Made by a program: the position numbers and the translations under genes. DNA of 64,000 nt, taken from an uncultured Eudoraea sp. GTDB taxonomy: Bacteria; Bacteroidota; Bacteroidia; Flavobacteriales; Flavobacteriaceae. Under the pieces are notes generated by a model. That model saw only the letters and a list, made by a program, of their open reading frames with translations. It did no database searches and had not been told where the DNA came from. Shown here in pieces: positions 1 to 64,000 of this stretch (positions are counted from its first letter, which is position 1; the number at the start of each line of letters is the position of its first letter). The stretch spans positions 1-64,000 of the forward strand of contig CAMYIE010000024.1 of assembly GCA_947258405.1 (NCBI GenBank). The letters run 5' to 3'.

Positions 1-171
1 CAGAGTTATATTATCAATATGAACTTTGTCTCTCGAATCAATTATGGCAAATCTATCTGTGCCCTGAAATCTTCTGATAATACCCAGCTACCCTTCTCTA
101 AAACCTATAGGGAAAATATAGACGACCTGAAAAAGCTGCTTACAAAGAACACTATTACCACGCTTAATTAA
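1..171 (+). CDS. C-terminal end of a LytTR-domain DNA-binding regulator (5' truncated)
   Basis: The window opens inside a reading frame of 56 codons ending in TAA at 169-171. The visible residues begin QSYIINMNFVSRI and later read LPFSKTYRENIDDLKKLL. This matches the end of LytTR DNA-binding domains, where an H/Q-R/S-S-Y-hydrophobic-N strand is followed by a P-[VF]-S-[RK]-[ST]-Y-R element and a short final helix. LytTR proteins are usually response regulators controlled by a membrane kinase, but the receiver part lies outside the window, so this could also be a stand-alone LytTR protein. No terminator is visible in the 137 bases after the stop. Confidence 0.65.
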   Translation, partial: QSYIINMNFVSRINYGKSICALKSSDNTQLPFSKTYRENIDDLKKLLTKNTITTLN

Positions 172-308
172 GTAAATTCTTATAAAACCTGTAGAAATAC
201 TCACAAAAACAGGTGTTTCACTAATATTTCATATTCCACACAATACGATAGAGGCTTCCTTTTTAGTTTAGACAAGAGATCATTACATAAACTAAAACCT
301 TTAGAGCG

Positions 309-614
309 ATGAAGAAATTAATGAGTATTACGGCTATTTTCCTTTTCTGTCTCGGCCTGATTTCATGCCAGTCGGAGGATATTACAGAAGAACAGGCTCT
401 GTATGAATTCAATGCCACGGATGGCGACGATAATCCCACCGACGACAGGCAATCCACAGATGGGGATGACAATCCTACCGATGACAGGCAGTCTACCGAT
501 GGGGATGACAATCCTACCGATGACAGACAATCCACAGACGGGGATGACAATCCAACCGATGACAGACAGTCTACCGATGGAGATGACAATCCTACCGATG
601 ACAGGCAAAGCTAA
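309..614 (+). CDS. Small acidic lipoprotein made of five 13-residue tandem repeats
   Basis: This 101-residue protein starts MKKLMSITAIFLFC and has a type II signal peptide with lipobox LISC, so Cys20 is the predicted lipidated residue. A short linker (residues 21-37) leads into five copies of DGDDNPTDDRQST (residues 38-101); the last copy lacks only its final Thr because the stop codon follows. The repeats are extremely acidic and their Asp spacing recalls calcium-binding Asp-rich loops, though no known domain is complete. A strong terminator follows, so it is probably a single-gene unit. I do not recognise the family. A surface or periplasmic, disordered, possibly cation-binding role is inference only. 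Confidence 0.75.
   Translation: MKKLMSITAIFLFCLGLISCQSEDITEEQALYEFNATDGDDNPTDDRQSTDGDDNPTDDRQSTDGDDNPTDDRQSTDGDDNPTDDRQSTDGDDNPTDDRQS
420..611 (+). repeat. In-frame 39-bp tandem repeat, five copies
   Basis: Five head-to-tail 39-bp units start at 420, 459, 498, 537 and 576, the last being 36 bp before the stop. Each encodes DGDDNPTDDRQST without amino-acid change. Units differ only at a few mostly third codon positions (for example gggg versus ggag, acagg versus acaga), so the array is recent or under selection for protein sequence. Because 39 is a multiple of three, the copy number can change without breaking the frame. Confidence 0.95.
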
Positions 615-637
615 TACTTGTTTACCAATAAAATATT

Positions 638-674
638 GAGCCTTAGAACCATGGTTTTAGGGCTCTTTTTTTTA
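638..674 (+). terminator. Rho-independent terminator after the repeat lipoprotein gene
   Basis: GAGCCTTAGAAC (638-649) pairs with GTTTTAGGGCTC (654-665) with a G-U pair and one mismatch, followed by an unbroken run of eight T. It ends only about ten bases before the start codon of the kinase gene. Confidence 0.8.
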
Positions 675-684
675 ATTTGGTTCT

Positions 685-2790
685 ATGACCAAACCCGAAT
701 CAAAGTATTTATCCACATTACTGTTCACCACTTTTTTGCTCATTCTCTTTGCCGGATGTATGCAGCAAAAGCCTAACAGTGAGTCCGGGGGATTGAAGAC
801 AGAGCACGACAGTATCCTGCTTTGGATTGAAGGCAGCAACGCATCACAGCTTAGCACGGCAGAAAGGGAAGGATTGCTCAATAAGGCCTTGGAAATGGTA
901 GAAAATCTGCCGGATGACAGTTTAAAGCTGGAATATTCCTCTCAGATCTCGCTGAATTACTTAAGGAAAAACGATTCCTTAAAATTTCGGAATGCCACAA
1001 AGAAAACCATGGCGCTGGCCAAAAAGCTGGGGGATTCCATACGCCTGGCTGAAGCTCACTGGGATCTGGCGACATTTTTTGGTAAGCAAGCCATTCCGGA
1101 CAGTACATTTTATCATTATGGGGAAGCCCATACCCTGTTCGAGACTATGGGAAATAAATTATTGAGTGGTAGAATGCTGTACAATATGGCTACCACTCAG
1201 GCAGATATAAAAGACTATATCGGCAGTGAAAGCAATACCATAAAAGCCATCGAACTTCTTAAGCCTTTAGAAGCTTACCGCTATTTGTACTTATGTTACA
1301 ATAACCTGGGAGTGGTTTCGAAGGAAATTGGGGCATATGAAAGAGCTAGAGACTATTATGGTCAGGCGTTGGAGTATGCCCAGAAATCTGGGGAAGATCC
1401 TTCGCTGGAAAGTGGTATTTACAATAATATCGGCAATGTTTACCAGCAACAGGAGCAACATAAAAAAGCTAAAGAATTCTACCAAAAGGCACTTGAAAAT
1501 AGAAATCTTAGGCAATTAAATCCAGGATCATATGCCCGTATCCTGGCCAACCTGGCTCATAGTCGTATGAAAACCGGCGACATTTCGATGGTAGAAGACC
1601 AACTACTTACTGCACTAAAGATTCGGGATAGTTTGTCGGATTACGAAGGTATGTCGATCAACCACTATTTGCTCGCAGATTATTATCAAACTGAGGGCAA
1701 CACAAAAAAAGCCTACACCAGTGCACAAAAGGCGCTTGATTATTCCGGGCAGATAGATAATAACAAAAGGCTATTGCTTACCTACCAGCTACTCACCAAA
1801 ATAGATCCTGCAAATGCCACCACGTATTCAGATGCCTATATCAGACTCAACGACAGCATTCAGCTTCAGGAGCGTCAGATACGCGATAAATTTGCCAGGA
1901 TCCAATTCGAAACCGATGAGTTTATCGCCGAGAATGTTTTGCTGGCCAGGCAAAGACAATTATGGATCGGTGTAGCAGCCGGCGTTTTGCTGCTGGCCAT
2001 CGCCCTTTTTATAATAATCTACCAACGTGTAAAAAACCAAAGACTGCGCTTTGAACAACAGCAGCAGAAGACCAACCAGGAAATTTTCGACCTGATGCTC
2101 ACTACAAATCAAAAAGTGGAGGAGGGAAAACACGATGAGCAAAAACGTATTTCCGAGGAATTGCACGACGGTGTTCTGGGCCAGATGAATGGAGTTCGAA
2201 TGGTATTGCTGGGTCTGAACAAAAAAAGTGATGATACCGCAATTAATATGCGGTCGCAGGCAATTGAAAAGCTTCAGGAAGTACAGGAAGAGATACGTAC
2301 CATATCGCACGAACTGAGCGATGCCGCCTATCAAAAATTTCATAATTTTATGATCTCGATCCGAGACCTCGTCGAAACTATCGGACAGGCCTCACAGATC
2401 GAATGTGAGTTTACATATGACCACGACACGGATTGGGACGATCTCAGTGGAGAGATTAAGATTAATCTATACCGAATCATACAGGAAGGGCTACAGAACT
2501 GTGTTAAATATTCCGAAGCGAGTTTAATTAAGCTTAATTTCGACTCAGATCGTTCTTATATCACCGTCGGTCTGGAAGACAACGGAGTCGGGTTCGAATC
2601 AAAAAAAGTTAAAAAGGGTATTGGGCATAAGAACATCAATTCCAGGGTCTCGAAGATGAAGGGAACCTGGGAATTGGAAAGCAGTCCTGGCCAGGGGACT
2701 AAAATTGTGATAAAAGTACCGATTGTAAGAAGTGCGCATCATACAGTCAGTAATGAAGATCAGGTGATGGAAGAAGAAACAATAGAATAA
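685..2790 (+). CDS. TPR-containing lipoprotein sensor histidine kinase (HisKA_3/NarL type)
   Basis: A 701-residue sensor kinase. The N-terminus is a lipoprotein signal with lipobox LFAGC, followed by about 350 residues of tetratricopeptide repeats in the periplasm (e.g. YNNLGVVSKEIGAYERARDY and YNNIGNVYQQQEQHKKAKEF). One membrane helix lies near residues 424-447. The cytoplasmic half carries a coiled coil, the HisKA_3 phosphoacceptor motif EELHDGVLG with His494, and an HATPase_c domain with the N-box NCVKYSEAS and G-box DNGVGF. It should phosphorylate the response regulator encoded 7 bp downstream. The TPR input suggests sensing through protein or peptide contact; the signal is unknown. The ATG lies just after a terminator, so it has its own promoter or depends on read-through. 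Confidence 0.92.
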   Translation: MTKPESKYLSTLLFTTFLLILFAGCMQQKPNSESGGLKTEHDSILLWIEGSNASQLSTAEREGLLNKALEMVENLPDDSLKLEYSSQISLNYLRKNDSLKFRNATKKTMALAKKLGDSIRLAEAHWDLATFFGKQAIPDSTFYHYGEAHTLFETMGNKLLSGRMLYNMATTQADIKDYIGSESNTIKAIELLKPLEAYRYLYLCYNNLGVVSKEIGAYERARDYYGQALEYAQKSGEDPSLESGIYNNIGNVYQQQEQHKKAKEFYQKALENRNLRQLNPGSYARILANLAHSRMKTGDISMVEDQLLTALKIRDSLSDYEGMSINHYLLADYYQTEGNTKKAYTSAQKALDYSGQIDNNKRLLLTYQLLTKIDPANATTYSDAYIRLNDSIQLQERQIRDKFARIQFETDEFIAENVLLARQRQLWIGVAAGVLLLAIALFIIIYQRVKNQRLRFEQQQQKTNQEIFDLMLTTNQKVEEGKHDEQKRISEELHDGVLGQMNGVRMVLLGLNKKSDDTAINMRSQAIEKLQEVQEEIRTISHELSDAAYQKFHNFMISIRDLVETIGQASQIECEFTYDHDTDWDDLSGEIKINLYRIIQEGLQNCVKYSEASLIKLNFDSDRSYITVGLEDNGVGFESKKVKKGIGHKNINSRVSKMKGTWELESSPGQGTKIVIKVPIVRSAHHTVSNEDQVMEEETIE

Positions 2791-2797
2791 AAACGCT

Positions 2798-3469
2798 ATG
2801 GATATTGTACGAATATTAGCTGTAGATGATCACGAGATGACCACGCTAGGCTATAAATTTATTTTGGAAGAAACCGAGTTTGAGAACATTAAAGTGTCTT
2901 TGGAAACAGCCAAGTCTTATGAAGAGGCTGTTGCCAAGATCGATCAGTCGGTCAAATTAGCCCCTTACGACATATTCCTGCTCGATATTCAGCTTTCGCA
3001 AGGTATGGACGGACCTGCTAAAACCGGAGAGGATATTGGTATTCATATCCGAAAAGTCAGTCCCGAATCAAAAATTGTTTTTATGTCGTCTTTCAGCGAC
3101 AACTTCCGGATCAATAGTATCCTGAATTCGGTAGATCCGGAAGGCTATATGGTAAAATCGGAAATAGACCAACTTTCTTTACAGACCATGGTGAAGACCG
3201 TATTAAACTCACCTCCCTATTATACTCAAAAAGCATTGGTAGCTATCAGAAAGAAAATGGCTAATTCTGATATCAATCTCGACGAAAATGATAAAAAGAT
3301 ATTATATCACCTTTCTATAGGCACCAAGACCAAAGATATGGTACATCATATCTCCCTATCGCTCCCCGGAATTGAGAACAGAAAACGACAACTGAAGTCA
3401 CTTTTTGGTGTGGAAAAACAGAACGATCAGGCCCTGGTAACCGAGTCCAGGAAGAGAGGTTTTGTTTAA
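2798..3469 (+). CDS. Response regulator (REC plus LuxR-like HTH), partner of the TPR kinase
   Basis: This 223-residue protein has a receiver domain with the acidic pair Asp10-Asp11, phosphoacceptor Asp63 (FLLDIQ), Ser97/Ser98 and Lys120 in the usual positions. A spacer leads to a C-terminal region around residues 160-223 that resembles a LuxR/GerE helix-turn-helix (LDENDKKILYHLSIG, then a degenerate recognition segment). The HTH is divergent: the usual T-x-K-x-I-A motif reads TKTKDMVHHI. It follows the kinase after 7 bp and is very probably cotranscribed. Target genes cannot be read from the sequence, though the repeat lipoprotein next door is a candidate by position. Confidence 0.88.
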   Translation: MDIVRILAVDDHEMTTLGYKFILEETEFENIKVSLETAKSYEEAVAKIDQSVKLAPYDIFLLDIQLSQGMDGPAKTGEDIGIHIRKVSPESKIVFMSSFSDNFRINSILNSVDPEGYMVKSEIDQLSLQTMVKTVLNSPPYYTQKALVAIRKKMANSDINLDENDKKILYHLSIGTKTKDMVHHISLSLPGIENRKRQLKSLFGVEKQNDQALVTESRKRGFV

Positions 3470-3542
3470 CTTTTTAACTCTTTAAGACTCCTCGGGCCTG
3501 AACTTTAACATTTATCACTACTATTTTTGGTGTTTTAGAATG

Positions 3543-3567
3543 AAACCTTAATTATTCTAAGGTTTTT
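3543..3567 (+). terminator. Terminator after the kinase-regulator pair
   Basis: AAACCTTA (3543-3550) and TAAGGTTT (3558-3565) form a perfect 8-bp stem with a 7-base loop, followed by a short T run. It is AT-rich but well placed about 75 bases after the regulator stop. Confidence 0.65.
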
Positions 3568-3632
3568 CTACATCATACTATGCCTTTTTAGAACTAATTT
3601 TGATTAGTAACACGACAAAAACTAGGGGATAG

Positions 3633-4304
3633 ATGTCGATAGAACGAAATAGTATTTATAATAATTTTCGCCTACAGCTAGATCGCAATCCCAGGATCAA
3701 TGGTCTGACAAAGTTTAGGAAGATACTGGAACGTGATTATTTTTCTGATGTCACCATACGTAATTGTAACTTAGAAGGGCAAAATATCAATCTGATAATT
3801 GAACTGGACTCCCCTTATGGTTTGGAGGACATGCATCAGCATTTACGGGAAGGTAATCTGGGTTGTAAACAAAGTGATCCCTTTACAGGTTTGCCGATCT
3901 CCCCCCTGGATTCCGCACTATTCGAATTGCAGCTATTAAACGACCCTTTGATCGATGTAGAAGAGTTTTCTATTTTTCTGTCAGACTGCAATATTGTTAT
4001 CAAGAAGATCTATCCTCAAAGTATACAGGAACAACTCGCCAATATTTTCAGGGCTCTGGAGGACCATTTGATTTTAATGATCGATGATTGTATCAAGATC
4101 CCCAATGAGATCTATATCCCCGTTTTTGAGGAAGACCTATCGGAGAACGACGTGGTCCTTTCCAATATAGAGCAGGCCAATAATAATATAAAGGATTATT
4201 TTAATTATTGGGGGTTATACTTTGATTTTCAAGAAGATGCATCTATTTACGACCTCGAAAAAAAATCTATTTTTAACGGGGACCTCTATATGCTAAATCA
4301 CTAG
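3633..4304 (+). CDS. Hypothetical soluble acidic protein, family not recognised
   Basis: This 223-residue protein begins MSIERNSIYNNFRLQL. It has no signal peptide and no membrane helix, and is rich in Asp, Glu, Asn and Ile. The central part alternates short strands and helices (VTIRNCNLEGQNINLIIELD, then FSIFLSDCNIVIKKIY), suggesting an alpha/beta fold, but I see no catalytic motif. It stands alone between the terminator of the kinase operon and the convergent glyA gene, whose 3' end is only 8 bp away with no terminator between. Length and codon use are consistent with a real gene. No function is proposed. Confidence 0.7.
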   Translation: MSIERNSIYNNFRLQLDRNPRINGLTKFRKILERDYFSDVTIRNCNLEGQNINLIIELDSPYGLEDMHQHLREGNLGCKQSDPFTGLPISPLDSALFELQLLNDPLIDVEEFSIFLSDCNIVIKKIYPQSIQEQLANIFRALEDHLILMIDDCIKIPNEIYIPVFEEDLSENDVVLSNIEQANNNIKDYFNYWGLYFDFQEDASIYDLEKKSIFNGDLYMLNH

Positions 4305-4312
4305 AGTTCTGA

Positions 4313-5611
4313 TTATTCCTTCAACAACGCTTCACTTTTGGTGCTGAAAAGCGGACGATGTCCCATCAATTCATTTACCTGCACTTTCACCCGTTTGGCT
4401 GCTGACTCATCTTGTGGATTTCTAATGATCTCGTCTATAAGTTCAACGATTTTAGGCATGTCATTTTCCTCCATTCCACGAGTGGTGATGGCTGCGGTAC
4501 CAAATCGAATTCCGGAAGTGATAAAAGGTGATTTATCGTCGAAAGGAACCATGTTCTTATTCGCGGTGATATCTGCTTTTTCCAGTGCATTTTCGGCCTC
4601 TTTACCGGTGATATTCTTGTTGCGCAAATCGATCAGCATCATATGATTGTCAGTCCCTCCTGAAATAATCTTATAGTCTAGTGCCACAAATGCTGCTGCC
4701 ATGGCTTCAGCATTCTTTTTTACCCTTACCATATAGTGGAGAAAATCATCTGTAAGTGCTTCACCGAAGGCAATGGCCTTAGCGGCAATGATATGCTCCA
4801 GAGGTCCACCCTGATTACCGGGAAATACTGCGAGATTGATCAGCGCCGACATTTTCCGTAGGTTGCCATTTTTAAGTCGGATATCAAATGGATTTTCGAA
4901 ATCTTCACCCATAAGGATAAGACCTCCCCTGGGGCCTCTTAAGGTTTTATGTGTGGTGGTGGTTACGAAGTGGCAATGCGGGATAGGATCGCTGAGAATA
5001 CCTTTGGCGATCAAGCCTGCCGGGTGAGCAATATCAGCAAGCAATAATGCTCCTACCCTATCTGCAATTTCACGGAATCGTTCAAAATTCATATCCCGCG
5101 AATACGCAGATGCTCCTGCGATAATAAGTTTTGGTTTCTCTTCTATGGCGATTTCCTCAATCTTGTCGTAATCCAACCTTCCCGTGGCCTCTTCTACTCC
5201 ATAGAAAACAGGGCGATATAGTTTACCGGAAAAGTTCACCGGAGATCCATGGGTAAGGTGACCTCCATGAGATAAATCGAAGCCCAGAATGGTATCGCCT
5301 GGTTGCAGACAGGCCTGATAGACCGCTGCATTAGCCTGACTACCACTATGGGGTTGAACATTGGCATAGGCAGCCCCAAAAAGCTCCTTTGCCCTGTCGA
5401 TAGCCAGTTGTTCTACCTGATCGACCACCTCACATCCTCCATAATAACGCTTACCCGGATAACCTTCTGCGTATTTATTGGTCAGCACCGATCCTGCAGC
5501 TTCCATCACCTGCGGACTGGTGAAATTCTCAGAGGCTATAAGTTCTATCCCATTGATTTGACGTTGTGTTTCCGCTTCTATCAGTTCGAAGATTTGATGG
5601 TCTCTCTCCAT
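4313..5611 (-). CDS. glyA: Serine hydroxymethyltransferase
   Basis: At 432 residues this is full length for bacterial GlyA. The enzyme interconverts serine and glycine while charging tetrahydrofolate with a one-carbon unit, in the cytoplasm with PLP. Diagnostic motifs are the N-terminal [25 protein letters not shown], the PLP-lysine loop [14 protein letters not shown] with Lys222, and [11 protein letters not shown]. It is monocistronic, convergent with the preceding orphan gene and divergent from the fumarylacetoacetase gene. The ATG start gives the expected N-terminus. Confidence 0.98.
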
Positions 5612-5679
5612 AGTGTATTCCGGTTCTTAAATGAGCCGTAAAAGTACGAATTGCCACAGTTATAATGAGAATTAAATAA

Positions 5680-5687
5680 TATATTTG
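5680..5687 (+). promoter_or_regulatory. -7 promoter box (TATATTTG) upstream of fumarylacetoacetase
   Basis: TATATTTG matches the Bacteroidota -7 consensus TAnnTTTG. No TTG -33 element lies at the usual 17-23 base spacing (the nearest is 26 bases away), so support is partial. It would give a leader of about 33 bases. Confidence 0.4.
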
Positions 5688-5723
5688 AGTCTATTTTATC
5701 AAATAAAAATTAACAATCCACAT

Positions 5724-6995
5724 ATGTCTATCCGCGCTAATGACCCCAAGTTAACCTCCTGGCTCCCTGTTGAGACAACATCCGATTTCCCCATACAGAA
5801 TATACCTTTCGGGGTTTTTCTAACACCCGAAGATGTAATAACGATCGGATCGCGCATTGGCGACTATGCAATCGACCTGGGTGCACTGCACCAACTGGGT
5901 TATTTTCAGGACATTCCACTTACCGATGATATCTTTCTTCAGGACACTCTTAACGACTTTATTTCAGATGGAAAAAAAACATGGAGACTGGTCAGGAATC
6001 GTATTAGCGAAATATTCGAAGCATCCAATCCGGAGTTGAGAGATCAGAAAGCACACCGGGAAGTGGTGCTTTTTACCATGTCGGAGGTGGAAATGAAGTT
6101 ACCCGTACAAATTGGTGATTATACCGATTTCTATTCCAGTAAAGAACATGCTACCAATATCGGTAAGATGTTCAGGGATCCGGAAAACGCTTTATTGCCT
6201 AACTGGCTGCATATACCGGTTGGTTACCATGGCAGGAGTTCTACTATTGTACCCAGCGGAACCCCGATAAAAAGACCTAAAGGCCAAACCATACCAAAGG
6301 GAGCAGACCAGCCTGTATTCGGGCCTTCTAAAATGGTCGATTTTGAGCTCGAAATGGCTTTTATAACCACAGATGCCAATGCTATGGGCGAAGCGATCTC
6401 TATTGATCAGGCAGAAGACCATATTTTCGGCCTGGTATTATTCAACGACTGGAGTGCCCGTGATATCCAAAAGTGGGAATATGTTCCCCTGGGACCTTTT
6501 CTTGGGAAAAATTTTGCCTCTTCCATTTCAGCCTGGATCGTTACACTAGATGCGCTGGAGCCCTTCCGTGTTGAAAGTCCTGGACAAGATCCAAAGCCAC
6601 TGCCGTATTTGCATCACAACGGGAATAATAGTTTTGATATCCACCTGGAGGCCATCATCGAAACTCCAGATGGAAGTTCCACCACAGTGACCAGATCTAA
6701 TTTCAAGTATATGTATTGGTCTATGGCACAACAGTTGGCACACCATACTGTAAACGGTTGCAAGGTCAACAGCGGCGATATGATGGGAAGCGGAACAATC
6801 TCAGGCACAGGTGAAGAGTCTTTTGGCTCTATGCTCGAACTAGCCTGGCAGGGTACAAAACCGCTTACCCTTACCAATGGGGACACCCGTACTTCGATAC
6901 TGGACCACGACACCGTTGTAATGAAGGGATACTGCTCCCGAGAAGGGCATCGGATTGGATTTGGAGAAGTACGCACCCTACTCCTTCCTGCCTGA
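5724..6995 (+). CDS. fahA: Fumarylacetoacetase (tyrosine degradation)
   Basis: A 423-residue enzyme hydrolysing fumarylacetoacetate to fumarate and acetoacetate, the last step of tyrosine and phenylalanine catabolism. The N-terminal SH3-like domain reads NIPFGVFLTPEDVITIGSRI, followed by the FAH fold with metal ligands in DFELEMAF and the conserved NDWSARDIQKWEYVPLGPF and GKNFASSISAWIV. The ATG at 5724 was chosen over a TTG 39 bases upstream because the protein then begins MSIRANDPKLTSWL, the usual family start, and a -7 promoter box covers the longer start. No other tyrosine-pathway gene is in the window. Confidence 0.95.
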   Translation: MSIRANDPKLTSWLPVETTSDFPIQNIPFGVFLTPEDVITIGSRIGDYAIDLGALHQLGYFQDIPLTDDIFLQDTLNDFISDGKKTWRLVRNRISEIFEASNPELRDQKAHREVVLFTMSEVEMKLPVQIGDYTDFYSSKEHATNIGKMFRDPENALLPNWLHIPVGYHGRSSTIVPSGTPIKRPKGQTIPKGADQPVFGPSKMVDFELEMAFITTDANAMGEAISIDQAEDHIFGLVLFNDWSARDIQKWEYVPLGPFLGKNFASSISAWIVTLDALEPFRVESPGQDPKPLPYLHHNGNNSFDIHLEAIIETPDGSSTTVTRSNFKYMYWSMAQQLAHHTVNGCKVNSGDMMGSGTISGTGEESFGSMLELAWQGTKPLTLTNGDTRTSILDHDTVVMKGYCSREGHRIGFGEVRTLLLPA

Positions 6996-7132
6996 GTTTA
7001 CACCCAGAAAATATTCCCCTTCGTCCGGTAGTTCGTCGAACATATACGAACCCTTATCGTTTTTCGTTATCAATGAGTATGGTTTTGGCATGGCTATTGA
7101 ATTTCATCTCCCAAACCATAAAGCAACATACC

Positions 7133-8320
7133 ATGAAAAAAGCACTACTTATTTGTACGACAATGGTTTTATTGATCTCCTGCGGAGGGGTCAAAAAGAC
7201 CCAGGAAGCCGTAAATAGCGGGAATTACATCCAGGCTATTAACCGGGCAATCAACAATTTAGCAGAAAATAAGACCAAGAAATCTCATCAGGCCTATATT
7301 TTGTTATTGGAGGATGCCTTTGAAAAAAATACACAAAGGGAACTCGAAAATGTCCGATTTTTAGAGCAGGATGGAAACCCGGCCAATTATGAGTCCATTT
7401 ATACCACCTACACTACCTTGAAACATATTCAGGAAAGGATCGCTCCCCTTATGCCATTACCTATTTTTGAAGAAAACAGGAATGCGGAGTTTAGTTTTAG
7501 GAATTACGATAATTCGCTGTTAACGGCCAAAATGAATCTTTCTGAATATTTATATGCTCATGCCTCTAATTTGTTGGAAAACGCCTCCTTCAAACAAGAT
7601 TTCAGGCAGGCATATGAAGATTTTAAATATCTGGAAGAGATTAATCCAGGATATGCTGATACCAAGGATAAAATGGAAGAGGCATATAGCAAAGGACTGG
7701 ATTACGTAAAAGTCCACGTAATCAATGATACGGAGCAGGTGGTTCCCAAACGCCTTGAGCAGGAACTTCTGAATTTCAATACCCTCGGATTGAATGATCT
7801 CTGGACACAATATCATACCAATCCGCTTAACAATATTAAGTACGATTACGAAATGCAGGTGGCTTTTAGGGATATCAGCATCAGCCCGGAACAGATCCGT
7901 GAAAGACAATTAGTAAAAGAAAAGCAGATCAAAGATGGTTTTGATTATGTGCTGGATGCCGACGGTAATGTAATGAAAGACAGTCTTGGGAATGATATAA
8001 AGGTAGACCGGTTTACAAACATTCAATGTAGTTTTTATGAGTTTACCCAATTTAAAGCAGCCCAGGTAGTAGGTAATGTGAGCTATATCGATCTCAATAG
8101 CAAGCAGCAATTGAATTCATATCCGCTAACCAGCGAATTTGTCTTTGAGCATGTATATGCTAATTTTCAGGGAGACCGCAGGGCGCTCGACAATGAATTG
8201 ATACCCTTGTTGGAAATAACACCTGTACCATTTCCATCGAACGAGCAAATGGTCTTTGAAGCAGGCGAAGATCTTAAGTCGAGATTAAAAGAGATTATAG
8301 TCCGACACAAATTCAACTAA
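7133..8320 (+). CDS. Lipoprotein of unknown function with TPR-like helical repeats
   Basis: From the ATG at 7133 the 395-residue protein starts MKKALLICTTMVLLISCGG, a clean lipoprotein signal with the Cys in LISC. An upstream in-frame ATG at 7073 would bury this signal behind 20 extra residues. The first 200 residues contain alpha-helical pairs resembling TPRs (for example NYIQAINRAINNLAENKTKK and YEDFKYLEEINPGYADTKDK). The C-terminal half has predicted beta strands. Proteins of this layout are common in flavobacteria without known role. It ends at a strong terminator. Confidence 0.8.
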   Translation: MKKALLICTTMVLLISCGGVKKTQEAVNSGNYIQAINRAINNLAENKTKKSHQAYILLLEDAFEKNTQRELENVRFLEQDGNPANYESIYTTYTTLKHIQERIAPLMPLPIFEENRNAEFSFRNYDNSLLTAKMNLSEYLYAHASNLLENASFKQDFRQAYEDFKYLEEINPGYADTKDKMEEAYSKGLDYVKVHVINDTEQVVPKRLEQELLNFNTLGLNDLWTQYHTNPLNNIKYDYEMQVAFRDISISPEQIRERQLVKEKQIKDGFDYVLDADGNVMKDSLGNDIKVDRFTNIQCSFYEFTQFKAAQVVGNVSYIDLNSKQQLNSYPLTSEFVFEHVYANFQGDRRALDNELIPLLEITPVPFPSNEQMVFEAGEDLKSRLKEIIVRHKFN

Positions 8321-8326
8321 TAAATC

Positions 8327-8358
8327 AATCCCGGATCAGCTGATCCGGGATTTTTTTT
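8327..8358. terminator. Bidirectional terminator between lipoprotein gene and ytxJ-like gene
   Basis: AATCCCGGATCA followed by GC and TGATCCGGGATT forms a perfect 12-bp stem with T run on the plus strand and A residues before it. The ytxJ-like gene on the other strand stops inside the T run, so it may serve both convergent genes. Confidence 0.9.
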
Positions 8359-8752
8359 ATAGAAAGGCCGACAGTTCCATTTCCGGAATACCACCATGAG
8401 AACCATGGGCTACCACCGTACCATTTTTAATAACCAGTAGTTGGGGTGATTCGTGACGTACCCCATGCTTATGGGCAATTTCATTGGAAATAGACCTGTA
8501 GCGATGTATATCAAGAAAATACATATCTACCGTTTCCTCCGGATGGGTATAGCCCTTCGTAAACATATTGAGGACCATACTGCTAATACCACAAGTGGTA
8601 GAGTGTTTGTAAACCAATTGAGTTTTCTCAAAAGATCTTCTACTTATCTTTTCCAATTGATCCATTTCGGTGAGTGCAATCCAGGGCAGCGAACTACTCT
8701 TCGAGTCCTTTTTGTCCTCATGGTCTCCAAATAATCTTCTTAAATATCCCAT
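8357..8752 (-). CDS. YtxJ-family thioredoxin-like protein (bacillithiol-type redox)
   Basis: This 131-residue protein has a thioredoxin-like fold: an N-terminal WIALTEMDQLEKI strand-helix, the active-site segment YKHSTTCGISSMVLN with a single Cys, VDMYFLDIHRYRSISNEIA, and HESPQLLVIKNG preceding the last strand, with the conserved Pro. This is the pattern of the YtxJ monothiol bacilliredoxin-like family, linked to bacillithiol in Firmicutes and also found in Bacteroidota. The ATG at 8752 was preferred to a TTG two codons upstream. It diverges from clpB. A redox repair role is inferred from the family. Confidence 0.85.
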   Translation of the reverse strand: MGYLRRLFGDHEDKKDSKSSSLPWIALTEMDQLEKISRRSFEKTQLVYKHSTTCGISSMVLNMFTKGYTHPEETVDMYFLDIHRYRSISNEIAHKHGVRHESPQLLVIKNGTVVAHGSHGGIPEMELSAFL

Positions 8753-8823
8753 AAACAATAAGGGTAATTCTGTGAATAGTTAGTTTTTTTAACTGACGTA
8801 TTGTCTCTAAAATTCAATGTTTT

Positions 8824-8840
8824 ACAGACATTTTGTCTGT
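8824..8840. promoter_or_regulatory. Inverted repeat between ytxJ-like gene and clpB, possible operator
   Basis: ACAGACA-TTT-TGTCTGT is a perfect 7-bp inverted repeat, 72 bases before clpB and a similar distance from the divergent gene. It is too short-armed and lacks a T run to be a terminator. It is not the CIRCE element or a CtsR site. A dimeric regulator site is the simplest reading. Confidence 0.4.
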
Positions 8841-8912
8841 TTCGGTGCTATGGTAAGGTTGTTGACTTATCCATTTCAAAAATAAGCATAAAGAAAATAT
8901 TACATAAGTCAT

Positions 8913-11513
8913 ATGAATATTAACAATTTTACCATAAAATCACAGGAAGCGATACAACAAGCCCAGCAAGTTACGCAGGCGATGGAGCATCAGCAAATAG
9001 AGAACGAGCATATTTTTAAGGCAGTATCGGAGGTCGATGAAAATGTACTTCCCTTCATTTTAAGAAAGCTCAATGTTAATGTATCGCTTGTAAATCAGAT
9101 CCTGGAAAGCGAACTCAAGAACTTTCCCAAAGTAAGCGGTGGAGATTTAATGTTCTCCAATGAAGCAGGCAAAACCTTGAACAACGCTTCCATAACTGCA
9201 AAGAAAATGCAGGATGAATTTGTGAGTATTGAACACCTGATACTGGCAATTTTTAAGTCAAAGAGTAAGATTGCTCAAATCCTGAAAGATCAGGGAGTTA
9301 ATGAAAAGGATTTAATGGCCTCAATTACCGAATTGCGCAAAGGAGGCCAGGTAACCTCACAAAGTGCCGAAGAAACCTATAATGCCCTTAACAAATATGC
9401 CCGCAACCTAAATGAATTGGCCGATAATGGGAAACTGGACCCGGTCATCGGAAGAGATGAGGAGATCAGGCGAATTCTTCAAATACTTTCAAGACGAACC
9501 AAAAATAATCCTATGCTGGTTGGAGAACCTGGTACCGGGAAAACAGCCATCGCAGAAGGCCTTGCTCATAGAATTATCCAGGGCGATGTCCCAGAAAATC
9601 TTAAGGATAAGATCATATACTCACTGGACATGGGGGCCTTGATCGCAGGTGCGAAATATAAAGGTGAGTTTGAGGAGCGGTTAAAAGCCGTGATAAAGGA
9701 GGTTACAGGTTCCGATGGCAATATTGTACTGTTTATCGATGAGATTCATACCCTGATTGGTGCCGGAGGCGGACAGGGGGCTATGGATGCCGCAAATATT
9801 CTGAAACCCGCACTTGCGCGGGGCGAATTGAGGGCAATTGGCGCCACCACCCTCGATGAATACCAGAAGTATTTTGAAAAAGACAAAGCACTCGAAAGGC
9901 GTTTTCAAAAAGTAGTTGTTGACGAACCCGATACCGAAAGTGCAATTTCGATTCTGCGAGGACTGAAAGAGAAGTATGAGGCTCACCACAAGGTGAGAAT
10001 TAAGGATGAGGCCGTTATTGCAGCCGTAGAGCTTTCACAGCGCTATATCACCAACAGGTTCTTACCCGATAAGGCGATCGATCTGATGGATGAAGCGGCC
10101 TCAAAATTGCGAATGGAGATCAACTCAAAGCCTGAAGAACTGGATGTGCTCGACCGCAAGATCATGCAGCTCGAAATTGAAATTGAAGCGATCAAGCGCG
10201 AAAATGATAAAGACAAGCTGAAAGCCCTGAATATAGACCTTGCCAATCTCAAAGATGAGCGCAACGAAATTTTTGCTCAATGGGAAAGCGAGAAATCGGT
10301 GGTCGAAAACATTCAAAAGACCAAGCAGGATATCGAAAACTTCAAATTAGAAGCCGAAAGAGCCGAAAGAAGCGGAGATTACGGTAAGGTGGCAGAACTG
10401 CGATACGGGAAGATCAAGGAAGCACAGGAGAAGCTAGACCATCTTCAAACAGAGCTGCAGGAACAGCAAAAAGGAGGTACACTTATCAAAGAAGAAGTGA
10501 CCAATGAAGATATTGCCGAAGTTGTTGCGAAATGGACCGGAATCCCTGTCACCAAAATGCTGCAAAGCGATCGGGAAAAACTACTCGGTCTTGAAGGGGT
10601 GCTGCATAAAAGAGTGGTAGGACAAGATGAGGCAATTGAAGCTGTATCCGATGCGATAAGGAGAAGCAGGGCCGGACTCCAGGATGAGAAGCGCCCTGTA
10701 GGCTCCTTCTTATTTCTTGGCACCACAGGTGTAGGTAAAACTGAACTTGCAAAAACCCTAGCTGCTTATTTATTTGATGATGAAAATGCGATTACCCGGA
10801 TAGACATGAGTGAATATCAGGAGCGGCATGCTGTTAGCAGACTGATAGGTGCCCCTCCCGGTTATGTTGGATATGATGAAGGTGGTCAGCTAACCGAAGC
10901 GGTACGCAGGAAACCTTATTCTGTAATACTGCTCGACGAGATTGAGAAAGCCCATCCCGATACCTTTAACATCCTCCTTCAGGTATTGGATGAAGGCCGA
11001 CTAACCGATAACAAGGGTCGTGTAGCCGATTTTAAAAATACGATCATCATCATGACCAGTAATATGGGAAGCCATATTATTCAGGAGAAGTTCGAGGAAA
11101 ACAGCGATATATACAGTGCTACAGAATCGGCCCGGGTAGAGGTTATGGGATTATTGAAGAAAACCATCCGCCCCGAATTTCTTAACAGGATTGATGATAT
11201 TATAATGTTTACCCCGCTAAGCCGGGAAGATATTACGGAAATTGTTGGACTACAGCTGAATCAGCTTAAAAGGCTGGTGGCCAAACAAAACATCACTATA
11301 GATGCTACCAGAGAAGCTATAGAATATCTTGCCAAAAAAGGTTATGACCCTCAATATGGAGCACGCCCGATTAAGCGCCTGATCCAAAAAGAAGTCCTGA
11401 ATAGCCTTTCTAAAGAATTACTTAGTGGCAGGATCACCTCAGATAGTATCGTTTTGCTCGATGCTTTTGACGATAAACTCGTATTTAGAAATCAAAGTGA
11501 ATTAGTAGAATAG
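8913..11513 (+). CDS. clpB: ATP-dependent disaggregase ClpB
   Basis: The 866-residue length is standard for ClpB (Hsp104 family), a hexameric AAA+ machine that works with DnaK to rescue aggregated proteins. The order is the N-terminal Clp_N domain (residues 1-150), AAA module 1 with Walker A GEPGTGKT (Lys210), the long coiled-coil middle domain (about 400-520) that distinguishes ClpB from ClpA/ClpC, AAA module 2 with Walker A GTTGVGKT (Lys609), and the C-terminal ClpB domain with [15 protein letters not shown]. It is monocistronic: a 154-base upstream region holds the inverted repeat, and a strong terminator follows. Heat or stress induction is expected from the family. Confidence 0.98.
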
Positions 11514-11540
11514 TTATTATTTTTTTAGATCGGAATATTA

Positions 11541-11570
11541 CCCCGGGTTTTACAACACCCGGGTTTTTTT
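11541..11570 (+). terminator. Terminator after clpB
   Basis: CCCGGGT (11542-11548) and ACCCGGG (11557-11563) form a GC-rich stem with an 8-base loop followed by seven T. Confidence 0.92.
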
Positions 11571-11576
11571 ATTGAA

Positions 11577-11596
11577 TATATACCATACAGTATATA
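11577..11596. promoter_or_regulatory. 20-bp palindrome upstream of the TetR-type gene, probable autoregulatory operator
   Basis: TATATACCATACAGTATATA is a near-perfect palindrome: seven outer bases of each arm match and only two central pairs fail. It ends 33 bases before the regulator start codon, over the expected promoter. TetR-type repressors commonly bind palindromes of this size in front of their own gene. Confidence 0.6.
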
Positions 11597-11628
11597 GATT
11601 TTTTATATTCGTAGAAAATTGCAGCTCT

Positions 11629-12225
11629 ATGACCACCAAAGCCGAACGGACCACCGCCTATATAATAGAAACGGTTGCCCCTATTTTCAACAAGCACGGC
11701 TATGAGGGTACAAGTATGAGCGATCTTACCGATGCCACAGGGCTTACAAAAGGTGCGATCTATGGTAATTTTGAGAATAAAGAGGCTCTTTCCCTGGCGG
11801 CCTTCGAATACAGCAGCACCAAGCTTTTATCTGCCCTTGACGATTGCTTATCCGGTGAATCCAGTGCTCTTAAACAATTAAGTAAACTCACAAGCTTTTA
11901 CAAGCATTACGATGAGTTTACCGATGATTTAGGGGGATGTCCGGTGCTTAACGTAGGTGTTGATGCCAATTTCAACAACAGACTCCTGGCAAGTGCATGC
12001 AGGGAAACGGTCCATACTATTGAGGGAAAGATAGCCCTGGTTCTCGAAAATGGCGTCAGGAATAATGAGATCAAATTACCCGTCCCACCTCTGCAATTCG
12101 CCAAACAACTCTTTACGATGATCCAGGGTGCTGTGGCTATGGCTACCATATGCAATGATCGGAAATACCTTATCAATACAGTGGCTTACCTCGATGTTCT
12201 TATCAGCAGGGAAATCGGAAAATAA
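11629..12225 (+). CDS. TetR/AcrR-family transcriptional regulator
   Basis: This 198-residue protein has the N-terminal TetR helix-turn-helix: IIETVAPIFNKHGYEGTSMS, then LTDATGLTKGAIYGNFENKE, the classic recognition helix pattern. The all-helical C-terminal domain would hold the ligand pocket. The segment GGCPVLNVGVDANF recalls the TetR C-terminal family that includes relatives of AcuR and NemR, whose Cys residues sense electrophiles, but this link is tentative. The ATG at 11629 was chosen because a further-upstream start would translate the palindromic operator region. It ends 2 bp from the convergent PorP-like gene. No efflux or enzyme target is adjacent. Confidence 0.88.
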   Translation: MTTKAERTTAYIIETVAPIFNKHGYEGTSMSDLTDATGLTKGAIYGNFENKEALSLAAFEYSSTKLLSALDDCLSGESSALKQLSKLTSFYKHYDEFTDDLGGCPVLNVGVDANFNNRLLASACRETVHTIEGKIALVLENGVRNNEIKLPVPPLQFAKQLFTMIQGAVAMATICNDRKYLINTVAYLDVLISREIGK

Positions 12226-12227
12226 AT

Positions 12228-13685
12228 TTATTTTGGTAACATTCTGAAAATCCAGGTCTCGCCCTCATAGCGGCCATTGAATTTACTATCCCTGGCTTTG
12301 CGTGCTTCCTGCATACTATCGTACCGTTGTAAATAGACATAATTGTATTTGTTGGATTTTTTATAGAACGATTTAGGATCCAGCCCTTTTTGGGAAAGCG
12401 TCTTAATAAAGGCCTCAAAATAGCGCTTGGTTCCAAATACGTTGGCTACCAGATAATACCCGGGCTGTAAACCCTCTTCCGTTAAGGCTTCCTGGTATTT
12501 TTCATCTTCTTTAGGAGCTGCTTCCGCTTCAGCCGCAATCCGCTGTAATTCGGCTTCTTGTACTGCCGCCAAAGAATCTCTCACAAACTCCTCCCTTGCC
12601 TTTCTGGCTTCTTCTGCCAGCAGTTCTTCTTCCTGTTGCCGGGCAAGTTCTGCCTCTCTCGCAAGAGCTGCTGCAGCAAGGAGTTCTGCCTCTCGCCTTT
12701 TTTCTTCCTCTTCAGCCAACTCCTGAGCAATCTCCTCTTCTGTCTTCTCGGGCACTTCTTCCTCCTCGGGTATCTCCTCGTCGAATTGAGGACCGAGGAA
12801 AAAGGACGCTGCAATCTCTATACTCGGGTCCATACCATCTAAGTCTGACCGGGTTCCGAATTCCATCAGTGCTCCAATGGAAAATTTTTTCATAAACCTT
12901 CCTCCCAATCCGGCCGAAAATCCATAAAAATTGCTAAAACCCAGCTGCGTATAGAATTTAGATGTTGAAATGAGGGCATTAAGTCCTAGTTGCTCATCGT
13001 ATCCGGGTATACTTTTAAGATAAAGCACCGGTCTGATATAACTATTTTCTTCTGTTCCAAAAACGGTGATAGGAAATTCGTAGCCCGCATGCCCATAATA
13101 AATTTTCTCCCCAGGTTGACTAACTTTTTCACCAGCAGATATATTATAGTCAACAAGGTTCTCTACCGAAATACCCGTGTTGAAACCACCAACACTAAAC
13201 TGCAGGCCTGGTGCGAATTGCACAATAAAATCGCTGGAATTACTCAGTGGTACCGGCGGATTAGGATTCTGTAAAAGCCTTTCATCTGCTAGTTTTCTTT
13301 GATATGCAAATAAATTAACCCCAATGGCAATTTGGGCATTGTTTTTCAGATCCATGCCGTAAGCATAATTCAGCGCCCCTCCTCTTTGAACATAATATCT
13401 GGTGTTGTGTTGAAAAAATGCAACGCCTGCCGCAGATTCCTTTTTTAACCTTCTACTGTAGTTGAGAAAGATTGTAGAGGGGTCTGCATCGATACTTTGC
13501 CACTGCCATCGTGTCCATAAAGCAACCGATTCAGGATTATTCCTGTTCAAAGAAAATACCGGGTTCAAAAAGCTAGAATTATATTCTGTAAGGGTATGTT
13601 GTCGGAAATCGGGGGGTAACTCCATATTCTGAGACTGGACTATACAAGAAAATAGCGCGATATATAGCAGGAATAGGCGTTTCAC
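12228..13685 (-). CDS. PorP/SprF-family outer-membrane protein with C-terminal SPOR-like domain
   Basis: This 485-residue protein has a signal peptide ending near VQSQN. Residues 20-290 form the PorP/SprF-like beta-barrel (YNSSFLNPVFSLNR near the start, GLGGRFMKKFSIGALMEFGT later), a family tied to type IX secretion and gliding in Bacteroidota. Residues about 300-395 are a low-complexity Glu/Ala/Arg-rich helical linker, probably a periplasmic coiled coil. The last 80 residues (GYYLVANVFGTKRYFEAFIK to the end, with KYNYVYLQRYDSMQEARKAR) resemble a SPOR-type peptidoglycan-binding fold. The combination suggests an outer-membrane protein tethered to the cell wall. No other type IX gene is near. 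Confidence 0.82.
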   Translation of the reverse strand: MKRLFLLYIALFSCIVQSQNMELPPDFRQHTLTEYNSSFLNPVFSLNRNNPESVALWTRWQWQSIDADPSTIFLNYSRRLKKESAAGVAFFQHNTRYYVQRGGALNYAYGMDLKNNAQIAIGVNLFAYQRKLADERLLQNPNPPVPLSNSSDFIVQFAPGLQFSVGGFNTGISVENLVDYNISAGEKVSQPGEKIYYGHAGYEFPITVFGTEENSYIRPVLYLKSIPGYDEQLGLNALISTSKFYTQLGFSNFYGFSAGLGGRFMKKFSIGALMEFGTRSDLDGMDPSIEIAASFFLGPQFDEEIPEEEEVPEKTEEEIAQELAEEEEKRREAELLAAAALAREAELARQQEEELLAEEARKAREEFVRDSLAAVQEAELQRIAAEAEAAPKEDEKYQEALTEEGLQPGYYLVANVFGTKRYFEAFIKTLSQKGLDPKSFYKKSNKYNYVYLQRYDSMQEARKARDSKFNGRYEGETWIFRMLPK

Positions 13686-13781
13686 AGTCAGGTCGGGTTA
13701 AATAATCTAAATTAAATACTATTTTTACTGATATTCAGTTAGATTATAGCAAGACATCTAAATTACATAAACCTAGCTTTT

Positions 13782-14330
13782 ATGAAAACATTTAAGCCGC
13801 TATTGTTCACATTTTATCTATTGGCTATTATTGCTGGATGCAAGGATGACCCCCAGAATATGAATCTGGATACCGATGCACCAGTCTCTACTTTTTATCT
13901 CATCCGACATGCTGAAAAAGATCGTAGCGATCCAGAAAATATAGATCCTGAGTTAAATCAGAAAGGTCTGGGAAGGGCCATGCACTGGGCAGAAATCCTG
14001 GAAGACGTTAATCTTGATGCAATTTATTCGACGGATTATGAAAGGACCACCATGACAGCAGCCCCAACTGCCGTTAAAAAGGATATCACCCTGATGTACT
14101 ACGATCCTGACGAAGTGGATATTGAACAGTTCAAATCAAACAATTCGGGTAATACTGTACTGATAGTAGGTCATAGCAACAGTACTCCCGACTTCGTCAA
14201 TAAACTTATCGGAGAAGATAAATACGGGCCGATGGACGATTATGATAACGGAAGTCTGTTTATCGTACAGCTTACCGGGGAGCAGGTCACCGACAGCCGC
14301 CTGCACTTTAATTGCAATTGTCCACGTTAA
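13782..14330 (+). CDS. Histidine phosphatase (phosphoglycerate mutase-like) lipoprotein
   Basis: A 182-residue protein with lipobox IIAGC after a signal helix, so probably periplasmic and lipid-anchored. The RHG motif of the histidine phosphatase superfamily reads FYLIRHAEK, the second Arg is in YSTDYERTTMTA, and the second catalytic His is in VLIVGHSNSTPD. It should hydrolyse a phosphoester by a phosphohistidine intermediate; the substrate is unknown. Its 3' end overlaps the convergent DUF6503 gene by 23 bp. Confidence 0.88.
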   Translation: MKTFKPLLFTFYLLAIIAGCKDDPQNMNLDTDAPVSTFYLIRHAEKDRSDPENIDPELNQKGLGRAMHWAEILEDVNLDAIYSTDYERTTMTAAPTAVKKDITLMYYDPDEVDIEQFKSNNSGNTVLIVGHSNSTPDFVNKLIGEDKYGPMDDYDNGSLFIVQLTGEQVTDSRLHFNCNCPR

Positions 14331-15057
14331 CCCTAATTTCCTCCAGCTCTATAGTAGATAACAGGGTCAATTTGTTCTGTTGATAGAGACGATCGATTTC
14401 GTATATGGAAGCGGTTTCCTTTGGTTTATAATTAGAATAATCCACAAACCGGATACCCTCCACATATCTTTCGTTTAACGCTTCCCTGAACCTCATTCCT
14501 CCTCCATTCACATGGAATTCATAAGCGAGATAATTGGGGGTGAAATGCTCCTTATGTATCCAGTAGATATAAACGTCTTCAAAGTCGTCTCCGCCTCCGG
14601 TCTGGTCGAAGGTGACTTCGATAACATAATACTCCTCCCCTTTAATTTTACGCTCGCCAAGTAGCTTTTTGTTCACTGCCCCATCATTGAGTCCGTAGGG
14701 CAAATAAGCAAAATAATGGACCGAGTTTATCGAATTGGAAAATTTTCTGGCTGTGGTATCGGGCACCTTTACCGTTTGGTTGTCTACCATTCTTTCAAAA
14801 TTACCGTTTCGTTTAATATCTACCACTTGCGTTGAATCGAGTTCAAAACTCCTTTTAAGGATTTTTCGATTATCATTATATTCCAGCGAATAGAGCCGAT
14901 CCCGGAATACAAAATCGATATGGCTACAGGCGTAAAGCTCCCCTCCTGCCCGTTGTATTGCTTCATCTATGATTTTTTGTGCTGTAAGAGATTCCGGTAT
15001 TTTCTCCTTACAAGCTGTCATTAGAAGGGTAAAGCTCAATATAAGAATGAGTCTCAT
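14308..15057 (-). CDS. DUF6503-type lipoprotein
   Basis: A 249-residue lipoprotein with lipobox LMTAC. The mature part begins with a helix ([20 protein letters not shown]), followed by a long series of beta strands ([52 protein letters not shown]). This resembles the outer-membrane lipoprotein-carrier-like folds assigned to DUF6503 in Flavobacteriaceae. Function is unknown. It is expressed alone, divergent from smpB and overlapping the phosphatase gene tail to tail. Confidence 0.7.
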
Positions 15058-15171
15058 TTCATTTGTGGTATTAGCAGAGCAAATATCGGATATTTCTTTG
15101 CTAAGATTTTCTTAATTGTGCGCCCTTTTATACAGAGGGAGTCAGCAGAATATTGTTATTTTGAAATTCCG

Positions 15172-15633
15172 ATGCAGAAAAACATCAATATAAAGAATAA
15201 AAAGGCCCGCTTTGAGTACGAAATTCTCGATACTTATATTGCTGGGATCGTTTTGGCAGGTACCGAGATCAAATCGATCCGCCTGGGTAAAGCGTCTATT
15301 ACCGAGAGTTTTTGTGAATTCAATAGCCAGGGTGAACTTTTTGTGATCAATATGAATGTTGATCCATATGGGCATGCCAGCCACTTCAATCATAGCCCCA
15401 AGGCAGAGCGCAAACTCCTTTTGAACAAAAATGAACTGCGTAAACTGTATAAGGAAGTAAAGTCTAGCGGACTTACAATCGTTCCGCTGAACCTTTTTGT
15501 CAACGACCGGGGACTGGCCAAAATGAAGGTAGCTCTCGCACGTGGTAAAAAGTTATACGATAAAAGGGAAACCATGAAAGAGCGGGACAGCAAGCGTAAT
15601 TTAGATAGAATCAAAAAGAATTTCAATAACTGA
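15172..15633 (+). CDS. smpB: SsrA-binding protein SmpB
   Basis: A 153-residue trans-translation factor that delivers tmRNA to stalled ribosomes. Motifs are [45 protein letters not shown] and the basic tail [15 protein letters not shown]. The ATG at 15172 gives the family-standard start [14 protein letters not shown]; an alternative start 54 bases upstream adds an unrelated extension. The gene is convergent with pcm after 22 bp. The tmRNA gene is not in this window. Confidence 0.97.
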
Positions 15634-15655
15634 AACCGGAATGTTACCGGCAGAA

Positions 15656-16297
15656 TTAATTCTTGTTTTCCAGCAATGGAACAAATCTGAATGTTCCGTG
15701 CTCTTCCCGTTTGAATTCTTTGTTTGAGGTGCGATTAATCCTGGTCATCACCTGTTCTTCCTCCCCTACGGGTATTATTAGTCTTCCTCCAATAGCCAGC
15801 TGAGACAAAAGTGCTTTTGGAATATCAGGAGCCCCTGCGGTTACGATAATTCCATCAAAAGGAGCTTCCTCGGGCAGGCCTTTATAGCCATCTCCAAAAA
15901 CATATTTTTTGGGCCTGTAGCCCATTCTATCGAAAAATAGTTTGGTCTTCTTATAGAGCTCCAACTGCCTTTCAATGGTGTAAACCTTTACCTTTAAATG
16001 CAATAAAACGGCCGTCTGGTAGCCACTACCGGTACCAATTTCCAAAACCTTGTCTCCGGGTTTCAGCTCAAGCAGTTCGGTTTGAAAAGCTACGGTATAG
16101 GGCTGAGAAATGGTCTGGTTTGCGGCTATTGGAAAAGCTTTATCCTGATAAGCGTGATCCTCGAAACTACTGTCCATAAACAAGTGCCTGGGAATGGTCC
16201 TTATGGCACCAAGTACGTTTTTTTCGCGGATACCCTTATCTGCCACAATGCCGGCAAGCTGGTTCCGCATGCCTTTATGTTTATAGGAATCTTTCAA
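15656..16297 (-). CDS. pcm: Protein-L-isoaspartate O-methyltransferase
   Basis: A 213-residue methyltransferase that repairs isomerised Asp/Asn residues in aged proteins using S-adenosylmethionine. The SAM motif is VLEIGTGSGYQTAVL, the family-specific substrate loop is FPIAANQTISQPYTVA, and the post-motif is FDGIIVTAGAPDIP. The start is read as TTG at 16297 because the protein then opens MKDSYKHKGMRNQL, which I recall as the typical flavobacterial N-terminus; an ATG nine codons later is the fallback. The 116-base gap to the divergent oxidoreductase gene holds promoters for both. Confidence 0.93.
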   Translation of the reverse strand: MKDSYKHKGMRNQLAGIVADKGIREKNVLGAIRTIPRHLFMDSSFEDHAYQDKAFPIAANQTISQPYTVAFQTELLELKPGDKVLEIGTGSGYQTAVLLHLKVKVYTIERQLELYKKTKLFFDRMGYRPKKYVFGDGYKGLPEEAPFDGIIVTAGAPDIPKALLSQLAIGGRLIIPVGEEEQVMTRINRTSNKEFKREEHGTFRFVPLLENKN

Positions 16298-16390
16298 ATC
16301 GGTTGGTTCAGGTCACGAATTTAATCAAAGCACTTAAATATTCATAGACAATCGCGGCCCGACAAGCTGTTTAAATCTAATTAAACTCCT

Positions 16391-16398
16391 TATTTTTG
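16391..16398 (+). promoter_or_regulatory. -7 promoter box (TATTTTTG) before the Gfo/Idh gene
   Basis: TATTTTTG fits TAnnTTTG and lies 15 bases before the ATG, which also argues against the upstream TTG start. No clear -33 TTG is present. Confidence 0.4.
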
Positions 16399-16413
16399 AA
16401 AAAATCTCTCAAT

Positions 16414-17382
16414 ATGCTTAAAGTAGGTGTTTTAGGAGCCGGCCATCTGGGTAAGATCCATTTGCGATTGTTAAATATGTCTCCAAAATACGAATTGGTA
16501 GGGTTTTACGATCCGGATGCGATCAACGGAAAAAATGTCGCAGATGAATTTGGCTATACCTATTTTGAGAATATGAACCGTCTCATAGAAGCAGTGGATG
16601 TAGTTGATATCGTTACCCCTACTCTTTCGCATTACGAATGCGCCAAAAAGGCTATCAGCTCAGGCAGGCATGTTTTTATAGAAAAGCCAGTTACCAAAAC
16701 CCTTGAGGAAGCCCGGGAAATTATCGAACTGGCAGTAAAAAATGGCGTTAAAGGCCAGGTAGGGCACGTGGAGCGATTCAATCCTGCTTTTACTGCAGTC
16801 AAGGAAAAGATCAAGGATCCAATGTTTATAGAATCTCATCGCCTGGCAGAGTTCAACCCGCGGGGCACAGATGTTCCCGTGGTATTAGACCTGATGATAC
16901 ACGATATCGATGCTGTTCTTAGCGTTGTTGGATCGGAGGTGAAACAGATCAACGCGAGTGGTGTGTCGGTCATAAGCACCTCTCCCGATATCGCTAATGC
17001 CAGGATCGAATTTGAAAATGGATGTGTTGCCAATCTAACAGCCAGCAGGATCTCCTTGAAAAATATGCGTAAGTCACGTTTTTTTCAAAAAGATGCTTAT
17101 ATCTCGGTAGACTTCCTTGAGCGTAAAGTAGAGGTAGTAAAAATGAAAGACGCTGCTGAAAATCCAGGTGCTTTCGATATGGTTCTTCAGAATGCAGAAG
17201 GCATAAAAAAACAGATTTACTTTGAAAACCCTGATATAGAAGACAACAACGCCATACTCGATGAGCTTGAAACCTTTGCGATAGCTATCAACGAGAATAC
17301 TGAACCCGTTGTTTCCTTAAAAGATGGTGCAAAGGCACTAGAAGTAGCCTTGCAAATAATAGAAAAGTTTGGGGGTAATTAG
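16414..17382 (+). CDS. Gfo/Idh/MocA-family NAD(P)-dependent oxidoreductase
   Basis: A 322-residue protein with an N-terminal Rossmann fold (VGVLGAGHLGKIH) and the family EKP motif in HVFIEKPVTKTLEEA, whose Lys is catalytic in relatives. The C-terminal alpha/beta domain carries LDLMIHDIDAVLSV. The family oxidises or reduces sugars, inositols and related compounds; the substrate here is unknown. It begins a forward run of closely spaced genes, with 3-hydroxybutyryl-CoA dehydrogenase starting 22 bp downstream. The ATG at 16414 matches the usual start MLKVGVLGAG. Confidence 0.9.
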   Translation: MLKVGVLGAGHLGKIHLRLLNMSPKYELVGFYDPDAINGKNVADEFGYTYFENMNRLIEAVDVVDIVTPTLSHYECAKKAISSGRHVFIEKPVTKTLEEAREIIELAVKNGVKGQVGHVERFNPAFTAVKEKIKDPMFIESHRLAEFNPRGTDVPVVLDLMIHDIDAVLSVVGSEVKQINASGVSVISTSPDIANARIEFENGCVANLTASRISLKNMRKSRFFQKDAYISVDFLERKVEVVKMKDAAENPGAFDMVLQNAEGIKKQIYFENPDIEDNNAILDELETFAIAINENTEPVVSLKDGAKALEVALQIIEKFGGN

Positions 17383-17404
17383 CTCTACTCTATAAACCTA
17401 TAAT

Positions 17405-18298
17405 ATGATAAAAAACGTTACCGTTATCGGCGCTGGAACCATGGGCAATGGTATTGCCCAGGTATTTGCTCAAAACAAATTTCAGGTAAATCTGGTCGAT
17501 ATTTCCCAGGACTCACTTCAGCGAGGCATGGCCAATATTGAGAAAAATCTTGACCGGATGATTGCCAAAGGCACCTTGCAAGAATCGGATAAGAACGAGG
17601 CGCTAAGTCATATCGAGACTTCAACCGGGTTAAAGACCGCTGTATCCCATACCGATCTGGTGGTTGAGGCTGCTAGTGAAAACCTGGACATCAAACTAGG
17701 CATTTTCAAAGAGTTGGATAATATATGCCAGGAAAGCACGATTCTGGCCACCAATACGTCGTCGATTTCCATCACACAGATAGCAGCTGCCACCAGCCGG
17801 GCAGATAAGGTGATCGGCATGCATTTTATGAATCCGGTACCGATTATGAAGTTGGTAGAAGTAATCCGTGGGTATAGTACCTCCGATGAAGTTACCTCAA
17901 CTGTTATGGAACTATCACGAAAGCTGGGAAAGATCCCAACCGAGGTCAACGATTTTCCAGGATTTGTGGCTAATAGAATACTGATGCCCATGATCAACGA
18001 AGCTATTGAGGCCTTATTTCATGGTGTCGGTGGAGTTAGCGAAATTGATACCGTAATGAAGCTTGGAATGGCCCATCCTATGGGCCCTCTGCAGCTGGCC
18101 GATTTTATCGGCCTCGATGTTTGTCTTTCTATCCTGAACGTTATGCACAACGGGTTCAAAAATCCAAAATACGCTCCCTGCCCGCTTTTGATCAACATGG
18201 TTGCCGCAGGAAAACTGGGGGTTAAATCGGGAGAGGGTTTTTACGATTACTCTGAATCCAGAAAAGCCGAAAAGGTATCGGCTCAATTCAGCTCATAG
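17405..18298 (+). CDS. 3-hydroxybutyryl-CoA dehydrogenase
   Basis: This 297-residue single-domain-pair enzyme oxidises (S)-3-hydroxyacyl-CoA to acetoacetyl-CoA with NAD+, or the reverse in butyrate-type metabolism. The NAD-binding start is VIGAGTMGNGIAQVFA, and the catalytic His lies in GMHFMNPVPIMKLVEVI, followed by the helical dimerisation domain GMAHPMGPLQLADFIGLDV. It is the stand-alone (Hbd/PaaH) form rather than the long FadB fusion. It sits 3 bp before the DUF1015 gene, so cotranscription is likely. Confidence 0.95.
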   Translation: MIKNVTVIGAGTMGNGIAQVFAQNKFQVNLVDISQDSLQRGMANIEKNLDRMIAKGTLQESDKNEALSHIETSTGLKTAVSHTDLVVEAASENLDIKLGIFKELDNICQESTILATNTSSISITQIAAATSRADKVIGMHFMNPVPIMKLVEVIRGYSTSDEVTSTVMELSRKLGKIPTEVNDFPGFVANRILMPMINEAIEALFHGVGGVSEIDTVMKLGMAHPMGPLQLADFIGLDVCLSILNVMHNGFKNPKYAPCPLLINMVAAGKLGVKSGEGFYDYSESRKAEKVSAQFSS

Positions 18299-18301
18299 GT
18301 C

Positions 18302-19543
18302 ATGGCGGTGATCAAACCCTTCAGAGCGATCAGGCCCTCGAAAGACAAAGTACCCTTTGTGGTGTCTCGTTCCTATGAAGAGTACACTAAAAAGGAACTG
18401 GAATCCCGACTGCGGTATAATCCGTTTTCCTTCTTGCATATTATCAATCCGGGATTTAAGTTCGATCGGCGGGTAAAAGGCCCCGAACGTTTTAGACTGG
18501 TTCGAAACCGCTATCTCGAATTCCTTGAAGATGAAATCCTTGTAAAAGACAAGGAACCTTCTATTTATCTATATGAAATCTCCAGGGACAGTTTCTATTG
18601 CTGTGGATTTTTTTGTTTAACCAGTATCAAAGACTATATCGAAGGGACTATCAAAAAACATGAAAACACCATTGCACGGCGTGAAAAGCTTTTTGCCGAT
18701 TATCTCGATGTTGTAGGATATGAGGCAGAGCCCGTTCTGATGACCTATCCCTCAAAAAGTTCTATCAGCAGTATTATAAAAGCGGAAAAAGAAAAAGAAC
18801 CCAAGTATTTCTTTACCACGCCAGATAGGATGACCCATAGGCTCTGGTGCTTAAAAGACAAAACTGTACTTAAGAGACTTCAGTCAGAATTTGAAAAGAT
18901 AGATGCCCTTTATATCGCAGACGGGCATCACAGAAGCGCCTCTTCCAGACTTCTGTCAGAATTGAGGTCCGCTAACAATACCGGTAATGGGAATTCTTCG
19001 CATGATTTCTTTATGAGTTATCTTATCCCCGAGGACGAAGTTAGGATCTATGAATTCAACCGCATGATAAAAGACCTCAATGGGCTTACCAAGGAAGAAT
19101 TTTTATCTGCCTTAGATGGTATGTTCCGCATAAAAAATTGCGGTGAAGAACTTTACAGGCCGGGGAAAAAGCATCATTTCAGCATGTATCTCGATGGAGA
19201 ATTCTATTCTCTCTACCTGCGTAAGAAGGTATACCATTTTACAGATGCTTTGAGTAGATTGGATACCCAGATCCTATATAAGACCATATTGGAGCCTATC
19301 CTTGGAATCCGTGATCTTAGAAATGATAAAAGAATCAGATATGGATATGGCAAACGCAATGTTATTACGATGAAGAACGAGATCGATGCAGGTCGTTTCA
19401 AGATTGGCTTCGGGTTGGTTCCAATTACGATGTCGGAAATTAAATCGATCGCCGATGCCGGTTTGGTGATGCCCCCTAAAAGCACCTATATTGAACCCAA
19501 ATTAAGAAGCGGCTTGGCCGTTTACGAATTGTTTCCACGATGA
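18302..19543 (+). CDS. DUF1015 family protein
   Basis: A 413-residue cytoplasmic protein of the DUF1015 family. Recognisable segments are the start VIKPFRAIRPSKDKVPFVVS, the conserved YIADGHHRSASSRLL and the C-terminal MPPKSTYIEPKLRSGLAVYEL. In Bacteroidota such genes are often beside serC and serA, suggesting a link to serine metabolism, and the fold is related to SbnI/ParB-like kinases; both points are from memory. Here the neighbours are a hydroxyacyl-CoA dehydrogenase (3 bp upstream) and a DUF1349 lipoprotein (4-bp ATGA overlap). Confidence 0.88.
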   Translation: MAVIKPFRAIRPSKDKVPFVVSRSYEEYTKKELESRLRYNPFSFLHIINPGFKFDRRVKGPERFRLVRNRYLEFLEDEILVKDKEPSIYLYEISRDSFYCCGFFCLTSIKDYIEGTIKKHENTIARREKLFADYLDVVGYEAEPVLMTYPSKSSISSIIKAEKEKEPKYFFTTPDRMTHRLWCLKDKTVLKRLQSEFEKIDALYIADGHHRSASSRLLSELRSANNTGNGNSSHDFFMSYLIPEDEVRIYEFNRMIKDLNGLTKEEFLSALDGMFRIKNCGEELYRPGKKHHFSMYLDGEFYSLYLRKKVYHFTDALSRLDTQILYKTILEPILGIRDLRNDKRIRYGYGKRNVITMKNEIDAGRFKIGFGLVPITMSEIKSIADAGLVMPPKSTYIEPKLRSGLAVYELFPR

Positions 19544-20304
19544 AATTGTTAAGTAATAGAAGGATGAAAGCATTTGTTTCCCACAAAGGAAATACTCTTT
19601 TAATCGTATTACTCTGGGCTTTATTTATGGCGGGTTGCCGCGATAGGACAACCGGTCAGACCACAGCAAGCGAAACCACATCGACAATTACTGCTAAAAA
19701 TCTGCTTTTAGATATTAGCAAAGACAATCTCGGCGACCTTGATTGGATCAACACTCCGGGGAACATAGAGCTTTCCAACGGCACCCTGTCGGTAACCGCA
19801 AAAAGCCAGACCGATTTTTTTATCAATCCGGAAGATATGAAGGCATCGGCTTCTGCTCCTTTATTATTCAAGGAAGTAAGCGGCGATTTTGTTGCAATTG
19901 CCAAGGTCAGACCGGATTTGTCTTCACAATGGAATGCCGCCGCATTAATGGTTATCCTCGATGAAACAAATTGGATAAAATTTGGTTTTGAGAATTCAGA
20001 TGCTACCGGCCCCGGAATCGTTTCTGTGGTTACCCGGGAGACCTCAGACGACGCTAATGGACCAGTACTAAAAAACATAGAAAGTATTTGGCTGAAACTC
20101 CTAAGGAAAGGCGATAATTATTCCATGCACTGGTCTTATGACGGCAGTAAGTACTTTATGGCGAGACTTGCAGCCATGCCCGAGAGAGACAGCATAATGG
20201 TTGGAATTGAAGCCCAGTGCCCCGATGGCACGGAAGCGGTCCACCGATTCGAGCATTTTTCTATTGAAGCCATTACCGTAGAAGATATTAGAAAAGGTGA
20301 ATAA
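19540..20304 (+). CDS. Lipoprotein with DUF1349 (concanavalin-like) domain
   Basis: A 254-residue protein with a signal helix and lipobox LFMAGC. The mature domain has the beta-sandwich pattern of DUF1349 proteins (related to yeast Ree1): TQTDFFINPEDMKAS-type opening, SGDFVAIAKVRPDLSSQWNA, AALMVILDETNWIKFGFEN and IWLKLLRKGDNYSMHWSYDG. These folds usually bind carbohydrate. The ATG overlaps the DUF1015 stop (ATGA); an ATG eight codons later would give a shorter signal and is equally possible. A periplasmic sugar-binding role is inference. Confidence 0.82.
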   Translation: MKLLSNRRMKAFVSHKGNTLLIVLLWALFMAGCRDRTTGQTTASETTSTITAKNLLLDISKDNLGDLDWINTPGNIELSNGTLSVTAKSQTDFFINPEDMKASASAPLLFKEVSGDFVAIAKVRPDLSSQWNAAALMVILDETNWIKFGFENSDATGPGIVSVVTRETSDDANGPVLKNIESIWLKLLRKGDNYSMHWSYDGSKYFMARLAAMPERDSIMVGIEAQCPDGTEAVHRFEHFSIEAITVEDIRKGE

Positions 20305-20314
20305 TCCATTTAAT

Positions 20315-20980
20315 ATGTCTGTAAAAGAGAATTTGTTCAAAATAAAATCCCAACTACCTGATAGCGTTACATTGGTGGCGGTGACCAAGACCAAGTCGCC
20401 GGAAATTGTCCTGGAGGCCTATCAGTCCGGGCAAGTTGTTTTTGGGGAGAATAAGATCCAGGAGATGGTTGCGAAGTGGGAAGAGCTGCCCAAGGATATC
20501 CAGTGGCATATGATCGGTCATGTTCAGCGTAACAAGGTAAAGTATATGGCCCCGTTCGTAAGTCTTATCCACGGTGTGGATAGTTTAAAATTGCTGAAGG
20601 AGATCGATAAACAGGCTCAAAAACATAAAAGAGTTATCAATTGCCTTTTTCAGATTCATATCGCCGAGGAAACCACCAAATTTGGTCTCACAGAGGATGA
20701 ATTGGTTGAAATACTGGCGGATGAGGAGTTTCCTCTTCTGCAACACATTAATATCCAGGGGGTAATGGGCATGGCCAGTTTTACTGATAAAATGGATCAA
20801 ATCAGGCAGGAATTTCAATTGCTAAAAAGTGTTTTCGAAAGATTGAAGCAAAAAATACCCGAAGTTAATATTCTGTCTATGGGCATGAGTGGTGATTATC
20901 AGACCGCTATTGAAGAAGGAAGCACCATGGTCCGCATAGGAAGTAGTATATTTGGAGAGCGAAATTATCCCGGTAAGTAA
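20315..20980 (+). CDS. YggS-family PLP homeostasis protein
   Basis: A 221-residue alanine-racemase-fold protein of the YggS/PROSC/PLPBP family, which binds PLP and buffers B6 vitamers without known catalysis. Key motifs are VTLVAVTKTKSPE (PLP Lys), VFGENKIQEM, WHMIGHVQRNKVK, LSMGMSGDYQTAIEEGSTMVRIGSSIFG. The ATG at 20315 was chosen over a GTG six codons earlier that would overlap the preceding gene. It is packed 10 bp behind the DUF1349 gene. Confidence 0.95.
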   Translation: MSVKENLFKIKSQLPDSVTLVAVTKTKSPEIVLEAYQSGQVVFGENKIQEMVAKWEELPKDIQWHMIGHVQRNKVKYMAPFVSLIHGVDSLKLLKEIDKQAQKHKRVINCLFQIHIAEETTKFGLTEDELVEILADEEFPLLQHINIQGVMGMASFTDKMDQIRQEFQLLKSVFERLKQKIPEVNILSMGMSGDYQTAIEEGSTMVRIGSSIFGERNYPGK

Positions 20981-21003
20981 ACCGTGATAATACCGAAATA
21001 TAT

Positions 21004-22137
21004 ATGGGGATGTATGCCGTTCTAGACATAGAGACCACAGGTGGAAAGTATAACGAGGAAGGAATCACCGAAATCGCTATCCACAAGTTTGATGGGCATC
21101 AGGTTATTGATCGATTTGTAAGTTTGGTTAACCCGGAAAAAGACATTCAACCCTTTGTTGTAAATCTCACTGGTATCAATAACAAGATGCTGAGAACAGC
21201 CCCTAAATTTCATGAAGTGGCTAAGCGTATTGTGGAGATTACCGAAGGTACGGTAATCGTAGCCCACAATGCACAATTCGACTACCGTGTCTTGAGAATG
21301 GAGTTCAGGAAGTTAGGCTATACATTTGAACGAAAAACCTTATGTACAGTAGATCTTTCCAAACGACTTATTCCACAGGCCGAATCTCATAGCCTGGGAA
21401 AATTGGTACGCTCCCTGGGAATCGCAGTCAGTGATCGGCACAGGGCCAATGGCGATGCTCTTGCGACATTGAAATTATTCAAATTCCTGCTGACTAAGGA
21501 TTCGAATAAAAGCATTATCAGAGCAGTGATCAAGGCCGAGAGTCTTGGGGAATTATCTCAACGCCAGATAGATATCGTAACCGAGATGCCCTCGGAAACC
21601 GGTGTATACTACATGTATAATAAAGAAGGAGAGCTCATTTTCCTGGGAAAAAGCACTGATATCAAAAGAAAAGTGAACCATCTCTTCACCAGGGATGGTA
21701 AGGAGGCCCGTAAACTTCAGAAAGCAACTCGAAAAGTGACTTACGAACTTACTGGCAGCGAACTTATAGCTCTGTTGAAAGAGAATGAGGAGCTTCAAAG
21801 AAACAGACCTCTCTACAATCAATGGCAGGGAAGACCCAATCTAAAAGTCCGGCAATCTGAAAATGGCCAGGGCCCCGACATTAGCATCAATATTCAGGAG
21901 AATTATCTTATCGTAGGCAAGGGAAGGGAGACAGGTGAAAAAAGTGCTGTATGGATCCGTAACGGCCGCTTAGAGGGTGTGGGTTTTTTCGATCTGAACC
22001 ATCAAATCAATAATATTCATATCTTAGAATCCATTATTACACCTATGCACGATGATAAAAATGCCAAAGAGATCATCGATGCTTACCTTAAAACAAAAAA
22101 AGGTTATAAGATAATCGAGCTGAACCCAAAGCATTGA
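21004..22137 (+). CDS. DEDDh exonuclease fused to a GIY-YIG nuclease-like domain
   Basis: A 377-residue fusion. Residues 1-165 are a DnaQ-type 3'-5' exonuclease with the complete DEDDh set (Asp8, Glu10, Asp93, His146, Asp151; AVLDIETTGG, HNAQFDYRVL, HRANGDALAT). Residues 195-275 are a GIY-YIG domain (ETGVYYMYNKEGELIFLGKS, then DIKRKVNHLF and RPLYNQ), close to the nuclease of UvrC and Cho; the second motif is YIG-to-FLG. The remaining 100 residues are unassigned. Such fusions occur widely in Bacteroidota and suggest DNA repair. The stop overlaps the channel gene start by four bases (TTGA). Confidence 0.88.
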   Translation: MGMYAVLDIETTGGKYNEEGITEIAIHKFDGHQVIDRFVSLVNPEKDIQPFVVNLTGINNKMLRTAPKFHEVAKRIVEITEGTVIVAHNAQFDYRVLRMEFRKLGYTFERKTLCTVDLSKRLIPQAESHSLGKLVRSLGIAVSDRHRANGDALATLKLFKFLLTKDSNKSIIRAVIKAESLGELSQRQIDIVTEMPSETGVYYMYNKEGELIFLGKSTDIKRKVNHLFTRDGKEARKLQKATRKVTYELTGSELIALLKENEELQRNRPLYNQWQGRPNLKVRQSENGQGPDISINIQENYLIVGKGRETGEKSAVWIRNGRLEGVGFFDLNHQINNIHILESIITPMHDDKNAKEIIDAYLKTKKGYKIIELNPKH

Positions 22138-22958
22138 CAGAATACAAGTCACAGGATGGATGGAGACGGAAACTCCATGAAATTATTTACGGGACCCATA
22201 CTCCCGCAGGGAAGTTTTTCGACATTGTTTTATTGATCCTTATTCTCTACAGTGTAGTGATCGTAATGCTCGAAAGTGTTCCCCGTTTCGACAATAAATA
22301 CCACAATTTTCTAGATATTTCTGAGTGGATCGTAACTATTCTGTTCACCATTGAATACATCCTTCGCATTATATGTATCAGAAATCCAAGACGTTATATT
22401 TTTAGCTTTTTTGGAATAGTAGATCTTCTTTCAACAATACCTAAATACCTTTCTTTCTTCGTGATGGGTTCCCAATATGTAACCGCATTCAGGGCTTTAC
22501 GCCTTCTTCGGGTATTTAGGATACTCAAATTGGTTCGTTTTGTCGGGGAGTCTAACAACTTGCTGAGAGCAGTCGCGTCTAGCCGGGCGAAGATTGCCAT
22601 TTTTGTCTTTTTTGTTCTTATTATTTCCGTGTTGCTCGGAACGATAATGTATCTGGTGGAAGGGCCCGAACATGGATTTGACAGTATTCCTCACAGTATT
22701 TATTGGACCATTGTAACCCTAACAACTGTAGGCTACGGCGATATCACCCCTGAAACGGGATTGGGCCAGTTTATCGCCACATTTATTATGATTATCGGTT
22801 ATGGTATCATCGCAGTGCCTACTGGTATCGTGACGGTTGAATATTCTAAACAACGACAAAAGACCGACATAGCCGGGATCCAATCATGCCACAATTGTCT
22901 GGCAGAAGGACATCTGGAAACGGCTAAACACTGTTATAACTGCGGATCAAAACTCTGA
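22134..22958 (+). CDS. Voltage-gated potassium channel with C-terminal zinc ribbon
   Basis: A 274-residue six-helix channel of the Kv/KvAP type. S1 to S3 span residues about 28-120, S4 is the Arg-rich FRALRLLRVFRILKLVRF, S5 precedes the pore, and the selectivity filter is TLTTVGYGD before S6. The C-terminus carries four Cys (252, 255, 267, 270) in CHNC and CYNC, a small zinc ribbon. The start is TTG at 22134, overlapping the previous stop, since no ATG lies before S1. Its own stop overlaps the miaA ATG (TGATG), so translational coupling is likely. Confidence 0.92.
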   Translation: MTEYKSQDGWRRKLHEIIYGTHTPAGKFFDIVLLILILYSVVIVMLESVPRFDNKYHNFLDISEWIVTILFTIEYILRIICIRNPRRYIFSFFGIVDLLSTIPKYLSFFVMGSQYVTAFRALRLLRVFRILKLVRFVGESNNLLRAVASSRAKIAIFVFFVLIISVLLGTIMYLVEGPEHGFDSIPHSIYWTIVTLTTVGYGDITPETGLGQFIATFIMIIGYGIIAVPTGIVTVEYSKQRQKTDIAGIQSCHNCLAEGHLETAKHCYNCGSKL

Positions 22959-23872
22959 TGAAAAAAACACTGATCGCGGTGGTCGGTCCCACAGCCATCG
23001 GAAAGACTTCATGGGCCATTCAGCTAGCCAGACATTTTAAAACGGAGATAATTTCCACCGATTCCAGACAGTTTTATAAAGAGATGAAGATCGGTACTGC
23101 CGTACCTTCCAAAAACGAATTAGCATCAGCTAAACATCATTTTATCCAACACAGAAGCATTATTGATCCCTGGTCTGTGGGCGATTTTGAAAAATCTGCG
23201 TTAAACGGGCTCGAGGAATTGTTTACACACCACAACCTGGTTATCGCTGCAGGCGGAAGCGGGCTTTATTTGAAAGCAATGGTAGAAGGACTGGACCAGT
23301 TTCCTAACGTCCCACCTACTATTCGGCAGGAACTCAATGAGGAATTCAGTATTAAAGGGCTGGGCAATCTACAATCGCAACTAAAAAAGGCAGACCCTGA
23401 ATATTATAAACAGGTTGATCTGCAAAATCCGCATCGGATTATCCGGGCCCTCGAAATTTTTAGAACTTGTGGTCGCCCCTATTCTTCCTTTTTGGGTAAG
23501 GAAGTACAAAACAGACATTTTGGAGTTTTCTATCTCGGTATCGGTGCAGAGCGTAGCGAAGTGTACCGCCGGATCAACGAACGTGTGGATATGATGATGG
23601 AAGCGGGATTGCTCGACGAAGCAAGGGAATTGTTCCAATACAGGGATTTAAAAGCGTTACAAACGGTGGGATACCAGGAACTGTTCCAATACATCGAAGG
23701 CAAATGGGATCTGGATATGGCGGTATCAGAAATTAAGAAAAATACCCGTCGATATGCGAAACGCCAGCTTACCTGGCTTCGTAAGAATGATGCCATTTTT
23801 TGGGTAGACCACAAGGCAAATGTTGCCGAGGTCATCGACAAGATCGAAACCGAATTAAAGCAATCTTTGTAG
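22958..23872 (+). CDS. miaA: tRNA dimethylallyltransferase MiaA
   Basis: A 304-residue enzyme transferring a dimethylallyl group to A37 of tRNAs reading U-starting codons. The P-loop is VVGPTAIGKT (Lys16, Thr17), followed by IISTDSRQFYKEMKIGTA, the substrate loop, AAGGSGLYLKAMVEGL and the C-terminal TRRYAKRQLTWLR. It overlaps the channel stop by one base and leaves one base before the gluconokinase gene, so it sits inside the forward operon. Confidence 0.97.
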   Translation: MKKTLIAVVGPTAIGKTSWAIQLARHFKTEIISTDSRQFYKEMKIGTAVPSKNELASAKHHFIQHRSIIDPWSVGDFEKSALNGLEELFTHHNLVIAAGGSGLYLKAMVEGLDQFPNVPPTIRQELNEEFSIKGLGNLQSQLKKADPEYYKQVDLQNPHRIIRALEIFRTCGRPYSSFLGKEVQNRHFGVFYLGIGAERSEVYRRINERVDMMMEAGLLDEARELFQYRDLKALQTVGYQELFQYIEGKWDLDMAVSEIKKNTRRYAKRQLTWLRKNDAIFWVDHKANVAEVIDKIETELKQSL

Positions 23873-23873
23873 T

Positions 23874-24368
23874 ATGACAAAATCTTTGGAAATTATAATG
23901 GTAATGGGCGTTTCCGGATCGGGTAAGACTACGATCGGAAAATTATTAGGACAGAAATTGGGTCTGGAATTTTACGATGCAGATGATTATCATCCGGAGG
24001 CGAACATCCGTAAAATGGCTTCAGGAAAGCCTTTAACTGATAAAGACCGCCTTGGTTGGTTAGAGCGATTAAATAAATTGATCCTGGAACGTGAAAAGCA
24101 AGGGATGGTACTGGGCTGTTCCGCACTAAAGGAGAGCTACAGACATGTTCTCGCCAATGCAGTAGAGATAGATATCAAATGGGTTTATCTGGATGGTAGT
24201 TTTGAAGAAATACTTGAAAGAATGAAGGGGCGCAAAGATCATTTTATGCCACCCGAACTACTTCGGTCTCAATTTGAAACCCTTGAAGTACCTACATATG
24301 CCATAGCTGTCCCCATCGACAATTCACCTGAAACGACTGTGGCATATATCCTCGAGAAACTCCAATAA
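23874..24368 (+). CDS. gntK: Gluconokinase
   Basis: A 164-residue kinase phosphorylating gluconate to 6-phosphogluconate. The P-loop is MGVSGSGKTT (Lys18), then FYDADDYHPEANIRKMASG, PLTDKDRLGWLERLN, LGCSALKESYRHVL and KDHFMPPELLRSQFETLE, all typical of the GntK/IdnK type. It is the last gene of the forward run and ends at a strong terminator. No gluconate transporter or regulator is adjacent. Confidence 0.94.
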   Translation: MTKSLEIIMVMGVSGSGKTTIGKLLGQKLGLEFYDADDYHPEANIRKMASGKPLTDKDRLGWLERLNKLILEREKQGMVLGCSALKESYRHVLANAVEIDIKWVYLDGSFEEILERMKGRKDHFMPPELLRSQFETLEVPTYAIAVPIDNSPETTVAYILEKLQ

Positions 24369-24396
24369 AAAAGGCAGCTGAAGCTGCCTTTTTTGT
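24367..24396. terminator. Bidirectional terminator between gluconokinase and response regulator genes
   Basis: AAGGCAGC-TGAA-GCTGCCTT is a perfect 8-bp stem with a tetraloop, flanked by A run and T run, suited to terminating both convergent transcripts. Confidence 0.92.
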
Positions 24397-24402
24397 TTTC
24401 TG

Positions 24403-25110
24403 TTATTCCGGCTTGGTCAGCAAACGGAATCCTTCTCCGTGGATATTAAGAATCTGAACCGAATCGTCCCTTTTGAGATACTTTCTCAGCTTAGCTATAT
24501 AGACATCCATACTTCGCGAGGTAAAATAATTATCGTCTCGCCAGATCTTTGTCAAGGCTAATTCCCTCGGCATCAAATCATTTTCATGAAGTGCCAGTAG
24601 CCTGAGGAGTTCATTCTCTTTTGGTGATAATTTTATCGCATCCTCATCTTTATATTTTAGGAATCGCAACTTGGAGTTAAGGTGGAAATTCCCCACGTTG
24701 AACTCAAATTGTTTGCTGTCGGCAAGTGTATTGGATGCTTTTCGCTGCAAGATGGCTTTTAGTTTCATCAATAACACCTCAGAATCAAAAGGTTTATTGA
24801 GGTAGTCGTCTGCCCCTGCTTTATACCCCTTTAAAACGTCCTCCTTCATGGTTTTGGCCGTGAGGAATACAATAGGAACGTTTTCGTTTTTCTCACGAAT
24901 TTCCCTGGCGAGGGTAAAACCGTCTTTGTAGGGCATCATGACATCGAGAATACAAACATCATAATTATCCTTCTTAAACTTTTCGAATCCCTCCATGCCA
25001 TTTTTGGCCAAGGTTACATCGAATTCGTTCATGGAGAGGTAGTCTTTAAGTACGATGCCAAAATTGGGATCGTCTTCTACCAATAGTATTTTCTTATTTG
25101 TTGTTTCCAT
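24403..25110 (-). CDS. OmpR-family response regulator (RprY-like)
   Basis: A 235-residue regulator. The receiver domain has acidic Glu12-Asp13-Asp14, phosphoacceptor Asp56 in CILDVMMPYKDG, Thr in FLTAKT and Lys in DYLNKPF. The C-terminal winged helix reads LSPKENELLRLLALHENDLM and SRSMDVYIAKLRKYL. It lies 5 bp behind the kinase gene and resembles RprY of Bacteroides. Regulated genes are unknown. It is the last gene of a reverse run from the glycosyltransferase. Confidence 0.95.
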   Translation of the reverse strand: METTNKKILLVEDDPNFGIVLKDYLSMNEFDVTLAKNGMEGFEKFKKDNYDVCILDVMMPYKDGFTLAREIREKNENVPIVFLTAKTMKEDVLKGYKAGADDYLNKPFDSEVLLMKLKAILQRKASNTLADSKQFEFNVGNFHLNSKLRFLKYKDEDAIKLSPKENELLRLLALHENDLMPRELALTKIWRDDNYFTSRSMDVYIAKLRKYLKRDDSVQILNIHGEGFRLLTKPE

Positions 25111-25115
25111 AAAAT

Positions 25116-26696
25116 TTATATTAAAGGCAGTTTGATATAAAATGTACTACCCTTGCCTTTCTCACTTTCTGCGTAAACTTCACCCTGGTGGTCCTCGACT
25201 ATTTTCTTTACATAGGAGAGTCCCAGCCCGTGTCCTTTTACATTGTGTATGTCGCCCGTATGTTCTCTATAGAACTTTTCGAACACTTTTTTTAGCACCG
25301 CTTTGCTCATACCAGCACCTTTATCCTGAACTCTTATAACAATATTATTATTGGCAACTTCAGTGAACACGTCTATTTTTGGTTCCTCCGGAGAGTATTT
25401 CACTGCATTGTCTAATATATTGACCATCACATTTCCAAAGTGCACATCATTGGCCAGAATATCGGATCGTTCTGCATTTAAAGCAGTATTTATATAGCCT
25501 CCTCTATCCTGCACAATTAGCTGCACATGAGCAATGGCTTTGTTAATGATGTCGTGTGCATCTATCCTGTCCTTACTAATATCGAGCTGATTTTTTTCCA
25601 ACTTCGAGATTCTAAGCACATTTTCTACCTGCGCGTGCATTCGTTTATTTTCATCCCTGATCATTTCCAGGTAGCGCTGAACTTTGGTTTTATCACCAAT
25701 AATCTGTGGGTTTTTGATCGCTTCAACAGCCAGATTGATCGTCGCAATAGGAGTCTTAAACTCGTGCGTCATATTGTTGATAAAATCTGATTTAATTTCC
25801 GATATCTGTTTCTGGCGAATTAGCTGATATATAGCTCCGGAATAGGCCACAACAATGATCAGTGTAAACAGCAATGACAGAGCCGCCATTCCTGAGATCG
25901 ACTGAACCAGAAATTTCTTTTTCCTCGGAAATGATAAAAGCAATGAAAAATCGCTGTTACCTTCACTGTTCCTAAAGATAGGTGCTTTGTACAGATTGGA
26001 ATTGGCATACTTAAATCGTTTAGATCTTACTTTTGTGGGTAAACCACGACTGTAAATACCGTATTCGTAGTCTATATCGATAGAATGGTTTTGAAATTCC
26101 CTGTTGAGAAGAAGCTCAATCTCCTGTTTGGTCACCCGTTTGTGGATCGGGACGTTCTCTGCATATTCTCGGTAAACATCATCAAAAACGGCCTTGTCTA
26201 TGCTCGATAACCCCCCTACCTTTTCAAGTTTTTGAATAGGATTGAGTTTGTATCGCTTGCCATCCAGACCGAATTCCTCTTTAAAAATGGTTTTCGTTCG
26301 CTTGCTGGTATAATTCTTTATGGTCGTGGTATCGTTACCATTACCATTGTCAAAGAACGTTGATGCTATATTGTAATCCTCCTCCAGAATACCATGAGAA
26401 TAAAACAAGATCTCATTTGAATTCAGATCACGATCAATAAAAAATATATTGCTCAAATTGGAGCTTTCAAACTCACCAACACTATCCTTAAGGCTCAGGA
26501 ACCTGTTAGAATAGTCTCTCATCTCACGGTCCTCAATTTTATCAGTCACTTTGTTCAGCACTTCTGAAACCGAGGTAGTGAATTGTTCTTCCTTATCTTC
26601 TACAGAACTCTTAATCCAGTAGAGCTGTACCGAGATAATCCCAATAAGAGATAGGCTCATTAATATGACCAGAAGAACAAATAATCTCTTATTCAT
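25116..26696 (-). CDS. Sensor histidine kinase (RprX-like)
   Basis: A 526-residue membrane kinase: TM1 at residues 5-28, a periplasmic sensor of about 240 residues, TM2 around 270-292 (MAALSLLFTLIIVVAYSGAI), then HisKA with His311 in MTHEFKTPIATI, and HATPase_c with N-box GNVMVNILDNAVKYS and G-boxes DKGAGMS and GHGLGLSYVK. It should phosphorylate the regulator encoded 5 bp downstream. The pair resembles RprX/RprY of Bacteroides. The gene starts 64 bp after coaE with an AT-rich gap that may hold a promoter. Confidence 0.95.
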   Translation of the reverse strand: MNKRLFVLLVILMSLSLIGIISVQLYWIKSSVEDKEEQFTTSVSEVLNKVTDKIEDREMRDYSNRFLSLKDSVGEFESSNLSNIFFIDRDLNSNEILFYSHGILEEDYNIASTFFDNGNGNDTTTIKNYTSKRTKTIFKEEFGLDGKRYKLNPIQKLEKVGGLSSIDKAVFDDVYREYAENVPIHKRVTKQEIELLLNREFQNHSIDIDYEYGIYSRGLPTKVRSKRFKYANSNLYKAPIFRNSEGNSDFSLLLSFPRKKKFLVQSISGMAALSLLFTLIIVVAYSGAIYQLIRQKQISEIKSDFINNMTHEFKTPIATINLAVEAIKNPQIIGDKTKVQRYLEMIRDENKRMHAQVENVLRISKLEKNQLDISKDRIDAHDIINKAIAHVQLIVQDRGGYINTALNAERSDILANDVHFGNVMVNILDNAVKYSPEEPKIDVFTEVANNNIVIRVQDKGAGMSKAVLKKVFEKFYREHTGDIHNVKGHGLGLSYVKKIVEDHQGEVYAESEKGKGSTFYIKLPLI

Positions 26697-26760
26697 CTTT
26701 TGTAAAATTAAAAATTTAACTTTTGGTCAATCGGTGTTTAACCTAACCTTAACAAAAATG

Positions 26761-27360
26761 TTAAAATTCCGTGTTGGCCGATAATTCCGTGAGTTTTTGA
26801 TGAATTATTTTCACCTGGGATGCAGTCTCAGAAAGTTCTATATTCTCAATAACAAAATGTGCAAGTGGTATTTTTTTATTATCCTCCCACTGATGATTCA
26901 TCCTGGCCAGAATATTGTCCTGGTCAACCTGGTCGCGTTGCATGACACGTTTTAACCTCAGTAGTTTTGGTGCAGTCACTAAGATCATATGATCGAAATT
27001 CTTGTACGCCTCGTTCTCGTACAGGATAGCTGCTTCCTGGATGACATAGGGGGTGATTTGTTCCCCGGCCCAATAGCGGAAGTCTTCCCGAACTGCCGGA
27101 TGTACTATATTGTTCAAACGATCGAGGTAGCTTTTATCGGAAAAAACCTTCATCGCGATGAATTGCCTGTTTAGTTCGCCGTCGATATAAGCTTCGTCTC
27201 CTAATAAGTTTTTGATATCCGGGATCAGATCAGCCGAAGTGGTCATCATTTCCTTTGCCCTGTCATCTGAATTATAAACCGGAACCCCTAGCGATTGGAA
27301 CATACCGGCCACTGTGGTTTTACCACTGCCAATTCCTCCGGTAAGCCCTACCAGTTTCAT
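26761..27360 (-). CDS. coaE: Dephospho-CoA kinase
   Basis: A 199-residue kinase for the last step of CoA synthesis, phosphorylating the ribose 3'-OH of dephospho-CoA. Motifs are the P-loop GLTGGIGSGKTT (Lys14), VPVYNSDDRAKEMM, VHPAVREDFRYW, and the lid LRLKRVMQRDQVDQDNILAR. Its ATG overlaps the stop of the YbbR-like gene by four bases. Confidence 0.96.
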   Translation of the reverse strand: MKLVGLTGGIGSGKTTVAGMFQSLGVPVYNSDDRAKEMMTTSADLIPDIKNLLGDEAYIDGELNRQFIAMKVFSDKSYLDRLNNIVHPAVREDFRYWAGEQITPYVIQEAAILYENEAYKNFDHMILVTAPKLLRLKRVMQRDQVDQDNILARMNHQWEDNKKIPLAHFVIENIELSETASQVKIIHQKLTELSANTEF

Positions 27361-28310
27361 CTACGGATCAGGATAAATTCTACTTCGGTGTCCTTCAATT
27401 GTGCATCATATACGCCTTCGGGGAGAGACTGAAGCTGAAGTTCAAGCAATTTTTCATCGGCCCTGGCCGAGTTGAAGTCGGCCACAAGATCAAAATCTGC
27501 CGGTCTAAGGTTTTTTAAACGATCTACAGGCGCTTTGCATAATACAGATACCACATGAGGAAAAGTCCTTACTTCGACCCCATTGGGAAGATTGATTACC
27601 CTTACCGGTATTTCAATCATCTGTTCAGAAAAACGAAATACCTTTCCACTTATCTCAATCGAATTTAGTTCAAAACTCGTATTATCAAGTCCCTGACGCT
27701 TAAACAAATCCACTTGCACACTAAAATCCTGAGAGACATTGTGCAAGGTGCTGGGCAGGGTATGGACCTTTTCAATGGTGTCGATCTCAGATTTAGGACC
27801 TTTGATAATTACATTCGATGGGGAAAGGATAAGGCTGTCTTGCAGCAAATGATTCTGTGCCAGTTCAATTACCAGTTCGGGTACAATCTGAACTTCCTTG
27901 GAATGCAATTTTTCAAAATAAACGAACAAAGTATCCCGGTCGACCTCCATTAAAGACATGCTCCCGGGCATTTGAGCCTCGATTTGTTTTTCGTAGGAAT
28001 CCCCGCTTACATAAAAGGAACTGCCCGTTTTCTTAACCTTTGAAAGGTCTATAATCAATGCATTCCTGCCAAAATTGAATCCCAGAAAACCAAAGCCACT
28101 GGCGCTCAGGCGAACATCTACCGATTCCTTAGATGTATTTCTCAGCAAAAGACTGTCGGGGCTATTCACAAAACTCAACTCGAACGATACTCTTTGGTTA
28201 TATGTCTCCGATAGTTTGCTGATAAGCCAGATCAGGGCAGAGCATATCAGAAAAACAATAAAAATATTTGTTTTACGCCTGCTATTGGTATTCTTTTTCT
28301 TTGCCTTCAC
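27357..28310 (-). CDS. YbbR/CdaR-like membrane-anchored protein
   Basis: A 317-residue protein with a basic N-terminus, one membrane helix (residues 13-33, IFIVFLICSALIWLISKL) and an extracytoplasmic part of repeated beta-rich YbbR modules, e.g. RVSFELSFVNSPDSLLLRN, ELVIELAQNHLLQDS and IEIPVRVINLPNGVEVRTFP. In Firmicutes CdaR of this family regulates a diadenylate cyclase; flavobacteria have similar proteins, but no cyclase gene is here. It overlaps the glycosyltransferase stop and the coaE start by four bases each. Confidence 0.85.
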   Translation of the reverse strand: MKAKKKNTNSRRKTNIFIVFLICSALIWLISKLSETYNQRVSFELSFVNSPDSLLLRNTSKESVDVRLSASGFGFLGFNFGRNALIIDLSKVKKTGSSFYVSGDSYEKQIEAQMPGSMSLMEVDRDTLFVYFEKLHSKEVQIVPELVIELAQNHLLQDSLILSPSNVIIKGPKSEIDTIEKVHTLPSTLHNVSQDFSVQVDLFKRQGLDNTSFELNSIEISGKVFRFSEQMIEIPVRVINLPNGVEVRTFPHVVSVLCKAPVDRLKNLRPADFDLVADFNSARADEKLLELQLQSLPEGVYDAQLKDTEVEFILIRR

Positions 28311-29320
28311 GTCTTAGTAGGTTCGAAGAATAATTTGGGAAACAGCTCCCTGGGCTTCTTTTTACTAAAATTAATCAAGATAATCGATTTAAGAAAGCCA
28401 AAGCCATAACCTGCGAATTGAATCATCACTGCAGGCAATGCCAGCAGTCCGATACCGAGACTTCTGGTTTTTACCCATGCGTCGATCAGTATTAGGAAAA
28501 AATATACTCCAAAGGCGCCTATTGGCCAATACCAGGGAATAAAGATCAAAACCATTGCAAATAAAAGTCCCAGAGTAAAAAAAGTGGGAAACCAAAAGGT
28601 TAACCTCGAGCTTTTCTTGTGCCATTTATTCAGAATTGGTCTGGCCAGACCAAATTTATAAACCTGATTGGCAAAGGAACGAAAGGATATTCTTCTTTTG
28701 TGATAGACGAAAGCCTCAGGTATCAACCTTATGTCGTATCCCATTTGTTTAAGGCGCAGGCTAAGGTCGGGATCCTCACCTGGATGGATATTACCGAATC
28801 CTCCGCTCGCTGCAAAAGCCTTCTTAGAAAGGCCCATATTAAAACTTCTTGGTTGAAAACTGGTGGCAGCGTTTTTATGACCGCGGATACCACCTGTAGT
28901 CAAAAAGGAAGTCATAGAATAATTAATAGCCCGCTGAAGCACTGTAAAAGAAGTGTCTGCTGTGTCAGGACCACCAAAACAATCCACATAATCCTCAGAT
29001 AATGCGTTTTCTACATGGTTTAGGTAAGAAGGAGGTAAAACACAATCGGAATCCAAAATAAGGAAATAGTTTCCGCCGGCCTTAATCATCCCCTGGTTTC
29101 TGGAATCACCGGGGCCCGAATTAGGTTTAAACAAATAAGCTATTTCAAGAACATGCTTAAACTCATCTACGACTTTTTCGGAGGTCAGGGACGATCCGTC
29201 TTCCACCAGTACTACCTCGAAAGGCTTATCATATTGTTGTCTGGCCAGGCTTTGAAACAATTCTCTCACCTCATCTGGTCGGTTGTAAACGGGAATAATG
29301 ATGGAGAAATTTAAGAGCAT
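28307..29320 (-). CDS. Family 2 glycosyltransferase, membrane-bound
   Basis: From the ATG at 29320 the 337-residue protein begins MLLNFSIIIPVYNRPDEV, the classic GT2 opening. The DxD-type motif is ILDSDC, the acceptor-side motif is GEDPDLSLRLKQMGYDI, and the C-terminal 120 residues contain two or three membrane helices (FWFPTFFTLGLLFAMVLIFI onward). It probably transfers a sugar to a lipid-linked or surface glycan from the cytoplasmic face. A start six codons earlier (29338) is possible. It heads the reverse run with YbbR-like, coaE and the two-component pair. Confidence 0.9.
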   Translation of the reverse strand: MLLNFSIIIPVYNRPDEVRELFQSLARQQYDKPFEVVLVEDGSSLTSEKVVDEFKHVLEIAYLFKPNSGPGDSRNQGMIKAGGNYFLILDSDCVLPPSYLNHVENALSEDYVDCFGGPDTADTSFTVLQRAINYSMTSFLTTGGIRGHKNAATSFQPRSFNMGLSKKAFAASGGFGNIHPGEDPDLSLRLKQMGYDIRLIPEAFVYHKRRISFRSFANQVYKFGLARPILNKWHKKSSRLTFWFPTFFTLGLLFAMVLIFIPWYWPIGAFGVYFFLILIDAWVKTRSLGIGLLALPAVMIQFAGYGFGFLKSIILINFSKKKPRELFPKLFFEPTKT

Positions 29321-29371
29321 CGGCCAGCAATAAACCATCCCACAAATGATGGCTCATATTATTTTTATGGT

Positions 29372-30184
29372 CTATTTAGAGAACTCTTCAATTACTTCCT
29401 GGCTCACGCCTGTATTAGAAAAGCCACCGTCGTGAAATAGGTTTTGCATAGTTACTTTCCTGGTAAGGTCTGAAAACAACGTAACGGTATAATCCGCACA
29501 ATCATCAGCTGTCGCATTACCAAGGGGCGACATCTTTTCGGCATAACTTATAAAACCATCAAAACCTTTAACTCCCTGGCCTGCGGTAGTTGGTGTTGGC
29601 GATTGGGAGATAGTGTTCACGCGTACCTTTTTCTCCTTTCCAAAAAAGTAACCAAAACTTCTGGCTATGGACTCCAGATAGGCCTTATTATCGGCCATGT
29701 CGTTATAATCGGGGAAAGTTCGCTGGGCGGCCATATAGGTGAGGGCCACAATACTACCCCACTGATTCATAGCGTCGGCCTTAAATAGTGCTTGAAGCAC
29801 TTTGTGAAATGACAAGGCTGAAACGTCCCATCCTTTGGTGGTAAAACCATAGTTTTCATCGGTATAATGTCTTCCTTTGCGAACATTCACAGACATACCG
29901 ATCGAATGAAGCACAAAATCGAGCTTTCCTCCAAGGATCTCCACAGACTTACTAACCAGGTTAGCTAGCTCTTCTTCGTTGGTAGCATCTGCCGGTATAA
30001 TTTCAGAACCCGTCTTTTCAGCTAATTCTTTTATTTGTCCCATCCGCATGGCAATAGGTGCATTGGTCAAAACAAATGAACCTCCTTCATCATGAACACG
30101 TTCCGCTGTTTTCCAGGCGATTGAATGTTCATCCAGCGCTCCAAAAATAATTCCCCTTTTACCTTTTAATAAGTCGTATGCCAT
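29372..30184 (-). CDS. fabI: Enoyl-[acyl-carrier-protein] reductase (NADH)
   Basis: A 270-residue reductase for the final step of each fatty-acid elongation cycle. The cofactor site is GIIFGALDEHSIAW; the catalytic set is Tyr150, Tyr160 and Lys167 in TYMAAQRTFPDYNDMADNKA, aligned with E. coli Tyr146, Tyr156 and Lys163. The ATG at 30184 replaces an upstream GTG two codons earlier and gives the common MAYDLLKGKRG start. It follows recN by about 120 bases and probably has its own promoter. Confidence 0.96.
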   Translation of the reverse strand: MAYDLLKGKRGIIFGALDEHSIAWKTAERVHDEGGSFVLTNAPIAMRMGQIKELAEKTGSEIIPADATNEEELANLVSKSVEILGGKLDFVLHSIGMSVNVRKGRHYTDENYGFTTKGWDVSALSFHKVLQALFKADAMNQWGSIVALTYMAAQRTFPDYNDMADNKAYLESIARSFGYFFGKEKKVRVNTISQSPTPTTAGQGVKGFDGFISYAEKMSPLGNATADDCADYTVTLFSDLTRKVTMQNLFHDGGFSNTGVSQEVIEEFSK

Positions 30185-30304
30185 ATCCACAAATATTTTA
30201 ATTACTCGGGGGTAAAGATATCAAAACTCTGCTTGAGAACGATTACCTTGAATAGAGAATCGACATTGACAGACTACAAGGTTAACAGAATGTCTTATAA
30301 ATGC

Positions 30305-31957
30305 TCAGTTGAGCAATTCCTTAGCATGAGCAAGCGCTGATTCCGACAGTTCTTTTCCACCAAGCATTTCTGCCAGTTCCACAATTCTTTCCTCTGGTTC
30401 AAGCAGTTTTATCCGAGTATCTGTTTTAGTGTCTCCCTCTACCTTATACACCTTGTAGTGATATATTCCTTTAGAGGCAACCTGGGGTAAATGTGTGATA
30501 GAGAAAACCTGCATATTCCGACTCATCTTAAACATAATATCGGCCATGGCATTAGAAATTTCACCTGAAACACCACTATCAATTTCATCGAACATCAACG
30601 TAGGTAAGTTTTCAAAATCAGCCAGGATCGATTTGATCACCAGCATTATCCTTGACAATTCACCGCCTGATGCAACTTTTTTGATATTCCCATATTCCAT
30701 TCCCTTATTGGCTGAAAACAAAAATACCAGATTATCCCGCCCGTTATGCTTGTATTCTGCGGCCGGTAAAAGGCTAATTTTAAAGGTTGCATTGGGCATT
30801 CCCAGAGCTCCCAGCATAGCTTCCATCTTTTTTGTAACAACGGGAATCACCCTCTGGCGACCCTGGTTTAATTTTGCAGCCAGTTGGTCCAAAGCCTGTT
30901 TAGCCAGTAACAGTTCCTCTTCTTTACCGGCAATATCAGCATCCAGATTTTCTGTTCGGTCTAAATTCTGAGCCAGTGAGTCTCTTATCGTAATTAACTC
31001 ATCAACCTCCAGAACGGCATGCTTCTTTTGGAGATCATGAAGTGTCTGCAATTTATTTGCAATTTCCTCAAGTAATTCCGGATTGGGCTCTATACTTTCC
31101 TGGAGTTCCTGTATTTCAGCTCCCAAATCATTGATTTCTATAAGCATAGATTCAATCCGACTGAATATTCCCTTATACTGATCACCATAATCGGAAATCC
31201 TTGAAATGAGTTGCTTTAACTGAATCAGCAATGAGATAAGCCCTATTTGTTCATCGTTAAGCAATCGGTTACCACCGGAGAGATTTTCCAATATGGTCTC
31301 CACGTGGTTTAGTTGCTCATACTCTATTTCAAGTTTTTCGGCCATCCCTTTTTCCAGGTTTGCTTGCTGGAGTTCATTATGCAGAAATCTATTATAATCC
31401 TGATCTTTCAGGGCGTTTTGTCGCTGTTCTACTAGAATTTCGAGCTCTTTTTCCCTGGCCAGGTAAGACTGGAGTCCTGATTGGTATTGCACCAGCAAAC
31501 TTTTATTACCCCCCAAAGCATCGAGAACATGCATTTGAAAATCCTGCTCGGTAAGCTGCAGAGTCTGATGTTGGGAGTGCACGTCTACCAGATTTTTACC
31601 AAGTTTAGAAAGTAAATCAAGTATTACCGGGGAATCGTTAATGAATGCCCTTGATTTTCCGTTGGGGTAAATTTCTCGTCGGATAACCGTTCTATTTTCG
31701 TATTCAAGGTCGTGAAGACTAAAAAATGGCTGCAGTTTGTATTTTTCGATCTCGAACTCTGCTTCTATAATGCATTTCTTCTCATGATCCCTAAGCGAGG
31801 AGAGGTCGGCTCTTTTACCAAGTACCAGGGATAGGCCCCCAAGCAGTATCGATTTCCCTGCGCCGGTTTCGCCAGTAATCGTTGTGAAACCGTCATAAAA
31901 AGAAACGCTCAAATCGTCTATTAAGTCATAGTTCTTTATCGATAGTTTTGCCAGCAC
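30305..31957 (-). CDS. recN: DNA repair protein RecN
   Basis: A 550-residue SMC-like ATPase acting in double-strand break repair. Walker A is GETGAGKS (Lys35), the middle holds two coiled-coil stretches (about 150-220 and 255-370), the ABC signature region is VASGGELSRIMLVIKS and Walker B is PTLMFDEIDSGVSG, with H-loop FSITHLPQVAS. It is the last gene of the conserved reverse block starting with bamD, 60 bp behind the DUF4835 gene. Confidence 0.97.
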   Translation of the reverse strand: MLAKLSIKNYDLIDDLSVSFYDGFTTITGETGAGKSILLGGLSLVLGKRADLSSLRDHEKKCIIEAEFEIEKYKLQPFFSLHDLEYENRTVIRREIYPNGKSRAFINDSPVILDLLSKLGKNLVDVHSQHQTLQLTEQDFQMHVLDALGGNKSLLVQYQSGLQSYLAREKELEILVEQRQNALKDQDYNRFLHNELQQANLEKGMAEKLEIEYEQLNHVETILENLSGGNRLLNDEQIGLISLLIQLKQLISRISDYGDQYKGIFSRIESMLIEINDLGAEIQELQESIEPNPELLEEIANKLQTLHDLQKKHAVLEVDELITIRDSLAQNLDRTENLDADIAGKEEELLLAKQALDQLAAKLNQGRQRVIPVVTKKMEAMLGALGMPNATFKISLLPAAEYKHNGRDNLVFLFSANKGMEYGNIKKVASGGELSRIMLVIKSILADFENLPTLMFDEIDSGVSGEISNAMADIMFKMSRNMQVFSITHLPQVASKGIYHYKVYKVEGDTKTDTRIKLLEPEERIVELAEMLGGKELSESALAHAKELLN

Positions 31958-32017
31958 CTTTCTGTCTTTAGTATATCGACGTAAAGATAAAAGATTTGAA
32001 TACCAAAAAATGGACGG

Positions 32018-32932
32018 TTAATAATTTATTTCATTCCAGGTACCGGAATAAAAAGGCGCGACTCTATTTAGGGTTTCTTTCAGGGAGACCAGATCGATTT
32101 TAGGTCCGTCTGAAAAAATATCTGCAATTTCCTCCGATTTGGCATCGAAGAAGGCCTGGATAAGAAAGGCATTAGGTCGGCGTTTGATCAATGTTTCAAA
32201 CAGTCTCATGGAGCCGGCAATAACCTGTTTTCCTGTACTGTTATTATCACCTAAAATATCGAGACCTTTTCGGTGATAATTATACATTGCTATTCGGTAT
32301 TCCCTAAAAGTATTAGAAAGTAAATTGTCTACGAGCACAAATCGGGTCCTTTTGTCGGAAGAAGAGGGACTCCAACCAATCGAGCCAACGCCCTGTGCCT
32401 GGGTAACTATTTGCTGTGCTTGCTGGTAGTATTCCGTTCCACCTTCCAATGAAAATGTGTCGGCATCCAGACCTAAAATAATATAGGCATAAAACGAAAC
32501 TACCCCAATCAGATTAGACTCGAAGGAATTGGGATTAAATACAAGAGGTTCGAATTCTATGTAACTAAAATTAAATTGGTTGTCTTTATAGTTTAAAATA
32601 GGACTCTCATAATTAGTATTAAATACAGGTCTGGAGGATTGGATCTGGATCGTGGCTTTAAAATTGGGTGAAGCATATTCCGTTATTGTAATAAACATCC
32701 TGGCATTCACACGCTCATTCTCATTGTATATCCGATTACTCCAACGAGAAGTGTTTATAAAATTATTAAGCGATTTTTCAAGTGTACCAAAAACTTGCTG
32801 ATTGGTCTGATTTACCTGATCCGAATTAATTGTAATGACACAGTTCAATTCTTGTGCATTTACCCATGCAAAAGTTGATAGGTATAAAATAAAAATTAAG
32901 AAACTATGCTTCACGTCTACTGATGATTTCAT
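32018..32932 (-). CDS. DUF4835 family secreted protein
   Basis: A 304-residue protein with a signal peptide ending at FAWVNA before QELNC, the DUF4835 mature start. Typical segments are FGTLEKSLNNFINTSRWSNR, YYAYIILGLDADTF-like SFYAYIILGLDADTFSLEGG, and RTRFVLVDNLLSNTFREYRI. The family is restricted to Bacteroidota as far as I know and sits between coaBC and recN in many of them; function is unknown. The ATG at 32932 overlaps the coaBC stop by 29 bases; a GTG at 32914 would give a more compact signal peptide and may be the true start. Confidence 0.88.
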   Translation of the reverse strand: MKSSVDVKHSFLIFILYLSTFAWVNAQELNCVITINSDQVNQTNQQVFGTLEKSLNNFINTSRWSNRIYNENERVNARMFITITEYASPNFKATIQIQSSRPVFNTNYESPILNYKDNQFNFSYIEFEPLVFNPNSFESNLIGVVSFYAYIILGLDADTFSLEGGTEYYQQAQQIVTQAQGVGSIGWSPSSSDKRTRFVLVDNLLSNTFREYRIAMYNYHRKGLDILGDNNSTGKQVIAGSMRLFETLIKRRPNAFLIQAFFDAKSEEIADIFSDGPKIDLVSLKETLNRVAPFYSGTWNEINY

Positions 32933-34109
32933 GCCAGATATCCTTGGCAACCTCTGTCTTACTCTTTAATTCAAACGGAGTAATTTTTAAATTCTTATCG
33001 ATAAAGGTTATTTTGTTTGTAGGTTTAGAGAAACCGGCCCCAATATCATTTAATGAATTCAGTACAATAGCATCCAAATTCTTTTTTTGAAGCTTTTCCC
33101 TGGCATGCTGCACTTCATTTTCGGTTTCCAGGGCAAATCCCACTAGAAACTGTTTGTCTTTCTTCTGGCCCAAAGACAAAAGTATATCCTTGTTCCTTAC
33201 CAGTTCCAGGTTCAATTCGTCCTCTTTCTTTTTTATTTTATCAGGCGCAATATGTTTGGGTTTATAATCTGAAACTGCTGCTGCGCCAATGGCTATGTCG
33301 CTCTCATCGAAATACTCATGGGCTTTTGAATACATCTCTTCGGCAGATGTGACTCTTTCTAAGGTCACCAGCGGATGATCAAGATCTAAATGTGAAGGCC
33401 CGCTGATCAGAACCACTTCTGCCCCGTATTGAGCGGCCACTCTGGCCAACTCAAAACCCATAAGTCCGGAGGAATGGTTACCGATAAACCGGACAGGATC
33501 TACAGCCTCATAAGTGGGTCCTGCGGTGATCATAACCCGTTGACCTTTAAGCGGCATCGCTTTTGAAATATGTTTGGTTACAAAAGCCACAATATCCTCG
33601 GGTTCAGCCATTCGTCCTTCACCATGTAAACCGCTTGCCAATTCACCTGAAGCTGCTGGAATCATTATATTACCGTAGGATTCGAGTGTTTGGAAGGATT
33701 TGGAAGTTGAGGGATGTTTGAACATGTCAAGATCCATTGCCGGGGCGAAAAACACCGGGCATTTGGCCGATAGATAGGTAGCCAGCAACAGATTATCGCA
33801 GTTACCATTGGCCATCTTAGACAGTGTATTGGCCGTGGCAGGAGCGATGACCATATAGTCTGCCCAAAGCCCTAATTCAACATGATTATTCCAATCGGTG
33901 GTCTCGTCTTCCTCTTTGACGAAACTATGCATTACTGGATTTTTAGAAAGTGTAGCCAGCGTTAAGGGAGAAACGAAATCGGCGGCACTTTCGGTGAGTA
34001 CCACCCTGACTGTGGCACCTGCTTTGATCAGCAGACGTACCAAAAATGCGGTTTTGTATGCGGCTATACCTCCGGTAATGCCCAAAAGTATTTTTTTACC
34101 GCGAAGCAT
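32904..34109 (-). CDS. coaBC: Bifunctional phosphopantothenoylcysteine decarboxylase/synthase
   Basis: A 401-residue enzyme joining 4'-phosphopantothenate to cysteine (CoaB) and decarboxylating the product (CoaC) in CoA synthesis. The N-terminal flavoprotein domain shows LLGITGGIAAYKTAFLVRLL, IAPATANTLSKMANG and FFAPAMDLDMF; the CoaB part shows AGPTYEAVDPVRFIGNHSSG and IGAAAVSDYKPK. The ATG at 34109 is one base after the rpoZ stop and gives the standard start MLRGKKILLGITGG. With coaE the window holds two CoA steps. Confidence 0.96.
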   Translation of the reverse strand: MLRGKKILLGITGGIAAYKTAFLVRLLIKAGATVRVVLTESAADFVSPLTLATLSKNPVMHSFVKEEDETTDWNNHVELGLWADYMVIAPATANTLSKMANGNCDNLLLATYLSAKCPVFFAPAMDLDMFKHPSTSKSFQTLESYGNIMIPAASGELASGLHGEGRMAEPEDIVAFVTKHISKAMPLKGQRVMITAGPTYEAVDPVRFIGNHSSGLMGFELARVAAQYGAEVVLISGPSHLDLDHPLVTLERVTSAEEMYSKAHEYFDESDIAIGAAAVSDYKPKHIAPDKIKKKEDELNLELVRNKDILLSLGQKKDKQFLVGFALETENEVQHAREKLQKKNLDAIVLNSLNDIGAGFSKPTNKITFIDKNLKITPFELKSKTEVAKDIWHEIISRREA

Positions 34110-34110
34110 C

Positions 34111-34446
34111 TTATTGTTCGTCTTTCTCCGTATTGCGATAGTAGATCTTATCTTCAAGCCACTCCATTATGGCCAGAGCGTGAGGTTTTGGAAGTTTTTC
34201 GTAAAACTTGGATACCTCGATCTGTTCTTTATTCTCAAAAACTTCCTCAAGGCTGTCGCTATAGGTCGCGAATTCTTCAAGTTTTTCCAGCAATTCCTTT
34301 TTGATCTCCGAATTAATCTGAATCGCTCTTTTGGATGCTATAGAAATAGCTTCATAGATGTTATCGGTTTTGATGTCAAATTCGTCCCTGTTGATGGTTA
34401 CCGTGGTTACAGGGGCCTTGGAATTCTTTAAATCGTTCATATTCAT
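34111..34446 (-). CDS. rpoZ: RNA polymerase subunit omega (Bacteroidota type)
   Basis: A 111-residue protein with MNDLKNSKAPVTTVTINRDE, then NIYEAISIASKRAIQINSEI, the helical core of Rpb6/omega, followed by a conserved tail FYEKLPKPHALAIMEWLEDK. This is the omega form seen between bamD and coaBC in flavobacteria. The first ATG overlaps the bamD stop by four bases; the second, two codons on, is possible. It stabilises the polymerase core through the beta-prime subunit. Confidence 0.9.
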   Translation of the reverse strand: MNMNDLKNSKAPVTTVTINRDEFDIKTDNIYEAISIASKRAIQINSEIKKELLEKLEEFATYSDSLEEVFENKEQIEVSKFYEKLPKPHALAIMEWLEDKIYYRNTEKDEQ

Positions 34447-35285
34447 TTTGATATGGTTTCTGTTTGATTAAAACTATCGAGCTCCTTGCTGAGCAATTGT
34501 GCTATATCTGCCGCTTCCTTGCCAAATTTAGTTTCAGGATAACTCTTAATCAGTTGATCGTACGCCTCTTTTGCATCGTCTAAACGCTCTTTTTTCTTCT
34601 TGTCTGTACTATTGAGAGCCAGATTAGTAGTCGCTTTTAATTTTAGGAAATATGCTTCTTCCCTAAAAATGGATCCAGGATGGTCAGAGACAAAATTATC
34701 GAGAGACGCGATCGCCGCAACGTTATAGTCTAAAATATAAGAACCGCCAAGTTTGGTGAACTGTTTGGCAATCTCAAATTCCTTCTTTTCCTTTTTAACG
34801 GTCAGTTCCTTGGCCATGGCATTCGCTTCCTCCATAAATTTGGACTCGGGATAGGCATTGATGAAATTTTGCAGTTTAATCAGGGCCTTATCTGTATCGG
34901 TCTGATCCAGCGAATATTTTGGTGAAAGCATATAGTAACTCTTGGCGCCTAGGTAACCTGCCTCAGAGGCTTTATCACTTCTTGGGTATGATTTTAGGAA
35001 ACGTTCGAACTGATAACCCGCAAAATTATAATCCTCAATCATGAAATAAGAATTGGCCAGGAAGAATGTCACCCTCTCTCCCTGCGGCTTGCCCACATAT
35101 TTTGGGGCGATCTGGGTTAGCAATTTATTTGCTCTCTTAAAATCCCCCTCCTCATAAAGCTTCTCTGCGTAAGCATACTTTGCCTTGGTGTCTACACCTT
35201 TAAGTGTTTTCTGGTATTCACCACAGGAAAACAGCAGTAGTCCAGGCACTAAAAAGATAAACGATCGATAGATTTTAAAAAGCAT
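34443..35285 (-). CDS. bamD: Outer-membrane assembly lipoprotein BamD
   Basis: A 280-residue lipoprotein with lipobox LLFSC, an essential partner of BamA in beta-barrel insertion. The mature part has five TPR-like units: AEKLYEEGDFKRANKLLTQI, FLANSYFMIEDYNFAGYQFE, RFLKSYPRSDKASEAGYLGA and LINAYPES-type NFINAYPESKFMEEANA. It heads the tight block rpoZ, coaBC, DUF4835, recN. A perfect -7 box ends four bases before its ATG, implying a leaderless transcript. Confidence 0.94.
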   Translation of the reverse strand: MLFKIYRSFIFLVPGLLLFSCGEYQKTLKGVDTKAKYAYAEKLYEEGDFKRANKLLTQIAPKYVGKPQGERVTFFLANSYFMIEDYNFAGYQFERFLKSYPRSDKASEAGYLGAKSYYMLSPKYSLDQTDTDKALIKLQNFINAYPESKFMEEANAMAKELTVKKEKKEFEIAKQFTKLGGSYILDYNVAAIASLDNFVSDHPGSIFREEAYFLKLKATTNLALNSTDKKKKERLDDAKEAYDQLIKSYPETKFGKEAADIAQLLSKELDSFNQTETISK

Positions 35286-35289
35286 TTTG

Positions 35290-35297
35290 CAAAATTA
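35290..35297 (-). promoter_or_regulatory. -7 promoter box (TAATTTTG) four bases before bamD
   Basis: On the minus strand TAATTTTG is followed by CAAA and then the bamD ATG. The box fits TAnnTTTG exactly; no -33 TTG lies at the usual distance. The spacing leaves almost no room for a 5' leader. Confidence 0.5.
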
Positions 35298-35402
35298 GGC
35301 ATTCTCGGTGTAATATGAAACTATTTTTGAACAGCTAAAATAGGCTTCTAACCTTGGCTAATATGCTAATTTGCTTAGATTTAACAGTGTAGAACACTCG
35401 GA

Positions 35403-36293
35403 TCAGGCTGGCATTTTTAATACCTCATCCACAAATTCACCGATTTTCTTTTTGAGCAATGGGCTTGCCTCGACCAATGGAAGACGCACTCCGGCAGAAC
35501 ATATTTTCTGATATTCAAGCATAGCTTTAATACCAGCCGGGTTGCCTTCTTCGAAGATCAATGCCATTCCAGCCTTCATTTTTTGGTGAATGGCTAATGA
35601 ACGGTCGCCTTGTCCCTGCCTCCCAAGTTCGATCATCGAGGAAAATTCAGATGGCATGGCTTGTCCCAATACAGATATTACCCCATGACCCCCGGCCATG
35701 ATAGTGGGCAGTGCCGTAATGTCATCACCCGAAATGACCAGAAAGTCCTTCGGAATTATGCCTAGTAGCTTTTTAATTTGGTCCATGTCACCACAAGCCT
35801 CTTTTACCCCAATAATATTAGGACATTCCATAGCCAATCTAACGACCGTATCCGGAAGGATATTGCTGGCAGTCCTGCCCGGGACGTTGTAAAGGATCAG
35901 AGGTTTACGGCTTACCTCTGCCAACTGCTTGAAATGCATATAAATACCTTCCTGTGTGGGCTTGTTGTAATATGGTGATACGGAGAGAACGGCGGTAAAT
36001 GGTTCCAGATCTGTTGAACGTAATTCTTCTGCAACACTGGAGGTATTATTTCCGCCAATGCCTAAAACAAGCGGAACCCTTCCGTTATTTACTTCAACTA
36101 CGAGCCGGGCAACCTCCTTTTTTTCGCCAGGATCAAGGGTAACTGATTCGCCGGTGGTACCCAGTACCACCAAATAATCTACACCGCCTTCAATACAGTG
36201 ATTAACGACCTTGCGTAAAGCTTCCGAATCTATTTTAAGATGGTCGTCGAAAGGAGTAACGATGGCCACTCCTGTGCCGTGTAATACTTTCAT
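35403..36293 (-). CDS. dapA: 4-hydroxy-tetrahydrodipicolinate synthase
   Basis: A 296-residue aldolase condensing pyruvate with aspartate semialdehyde, first committed step to lysine and diaminopimelate. The TIM-barrel motifs are GTGVAIVTPFDD, LGTTGESVTL (Thr46-Thr47), LYNVPGRTA (Tyr135) and the Schiff-base Lys164 in GVKEACGD. With dapF elsewhere in the window it supplies peptidoglycan cross-bridges. It is 68 bp behind the DUF6913 gene and 117 bp ahead of bamD. Confidence 0.97.
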   Translation of the reverse strand: MKVLHGTGVAIVTPFDDHLKIDSEALRKVVNHCIEGGVDYLVVLGTTGESVTLDPGEKKEVARLVVEVNNGRVPLVLGIGGNNTSSVAEELRSTDLEPFTAVLSVSPYYNKPTQEGIYMHFKQLAEVSRKPLILYNVPGRTASNILPDTVVRLAMECPNIIGVKEACGDMDQIKKLLGIIPKDFLVISGDDITALPTIMAGGHGVISVLGQAMPSEFSSMIELGRQGQGDRSLAIHQKMKAGMALIFEEGNPAGIKAMLEYQKICSAGVRLPLVEASPLLKKKIGEFVDEVLKMPA

Positions 36294-36360
36294 CCTATTC
36301 AGTTCTTACTAAATTCAGGTGGGTTTACAGTCCTGGTAGTGATTTGAACTATTAATACTA

Positions 36361-36900
36361 CTACTTACTGATCTCATTCATCACCTGAAGATACTTTTTC
36401 AATTCACTTTTAAAGGTTTTATAGTCCTGTAGGTCTGCCTCCAGAATAAGGTCGTTAAACGAGCGATCTAATGCGGAAAAACCAACATTTATCCTGGCTT
36501 TGGTTTTAATAGTCATCAATTGCATCATCAGGTTATCCTGAGTATAATAATTTACCAAAAGGTCGTATTCACGACTTAAAAATTCCAGGGCATAACTGTT
36601 TTCGATATTACCGTTCCAACCAAGATCCTTATCCGAAAACACAGGGGTTGCATAGGGCGAATTTTTGTCGTAGTAACCCTTATAACCTATTATTTTAACT
36701 GCGTTCGGGCGCAGTTTAAACTCCTCTATAAAGTCGAAAAAGGATTCCGCGTGATCAAATGTGTCCAGATCCACAATAATCCCTACCGAATTGATTCCCT
36801 TAGGCCTTTCAACTATTTCTGACGGACTGTTTAATTCTTCCTTTAAATATTTTAGGCCGGATTTATATTTAAACTTATCTTTGAGACCCTTGAGAAACAT
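36361..36900 (-). CDS. DUF6913 family protein
   Basis: A 179-residue cytoplasmic protein beginning MFLKGLKDKFKYKSGLKYLK. The core alternates strands and helices (INSVGIIVDLDTFDHAESFF, AVKIIGYKGYYDKNSPYATP, YDLLVNYYTQDNLMMQLMTI) in a Rossmann-like order. This matches the DUF6913 family that I know between ligA or nucleotidase genes and dapA in flavobacteria. Function is unknown. A -7 promoter box lies 17 bases before the ATG. Confidence 0.8.
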   Translation of the reverse strand: MFLKGLKDKFKYKSGLKYLKEELNSPSEIVERPKGINSVGIIVDLDTFDHAESFFDFIEEFKLRPNAVKIIGYKGYYDKNSPYATPVFSDKDLGWNGNIENSYALEFLSREYDLLVNYYTQDNLMMQLMTIKTKARINVGFSALDRSFNDLILEADLQDYKTFKSELKKYLQVMNEISK

Positions 36901-36917
36901 CCACTACTACATTTCTA

Positions 36918-36925
36918 CAAATGTA
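36918..36925 (-). promoter_or_regulatory. -7 promoter box (TACATTTG) before the DUF6913 gene
   Basis: On the minus strand TACATTTG matches TAnnTTTG and lies 17 bases before the ATG. The nearest -33-like TTG is only 13 bases away, closer than normal, so support is partial. Confidence 0.4.
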
Positions 36926-36966
36926 ACCAATCTGGGGTCAAATCCGATGCGAAGTTAAGAAGGAAG

Positions 36967-38526
36967 ATGTATTTAAATATTAAACAATTTGTTGTATTTG
37001 TAACAATAATATTTTTTGCATCGTGTCGTGAAGGTCAATACACGATTTCGGAGATACACGGGAAACAGTTGCCGATACTACATGCCGATTCTGAAACCAA
37101 CAAGGATTCTTTGCAAGATTTCCTAAGACCTTATATCGCGCATGTAAACAGTGTTCTCGATGAAACTTTATGCTATGCTCCCTTAGACATTGATAAGACC
37201 GATGGTAGATATAATAGCAGTGCCGGCAACCTTTTGGCCGACATCGTAATGGAACAGGCCAATCCTATATTTCTATCGCGCACCAATGAAAGCATCGATT
37301 TTGTGGTACTCAATTACGGGGGTATCCGAAGTGTGATATCCAAAGGAAAGGTTTCATCCCGGACTGCCTATGAAGTTATGCCTTTTGAGAATACAATAGT
37401 TGTTGTTCAGATGAGAGGTAAAACTATTCGCGATCTTGTAGGTCACCTAGTCCGTTCTTCTCGACCTCATCCGATATCGGGTTTACAGATTATTATCGAC
37501 AAAAAGGATCAATTGTCTTCGGTGACTATTCAGGGCGCTCCTTTTGATGAAAATAGGACCTATAATGTGGCCACGTCCGATTATCTCTATAATGGTGGGG
37601 ATGATATGGGGTTTTTTAAAAACGGTTTAGAGCATTTCGAGCTTCAATACCTGGTCCGCAATGCCATGATAGGATTCTCGTTGAATAGTTGTACGGAGTT
37701 TAGTAAAAAGCATATTACTATTTTGCACACCAATGATGTTCACAGCCATATAGAACCTTTCGCAAGCACACATTCTTCGTTTCCTAACATGGGTGGTGTA
37801 ATAGCCCGAGCTGAACTGATCAGCCAAATCAAATCGGAAAATCCAAATACCCTGCTGCTCGATGCGGGTGATATCTTCCAGGGTACACCCTATTTTAATT
37901 TCTATGGCGGGGAGCTCGAATTCAAACTCATGAGCAAACTAGGATATGATGCCGCCACCATTGGAAATCATGATTTTGACAACGGGATCGACGGATTGTT
38001 GGCCCAGTTACCTCATGCCGATTTTAAACTCCTCTCGGCCAACTACGATTTCAGCAATACAGTGCTCAACGGTTATGTTGAACCTTATAGTATTTATATG
38101 ATCGACAATATAAAGATAGGGGTCTTTGGACTGGGAATTCAACTGGCCGGATTGGTTACAAAAGACCTTTACAAGGAAACTAAATATCTGAATCCCAACG
38201 AGATTGCACAAGATATGGGCGAACGATTAAAATCTGAGCAGAATTGCGACCTTGTTATCTGTCTATCTCATTTGGGCTTTGAATACCTCTCCGATCAACA
38301 GCGTGCCAGCGATGTTCAGCTCTGTAGGTCAACAGAGAATATCGACCTTATTATCGGCGGGCACACCCATACTTTTCTCGAAAAACCGGTTGTCAGGAAA
38401 AATAGGAAGGGAGAACGTGTTCTGATCAATCAGGTTGGTTGCTATGGTGTGAATCTCGGCAGGATTGATTTTTATTTTGATTCCCACAAAAACAAAGATT
38501 CCAGTGGGGTCAACATTTTAGTGTAA
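36967..38526 (+). CDS. Lipoprotein fusing 5'-nucleotidase C-domain and metallophosphatase in reversed order
   Basis: A 519-residue protein with lipobox FFASC (Cys20), so periplasmic. Residues about 45-240 are a 5'-nucleotidase C-terminal domain: KTDGRYNSSAGNLLADIV, VLNYGGIRSVISKGKVS, YEVMPFENTIVVVQMRGK and YNVATSDYLYNGGDDMGFF. Residues 248-519 are the calcineurin-like metal domain with Asp257-x-His259 (ILHTNDVHSH), LLDAGDIFQGTPYF, IGNHDFDNGIDG and IIGGHTHTF. Ordinary UshA-type enzymes have the metal domain first. In other flavobacteria, as I recall, these are two neighbouring genes, so this looks like a gene fusion. It should hydrolyse periplasmic nucleotides or related phosphoesters. Confidence 0.9.
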   Translation: MYLNIKQFVVFVTIIFFASCREGQYTISEIHGKQLPILHADSETNKDSLQDFLRPYIAHVNSVLDETLCYAPLDIDKTDGRYNSSAGNLLADIVMEQANPIFLSRTNESIDFVVLNYGGIRSVISKGKVSSRTAYEVMPFENTIVVVQMRGKTIRDLVGHLVRSSRPHPISGLQIIIDKKDQLSSVTIQGAPFDENRTYNVATSDYLYNGGDDMGFFKNGLEHFELQYLVRNAMIGFSLNSCTEFSKKHITILHTNDVHSHIEPFASTHSSFPNMGGVIARAELISQIKSENPNTLLLDAGDIFQGTPYFNFYGGELEFKLMSKLGYDAATIGNHDFDNGIDGLLAQLPHADFKLLSANYDFSNTVLNGYVEPYSIYMIDNIKIGVFGLGIQLAGLVTKDLYKETKYLNPNEIAQDMGERLKSEQNCDLVICLSHLGFEYLSDQQRASDVQLCRSTENIDLIIGGHTHTFLEKPVVRKNRKGERVLINQVGCYGVNLGRIDFYFDSHKNKDSSGVNILV

Positions 38527-38579
38527 GAACAACTCAGGCTTCATTTACAGAAAATAAAGTCCTGAAAAAAAAGTTGACC

Positions 38580-39026
38580 ATGAATATCAACGGAATTGTA
38601 GTACGCGGACATGGCGTAGCATCAGGCCAATCTAATGATCCGCGATATCCCGAAGGTACATTGGTGAAACAACTACCATTTTTTAAAGAAAAGGGGCTCG
38701 ATCTGACAACATATTATCCTGGGACCATTAACTTAGATGTAAGCCCTTTCGAATACGAAATCATCGAACCCTATAGATTTTTCAAGGAAATTCGCTGGTC
38801 GGAGTACATACCTGCCGAAAACTTCTATTTCTTCAACTTTGTGGTTTTTAGGAATCACCGTAGGATCGGCGGTCTAATCTATATGCCCGATCCTGATACC
38901 AAAATAGAACACAATCAGGGTGCTAGCATTCTTGAACTCATCCTTCCGAAAATCGAGAATCTGAACTACGGGGATAGCCTCAAAATTGATGTGCCAAATA
39001 CCCAACTTCACTTTTACGATAAATAG
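38580..39026 (+). CDS. Small protein resembling CTP-dependent riboflavin kinase (DUF120-like)
   Basis: A 148-residue protein without signal or membrane helix. It starts MNINGIVVRGHGVASGQSND, then YYPGTINLDVSPFEYEII, IGGLIYMPDP and LELILPKIENLNYGDSLKID. The series of G-x-V-x-x-G-x-G, PGT-[IL]-N-[LV] and a final LEL-I-P...L-x-x-GD-x-[LV]-x-[IV]-x-V is the pattern of the DUF120 riboflavin kinase cradle-loop barrel of archaea. The match is by eye and the protein could only share the fold. The ATG at 38580 was chosen over a TTG two codons earlier. It follows the nucleotidase gene by 53 bp, without a terminator. Confidence 0.6.
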   Translation: MNINGIVVRGHGVASGQSNDPRYPEGTLVKQLPFFKEKGLDLTTYYPGTINLDVSPFEYEIIEPYRFFKEIRWSEYIPAENFYFFNFVVFRNHRRIGGLIYMPDPDTKIEHNQGASILELILPKIENLNYGDSLKIDVPNTQLHFYDK

Positions 39027-39099
39027 GTTTAAAAACTGCATTCCTAGTTTATTATGCGTTAACTTAGTGTTTTGTCGAACATCGAAATAATTTTAAAAT

Positions 39100-40113
39100 A
39101 TGAGTACAGTAAAAGCTTATGCTGCGTCTGAGGCCGGTGCAACATTACAACCATTTTCTTATGAATTGGGTCCTATTGGAATTGAAGAAGTAGATATAAA
39201 GGTCCATTATTGTGGAATATGTCATTCAGATCTAAGTATGGTGGATAATGAATGGGGTATGACCCAATATCCTTTTGTTCCCGGGCATGAAATTGTGGGA
39301 GAGGTAGTCGCTGTAGGCCCTGAAGTAAAAACTTTGGCAGTTGGCGATCTTGTAGGTTTAGGTTGGAATTCCGCTTCCTGTATGCACTGTTCTAATTGTA
39401 TGCAGGGGAGTCATCATCTATGTGATAATCTCGAATCGACCATAGTTGGGCGTCACGGAGGTTTTGCTGATTTGGTTAGAGCACATTGGTCTTGGGCCAT
39501 AGCACTGCCTGAAGGGCTAGATCTCCAAAAAGCCGGGCCTCTTTTTTGCGGGGGAATTACAGTCTTTAACCCAATAATACTAGCCGGGGTACAGCCTACT
39601 GACAAGGTTGGGGTTATTGGAATTGGAGGTTTAGGTCATATGGCTTTAAAGTTCCTGAACAAATGGGGATGTGAAGTAATCGCTTTCAGTTCTAATCCGG
39701 ACAAAAAAGACGAAATAATCAAAATGGGGGCAACAAAGGTGATCAATTCAAGAGATCCTGAGGAGTTGGAAGGTATACAAGGAAGTTTGAATTTTATATT
39801 AAATACCACCAATGTTACACTCGACTGGGATTCATACCTGGGGGTCCTGGCTCCGAAGGGGCGTCTTCATAATGTGGGTGCAGTACTTGAGCCAATGGCT
39901 ATTCCTGCATTCTCACTGATTATGGGAGAAAAGTCTGTGGCTGGAAGCCCACTTGGTAGCCCCGCTCTTACCGCAACCATGCTTGCTTTTTGTGCACGAC
40001 ATGATATTTACCCAATTGTTGAGGAGTTTCCACTAGAAGAGGTAAATAAAGCTTTTGATCATCTCAAGGCTGGTCGGGCACGATATCGAATAGTTCTGAA
40101 GGTACCTGCCTGA
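39100..40113 (+). CDS. Zinc-dependent NAD(P) alcohol dehydrogenase (cinnamyl-alcohol type)
   Basis: A 337-residue medium-chain dehydrogenase. The catalytic zinc site includes HYCGICHSDLSMVDNEWG and PFVPGHEIVGEVVAVG; the structural zinc site has four Cys in CMHCSNCMQGSHHLC; the cofactor fold is VGVIGIGGLGHMALKF, with Ser after the second strand (AFSSNPDK), which favours NADPH. It resembles YahK/AdhA aldehyde reductases acting on aldehydes and alcohols. It appears to be a single gene, with no pathway neighbours. Confidence 0.93.
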   Translation: MSTVKAYAASEAGATLQPFSYELGPIGIEEVDIKVHYCGICHSDLSMVDNEWGMTQYPFVPGHEIVGEVVAVGPEVKTLAVGDLVGLGWNSASCMHCSNCMQGSHHLCDNLESTIVGRHGGFADLVRAHWSWAIALPEGLDLQKAGPLFCGGITVFNPIILAGVQPTDKVGVIGIGGLGHMALKFLNKWGCEVIAFSSNPDKKDEIIKMGATKVINSRDPEELEGIQGSLNFILNTTNVTLDWDSYLGVLAPKGRLHNVGAVLEPMAIPAFSLIMGEKSVAGSPLGSPALTATMLAFCARHDIYPIVEEFPLEEVNKAFDHLKAGRARYRIVLKVPA

Positions 40114-40245
40114 TGAGGATTAATTTGTCAACCTTGTTTATTTGTTCTTAATAATTCTTCAAATAGTGGGGGGATGTAAATATTTCGCAATCTACGGGCA
40201 AAGTTTCTCAGGGAAGGTCAAACAAAGCGATATCTGATTTATGCC

Positions 40246-40881
40246 TTGGGAGAAATCCTGCTGGTGATGATCGGAATATTATTGGCATTGCAGGTCGATA
40301 GCTGGAATGACGATCGTCTGAAGAGAATCGAAGAACTCAATTATTACAGGAATGTCAGGGAACAATTGGTAGATGACAGTACCAGCATCAATGCAAACAG
40401 GCGATATAATCTGCGATATCTAAAGCAGTTTAACACAGCAATCAATATTATTGAAATAGACGACCGTAGCCAGATCGATTCACTTGGGGAGATTATGCTT
40501 AACCTTACACAGTATTCAGATTTTGATCGGCAAGGAAATTTGTACGAAACACTGGTAACCGGTGGAGAAATTAAACTCTTGCGGAATCGGGAGATTATTA
40601 ATGGTATTCGGGATCTGGAACGTCGTTATATTTATATGAACCGGATGGAGAACATCCATTGGAGTGTGATTATGCAAGATGTACTGCCATCAATCTCTTT
40701 AAACCTGAAGTTTTCCACATCTGAAATTCAACAGCCTGAGAGGGTATATACCTACCAATTTCAAAATCTGATCCTGGGCCTGACAATCATTATGGGTGAA
40801 AAAGACACCATATATTTTGAAACAAATGATCATATTAAGTCATTGATGGGGCTTATCGATAAGGAACTGCAGACCAGATAA
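40246..40881 (+). CDS. DUF6090 family membrane protein, N-terminus probably interrupted
   Basis: From TTG at 40246 the frame gives 211 residues starting inside a membrane helix (LLVMIGILLALQVDSWNDDR), then a helical soluble part typical of DUF6090. The homologous N-terminus is actually upstream: frame codons 40180-40245 read IFRNLRAKFLREGQTKRYLI, the usual start of the family, but codon 2 after the ATG at 40174 is TAA. A single AAA-to-TAA change would explain it. Either the gene is a recent null, translation starts at a weak codon (ATA or TTG), or the base is an error. Function of the family is unknown. Confidence 0.7.
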   Translation: MGEILLVMIGILLALQVDSWNDDRLKRIEELNYYRNVREQLVDDSTSINANRRYNLRYLKQFNTAINIIEIDDRSQIDSLGEIMLNLTQYSDFDRQGNLYETLVTGGEIKLLRNREIINGIRDLERRYIYMNRMENIHWSVIMQDVLPSISLNLKFSTSEIQQPERVYTYQFQNLILGLTIIMGEKDTIYFETNDHIKSLMGLIDKELQTR

Positions 40882-40917
40882 CATAGAGCACCTCTTCGTA
40901 TTCATGGATCATTGAGG

Positions 40918-41220
40918 CTATTGGTCCAATACAAATAATACCAGATCCTGAAAATCCTCTTCCAAAGACTTTTTTGGAAAAGCTCGCCCTGCTCTTTGAT
41001 ACCAGTATCCGGCATTCCAATCATCCCCTTCCTTTCTATGTAAATAGGCGTGAATCCAATTACCCAAATCAGAATTGATTTCCTGAGCGATATCGCGAGA
41101 AGCGTACCAGTTTCCGCGGCCCTTCCACCACAAGGCTTTTAACCCTTCGGGCCACATATCAGGTGGATGCTCTAAGCGAAGTGATTTTTGAAAATCTTCA
41201 CAGGGCCTGGGAAGGCTCAT
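40918..41220 (-). CDS. Small conserved protein of unknown function
   Basis: A 100-residue protein without signal or membrane helix, rich in Trp (seven). The core GNWYASRDIAQEINSDLGNW, IHAYLHRKEGDDWNAGYWYQ and RAGRAFPKKSLEEDF matches a small helical family I have seen unannotated in proteobacteria as well, with invariant H-A-Y-L-H-R-x-E-G-D and N-A-x-Y-W-Y-x-R-A-G. No function is known to me. It is monocistronic, divergent from the secreted protein gene. Confidence 0.75.
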   Translation of the reverse strand: MSLPRPCEDFQKSLRLEHPPDMWPEGLKALWWKGRGNWYASRDIAQEINSDLGNWIHAYLHRKEGDDWNAGYWYQRAGRAFPKKSLEEDFQDLVLFVLDQ

Positions 41221-41253
41221 AATTATTTAGATAAAAAATTATAGTCTTTCGGA

Positions 41254-41261
41254 CAAAATTA
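41254..41261 (-). promoter_or_regulatory. -7 promoter box (TAATTTTG) before the small conserved gene
   Basis: The minus-strand sequence TAATTTTG lies 33 bases before the ATG at 41220. The nearest TTG -33 candidate is 26 bases off, just outside the usual spacing. Confidence 0.35.
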
Positions 41262-41346
41262 GAGAGGTTTCGTCCTTAACTCCTCTTCAAATACTGATCA
41301 AAATTCTTAATTCGCACATATAAATAACCAAAAAATAGAAATAATT

Positions 41347-42114
41347 ATGAGCAAAAATTTAATTGCCCTTCTTGTTACGGGCTTGTTATTATTCGGATCG
41401 AATGTTAATCTAACAGCACAGGAAGATGCTGACGATCCCATATGGGAATCGATCTTACTGACCCCGGATAATACAAAACTCAAAGTCCTGGGCGAAAACA
41501 TGCGTGCACACAATCAAAAATATCATAAGGAAGGTGCACACACCGCCAATGTTTATAATATATCTACTGGTCCGCATACCGGTAAAATGGTATGGATGAT
41601 GGGACCATTGAAATTTTCCGATCTGGATACCAGACCTGCCCAGGGCGGCCATGATGAAGATTGGAGGGATAATATTATGCCATATCTGAAGAAAATATCG
41701 CATGGCGAATACTGGGAAGGTGATGCTAAACTATCCAATACCGACATGTTAGCCGGTAATGCCTCGGCGTATCCGATTCTGCATGTACGTTACTGGGAAG
41801 TGAACTCAGAACATGGATATACTGTGGAACATTTGCTGGGGATTATCAGCAAGACCATTAAGGCCATGGACGGTGAAAACCCCTGGGGTGTATATGATAA
41901 TCTCTTCAGACAAGGTGATTTAGGCCGACACCTAGCTACCGTAGGTTTCTCTAAGAATTGGGCTGAATACGACGAGGATCCAAAATTCAAAAAAACATTT
42001 ATTAAAACATTCGGCGAAGACCAATGGGATCCTTTTGTAGAGGGTATGAACCATGCGTTTGACAATAGCTGGGATGAAGTATGGACCTGGAGTAAGGAAT
42101 TGAGCGGTCAATAA
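41347..42114 (+). CDS. Secreted protein of unknown function
   Basis: A 255-residue protein with a type I signal peptide (LIALLVTGLLLFGSNVNLTAQ). The mature part is rich in Trp, His and Asp, with HEDW-like patterns: TGKMVWMMGPLKFSDLDTRP, GHDEDWRDNIMPYLKKIS, YPILHVRYWEVNSEHGYTVE, and DNSWDEVWTWSKEL at the end. Its layout (two alpha+beta halves of about 110 residues) suggests a ferredoxin-like or ABM-type fold, but I do not recognise a family. It is periplasmic or exported, monocistronic, and ends in a strong terminator. Confidence 0.75.
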   Translation: MSKNLIALLVTGLLLFGSNVNLTAQEDADDPIWESILLTPDNTKLKVLGENMRAHNQKYHKEGAHTANVYNISTGPHTGKMVWMMGPLKFSDLDTRPAQGGHDEDWRDNIMPYLKKISHGEYWEGDAKLSNTDMLAGNASAYPILHVRYWEVNSEHGYTVEHLLGIISKTIKAMDGENPWGVYDNLFRQGDLGRHLATVGFSKNWAEYDEDPKFKKTFIKTFGEDQWDPFVEGMNHAFDNSWDEVWTWSKELSGQ

Positions 42115-42134
42115 TCAACCCTAACCAACCTTTT

Positions 42135-42160
42135 AAACCCCGGTATTTGCCCGGGGTTTT

Positions 42161-42162
<2 letters not shown>
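42135..42162. terminator. Terminator between the secreted protein gene and ligA
   Basis: AAACCCCGG (42135-42143) pairs with CCGGGGTTT (42151-42159) around a 7-base loop, followed by T residues. The ligA stop on the other strand overlaps its edge, so it may act on both transcripts. Confidence 0.88.
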
Positions 42163-44161
<1,999 letters not shown>

Positions 44162-44231
44162 TTATCACTTTCCCGCACCCCTCCTGAGTTGTAAGTCCGG
44201 GTAATCCATGTTTAGGGTTTTTAGAATCCGT

Positions 44232-45089
44232 TTATATTGTAGACCACAAAGCTCTTATCATCCTGGTGTTGCCTAAAAAATCCTTTTTCAGTTCAATTTC
44301 TGAAAATTTTTCTATTTCCAAAAGTTCCTTTGTTTCCTCTGCCAGATATTGATTTACCTCCAGGTATATCGTACCTCTATTCTTTAAATGCTCCTTTGCA
44401 TAGCTGAGAATATGCCTGTAATAAAACAGAGGATCTTCATCATCGACAAAGAGAGCCACCCCCGGCTCAAAATCCTTAACGTTAGCCCGTATCTCCCCTT
44501 TTTCGGAAATCCTGACATAAGGAGGGTTCGATACTATAAAGTCCCACCGATCGGCCGGAGTTCCCCAAAAACGGATGTCGGCTTTTATAAATTCGATTTT
44601 AACCTCTTGCCTTTTAGCATTTATCCTGGCCGTTTCCAGGGCTTCCTCTGATATATCCATTCCCACCACCCTGCAGTTTTTATAATTTTTTGCCAGTGAT
44701 ATCCCAATGCAACCACTACCTGTACCTATATCTAATATGTTGATGGAGGTCCCGGTTCCCTCTAAATCTTTGAGAATCCAACTGACCAGTTCCTCGGTTT
44801 CCGGACGGGGAATTAAAACAGAAGGATTGACGATAAAACGCATGCCATAAAAAAAAGATTCACCTAAAATGTATTGAACTGGTTCATGGGCTTTTAGTCG
44901 GGCCAGAGAATGAAACAAGGGAGTCTCCTCCTCCTTGGTGAGGTGAAGATCGGGTTGCAGGACAAGAACAAATCGCTCCAGCTTCAGATGATGTTCTATA
45001 ACGAGGTAAAAGAAACTGTCGATCTCCTCCCTCGGATATAACGATTCCAATTCTTTCCTATAAATATCCCTGATCGCCCTTAACTGCAT
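44232..45089 (-). CDS. prmC: Release factor glutamine methyltransferase PrmC
   Basis: A 285-residue enzyme methylating the GGQ glutamine of peptide release factors. The N-terminal helical domain carries PVQYILGESFFYGMRF, then SVLIPRPETEELVSWIL, the SAM motif ILDIGTGSGCIGISLA, and the catalytic NPPYVR. The ATG at 45089 matches. It is divergent from ribD. Confidence 0.95.
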   Translation of the reverse strand: MQLRAIRDIYRKELESLYPREEIDSFFYLVIEHHLKLERFVLVLQPDLHLTKEEETPLFHSLARLKAHEPVQYILGESFFYGMRFIVNPSVLIPRPETEELVSWILKDLEGTGTSINILDIGTGSGCIGISLAKNYKNCRVVGMDISEEALETARINAKRQEVKIEFIKADIRFWGTPADRWDFIVSNPPYVRISEKGEIRANVKDFEPGVALFVDDEDPLFYYRHILSYAKEHLKNRGTIYLEVNQYLAEETKELLEIEKFSEIELKKDFLGNTRMIRALWSTI

Positions 45090-45284
45090 GGATTACACCA
45101 TTAATAATGTTTTTTATTCGGAAACAACGCCTAAAATTTCGTCCAAAACACAATCTTTTTATAGAAAAACCTATCACCGCAATCTCCTGTTTCCTCAGAG
45201 CAATCATACAGAAGCATTTTGATGGACAGTAATCTTTTGGCGGAAGGCCTTAAGGATCGGTCTGCAGAGTTAAGAGGAAACCTC

Positions 45285-45292
45285 TATTTTTG
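45285..45292 (+). promoter_or_regulatory. -7 promoter box (TATTTTTG) four bases before the ribD GTG
   Basis: TATTTTTG matches TAnnTTTG, and CTTA separates it from the GTG at 45297. No -33 TTG is at normal distance. The same four-base spacing occurs at bamD and rlmD. Confidence 0.45.
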
Positions 45293-45296
45293 CTTA

Positions 45297-46349
45297 GTGA
45301 AGATACAGGAAAAATATATGAGCCGTTGCATCGAGCTGGCTAAAAATGCAAGGGGGACTGCTGCCCCTAATCCTGTAGTTGGCTGTGTGATTGTACATGA
45401 TAAAAAAATTATAGGTGAGGGATATACCAGTCCGTATGGAGGACCTCATGCCGAGGTAAATGCTATCAGATCGGTCGCAGACAAATCAAAATTAACGAGC
45501 TCCACACTTTATGTTTCGCTGGAACCCTGCTCGCATCATGGTAAAACACCCCCTTGTAGTGAGCTGATCATCCGGCATCGAATCCCACGAATTGTAATCG
45601 GCATCCGGGATCCTAACGAATTGGTGGCGGGGAAGGGCATAGCTTTGCTTGAAAAGGCAGGAGGTCATATTACTGAAGGCGTACTCAATAAGCAGTGCTA
45701 TGCCATTAATCGTGATTTTTTTGTTTATCATCAACAAAAACGCCCGTATATTATTCTTAAATGGGCACAGACAAAAGATGGATATCTCGCACCTGATCCT
45801 CAGCTCAGAAAAGAAGATCCGGAGCCGTTTTGGATCTCCAGTTCGCACTCTCGTCAGCTGGTGCACAAATGGAGGACAGAAGAGCAGGCAATACTGGCGG
45901 GAACCAATACGATACTCCTAGACAATCCAAACCTTACAGCAAGGGACTGGCATGGCAAATCACCCACCAGAATTATCCTTGACCAAAAATTAAGGATACC
46001 AACCGATTATAAGGTCTTTGACAAGAGTTCGCCAACTATTATTCTGACAAGTGTGAAAAAGCCTAAAAAGAAGATATCAGGCATACAATATGAGTATCTG
46101 AATTACGATTCGGAGGTCGCTGCTCAGATCGGTCGAATATTATGGAAAAACCAGATCCTCAGTGTTATTGTTGAGGGAGGTGCCAAAACCCTTGAAACCT
46201 TTATTGCAGAAAGGTTTTGGGACGAAGCGAGGATTATTACCAGTGCTGGATCACTAAATGCAGGTACCAGGGCACCGGAGATCATGGGCAACATAGCGAC
46301 GAAGTATTCTATTGGGACCGATACACTTAAGATTATAGATCGTGATTAA
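45297..46349 (+). CDS. ribD: Bifunctional riboflavin deaminase/reductase RibD
   Basis: A 350-residue enzyme for two early riboflavin steps. The N-terminal deaminase has the zinc motifs PHAEVNAI and PCSHHGKTPPCSE, plus AAPNPVVGCVIV; the C-terminal reductase begins RPYIILKWAQTKDGYLAP and includes IVEGGAKTLETFI. The GTG at 45297 is preferred because it gives VKIQEKYMSRCIELAKN, and flavobacterial RibD proteins share the x-H/Q-E-K-Y-M-x-R-C start; ATG at 45318 is the alternative. The HAD gene start overlaps its stop by eight bases. Confidence 0.95.
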   Translation: MKIQEKYMSRCIELAKNARGTAAPNPVVGCVIVHDKKIIGEGYTSPYGGPHAEVNAIRSVADKSKLTSSTLYVSLEPCSHHGKTPPCSELIIRHRIPRIVIGIRDPNELVAGKGIALLEKAGGHITEGVLNKQCYAINRDFFVYHQQKRPYIILKWAQTKDGYLAPDPQLRKEDPEPFWISSSHSRQLVHKWRTEEQAILAGTNTILLDNPNLTARDWHGKSPTRIILDQKLRIPTDYKVFDKSSPTIILTSVKKPKKKISGIQYEYLNYDSEVAAQIGRILWKNQILSVIVEGGAKTLETFIAERFWDEARIITSAGSLNAGTRAPEIMGNIATKYSIGTDTLKIIDRD

Positions 46350-46953
46350 GAACATTATTTTTGATTTTGGTGATGTTTTCATCAACCTCGATAAAGAAGC
46401 GACCGCAAGAATGCTAATAAACTTAGGATTTGCGGGTATTACACCTGATCTTATAAATCTTTTTAATGCATATGAGACCGGCACTATCAGTACTGATTCA
46501 TTTGTTGAACAAGCCGGAAAATGGGTTCCCAGGGCCAATCCAGAAGAGCTGCGCCAGGCCTGGAATGCGATATTATTAGATTTTCCTGATTACAGACTCC
46601 ACTTTTTACAGAATCTTTCCAAAGAGGCTCATTACCGCCTTTTCTTGTTGAGTAATACCAATGAACTTCACCTGGCACGGGTGATAGAAAAGATGGGAGA
46701 AGAACGTTATAATTTGTTTCTCAACTGTTTTCAGCATTGTTATTTTTCTCATGAAGTGAATATGAGAAAACCGGATGCGGGTATATTTGAACACATATTA
46801 AACCAACACCAGCTTTTGCCAAATGAAACCTTATTTATTGATGATACAGAGGAGCATGTTCTTTCAGCGGCAAAACTAGGGATTCAAACCTGGCATCTAA
46901 AAGTTGGTGAGGATGATATTGTAGCCTTAAAAACAAAATTAGCAGATGATTGA
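46342..46953 (+). CDS. HAD-superfamily hydrolase (subfamily IA)
   Basis: A 203-residue haloacid-dehalogenase-like phosphatase. Motif I is IIFDFGDVFINLD (nucleophile Asp), motif II LFLLSNTNE, motif III Lys in NMRKPDAGIFE, motif IV LFIDDTEEH. The GTG start at 46342 overlaps ribD by eight bases and gives the normal start VIKNIIFDFG. Its position after ribD raises the possibility that it is the phosphatase acting on the RibD product 5-amino-6-ribitylamino-uracil phosphate, a step for which HAD enzymes are known; this is inference. Confidence 0.9.
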   Translation: MIKNIIFDFGDVFINLDKEATARMLINLGFAGITPDLINLFNAYETGTISTDSFVEQAGKWVPRANPEELRQAWNAILLDFPDYRLHFLQNLSKEAHYRLFLLSNTNELHLARVIEKMGEERYNLFLNCFQHCYFSHEVNMRKPDAGIFEHILNQHQLLPNETLFIDDTEEHVLSAAKLGIQTWHLKVGEDDIVALKTKLADD

Positions 46954-47809
46954 TCTCGCCCTCAGCATTCTATTTTCGAGTTTCATTTTTTTGATATTCA
47001 AGCTTTACAAACGATATCATATAAATACAGTACATGCAATAATCATCAATTATATCACCGCATGTATGGTAGGTATCTTTTTTTACAACGGGCACACCAG
47101 CATAGACGATATCCCTTATCAATCATGGTTTATTGGCAGCCTATGCCTGGGTGTACTTTTTATTCTGGTGTTTAATCTCATGGCCCGAACCTCCCAGCAG
47201 TTGGGAGTTTCAGCAGCATCGGTGGCCACAAAAATGTCTTTGGTCATACCAGTTCTACTAGGTGTTTGGCTTTATGGTGAATCACTGGGTGGCATAAAGA
47301 TCTTTGGCATTTTATTGGCGTTAACCGCCGTATATTTCTCTTCCGTAAAGAAATCCAATCTAGAGGTACGTGCAAATAATTGGTATCTGCCATTGTTCGT
47401 TTTTCTTGGATCAGGTATTATAGATGGCAGTATAAAGTATTTAGAAGAATATCATGTAAGCAGTGAGGCGTTTCCAATATTTTCCGCAGTGGTATTCGCT
47501 GCGGCGGCCTTGACAGGGATACTTTTTATAACCGTACGAGGCATAAGAGTTTGGAACAAGTGGAAATTTAAGGATCTTCTGGGAGGTATTGCCCTGGGGA
47601 TTCCCAACTTTTTTAGCATCTATTTCCTGCTTAGGGCATTGCAATCGCCTCAGATGAACAGCGCTTCGGTGTTTACGATAAATAATGTTGCCATTGTAAT
47701 GCTCACCACTTTGCTGGGAATAGCCTTATTCAAAGAAAGCCTTAGCTCCAAGAATTGGACTGGAATTGCGATGGCGGTCCTCAGTATTGTATTGGTAGCT
47801 ATCTTTTAG
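46946..47809 (+). CDS. EamA-family transporter (drug/metabolite superfamily)
   Basis: A 287-residue membrane protein with about ten predicted helices in two EamA halves; the repeats are seen in VSAASVATKMSLVIPVLLGV and MNSASVFTINNVAIVMLTTL. The substrate is unknown. It overlaps the HAD gene by eight bases and is followed after 4 bp by the YigZ gene, so it is part of the ribD operon. A vitamin or flavin export/import role would fit the context but is unsupported. Confidence 0.88.
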   Translation: MIDLALSILFSSFIFLIFKLYKRYHINTVHAIIINYITACMVGIFFYNGHTSIDDIPYQSWFIGSLCLGVLFILVFNLMARTSQQLGVSAASVATKMSLVIPVLLGVWLYGESLGGIKIFGILLALTAVYFSSVKKSNLEVRANNWYLPLFVFLGSGIIDGSIKYLEEYHVSSEAFPIFSAVVFAAAALTGILFITVRGIRVWNKWKFKDLLGGIALGIPNFFSIYFLLRALQSPQMNSASVFTINNVAIVMLTTLLGIALFKESLSSKNWTGIAMAVLSIVLVAIF

Positions 47810-47813
47810 CACT

Positions 47814-48419
47814 ATGGAAGAAGGAGGGTATAAAACATTAAGAGCTGAGGTTGAAGGATCCGTTTATAAGGATAAGAAGAGCAAGTTTATCGCTTTCGCC
47901 ATGCCTGTCTCTACACGAATTGACATCGATCGTTATCTCGAAACACTTCGTACACAATACCCGGGGGCCAGCCATTATTGCTATGCCTGGCGTTTGGGAA
48001 CCAATGTGCCTGAAGAAAGAACAAATGACGATGGAGAACCCCGTCAAACTGCCGGGGCACCAATTTTAGGTCAGATTAACTCATTTGGAATCACAAATGC
48101 CTTGTTAGTGGTTATAAGGTATTACGGTGGGAAAAAACTCGGTACTGGCGGACTGATAACTGCATACCGATCAGCGGCAAGATCTGCCCTGGAGAAATCC
48201 GTTATTATATACAAGGAGTTCGAATCTCATCTGGTTTTGCATTTCAGCTATGCGCAGTTACACAAAATCCTTCATGAGATTAAATCCCATGATGGGAATA
48301 TCAAAGAAAAAAATCTCGACCAGAAATGTCGGATTGTTGTATCGATAGGGAATTCAAACCTGGCAAATTTTTTAAAAAATATAAGCCGTCTAAATGGTGT
48401 AAGGATAGAGGAAGTCTGA
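47814..48419 (+). CDS. IMPACT/YigZ family protein
   Basis: A 201-residue protein of the YigZ/IMPACT family, a regulator-like fold with a ribosomal S5-type domain. Motifs are KKSKFIAFAMPVS, HYCYAWRLG, NDDGEPRQTAGAPILGQI and LLVVIRYYGGKKLGTGGLI. The C-terminal third is an EF-G-like ferredoxin fold. Exact role in bacteria is unclear. It ends the ribD operon. Confidence 0.94.
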   Translation: MEEGGYKTLRAEVEGSVYKDKKSKFIAFAMPVSTRIDIDRYLETLRTQYPGASHYCYAWRLGTNVPEERTNDDGEPRQTAGAPILGQINSFGITNALLVVIRYYGGKKLGTGGLITAYRSAARSALEKSVIIYKEFESHLVLHFSYAQLHKILHEIKSHDGNIKEKNLDQKCRIVVSIGNSNLANFLKNISRLNGVRIEEV

Positions 48420-48470
48420 AGGAAAAGAAAACCCGCCCTAAACAGAATCTTATTTTTGAGAAGATAATTT

Positions 48471-48869
48471 TTATTTCTCCAACCTTTCAAGAAGATATTC
48501 CGGACACCTAATCGGCCTTTTCGAAAGTATATCCAAGAAGGCCAAAACTGTATTCGCTTCGATTAACTGCTCGCCTTTTTCGTTGTAAATTTCATAGTCG
48601 AATTCTATCCGAACGGTTGGTTTCTTTTTCAGTTTGGTAACTACGGTAATTAGATCGTCGTAGACCGCCGATTTTTTGTAATTAATTTGTAAAGAAATTA
48701 CTGGGAGCATTATTCCATTTTCTTCCATGCTTTTGTAGGAAATCCCCAAAGCCCTTAACCACTCGACTCTTCCTATCTCCATAAATTGCAAATAATTGCC
48801 GTGATATACCACTCCCATTTGGTCGGTTTCACTGTAGCGGATCCTAAAAGATATTTGAGAATTATACAT
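48471..48869 (-). CDS. Acyl-CoA thioesterase (YbgC-like 4HBT)
   Basis: A 132-residue hotdog-fold thioesterase. The active-site segment is RYSETDQMGVVYHGNYLQFM with the catalytic Asp of the T-D-x-x-G-V-V-Y-x-x-x-Y pattern, followed by ALGISYKSMEENGIMLPVIS. It hydrolyses acyl-CoA thioesters; Bacteroidota use such proteins in menaquinone (DHNA-CoA) or lipid metabolism, undetermined here. It diverges from dnaA across a 204-base region. Confidence 0.93.
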   Translation of the reverse strand: MYNSQISFRIRYSETDQMGVVYHGNYLQFMEIGRVEWLRALGISYKSMEENGIMLPVISLQINYKKSAVYDDLITVVTKLKKKPTVRIEFDYEIYNEKGEQLIEANTVLAFLDILSKRPIRCPEYLLERLEK

Positions 48870-48938
48870 GATTTATCAGGGAAAAACAATATATTTAAAG
48901 GTGATTCAAAGCGGCGCCTGAACATGCGAAAAAAAAAG

Positions 48939-48966
48939 AAAAAAATCAATGGTAAATGATTTTTTT
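48939..48966. repeat. AT-rich inverted repeat upstream of dnaA
   Basis: AAAAAAATCA and TGATTTTTTT form perfect 10-bp arms around 8 bases, 108 bases before dnaA. It could be a weak terminator for neighbouring transcripts or an AT-rich unwinding element; no DnaA boxes cluster here. Confidence 0.5.
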
Positions 48967-49073
48967 TTTAGATTTTTTGTTCACATATTTGTCTCACTTT
49001 TGAGGACGGCATCCCACTGTCCCCCTGACCAACAAACTTGAATCACTAACCGCCCAATAGGACAGACACAAAA

Positions 49074-50498
49074 ATGAATGTTACTGCTAATTCCGTTTGG
49101 AACAATTGCTTGGCTTTTATCCAAGATAACATCCAACCGCAGGCATTCAAAACCTGGTTCGAGCCTATTAAACCCATCAAACTTTCTGAAAATTCACTGA
49201 GCATACAGGTTCCCAGTAAGTTTTTCTATGAATGGCTAGAGGAACACTATGTAAAATTGCTCAAAGTGGCTCTCACCCGTGAGCTTGGCGACCAGGCAAA
49301 ACTGGTCTACATTATCAAGATGGAAAACACCTACGGGAACCGGGAACCATTTACCGAACAGATTCCCAGCACCAACAGAGGCCAAATGTCTCCACAGGAA
49401 ATGGATGTACCCATACAGTCTAAAAATCCAGAGCTTAAAAATCCTTTTGTTATCCCGGGGATCAGAAATATTAAGATTGAATCTCAACTCAACCCGAACT
49501 ATAATTTTGACAACTTTTTGGAAGGGGATTCCAACAGGCTTGCACGCTCGGCCGGAATGGCGGTGGCAAACAAGCCAGGAGGAACATCATTTAATCCACT
49601 TTTGATCTTTGGAGGGGTAGGACTGGGAAAAACACATCTGGCCCATGCGATTGGTGTTGAGATCAAAGATAAATACCCTGAAAGGACAGTACTGTACATT
49701 TCCGCCGAGAAATTTACTCAGCAATATATTGAATCTGTAAAAAAGAATACCAGGAACGACTTTATCCATTTTTACCAGCTGATTGATGTTCTCGTCATAG
49801 ATGATGTTCAGTTTTTTAGTGGTAAGTCGGGGACGCAGGATGTTTTTTTCCACATTTTTAATCATTTGCACCAGAATGGAAAGCAGGTTATTTTAACCTC
49901 TGATAAGGCCCCGGTGGATATGCAGGACATCGAACAGCGGCTCTTGTCGAGATTTAAATGGGGATTGTCTGCTGAATTGCAAAATCCTGATTATGAGACG
50001 CGTATATCCATTCTGAAGAATAAATTGTACCGCGATGGCGTGGAGATGCCAAAAGAAATTGTAGAATATGTTGCCAAGCATATCAAAACCAATATCCGCG
50101 AACTTGAGGGTGCAATTATTTCACTGATCGCGCAATCTTCATTTAACAAGAAAGAAGTTACGCTGGAACTCGCCCAGCAGGTAGTTGAAAAATTTGTAAA
50201 GAATACCAAGAGAGAAGTCTCCATCGATTATATACAGAAGGTGGTTTCCGATTATTTTGAAATGGATGTGGCAACACTTCAATCGAAAACAAGAAAACGC
50301 CATATCGTTCAGGCAAGACAACTCGCCATGTTTTTCGCCAAAAAGTTTACAAAAGCTTCATTGGCCAGTATCGGATCACAGATTGGCAAAAGGGATCATG
50401 CTACAGTATTGCATGCTTGCAAAACTGTGGATAATTTGGCCGAGACCGACAAACAGTTTCGAAAGTACATTGAAGATCTAACAAAGAAATTCTCCTGA
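49074..50498 (+). CDS. dnaA: Chromosomal replication initiator DnaA
   Basis: A 474-residue initiator. Domain I (residues 1-85) opens with SVWNNCLAFIQDNIQPQAFK; a short linker leads to the AAA+ domain with Walker A GGVGLGKTHLAHA (Lys186), Walker B LVIDDVQFFSG and the arginine-finger region SRFKWGLSAELQNPDYETR; domain IV ends with the DNA-binding signature GKRDHATVLHACKTV. It is followed at 6 bp by the phosphatase gene. The gene order dnaA, LMW phosphatase, rsmI is familiar from flavobacteria. Confidence 0.98.
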   Translation: MNVTANSVWNNCLAFIQDNIQPQAFKTWFEPIKPIKLSENSLSIQVPSKFFYEWLEEHYVKLLKVALTRELGDQAKLVYIIKMENTYGNREPFTEQIPSTNRGQMSPQEMDVPIQSKNPELKNPFVIPGIRNIKIESQLNPNYNFDNFLEGDSNRLARSAGMAVANKPGGTSFNPLLIFGGVGLGKTHLAHAIGVEIKDKYPERTVLYISAEKFTQQYIESVKKNTRNDFIHFYQLIDVLVIDDVQFFSGKSGTQDVFFHIFNHLHQNGKQVILTSDKAPVDMQDIEQRLLSRFKWGLSAELQNPDYETRISILKNKLYRDGVEMPKEIVEYVAKHIKTNIRELEGAIISLIAQSSFNKKEVTLELAQQVVEKFVKNTKREVSIDYIQKVVSDYFEMDVATLQSKTRKRHIVQARQLAMFFAKKFTKASLASIGSQIGKRDHATVLHACKTVDNLAETDKQFRKYIEDLTKKFS

Positions 50499-50504
50499 CA
50501 AGTC

Positions 50505-50987
50505 ATGCAAACCAGAGTGCTTATGGTATGTCTGGGCAACATTTGCAGATCTCCGCTTGCCGAAGGTCTGTTAAAATCCAAAGTTGACCCTGAATTGGTA
50601 CTGGTCGATTCTGCAGGAACCGGAGGATATCATATTGGAAACAGCCCAGATCCCAGATCAATAGCTGTTGCCATGAAAAACAATATCGACATTACAAGCC
50701 AGCGATGTCGGCTTTTCAGCAAAAGTGATTTTGCACGTTTCGATCTCATTTATGCAATGGACCAGAGTAACTACTCAGATATTGTGTCTTTGGCAGATGA
50801 TATCCAACAGATCCAAAAAGTACGACTGCTGCTTGAAGAGATCGATATCGGTACTCGCGAGGTTCCGGATCCTTATTATGGAGGTGCTCGTGGATTTGAG
50901 AATGTATTCGATATGATCGAGGAGGCCTGCGAGGCAGTAGCAAAGCGTATTTCGGTTTTACAAAACACAAATGATGGCACGGACTAA
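50505..50987 (+). CDS. Low-molecular-weight protein tyrosine phosphatase
   Basis: A 160-residue phosphatase with the P-loop VCLGNICRSP: nucleophile Cys9 and Arg15 in the CX5R motif, and the general-acid Asp in VPDPYYGG near residue 123. These enzymes dephosphorylate phosphotyrosine, often on polysaccharide-export kinases or regulators; no kinase partner is adjacent. Its end overlaps the rsmI start by 17 bases. Confidence 0.95.
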   Translation: MQTRVLMVCLGNICRSPLAEGLLKSKVDPELVLVDSAGTGGYHIGNSPDPRSIAVAMKNNIDITSQRCRLFSKSDFARFDLIYAMDQSNYSDIVSLADDIQQIQKVRLLLEEIDIGTREVPDPYYGGARGFENVFDMIEEACEAVAKRISVLQNTNDGTD

Positions 50988-51693
50988 GGAAAATGGCAGT
51001 CTGTTTTTAATCCCCACCACCCTGGGGGACAATGAACCTTTGGAAGTACTCCCGATTTCCATCAAGAGGGCCATTGAAGAAATCGATTATTACATTGTAG
51101 AAAACGAGAAGTCGGCCAGAAGGTTCATAAAAAAAGTGAGTCCTCGTAAATCACAGCCCGACCTAAACCTGTTTATCCTCAACAAGTTTACGGAAGCAGC
51201 CATACTCCCCTCCTACCTTGATCCTTGCGCTAAGGGTTTTCATGTTGGAATTCTATCTGAAGCTGGCTGTCCAGCCATTGCCGACCCGGGTGCGGATATA
51301 GTACGAATAGCTCATGAACGTAATCTTCGGGTTGTTCCCCTGGTAGGGCCTTCTTCCATACTGCTTGCATTAATGGCCAGCGGACTAAACGGACAGAATT
51401 TCGCGTTCAACGGTTATCTGCCTATCGACTCAAAAGAACGAAAATCGGCGATTAAGAAATTTGAAAAGCATTCGGAAAGCATCCAACAGAGTCAGATATT
51501 TATCGAGACCCCTTACCGGAATGAAAAACTAATGGAAGAACTGTTAAAAACACTGAGGCCAGCAACTCGTCTATGTGTGGCTACCGATATCACCCTTCCT
51601 TCAGAATTCATTCAGACCAAAACCGTGGAAGACTGGAAGCAAGAGCAGACAGATCTGCACAAAAGACCTACTATCTTTATTTTTCAGGCATAA
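50971..51693 (+). CDS. rsmI: 16S rRNA ribose methyltransferase RsmI-like (tetrapyrrole methylase fold)
   Basis: A 240-residue protein (239 if the second ATG is used). Motifs are SLFLIPTTLGDNEPLEVLP, GILSEAGCPAIADPGADIVR, VPLVGPSSILLALMASGLNG, NGYLPIDSKERKSAIKKFE and IFIETPYRNEKLMEELLKTL, all of the RsmI/YraL type that 2'-O-methylates C1402 of 16S rRNA. It is shorter at the C-terminus than E. coli RsmI, as is common in this phylum. It overlaps the phosphatase gene. Confidence 0.9.
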   Translation: MMARTKENGSLFLIPTTLGDNEPLEVLPISIKRAIEEIDYYIVENEKSARRFIKKVSPRKSQPDLNLFILNKFTEAAILPSYLDPCAKGFHVGILSEAGCPAIADPGADIVRIAHERNLRVVPLVGPSSILLALMASGLNGQNFAFNGYLPIDSKERKSAIKKFEKHSESIQQSQIFIETPYRNEKLMEELLKTLRPATRLCVATDITLPSEFIQTKTVEDWKQEQTDLHKRPTIFIFQA

Positions 51694-51721
51694 AAAAACC
51701 CCGAAATAGTAAATATCAGGG
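51692..51721 (-). terminator. Terminator for the lysozyme-like gene, minus strand
   Basis: Read on the minus strand, CCCTGA and TCGGGG form a 6-bp stem with one G-U pair and an 11-base loop, followed by seven T. It lies between the convergent rsmI and lysozyme-like genes. Confidence 0.6.
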
Positions 51722-51744
51722 CTTTAATCTTTTATTGGTAATCT

Positions 51745-52377
51745 TTACACCCTAGGATTGCGTCTGGCGGAGACTACAGATACATCATAACCCGAGAATC
51801 GGGAAATATAATCCGATATTTTAGTCCCATAGGCATCTTGCACATTATACCTACCCCGGGAGTTGAGATACTTTTTCACATTACCTGCTCCGGCCAGATG
51901 AGCCGCTGCAAGAATGCCCGATTCTGTGATAGTAATCCCCATGACCCTCTTGCCTGCATAAGCAGCAATTTCCCTTCTGAGAATCCACTTGTTACGTGCA
52001 ATATTGGTGTGAAATACCTTTTCCTGGAGTCCGGGATCATTCATGAATTGGGTGGCATTGTATACACCCATCAACTGGAGTGTCCCGATACCGAATTGGT
52101 ACTTACCCATGTATCCTAATGTGTTAGTAATAAAGTAATTACCCTGGGATTCTCTAAAAGCGAGCGCTTCTTTAAAACCAATAAAGGAGCTACCCAGGAA
52201 TGGAGGACGAACCTCTTTGAGCTTAGCATTGGTTTCGTTTTTGGGGTACAAAACCGGTGTAGGTTTTTCTACTTTCAGCGCTGCCGGCACCTTTCGGATT
52301 CTTTCGGCTTTAAAACTAAAACTCGCTAAAAATAGGATCATGACAAGTGGACAGATGCTACTTATCAACCTTTTCAT
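51745..52377 (-). CDS. Secreted lysozyme-like (transglycosylase SLT-type) protein
   Basis: A 210-residue protein with an N-terminal signal (ISSICPLVMILFLASFSFKA). The core shows FKEALAFRESQGNY with a Glu in the catalytic E-S position of lytic transglycosylases, GYMGKYQFGIGTLQLMG, and ESGILAAAHLAGAGNVKKYL, equivalent to the A-x-Y/H-x-A-G-x-x-x-V region. It probably cleaves peptidoglycan in the periplasm. The C-terminal 40 residues are unassigned. It is alone; a possible promoter lies at 52431-52465. Confidence 0.85.
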   Translation of the reverse strand: MKRLISSICPLVMILFLASFSFKAERIRKVPAALKVEKPTPVLYPKNETNAKLKEVRPPFLGSSFIGFKEALAFRESQGNYFITNTLGYMGKYQFGIGTLQLMGVYNATQFMNDPGLQEKVFHTNIARNKWILRREIAAYAGKRVMGITITESGILAAAHLAGAGNVKKYLNSRGRYNVQDAYGTKISDYISRFSGYDVSVVSARRNPRV

Positions 52378-52430
52378 ATAGTCGTTTTCTTAAGACTTAA
52401 AGCCTATTGGCCTGCTTAAATTTCTCGGTT

Positions 52431-52465
52431 CAAAGATAAAATGCATCTGTACGAAAAACCGTCAA
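52431..52465 (-). promoter_or_regulatory. Promoter candidate for the lysozyme-like gene
   Basis: On the minus strand TTG (52463-52465) is followed after 24 bases by TATCTTTG (52438-52431), close to the Bacteroidota TTG-N17-23-TAnnTTTG pattern, giving a leader of about 50 bases. Confidence 0.45.
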
Positions 52466-52522
52466 TGTAGTCTTAAAAGGATGAGTTTTTAGTCGAGATG
52501 TATGCTATTTTGGATAAAAGAC

Positions 52523-53566
52523 TTATCTGTTAACATTTTGCTCATTTATCCATCGGACATATTGCGCTTTATTTCGGTTGTGTTGTGCCAGATTTTTCGC
52601 AAATATGTGATATCCGAAGTTTTCAACATCTGCCACGAAGTAGTAATAATTGTGCTTTTCAGGGTTTAAAACGGCTTCTACAGCCGATATATCGGGCATT
52701 GCTATAGGCCCTGGAGGTATTCCTTCATATTTGTAGGTGTTGTAGGGCGAATCGAGCTCCAAATCGCGGTAAAGCACCCTTTTAATAATCGTATCAAAAT
52801 TCCCGCTTTCTCTTTTTATAGCATAGATAACCGTTGGGTCGGCCTGAAGAAGCATTCCTCGCTTCAATCGATTAAGATAAACACCTGCCACTCTTTGCCT
52901 CTCTTCAACCTTTGCCGTTTCTTTTTGTACGATAGAAGCCAGGGAGATTACCTCAACAGGACTTAGTCCGATATCATTTGCTTTTTTTATACGTTCCTCA
53001 TTCCAAAACTTCTGATATTCTTTAAAAATTTTATCCCGAAATCCCTGGGCCGAAGTATTCCAAAAGAATTCATAGGTGTTTGGAATATAGGGAACCAGAT
53101 AGGTATTCGAATCAAAACCATGCTCAGTCAGAAAGGCATCATCCTCGAAAGCAGCCAATAGAGAGAGACTGTCGGCCTCAATCTGAGTGCTGATCCTGCC
53201 TGCCAGGTCGGCCAGAGATTCCTGATTATTAAAAGATACCTGTACCGGTAAGTTCTTACTTCTCAGTGAGTTGATGATCTCATTATTATTCATACCCCGG
53301 CTGATGCGATAGCGGCCCGCCTTTACATAATCTACATACTTTTTACGTCTTGCCACTGCTTCAAAAGAGGTGGTATTTTTCAAATATGGAGTAATCAGAC
53401 CCCTTACTTCACTATAAGTACTGCCCGTAGGGATATAGACTATTACTTCTTCCTTTTCAAAACTGGTATTCGGGGAAAACAAAGCATTGTAGATAAAATA
53501 GGCAGCTCCTCCAACAACCAGGAGGCCTAAAAAAACAACGGCAAGAAGTATTTTTTTTAGATACAT
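52523..53566 (-). CDS. mltG: Endolytic transglycosylase MltG
   Basis: A 347-residue membrane enzyme cutting nascent glycan strands. One N-terminal helix (KILLAVVFLGLLVVGGAAYF) anchors it; a LysM-like part follows, then the YceG catalytic domain with EVISLASIVQKETAKVEERQ, VAGVYLNRLKRGMLLQADPT, YNTYKYEGIPPGPI and NYYYFVADVENFGYHIFAKN. The [EQ]-K-E motif reads QKE, a form I recall as frequent in this phylum. Its ATG overlaps the stop of the GNAT gene by one base (TGATG). Confidence 0.96.
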   Translation of the reverse strand: MYLKKILLAVVFLGLLVVGGAAYFIYNALFSPNTSFEKEEVIVYIPTGSTYSEVRGLITPYLKNTTSFEAVARRKKYVDYVKAGRYRISRGMNNNEIINSLRSKNLPVQVSFNNQESLADLAGRISTQIEADSLSLLAAFEDDAFLTEHGFDSNTYLVPYIPNTYEFFWNTSAQGFRDKIFKEYQKFWNEERIKKANDIGLSPVEVISLASIVQKETAKVEERQRVAGVYLNRLKRGMLLQADPTVIYAIKRESGNFDTIIKRVLYRDLELDSPYNTYKYEGIPPGPIAMPDISAVEAVLNPEKHNYYYFVADVENFGYHIFAKNLAQHNRNKAQYVRWINEQNVNR

Positions 53567-54090
53567 CAGGAGTTGATCTTTTGAAATAGTATTTCGTTTT
53601 TGTATTTAACGCCAGATCTGATCCAATCTTTTTTTAGTCCTGTTTCAATAAAACCAAGCTTTTTGAAGAGATGTATACTTGCAACATTATCTTCATTTAC
53701 ATTGGCAAATACCTGCCGCAGATCGAGTGCAGAGAAAGCATAATCCAGAAGTAACCGGGTGGCTTCTGTTCCGAGGCCTTGATTTCTTTTATCCTCAGCC
53801 TGGATAATGATCCCAACCCCTGCCCTTTTATGTACGGGATTATAATCGAAAAGATCAATAAGGCCTATGACCTTATCTTCATTAGAACATATGCTAAGCC
53901 GAAGTTGTTTCACCTCAAAAATATCTCTATGGGCGTTGTCCAGGTACTTTTTTAGAACATGCCTTGAGTAGGGGGTTATTGTACCACTGATCTCCCAAAC
54001 AGCAGGATTATTCTCCAATTCATACAAGAACTGCAGATCTTCTGGTTCAAGTGCCCTGAGGTAAATGCTTTTGCCTTTTAGTGTTACCAT
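53566..54090 (-). CDS. GNAT N-acetyltransferase (RimJ/RimL-like)
   Basis: A 174-residue acetyltransferase starting KSIYLRALEPEDLQFLYELE, with acetyl-CoA loop ITPYSRH... and the conserved RNQGLGTEATRLLLDYAFSA and NVASIHLFKKLGFIETGLKK. The order dapF, GNAT, mltG is conserved in flavobacteria as I recall; the substrate is unknown. It overlaps dapF by seven bases and mltG by one, so all three are translated together. Confidence 0.92.
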   Translation of the reverse strand: MVTLKGKSIYLRALEPEDLQFLYELENNPAVWEISGTITPYSRHVLKKYLDNAHRDIFEVKQLRLSICSNEDKVIGLIDLFDYNPVHKRAGVGIIIQAEDKRNQGLGTEATRLLLDYAFSALDLRQVFANVNEDNVASIHLFKKLGFIETGLKKDWIRSGVKYKNEILFQKINS

Positions 54091-54860
54091 TCCATCGATC
54101 CCTTGTAAACTAGTTTAACCGGGCCTTTCAAATTAATCTCGGTATATCGGCCATTCTCTTTTTCAAAGGTAACAACAAGCTGCCCGCCAGGGGTAAGTAC
54201 AACAACTTCGTTGGCACTGGCATGCCCCAGATGGTGCATTGAGATCGCTACAGCGGTAACACCTGTACCACAAGAAAGAGTCTCATTTTCCACTCCTCTT
54301 TCATATGTCCGCACAGAAAACTTGTTTTGCTCACTTTCTTCTACAAAGTTTATATTACTGCCGCTTTTTCCATAAAGACCATATCGTAATCTTCGTCCCT
54401 CCCTCTGCACATCGAAGCTTTTCAGATCATCAACCATTTGAACGTGATGCGGGGATCCGGTATTGAGAAAAAGATATTCAGGTTTTTCTCTGATCGTATC
54501 CACATCCTGCATTTTTAATCGAACCTCATTCCCCTCTAATATAGCCTCATGCAGCCCATCGACTGCCGAGAAAATGGTAGTATTTTCAATTAATCCCATC
54601 TTCCTGGCAAAAACTACTGCACAACGGCCACCATTGCCACACATACTGCCTTCCTTCCCATCGGCATTGAAATACACCATCCTAAAGTCCGAATCGATGT
54701 CCTCTTCCAGCAGAATCAGACCATCTGCCCCTATCCCGGTATGCCGTTTACATAAGTGTGATATCAATGCCACATCGTCCTTGGGAAAAAAACCGTTTCT
54801 GTTGTCGGCCAAAATAAAATCGTTCCCTGTACCGTGGTATTTATAAAAGGTAAATTGCAT
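54084..54860 (-). CDS. dapF: Diaminopimelate epimerase
   Basis: A 258-residue epimerase converting LL- to meso-diaminopimelate for peptidoglycan and lysine. The two catalytic Cys are in GSMCGNGGRCAV and LSCGTGVTAVA; the start MQFTFYKYHGTGNDFILADN is standard. The ATG at 54860 was chosen over a far-upstream ATG (54974) because the extra 38 residues do not fit the family and a -7 promoter box lies within that extension. Confidence 0.97.
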   Translation of the reverse strand: MQFTFYKYHGTGNDFILADNRNGFFPKDDVALISHLCKRHTGIGADGLILLEEDIDSDFRMVYFNADGKEGSMCGNGGRCAVVFARKMGLIENTTIFSAVDGLHEAILEGNEVRLKMQDVDTIREKPEYLFLNTGSPHHVQMVDDLKSFDVQREGRRLRYGLYGKSGSNINFVEESEQNKFSVRTYERGVENETLSCGTGVTAVAISMHHLGHASANEVVVLTPGGQLVVTFEKENGRYTEINLKGPVKLVYKGSMEW

Positions 54861-54876
54861 GTGCTCTGGTAAGCGA

Positions 54877-54884
54877 CAAAGATA
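54877..54884 (-). promoter_or_regulatory. -7 promoter box (TATCTTTG) before dapF
   Basis: On the minus strand TATCTTTG fits TAnnTTTG and lies 16 bases before the dapF ATG. No -33 TTG was found at the usual spacing. Confidence 0.4.
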
Positions 54885-54989
54885 GGATATATTTAAGCAT
54901 ATTTTAGCAGTTAAAAACTCGTTAAACGATGAACGGAGAGCGAAAAAACTCTTAATTTTATACTCATTAATCAATAAAAAAAGGGGATT

Positions 54990-56381
54990 ATGAAAAGAGT
55001 AGCTGGCATTTTTCTGATTGCGGTGGTAGCAGCGACACTTACCATGTTAGTATTCAAACAATTTGACAAAGAACCTGAATATACCCTGGTTTCCAACAGC
55101 TCGGATATGCCGGTTTTTAGGACCAGCGACAGGCCTGTTTCCAGTAAAGGGGCAGGAATAAATGAGGTCGATTTTACTATAGCAGCTGAAAAAACGATCC
55201 ATGCGGTGGTGCATGTTAAGAATGTGACCATGAGCAGCGGACCCTCTAGTATTTGGGATTACTTCTATGGGTCGGAGGTTAAACAAAGACCTCAGGTAGG
55301 TACCGGATCGGGGGTGATCATTACCCCTGACGGGTATATTGTGACCAACAATCATGTGATCGCTAAAGCTACAGAACTAAAAGTTACACTTAATGATAAT
55401 AAATCCTATGATGCTGAGATCATCGGCACAGACCCCGCAACAGATATAGCCCTGATCAAGATAACCACTGATAAGAGTCTGCCTTATCTGGCTTTCGGTG
55501 ATTCCGATAATACCAAAATCGGAGAATGGGTGCTGGCCGTTGGTAACCCGTTCAACCTGACTTCCACGGTCACTGCAGGGATTGTTAGTGCCAAGGCCAG
55601 GGATTTGGGTCGCAGACAGTCCTTCATTCAGACCGATGCTGCGGTTAATCCCGGAAACAGCGGAGGTGCATTGGTTAACACCAATGGTGATCTTATCGGT
55701 ATCAATACCGCCATTACTTCCCAAACAGGATCCTATATTGGATATTCATTTGCCGTACCGAGCAATATTGCGAAGAAAGTAGTTGAAGATATTATGGAAT
55801 ATGGCAATGTGCAAAGCGGAATATTGGGTATCACAACTATCCCTGTGAATTCGGCCTATGCCGCCGAAAAAGGAGTTGATGATATCAATGGTGTTTATAT
55901 AGATGATGTTGAAGAAGATTCCGGGGCCTATGAAGCAGGTTTGCAAACGGGAGATGTAATTGTAGGGATAGACGATATAAAAGTAAGGCGTTTTGCTGAT
56001 CTTACGGGGTATATCTCCGCCAAACGCCCCGGCGATGAGGTATTGGTCACAGTTTCGCGATCCGAGGGCTTGATGGAATTACCTGTGGTACTCAAAGAAA
56101 GACAAACACTGGAAGTCCCTGTAATGGGCCTTGTAGTAAAAAACCTGAATGAGAAAGACAAGAAACTGTACAAAACCAAGAACGGCGTGAAGATAACCGG
56201 CGTTCCGGAAACATATCGCGGATATGGATTAGATGGAAAAGTTATCATAGCTGTTGACGGTGAAGAGATAAAGGATATCAATGATGCCAGGACGAAGTTT
56301 GCCACCATATCGAGATATGGAAAAACAAGTATTATGCTGGTAAATGAAGAAGGTGAGCGCGAGCGGATTATCTTTCAATAG
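54990..56381 (+). CDS. HtrA/DegP-family periplasmic serine protease
   Basis: A 463-residue protease with an N-terminal signal or anchor (residues 1-22). The trypsin-like domain has the catalytic triad His122 (TNNHVIAKA), Asp152 (TDIALIKI) and Ser224 (NPGNSGGAL). Two PDZ domains follow (about 265-360, with GILGITTIPVNSAYAAEKGV, and 375-463). The family degrades or refolds misfolded envelope proteins and is usually stress-induced. It is divergent from dapF and ends at a terminator. Confidence 0.96.
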   Translation: MKRVAGIFLIAVVAATLTMLVFKQFDKEPEYTLVSNSSDMPVFRTSDRPVSSKGAGINEVDFTIAAEKTIHAVVHVKNVTMSSGPSSIWDYFYGSEVKQRPQVGTGSGVIITPDGYIVTNNHVIAKATELKVTLNDNKSYDAEIIGTDPATDIALIKITTDKSLPYLAFGDSDNTKIGEWVLAVGNPFNLTSTVTAGIVSAKARDLGRRQSFIQTDAAVNPGNSGGALVNTNGDLIGINTAITSQTGSYIGYSFAVPSNIAKKVVEDIMEYGNVQSGILGITTIPVNSAYAAEKGVDDINGVYIDDVEEDSGAYEAGLQTGDVIVGIDDIKVRRFADLTGYISAKRPGDEVLVTVSRSEGLMELPVVLKERQTLEVPVMGLVVKNLNEKDKKLYKTKNGVKITGVPETYRGYGLDGKVIIAVDGEEIKDINDARTKFATISRYGKTSIMLVNEEGERERIIFQ

Positions 56382-56401
56382 AAAGTTTTGAAAAGGATTA
56401 C

Positions 56402-56430
56402 AAAAACGCCTCTTTAAGGGCGTTTTTTTA
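56402..56430 (+). terminator. Terminator after the HtrA protease gene
   Basis: AAAACGCC (56403-56410) and GGCGTTTT (56419-56426) pair around an 8-base loop, followed by a T run. Confidence 0.85.
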
Positions 56431-56463
56431 TACAATCCCTATGCGAAAACTGGATTAAAACCA

Positions 56464-56471
56464 TAATTTTG
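56464..56471 (+). promoter_or_regulatory. -7 promoter box (TAATTTTG) before the GAPDH gene
   Basis: TAATTTTG matches TAnnTTTG, 22 bases before the ATG. No TTG at -33 spacing. Confidence 0.4.
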
Positions 56472-56493
56472 CATCGAAATTTAAACAACCTCC

Positions 56494-57945
56494 ATGCGCA
56501 GAGTAAAAACTTACGAAAAGGAACTTGCTTTCCAGGCCGACAGGCGAAAAGCAACCACCGAATTTGTAAAAATCATCAGCGATCTCTGGTATGATCGTGG
56601 AATTGAAGTGGTCCTGTTTAAAAATCAGGTTATCGACAAGAGTGTTAGCGATATCATCAATCTTCATGAATATGCCGGACAGTTTGTACAGAAGCCTATT
56701 TCGATCTTTGATTCCATAGAGCTGCTTAGGGCAATCAATGATATTATGCTTCCACCATCAAAACTAGATATCGGTAAGTTAACCTATGAATATCATAATG
56801 ATGATCATTTGCGATATCGCGATGTAAAGACATTCATTATAGACAAACTAAAGGATGCAAAGAATTCCCGGGATATTCAGCCCAGGGATGTGGTGTTATA
56901 TGGATTTGGAAGAATTGGCAGGTTGTTAGCCCGGGAACTAATGGCCAAAACCGGCAAAGGAGACCAATTAAGACTTAGAGCGGTGGTAACGCGCGGCAAA
57001 ATCGATGCAGAAGTCCTGGAAAAGCGGGCCACCCTGCTTACCACTGATTCGGTTCATGGACAGTTTAAAGGAACCGTTGAGTGCGATACCGAGAAAATGG
57101 CCTTGATCATCAATGGTACAACCGTGCATATGATCACATCTGATGATCCGGAAAATCTCAATTATTCATCCTATGGTATCAAAGATGCCCTTATTATAGA
57201 CAATACCGGTGCCTTCAGGAACAGGGCAGCTTTGGAAAAGCACCTTAAAGCCAAGGGGGCTTCCAAGGTAATTCTCACTGCACCGGCTAAGGATATTCCC
57301 AATATTGTTCACGGTGTCAACCAGAGAGAATTTGATCCGAATAGTGAATCGGTTTTTTCAGCGGCATCCTGTACAACCAATGCCATAACACCAATACTAA
57401 AAGTTGTGGAAGATTCTCTTGGAATCAAAAAGGGACATCTCGAGACCATTCACGCGTATACCAACGATCAAAACCTGGTGGATAATATGCATGGAAAATA
57501 CAGAAGGGGTCGGGCAGCTGCATTAAATATGGTAATTACGGAGACCGGTGCTCAAAAGGCGGTAGCAAAGGCAATACCTGCATTGGCAGGAAAGCTTACA
57601 TCGAATGCGATCAGGGTGCCTGTGCCTAATGGATCCCTGGCTATTCTTAATCTCGAGATCAATAATAAAACATCGAAGGAAAGTCTCAACACTATCATCA
57701 AGAAATATGCTCTTGAGGGTGATCTTGTTGAGCAGATCAAATATTCATTGAGTAATGAACTGGTATCTACCGATATTATCGGGACCTCGGCGCCTGCCAT
57801 TTATGATAGCACCGCGACCATAGTTTCGCCCAATGGAAAAAATATAGTGCTATATGTCTGGTATGACAATGAGTATGGTTATGCACACCAGGTGATTCGT
57901 TTGGCCAAATATGTAGCCAAAGTAAGGCGATACACCTACTATTAA
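56494..57945 (+). CDS. gap: Glyceraldehyde-3-phosphate dehydrogenase, long form
   Basis: A 483-residue GAPDH, about 145 residues longer than the usual 335. Residues 1-125 are an extra, mostly helical N-terminal domain (ATTEFVKIISDLWYDRGIEV, FIIDKLKDAKNSRDIQPRDV). The NAD domain starts VVLYGFGRIGRLLARELM; the catalytic Cys293 is in SAASCTTNAITP, and the C-terminus has VWYDNEYGYAHQVIRLAKYV. Long GAPDH of this kind is known in Bacteroidota and some proteobacteria, sometimes as the second, gluconeogenic isoform. It is monocistronic. Confidence 0.94.
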   Translation: MRRVKTYEKELAFQADRRKATTEFVKIISDLWYDRGIEVVLFKNQVIDKSVSDIINLHEYAGQFVQKPISIFDSIELLRAINDIMLPPSKLDIGKLTYEYHNDDHLRYRDVKTFIIDKLKDAKNSRDIQPRDVVLYGFGRIGRLLARELMAKTGKGDQLRLRAVVTRGKIDAEVLEKRATLLTTDSVHGQFKGTVECDTEKMALIINGTTVHMITSDDPENLNYSSYGIKDALIIDNTGAFRNRAALEKHLKAKGASKVILTAPAKDIPNIVHGVNQREFDPNSESVFSAASCTTNAITPILKVVEDSLGIKKGHLETIHAYTNDQNLVDNMHGKYRRGRAAALNMVITETGAQKAVAKAIPALAGKLTSNAIRVPVPNGSLAILNLEINNKTSKESLNTIIKKYALEGDLVEQIKYSLSNELVSTDIIGTSAPAIYDSTATIVSPNGKNIVLYVWYDNEYGYAHQVIRLAKYVAKVRRYTYY

Positions 57946-58087
57946 TGAATGCTGACAACCAGTTATAACTATTTGTTCGTATCTATCATATCGAGGGCGG
58001 GCAATAGTCAATTTTTTTTCTTTATTGATATTAATGAAGTACTTTAGTTCCCCTTAAAAACACTAACTAATTCAAAGAATAAATTAA

Positions 58088-58711
58088 ATGAAAGGATTTA
58101 CCACAATAGCCATGATCCTGGCACTAAGTATCCTTCCGGTCCAGTGGGTTCAAGGCCAACAGCAAGAAGAATCGCAACTTTCATTAGATGGCGGATCTAT
58201 CGATAGTCAGTTTGAGTATTTATTCAAACGTTCTGGCAACTATAATGCTGATGGAAAAAGATATGAGGTAGTGCGGCAGATCAACCTTAATAAAATCAGG
58301 AAGAATGTCCTCGATACTATCAATGAAGCCAATAAAAAAGCTGCTGAATTAAAAAGTACCATTGCTACCAATGAGGCTTCCATCTCCGAACTAAAGTCAC
58401 AACTTGAAAATACCAAGAATAATTTAAGCTCGGTTACCGAGGAAAAGGACAGTATTTCGCTATTGGGCGCAATGGTCTCTAAGAGTACATATAATTTTAT
58501 CCTTTGGACAGTCATCGCAGGTCTGTTGCTCTTATTGCTGCTGTTTGTTTACAAATTCAGAAACAGTAATTTCCTTACTCAGGAAGCGAAAACCAAATTG
58601 GCAGATCTTGAGATAGAATATGAGAACCACAGGCGACGCGCGCTCGAGCGTGAACAGAAGATCAGCAGGCAGCTCCAGGATGAAATAAATAAATACAAAA
58701 AAACTAACTAA
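58088..58711 (+). CDS. Coiled-coil membrane protein of unknown function next to trmD
   Basis: A 207-residue protein with a signal peptide (IAMILALSILPVQWVQG, then QQQEES), a periplasmic segment DSQFEYLFKRSGNYNADGKR, a long coiled coil (residues about 75-125), one membrane helix (ILWTVIAGLLLLLLLFVYKF) and a charged cytoplasmic coil (EIEYENHRRRALEREQKISR). In databases such proteins are, as I recall, often mislabelled as tRNA (guanine-N1)-methyltransferase because they lie near trmD; this sequence has no methyltransferase motif. Role unknown, perhaps envelope-spanning scaffold. Confidence 0.8.
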   Translation: MKGFTTIAMILALSILPVQWVQGQQQEESQLSLDGGSIDSQFEYLFKRSGNYNADGKRYEVVRQINLNKIRKNVLDTINEANKKAAELKSTIATNEASISELKSQLENTKNNLSSVTEEKDSISLLGAMVSKSTYNFILWTVIAGLLLLLLLFVYKFRNSNFLTQEAKTKLADLEIEYENHRRRALEREQKISRQLQDEINKYKKTN

Positions 58712-58714
58712 ACC

Positions 58715-58738
58715 AAAGCTCCTCAGGGAGCTTTTTTC
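58715..58738 (+). terminator. Terminator after the coiled-coil protein gene
   Basis: AAAGCTCC (58715-58722) and GGAGCTTT (58727-58734) pair around a 4-base loop with a T run. The next gene starts three bases later. Confidence 0.85.
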
Positions 58739-58740
58739 TT

Positions 58741-59184
58741 ATGGCGAAGATCACTAAAGCATCTGTGTCAGATCTGCCAAAGCTTATCCCTTTATTCGAT
58801 CAGTATAGGATTTTCTACAAACAACCCTCGGATCTGAAGGCTGCCGAATTGTTTTTACAAGAACTATTTCGTCTGAAGGAGTGTGTGGTCTTCTTAGCTG
58901 AGCAAGACCAACAAGCGGCAGGCTTCACTTTGCTTTATAAGACGTATTCCTCGGTGAGTATGAAACCCTACTTTATTCTGAACGATCTATATGTTGCCCC
59001 GGTTTTTCGACAAGCTGGCATTGGTAGTATGTTACTGGAAAAAACACAGGAGTATTGCAAGTCTCTAAGCTATAAGGGGCTCGCCCTGGAAACCGCAGTT
59101 GACAATCCGGCTCAGAAGCTATATGAAAAATTGGGTTGGCAAAAGGATAGCCATTGTTTTCATTACTTTTGGCATGCCAAATAA
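58741..59184 (+). CDS. GNAT N-acetyltransferase
   Basis: A 147-residue acetyltransferase: ITKASVSDLPKLIPLFDQYR at the start, LNDLYVAPVFRQAGIGSMLL forming the acetyl-CoA binding signature (R/Q-x-x-G-x-G/I), and NPAQKLYEKLGWQKDS at the end. The substrate is unknown. The gene starts directly after the terminator of the preceding gene, so its promoter probably lies inside or before that hairpin, and it precedes trmD by 15 bp. Confidence 0.9.
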   Translation: MAKITKASVSDLPKLIPLFDQYRIFYKQPSDLKAAELFLQELFRLKECVVFLAEQDQQAAGFTLLYKTYSSVSMKPYFILNDLYVAPVFRQAGIGSMLLEKTQEYCKSLSYKGLALETAVDNPAQKLYEKLGWQKDSHCFHYFWHAK

Positions 59185-59199
59185 TCAAAAAGTGTACAG

Positions 59200-59877
59200 A
59201 TGAGAATAGACATCATCACGGTACTGCCCGAATTATTAAAAAGCCCCTTTGAAGCCTCGATTTTAAAACGAGCGCAGGAAAAAGGTCTGGTAGAAGTTCA
59301 TCTCCATAACTTGAGAGATTACTCTTCCAATGCCTACAAACAAGTAGATGATTATCAGTTCGGAGGAGGAGCCGGAATGGTATTGATGATAGAACCTATA
59401 GATAAGTGCATTGGTAAATTAAAGTTGGAACGAGAATATGATGAAGTCATCTATATGACCCCAGATGGGGAGCAATTAAGCCAGAAAATGGCCAATACGC
59501 TTTCATTATGTGAAAATATAATTATCCTCTGCGGCCATTATAAGGGAGTAGACCAAAGGGTAAGAGATACCTTTATAACGAAGGAAATCACTATTGGTGA
59601 TTATGTATTATCGGGAGGCGAATTAGCGGCTGCCGTATTATCAGATGCTTTAATCAGACTGCTTCCAGGAGTACTTAATGATGAGACTTCGGCGCTGACT
59701 GATAGTTTTCAGGACAACCTGCTGGCTCCTCCTGTTTATACCCGACCTGCAGACTATAAGGGCATGAAGGTCCCTGAAATCCTTAAAAGTGGAAATTTTC
59801 CAGAAATCGAAAAATGGCGGGAAGACCAGGCTCAAAAACGAACACAGGAGCGAAGACCAGATCTGTCGGAGAAATAA
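59200..59877 (+). CDS. trmD: tRNA (guanine-N1)-methyltransferase TrmD
   Basis: A 225-residue SPOUT enzyme methylating G37 of tRNAs. Motifs are the start [57 protein letters not shown], and the trefoil knot [20 protein letters not shown], followed by [18 protein letters not shown]. The order trmD then rplS is the widely conserved arrangement. Confidence 0.98.
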
Positions 59878-59945
59878 GTTGTTCTTTCCTAGTCAATTCT
59901 GCAATTAAAGGAAACGTCAGTCAGTGAAAAAAGCAATTGAATCGC

Positions 59946-59975
59946 TTGCCGGTTTTTATTTATTGACTATTTTTG
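59946..59975 (+). promoter_or_regulatory. rplS promoter, full TTG-N19-TATTTTTG match
   Basis: TTG at 59946-59948 is followed after exactly 19 bases by TATTTTTG at 59968-59975, the best promoter match in the window to the flavobacterial consensus. The start site would be about 59979, giving a 72-base leader. Confidence 0.7.
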
Positions 59976-59978
59976 CAC

Positions 59979-60050
59979 TCGATTGAATTCAACCTCTGAC
60001 GATATACGTGAACGTTGCTTTCGATAAACAAATAATAATAAACTGAGGCC
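59979..60050 (+). ncRNA. Possible ribosomal-protein leader upstream of rplS
   Basis: The roughly 72-base leader between promoter and ATG contains CCTC (59993-59996) able to pair with GAGG (60045-60048) beside the start codon, and smaller palindromes (TTGAATTCAA, ACGTGAACGT) inside. This would let structure hide the ribosome-binding region, as in autoregulatory L19 leaders. The pairing is short and judged by eye. Confidence 0.3.
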
Positions 60051-60401
60051 ATGGACTCATTAATGAATTTTGTTGAGAACGAATTCGTCCCCAAAAAAGA
60101 ATTCCCGAAATTTTCTGCCGGAGATACTATAACAGTATACTACGAAATTAAGGAAGGTGAAAAGAAACGTACACAGTTCTTTAAAGGTGTTGTCATTCAA
60201 CGCAAGGGATCTGGTGCTACTGAAACTTTTACAATCCGCAAAATGTCTGGAACAATTGGTGTGGAAAGGATCTTTCCGGTTCATATGCCAGCACTTCAAA
60301 AAATCGAGATAAACAAAAAAGGGAAAGTAAGAAGAGCAAGGATCTTCTACTTTAGGGAGCTGACTGGTAAAAAGGCCAGGATCAAAGAAGTTAGATCCTA
60401 A
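60051..60401 (+). CDS. rplS: 50S ribosomal protein L19
   Basis: A 116-residue ribosomal protein at the 30S-50S interface. It shows MDSLMNFVENEFVPKKEF, FSAGDTITVYYEIKEGEKKR, FFKGVVIQRKGSGATETFTI, and the basic KKGKVRRARIFYFRELTGKK, all standard. The gene is separated from trmD by 173 bp with its own strong promoter, and a terminator follows. Confidence 0.98.
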   Translation: MDSLMNFVENEFVPKKEFPKFSAGDTITVYYEIKEGEKKRTQFFKGVVIQRKGSGATETFTIRKMSGTIGVERIFPVHMPALQKIEINKKGKVRRARIFYFRELTGKKARIKEVRS

Positions 60402-60417
60402 TTCTCCTTATAAAAGC

Positions 60418-60445
60418 AAACCCCGGCAATAGTCGGGGTTTTTTG
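60418..60445 (+). terminator. Terminator after rplS
   Basis: AAACCCCG (60418-60425) pairs with CGGGGTTT (60434-60441) around an 8-base loop and ends in T residues. It can also serve rocD on the other strand in part. Confidence 0.9.
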
Positions 60446-60467
60446 TATCACTCTTTTCAGATTTGTA

Positions 60468-61748
60468 TTAATCTGTCTTGAACTCAAGAATAGTTTTTCG
60501 GATAATTCCTATACAATCATAAAGCTCCTCTTCGGTCATCACCAAAGGTGGTGCAAAACGAATGATATTCCCATGGGTAGGCTTTGCCAACAATCCGTTA
60601 TTTTTCAGCGCAATACAAATATCCCAGGCCGTTGAACTATCTTCAGTATCGTTGATAACAATGGCATTGAGCAAACCCCGTCCACGAACAAGGGTTACAA
60701 GATCTGTCTGCTTTGCCAGTTTTTCCATTTCTGTTCTGAAGATCTTACCCAGATAATCTGCATTTTCAGCCAGGTTCTCATCCCTCACGACTTCGAGGGC
60801 TGCCAGAGCCACTGCACAGGCCAAAGGGTTACCACCAAAAGTTGAACCATGATTTCCTGGTCTTATCACCTCCATTATATCATTATTTGCCAATACAGCC
60901 GATACGGGTACAACTCCACCCGAAAGGGCTTTACCAAGGATCAGAATATCGGGTTTTACCTCCGGTGTTCCACTGCAGAGTTTATCGGGACAGGAACATT
61001 TTCCGCAGGAGGCCAGTAAACGTCCTGTACGGGCTATTCCTGTCTGGACTTCATCTGAGACAAACAATACATTATTCTCCTTACATAATTTATGGGCCTC
61101 TCTGAAGTAGTCTTCGTCCGGTACATATACTCCGGCTTCACCTTGAATGGGTTCCACCAGAAATGCAGCCACTTTCTGATCTTCAAGCACTTCCCGTAGT
61201 GCGTTCAGATCATTATATCGTATTGATAAAATCCCAGGGGTAAACGGTCCGAAGTTTTCTGTGGCGATCGGGTCATTGGAGGCAGAGATAATGGTGATCG
61301 TTCTGCCATGGAAGTTATTCTGACATACTACAATTTTAGCCTGATTGGAATGGATGCCCTTTTTCTCATACCCCCATTTCCTGGCAAGTTTTATAGCGGT
61401 TTCAACGGCTTCAGCTCCGGTATTCATGGGAAGAACTTTATCGAAACCAAAGAATTCTGTGATATATTTTTCATACCGGCCGAGCATATCATTGTAAAAT
61501 GCCCGTGAAGTAAGGGTGAGTTTTTCGCCTTGCTCCTTTAAGGCATTAATAATCCTTGGATGGCAATGCCCTTGATTTACAGCAGAATAAGCCGATAAAA
61601 AGTCATAGTACTTTTTCCCTTCAACATCCCAAACAAATACTCCTTCTCCCCTGCTAAGGACAACAGGCAGAGGATGATAATTCTGCGCTCCGTATTTCTC
61701 TTCGAGGGCCATAGCCTCATTTGAAGAAATCTGTTCTAATACAGACAT
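60468..61748 (-). CDS. rocD: Ornithine-oxo-acid transaminase with Cys-rich insert
   Basis: A 426-residue PLP enzyme converting ornithine and 2-oxoglutarate to glutamate semialdehyde. Motifs: [76 protein letters not shown], and PLP Lys273 in [10 protein letters not shown]. Between the last two motifs an insert carries four Cys (248, 251, 253, 258; [11 protein letters not shown]), absent from human and Bacillus enzymes. The ATG at 61748 gives the common MSVLEQIS start; 61760 is possible. No proline or arginine pathway neighbour is present. Confidence 0.95.
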
Positions 61749-61864
61749 AATAGATTCCATTTAGATCTCACAATAGCCATTCCTTCTTGCGGAGAGAAAT
61801 CATCCCTTCTGTTACGGTAAAATTACAAAAATCCATCAGGATAATCAGTGACTGTATATCACAT

Positions 61865-62251
61865 TCAATGTTTGGTTTGCTCTATATGCGATACCAGCAG
61901 CAATTCGAGTTTCTTGATTTCCCTGAGGAGGTCATTTTTATCCATTTGCATCCAGATAAACAGCTTAAGCATGCTCATGGCGATAAGGCATAAAAATCCT
62001 GCTGCTCCATATTTGATCTGTTCTACCATAGCATCGGTTTGCAAAAACAACACCAGAAAACCAATGAATACAACAAAGATCAGGAGTTGAATAATTGTAA
62101 TTAGAATACTAAGCCAGCCCATTTTGCCTCGATAGACAGCCTCTAATTTTCCAAACAGGTCTTTTTCCTCCAGAGTATCATAAAATTCTGCTTCTTCGGC
62201 AGACAGTGTTTCCCTGATAAGTTCATCGATGTTTTCTTTCTTTTTTTTCAT
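61865..62251 (-). CDS. DUF6768-type membrane protein, likely partner of the sigma factor
   Basis: A 128-residue protein: an N-terminal cytoplasmic helix pair (IDELIRETLSAEEAEFYDTL), then two membrane helices (LSILITIIQLLIFVVFIGFL and YGAAGFLCLIAMSMLKLFIW) and a short charged tail. The ATG at 62251 lies 4 bp after the stop of the ECF sigma gene, so they are cotranscribed. Position and topology fit a membrane regulator of the sigma factor, but no zinc anti-sigma motif is visible, so the role is inference. Confidence 0.78.
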   Translation of the reverse strand: MKKKKENIDELIRETLSAEEAEFYDTLEEKDLFGKLEAVYRGKMGWLSILITIIQLLIFVVFIGFLVLFLQTDAMVEQIKYGAAGFLCLIAMSMLKLFIWMQMDKNDLLREIKKLELLLVSHIEQTKH

Positions 62252-62255
62252 GATA

Positions 62256-62795
62256 TTACAATTTAAGTTCTGACTTGAGTTTCTCCCTTGCATGATAGAG
62301 CCTGGATTTTACAGTTCCAGTGGAGATTCCCAGAATATTGCTTATTTCTTTGAGGCTGTGCTGTTCGGTGTAGAACAAACGGAGCACCAACCGATGATTA
62401 AAACTCATTTTTTCTATCTCTGCCTGTATCATTCTTAAGTTTGCCAATCGCACTTCATCTTCCGATTCATTTGTTTCATACGGTGGTTGATATTGGGTTT
62501 TAAATTCTCTTACACGGCCGCTGGCTTTCAATTGATCCTGAGCTTTGCGGGTGATGATCCGCATTGCCCAACTTTTAAAGCTGTCAGGGTTTCTCAATCT
62601 TTTTAATTTCAGGAAAACTATTCCCCAACTATCCTGCACTACATCCCTGGCCATTTCAATATCTCCGGTATACCAGCATGCATAACGACAAAAATCGTTG
62701 TGATAGCGCTTTACTAAAACAGCCAATGCCTTTTTATCCCCCTTTTGGTAACGGAGTACCAGGATCCCATCTAGTATTTTTTTTCGGTCGTTCAT
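62256..62795 (-). CDS. RNA polymerase sigma factor, ECF type
   Basis: A 179-residue sigma-70 family protein with only regions 2 and 4. Region 2 reads LVKRYHNDFCRYACWYTGDI and MARDVVQDSWGIVFLKLKRL; region 4 reads RLVLRLFYTEQHSLKEISNI then LGISTGTVKSRLYHAREKLK. It directs transcription of an unknown regulon and sits with the DUF6768 membrane gene. The ATG at 62795 is clear; the divergent rlmD gene starts 122 bp away. Confidence 0.94.
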   Translation of the reverse strand: MNDRKKILDGILVLRYQKGDKKALAVLVKRYHNDFCRYACWYTGDIEMARDVVQDSWGIVFLKLKRLRNPDSFKSWAMRIITRKAQDQLKASGRVREFKTQYQPPYETNESEDEVRLANLRMIQAEIEKMSFNHRLVLRLFYTEQHSLKEISNILGISTGTVKSRLYHAREKLKSELKL

Positions 62796-62879
62796 TTAGG
62801 TGGTTCAATAAAGAGACGAACTTTTTTACAAAAGGTTCAATTTTAAGTGTTAAACAATAGGTTTTGAATAATGAGATTA

Positions 62880-62913
62880 TTGCAAAACGGATGGTCATTT
62901 AATCTTACATTTG
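62880..62913 (+). promoter_or_regulatory. rlmD promoter, TTG-N23-TACATTTG, four bases before the ATG
   Basis: TTG at 62880-62882 and TACATTTG at 62906-62913 are 23 bases apart, within the reported flavobacterial range. The ATG at 62918 follows after CCTT, so transcription would start at or next to the start codon. Confidence 0.6.
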
Positions 62914-62917
62914 CCTT

Positions 62918-64000
62918 ATGCGAAAGAAAAGGGCCAGACAATTATTTGAGAAACTCGAAGTATTCGATGCTGGTGCTAAAGGTAAAGCCGTCGCCAAAGC
63001 ACCCGATGGCAGAACGGTTTTTATCAGTAAAGCTGTTCCTGGCGATGTGGTTGATGTGTTGACCACGAAAAAAAGAAAGGCCTTTTATGAAGCTGAGGCC
63101 AAGCACTTTCACACTTACTCTCCTAAACGCGTTGAGGCACGCTGCGAACATTTCGGCATTTGCGGTGGATGCAAGTGGCAGCATATGGGTTATGAACACC
63201 AACTCTACTACAAACAAAAAGAGATAGAGAATAACTTAAGGCGAATTGGGCATCTTGAGTTTAGTGATCCTTTACCTATACTGGGTGCGCCCAGACAGTA
63301 TGAATATCGCAACAAACTCGAATTTTCCTTTTCCGATAACCGATGGTTAACGGAGGAAGAGATCAGCAACTCAGAAAAGATTGTGAATAGAAATGCGCTG
63401 GGATTCCATATTCCGGGTATGTGGGATAAAATATTGGATATTAACTCCTGTCACCTGCAGGAATCTCCTTCTAATGAAATCCGGCTTGAAATAAAGCGAT
63501 TTGCTACGGAAAAGGGATTCGCTTTTTTCTCACCAAGAGGTAAAACCGGCTTGTTGCGAACACTGATGATACGTCGCACATCTATTGGGGAGCTGATGGT
63601 GCTAATACAGTTTTTTCAAGACGATGCAGCTGCCCGGGAAATCCTATTGAATCATATTTCTGGCTCATTTCCGGAAATAGATTCGCTGCTCTATGTTGTA
63701 AATAATAAAGCTAATGATACGATCTATGATCAGGAGATCTTCTGCTATGATGATCTGCAGTTCAAGATAACTGCAAAGTCTTTTTATCAGACCAATTCGG
63801 AACAAGCGTATGTGCTCTATAAAGTAGTTAAGGAATTTGCCGGTCTAACAGGGCACGAAATAGTATTTGATCTCTATACCGGAACCGGTACCATAGCCTG
63901 CTTTCTGGCACGTTTGGCCAAAAGGGTGGTTGGTATCGATTTTGTGGAAGAAGCTATTGAGGCCGCAACATTTAATGCAAACAGCAATAACATTTCAAAT
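62918..64000 (+). CDS. rlmD: 23S rRNA (uracil-5-)-methyltransferase RlmD, 3' end cut by the window
   Basis: The first 361 codons of an RlmD/TrmA-type enzyme. It begins MRKKRARQLFEKLEVFDAGA, then KGKAVAKAPDGRTVFISKAV in a TRAM-like barrel; the 4Fe-4S cluster Cys are 76, 82 and 85 in CEHFGICGGCKW. The methyltransferase part shows YEYRNKLEFSFSDNRW, AKSFYQTNSEQAYVLY and the SAM site VFDLYTGTGTIACFLA. The C-terminal catalytic Cys motif lies beyond the window. A leaderless start is likely from the promoter spacing. Confidence 0.95.
   Translation, partial: MRKKRARQLFEKLEVFDAGAKGKAVAKAPDGRTVFISKAVPGDVVDVLTTKKRKAFYEAEAKHFHTYSPKRVEARCEHFGICGGCKWQHMGYEHQLYYKQKEIENNLRRIGHLEFSDPLPILGAPRQYEYRNKLEFSFSDNRWLTEEEISNSEKIVNRNALGFHIPGMWDKILDINSCHLQESPSNEIRLEIKRFATEKGFAFFSPRGKTGLLRTLMIRRTSIGELMVLIQFFQDDAAAREILLNHISGSFPEIDSLLYVVNNKANDTIYDQEIFCYDDLQFKITAKSFYQTNSEQAYVLYKVVKEFAGLTGHEIVFDLYTGTGTIACFLARLAKRVVGIDFVEEAIEAATFNANSNNISN

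Follow-up and report, generated by a model that had tools for sequence, protein, structure and literature searches.

A single open reading frame with 5'-nucleotidase domains in reversed order in an uncultured Eudoraea sp., most likely born of a deletion in a widespread gene pair

We report that the window, i.e. the whole analysed stretch of 64,000 nucleotides from an uncultured Eudoraea sp. (contig CAMYIE010000024.1, assembly GCA_947258405.1), carries one open reading frame with an ATG start and 519 amino acids in which a nucleotide-binding 5_nucleotid_C domain (C) is followed by a dimetal phosphatase domain, Metallophos (M; Table 1). The frame is open for 556 codons from stop to stop. Both Pfam matches score above the curated cut-offs, with 5_nucleotid_C (PF02872) at residues 83-217 (E 3.3e-24, profile positions 21-156 of 158) and Metallophos (PF00149) at residues 251-469 (E 8.5e-17). 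The order C to M is the reverse of that in UshA (M to C), and the two matches thus bear out an earlier note on this DNA, which had proposed a reversed domain order in one chain. The domain limits given there (C about 45-240, M 248-519) fit within a few residues, but the C domain is cut short, as its homology to the separate C protein of a congener (G001, see below) stops at about residue 235. A single 5_nucleotid_C match is present in the whole genome (3,267,520 bases in 69 contigs), and no second copy of the C or M domain was found in that genome. Motif matching agrees with the single lipobox given in the note: the N-terminus carries a single lipobox-like site, FASC with Cys20. A motif scan found no RR pair anywhere in the fused protein, so no twin-arginine (Tat) signal precedes the M domain.

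Table 1. Coordinates of the fused gene and its features in the window
Feature	Position	Strand	Basis and remarks
Fused gene, C (5_nucleotid_C) then M (Metallophos)	36967..38526	+	519 codons plus stop; ORF, Pfam
Putative Sec/SPII lipoprotein signal, lipobox FASC (residues 17-20), predicted lipidated Cys20 at 37024-37026	36967..37026	+	Sequence, motif match
5_nucleotid_C domain, Pfam limits	37213..37617	+	Homology to the separate C protein stops at about 37671
Deletion junction, 128 bp of G001 missing	37672..37676	+	Alignment; blastn break at 37672/37676
GFSLNSC, relic of the M lipobox, now mid-chain	37672..37692	+	G001 has GGLSLKSC; LNSC matched by motif
Metallophos domain, Pfam limits	37717..38373	+	With D257, H259, D302, N334, H335, D338, H435, H466 and H468

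In G001, the only other member of the genus examined, the corresponding place holds two adjacent genes, C and then M, and the stop codon of C overlaps the start codon of M. Residues 1-240 of the fused protein match one G001 frame at 78% identity, and residues 232-519 match the next frame at 83%. Over positions 26606 to 63910 a single G001 contig (C9) runs collinear with the window (three blastn blocks, 75-79% identity); 60 window frames, some of them antisense, match this contig, and the fused gene alone matches two G001 frames. The alignment of the locus has one gap, where the window is without 128 bp relative to G001. As judged from G001 the missing stretch comprises the 23 codons with which C ends, the stop and start codons that overlap there and approximately 20 codons of a Tat signal. 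The earlier note had supposed that a fusion would arise by loss of the first stop and of the second signal peptide; relative to G001 the alignment confirms that both are lost, although the account was incomplete, the lost signal being of the Tat type and 23 residues of the C domain having been deleted as well. Where the note had remarked on a junction with no long linker, what is absent is really the end of the C domain (half a helix and a strand).

A gap of this kind could stem from an assembly or sequencing artefact, in which case 128 bp were dropped from what is, in the organism, a normal split pair. Such an error would fit with a draft genome, with a missing stretch that carries two conserved functional elements and with the fact that a chance deletion stays in frame one third of the time. 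However, the junction lies mid-contig, no other gene is joined or split over 37 kb relative to G001, the missing stretch is present nowhere else in the genome (best match 22 bases at 95%), and the breakpoints, judged from G001, are without a long repeat. We regard an artefact as improbable.

The two-gene arrangement is widespread. A profile-based frame test of 180 loci returned 175 split loci, two fused in the order C to M (L001 and L002, both of which are the window), one fused in the order M to C (UshA) and two partial loci. Loci are repeated among the 180 (besides the window, a single pair stands as L003, L004 and L033), and one species may be present from two collections; counts of distinct proteins merge identical frames only. 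No fused C to M locus other than the window was found among the 180 loci tested, 80 of which were the best full-length tblastn matches, a set that favours pairs sharing one frame. The statement in the earlier note that relatives have a C gene with an M gene next to it, in that order, is thereby borne out at 175 of the 180 loci, including that of G001, and the same fused form throughout the phylum, which the note had named as the observation that would speak against its reading, was not seen in the family, order and phylum genomes sampled. All 151 distinct pairs with a recognisable signal have C and then M on one strand; this count leaves out six M proteins without an M..RR pattern and G095, which has an M gene without an adjacent C. 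C and M share one reading frame in 113 of these 151 pairs. In 89 pairs (among L006-L167) the stop codon of C alone parts two open frames (73 TAA, 14 TAG and 2 TGA), and read-through in these pairs would, hypothetically, give a fusion with the Tat signal inside.

The shared frame in 113 of the 151 pairs, together with the stop codon as sole separator in 89, would agree with an ancestral fused C-M form from which the split pairs were derived. This alternative is contradicted by the present data: none of the other loci among the 180 is fused in this order, and the split M genes, including that of the sister species, have their own full Tat signal. We consider it extremely improbable.

The family search gave a match at E up to 0.001 in 330 of 397 genomes, and the best match had an E below 1e-40 in at least 269 of the 397 (counted by hand among the matches listed). 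Among the matches listed, which are part of all matches, such that a fusion with a long insert could escape among the unlisted ones, the window's genome was the only one of the 397 with a single match across both domains. It was likewise the only one with a single two-domain match in the order sample (89 genomes, 53 with a match) and in the phylum sample (118 genomes, 64 with a match), the family, order and phylum samples being overlapping. Outside the family, split pairs were confirmed both within the class and in further classes of the phylum. Open frames of 557-680 amino acids in 44 genomes among the listed family matches suggested many independent fusions; this was rejected since a stop codon between C and M was present in all 44 (6 already among the loci, 38 retrieved additionally), and the open-frame length as such is no evidence of fusion. 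G418, G497 and G577 also looked fused and were split according to the frame test.

Two loci deviate in other ways. At L165 (G477:C1:178700-182300), in a one-contig genome, the M gene lies in two overlapping frames with ORFs of 125 and 201 amino acids in a frameshift-like manner, which may be either a real lesion or a sequencing error. At L152 (G095:C33:110800-114100) a trmD-like gene is directly followed by an M gene that has both a Tat signal and a lipobox, and no C gene was found in the 3.3 kb examined.

To compare export signals we used one best match per locus with at least 120 bits, leaving out L001, L002 and two E. coli loci. Of 158 distinct separate M proteins, 154 have the Tat motif (RRx followed by a hydrophobic residue) ahead of the M domain (200 shuffles: mean 5.9, maximum 12); the motif also occurs in 3 of 157 separate C proteins (shuffle mean 2.9), while 154 of the 157 C proteins have a lipobox-like motif (shuffles: mean 28.5, maximum 40). 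An M lipobox was detected in 57 of the 158 distinct M proteins, including the nearest relatives. Hence, with a Tat motif on M and a lipobox on its partner C, the enzyme's halves seem to leave the cytoplasm by different routes, and in the fusion a domain otherwise sent through Tat therefore stands behind a lipoprotein signal of the Sec type. The near-universal Tat motif suggests that M may need Tat. The possibility that the fusion is a remedy for a lost Tat system was ruled out, since TatC is encoded in the window's genome (G000) and in all six genomes queried; the change of route was thus not forced by loss of Tat.

Judged from the G001 alignment, the fusion is not a clean one, the deletion having cut into the C domain. 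The deleted C stretch is nearly invariant over 157 distinct C proteins, with one Arg conserved in 99%, three Asp in 92, 89 and 90% and one Thr in 91%. For the G001 C protein (258 residues) the AlphaFold model (mean pLDDT 89.4) shows in this region a helix (230-240) and a strand (252-254), in blocks with a mean pLDDT of at least 90. The structural alignment of the whole model extends as far as residues 549-551 of UshA and CD73, which are their C-terminal ends and with which the tail aligns; the tail also aligns in sequence with the T. thermophilus enzyme. Because the window retains the G001 C protein to about residue 235, the last helix is cut mid-way and the last strand is gone, and nucleotide capture would as a consequence probably be weaker than in the pair; loss of this near-invariant tail speaks against the enzyme being undamaged. 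The model of the fused protein has a mean pLDDT of 80.1 and a pTM of 0.63; its residues 231-246 fall below pLDDT 50 and show no helix, where the fused and the G001 C models rest on different alignments and their confidences are not strictly comparable. Given this pTM and the low pLDDT at the junction, the model does not fix the relative placing of the domains, and it speaks neither for nor against the closing motion that, according to the earlier note, linked domains may restore.

Pairwise alignment with UshA showed that eight of nine metal and dyad positions are identical. The ninth, UshA Q254, aligns to E472, with H468 nearby, and H468 of the GGHTH motif is the likely counterpart of Q254. 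On the C side R121, F140, N142 and D212 correspond to UshA R410, F429, N431 and D504, and Y206 takes the place of F498; no partner for UshA R375 and R379 was found in the pairwise alignment with the fused protein. The roles of the metal, dyad and C-side positions follow the assignments in UshA. Between the window and G001, C and M have dN/dS values of 0.071 and 0.072, respectively, and both domains thus evolved under purifying selection. The corresponding dS values, 2.03 (C) and 1.24 (M), are near saturation, so dating by dN/dS is impossible and a recent lesion would leave no mark. In C the window has 17 private changes against 9 for G001, and in M it has 9 against 14; the excess in the C half gives a slight hint of relaxation. 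Taken as they stand, the substitution figures speak against a long decay and not against a recent lesion.

Such a lesion would be a recent deletion that abolished function, leaving a gene in the first stages of decay; its C domain would be unstable, and its M domain, deprived of the Tat signal, would fail to mature. This would agree with the loss of a structured and nearly invariant C tail, with the Tat motif of almost all separate M proteins, with the larger number of private changes in C and with the fact that the fused form was seen in one genome only. On the other hand, the frame is open across both domains to its usual end, the catalytic positions are retained, M has fewer private changes than its G001 counterpart and dN/dS is approximately 0.07, although the latter is blind to a recent lesion. 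We judge loss of function to be the less likely alternative.

The most likely explanation, based on these sequence comparisons, is a fusion private to this lineage and born of a deletion in a widespread gene pair. The starting state would be a first gene for C, a nucleotide-binding lipoprotein with a Sec signal, and a second for M, a dimetal phosphatase domain that carries a Tat signal, to which a lipobox is added in the nearest relatives. A single deletion of approximately 128 bp would have joined the first gene to the second in frame. The product is predicted to be exported unfolded by Sec and lipidated at Cys20, and the M domain would load its metal outside the cytoplasm and keep its phosphatase function. 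With the remaining binding motifs, activity on nucleotides may persist, either in a single chain or between anchored chains that lie side by side. That one such deletion in the conserved pair gave a lineage-specific fusion, an exported lipoprotein whose M domain is still a phosphatase, we hold to be probable. The stronger reading, i.e. a working reversed single-chain nucleotidase born of one deletion with M moved from the Tat to the Sec route, is possible but doubtful; if true, Tat export would be dispensable for this metalloenzyme, and the domains could work together although both the canonical linker and the end of the C domain are missing. Under the deletion-born fusion we expect a phosphatase that is anchored in the membrane and less selective for nucleotides. 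According to a review, the metallophosphatase domain of UshA on its own cleaves ATP, ADP and pNPP, and not AMP (PMC8475336).

The fusion also draws attention to the split pair itself and provides a natural experiment with respect to whether the split nucleotidase acts as a partner pair, and why its catalytic half uses Tat while UshA of E. coli is exported via Sec. Among the titles and abstracts of open-licence papers, we recognised none on the split pair or on such a fusion. In a 2023 survey, the class Flavobacteriia was scored as being without ushA-like genes under a rule of >70% query coverage (PMC10454023); the two-gene arrangement would probably fail that rule, by which the split pair is easily missed.

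Both domains are of known kinds, and the fused, reversed and Tat-less form was seen in one genome. The separate C and M genes are presumably also of known kinds by annotation practice. Compared with the flavobacterial split pair, e.g. that of G001 (L033), the fusion has the same genomic place, domain order and catalytic motifs at 78% and 83% identity, whereas the pair consists of two genes with two signals and the fusion is one chain without the Tat signal and the C-domain tail. SoxB thiosulfohydrolase belongs to the same two-domain superfamily, but the matches to it are weaker: the G001 C model aligns with 2wdc (Z 16.9, rmsd 8.8 over 214 residues), and M matches TIGR04486 with 82.6 bits, far under the curated SoxB cut-off of 550 bits. 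With 5'-nucleotidases of the UshA/CD73 type (PF00149 and PF02872) the fusion shares both domains, the eight identical metal and dyad positions and the fold of M, as well as that of the separate C protein, but it differs from them in its reversed order, in having no linker helix between M and C and in its truncated C domain.
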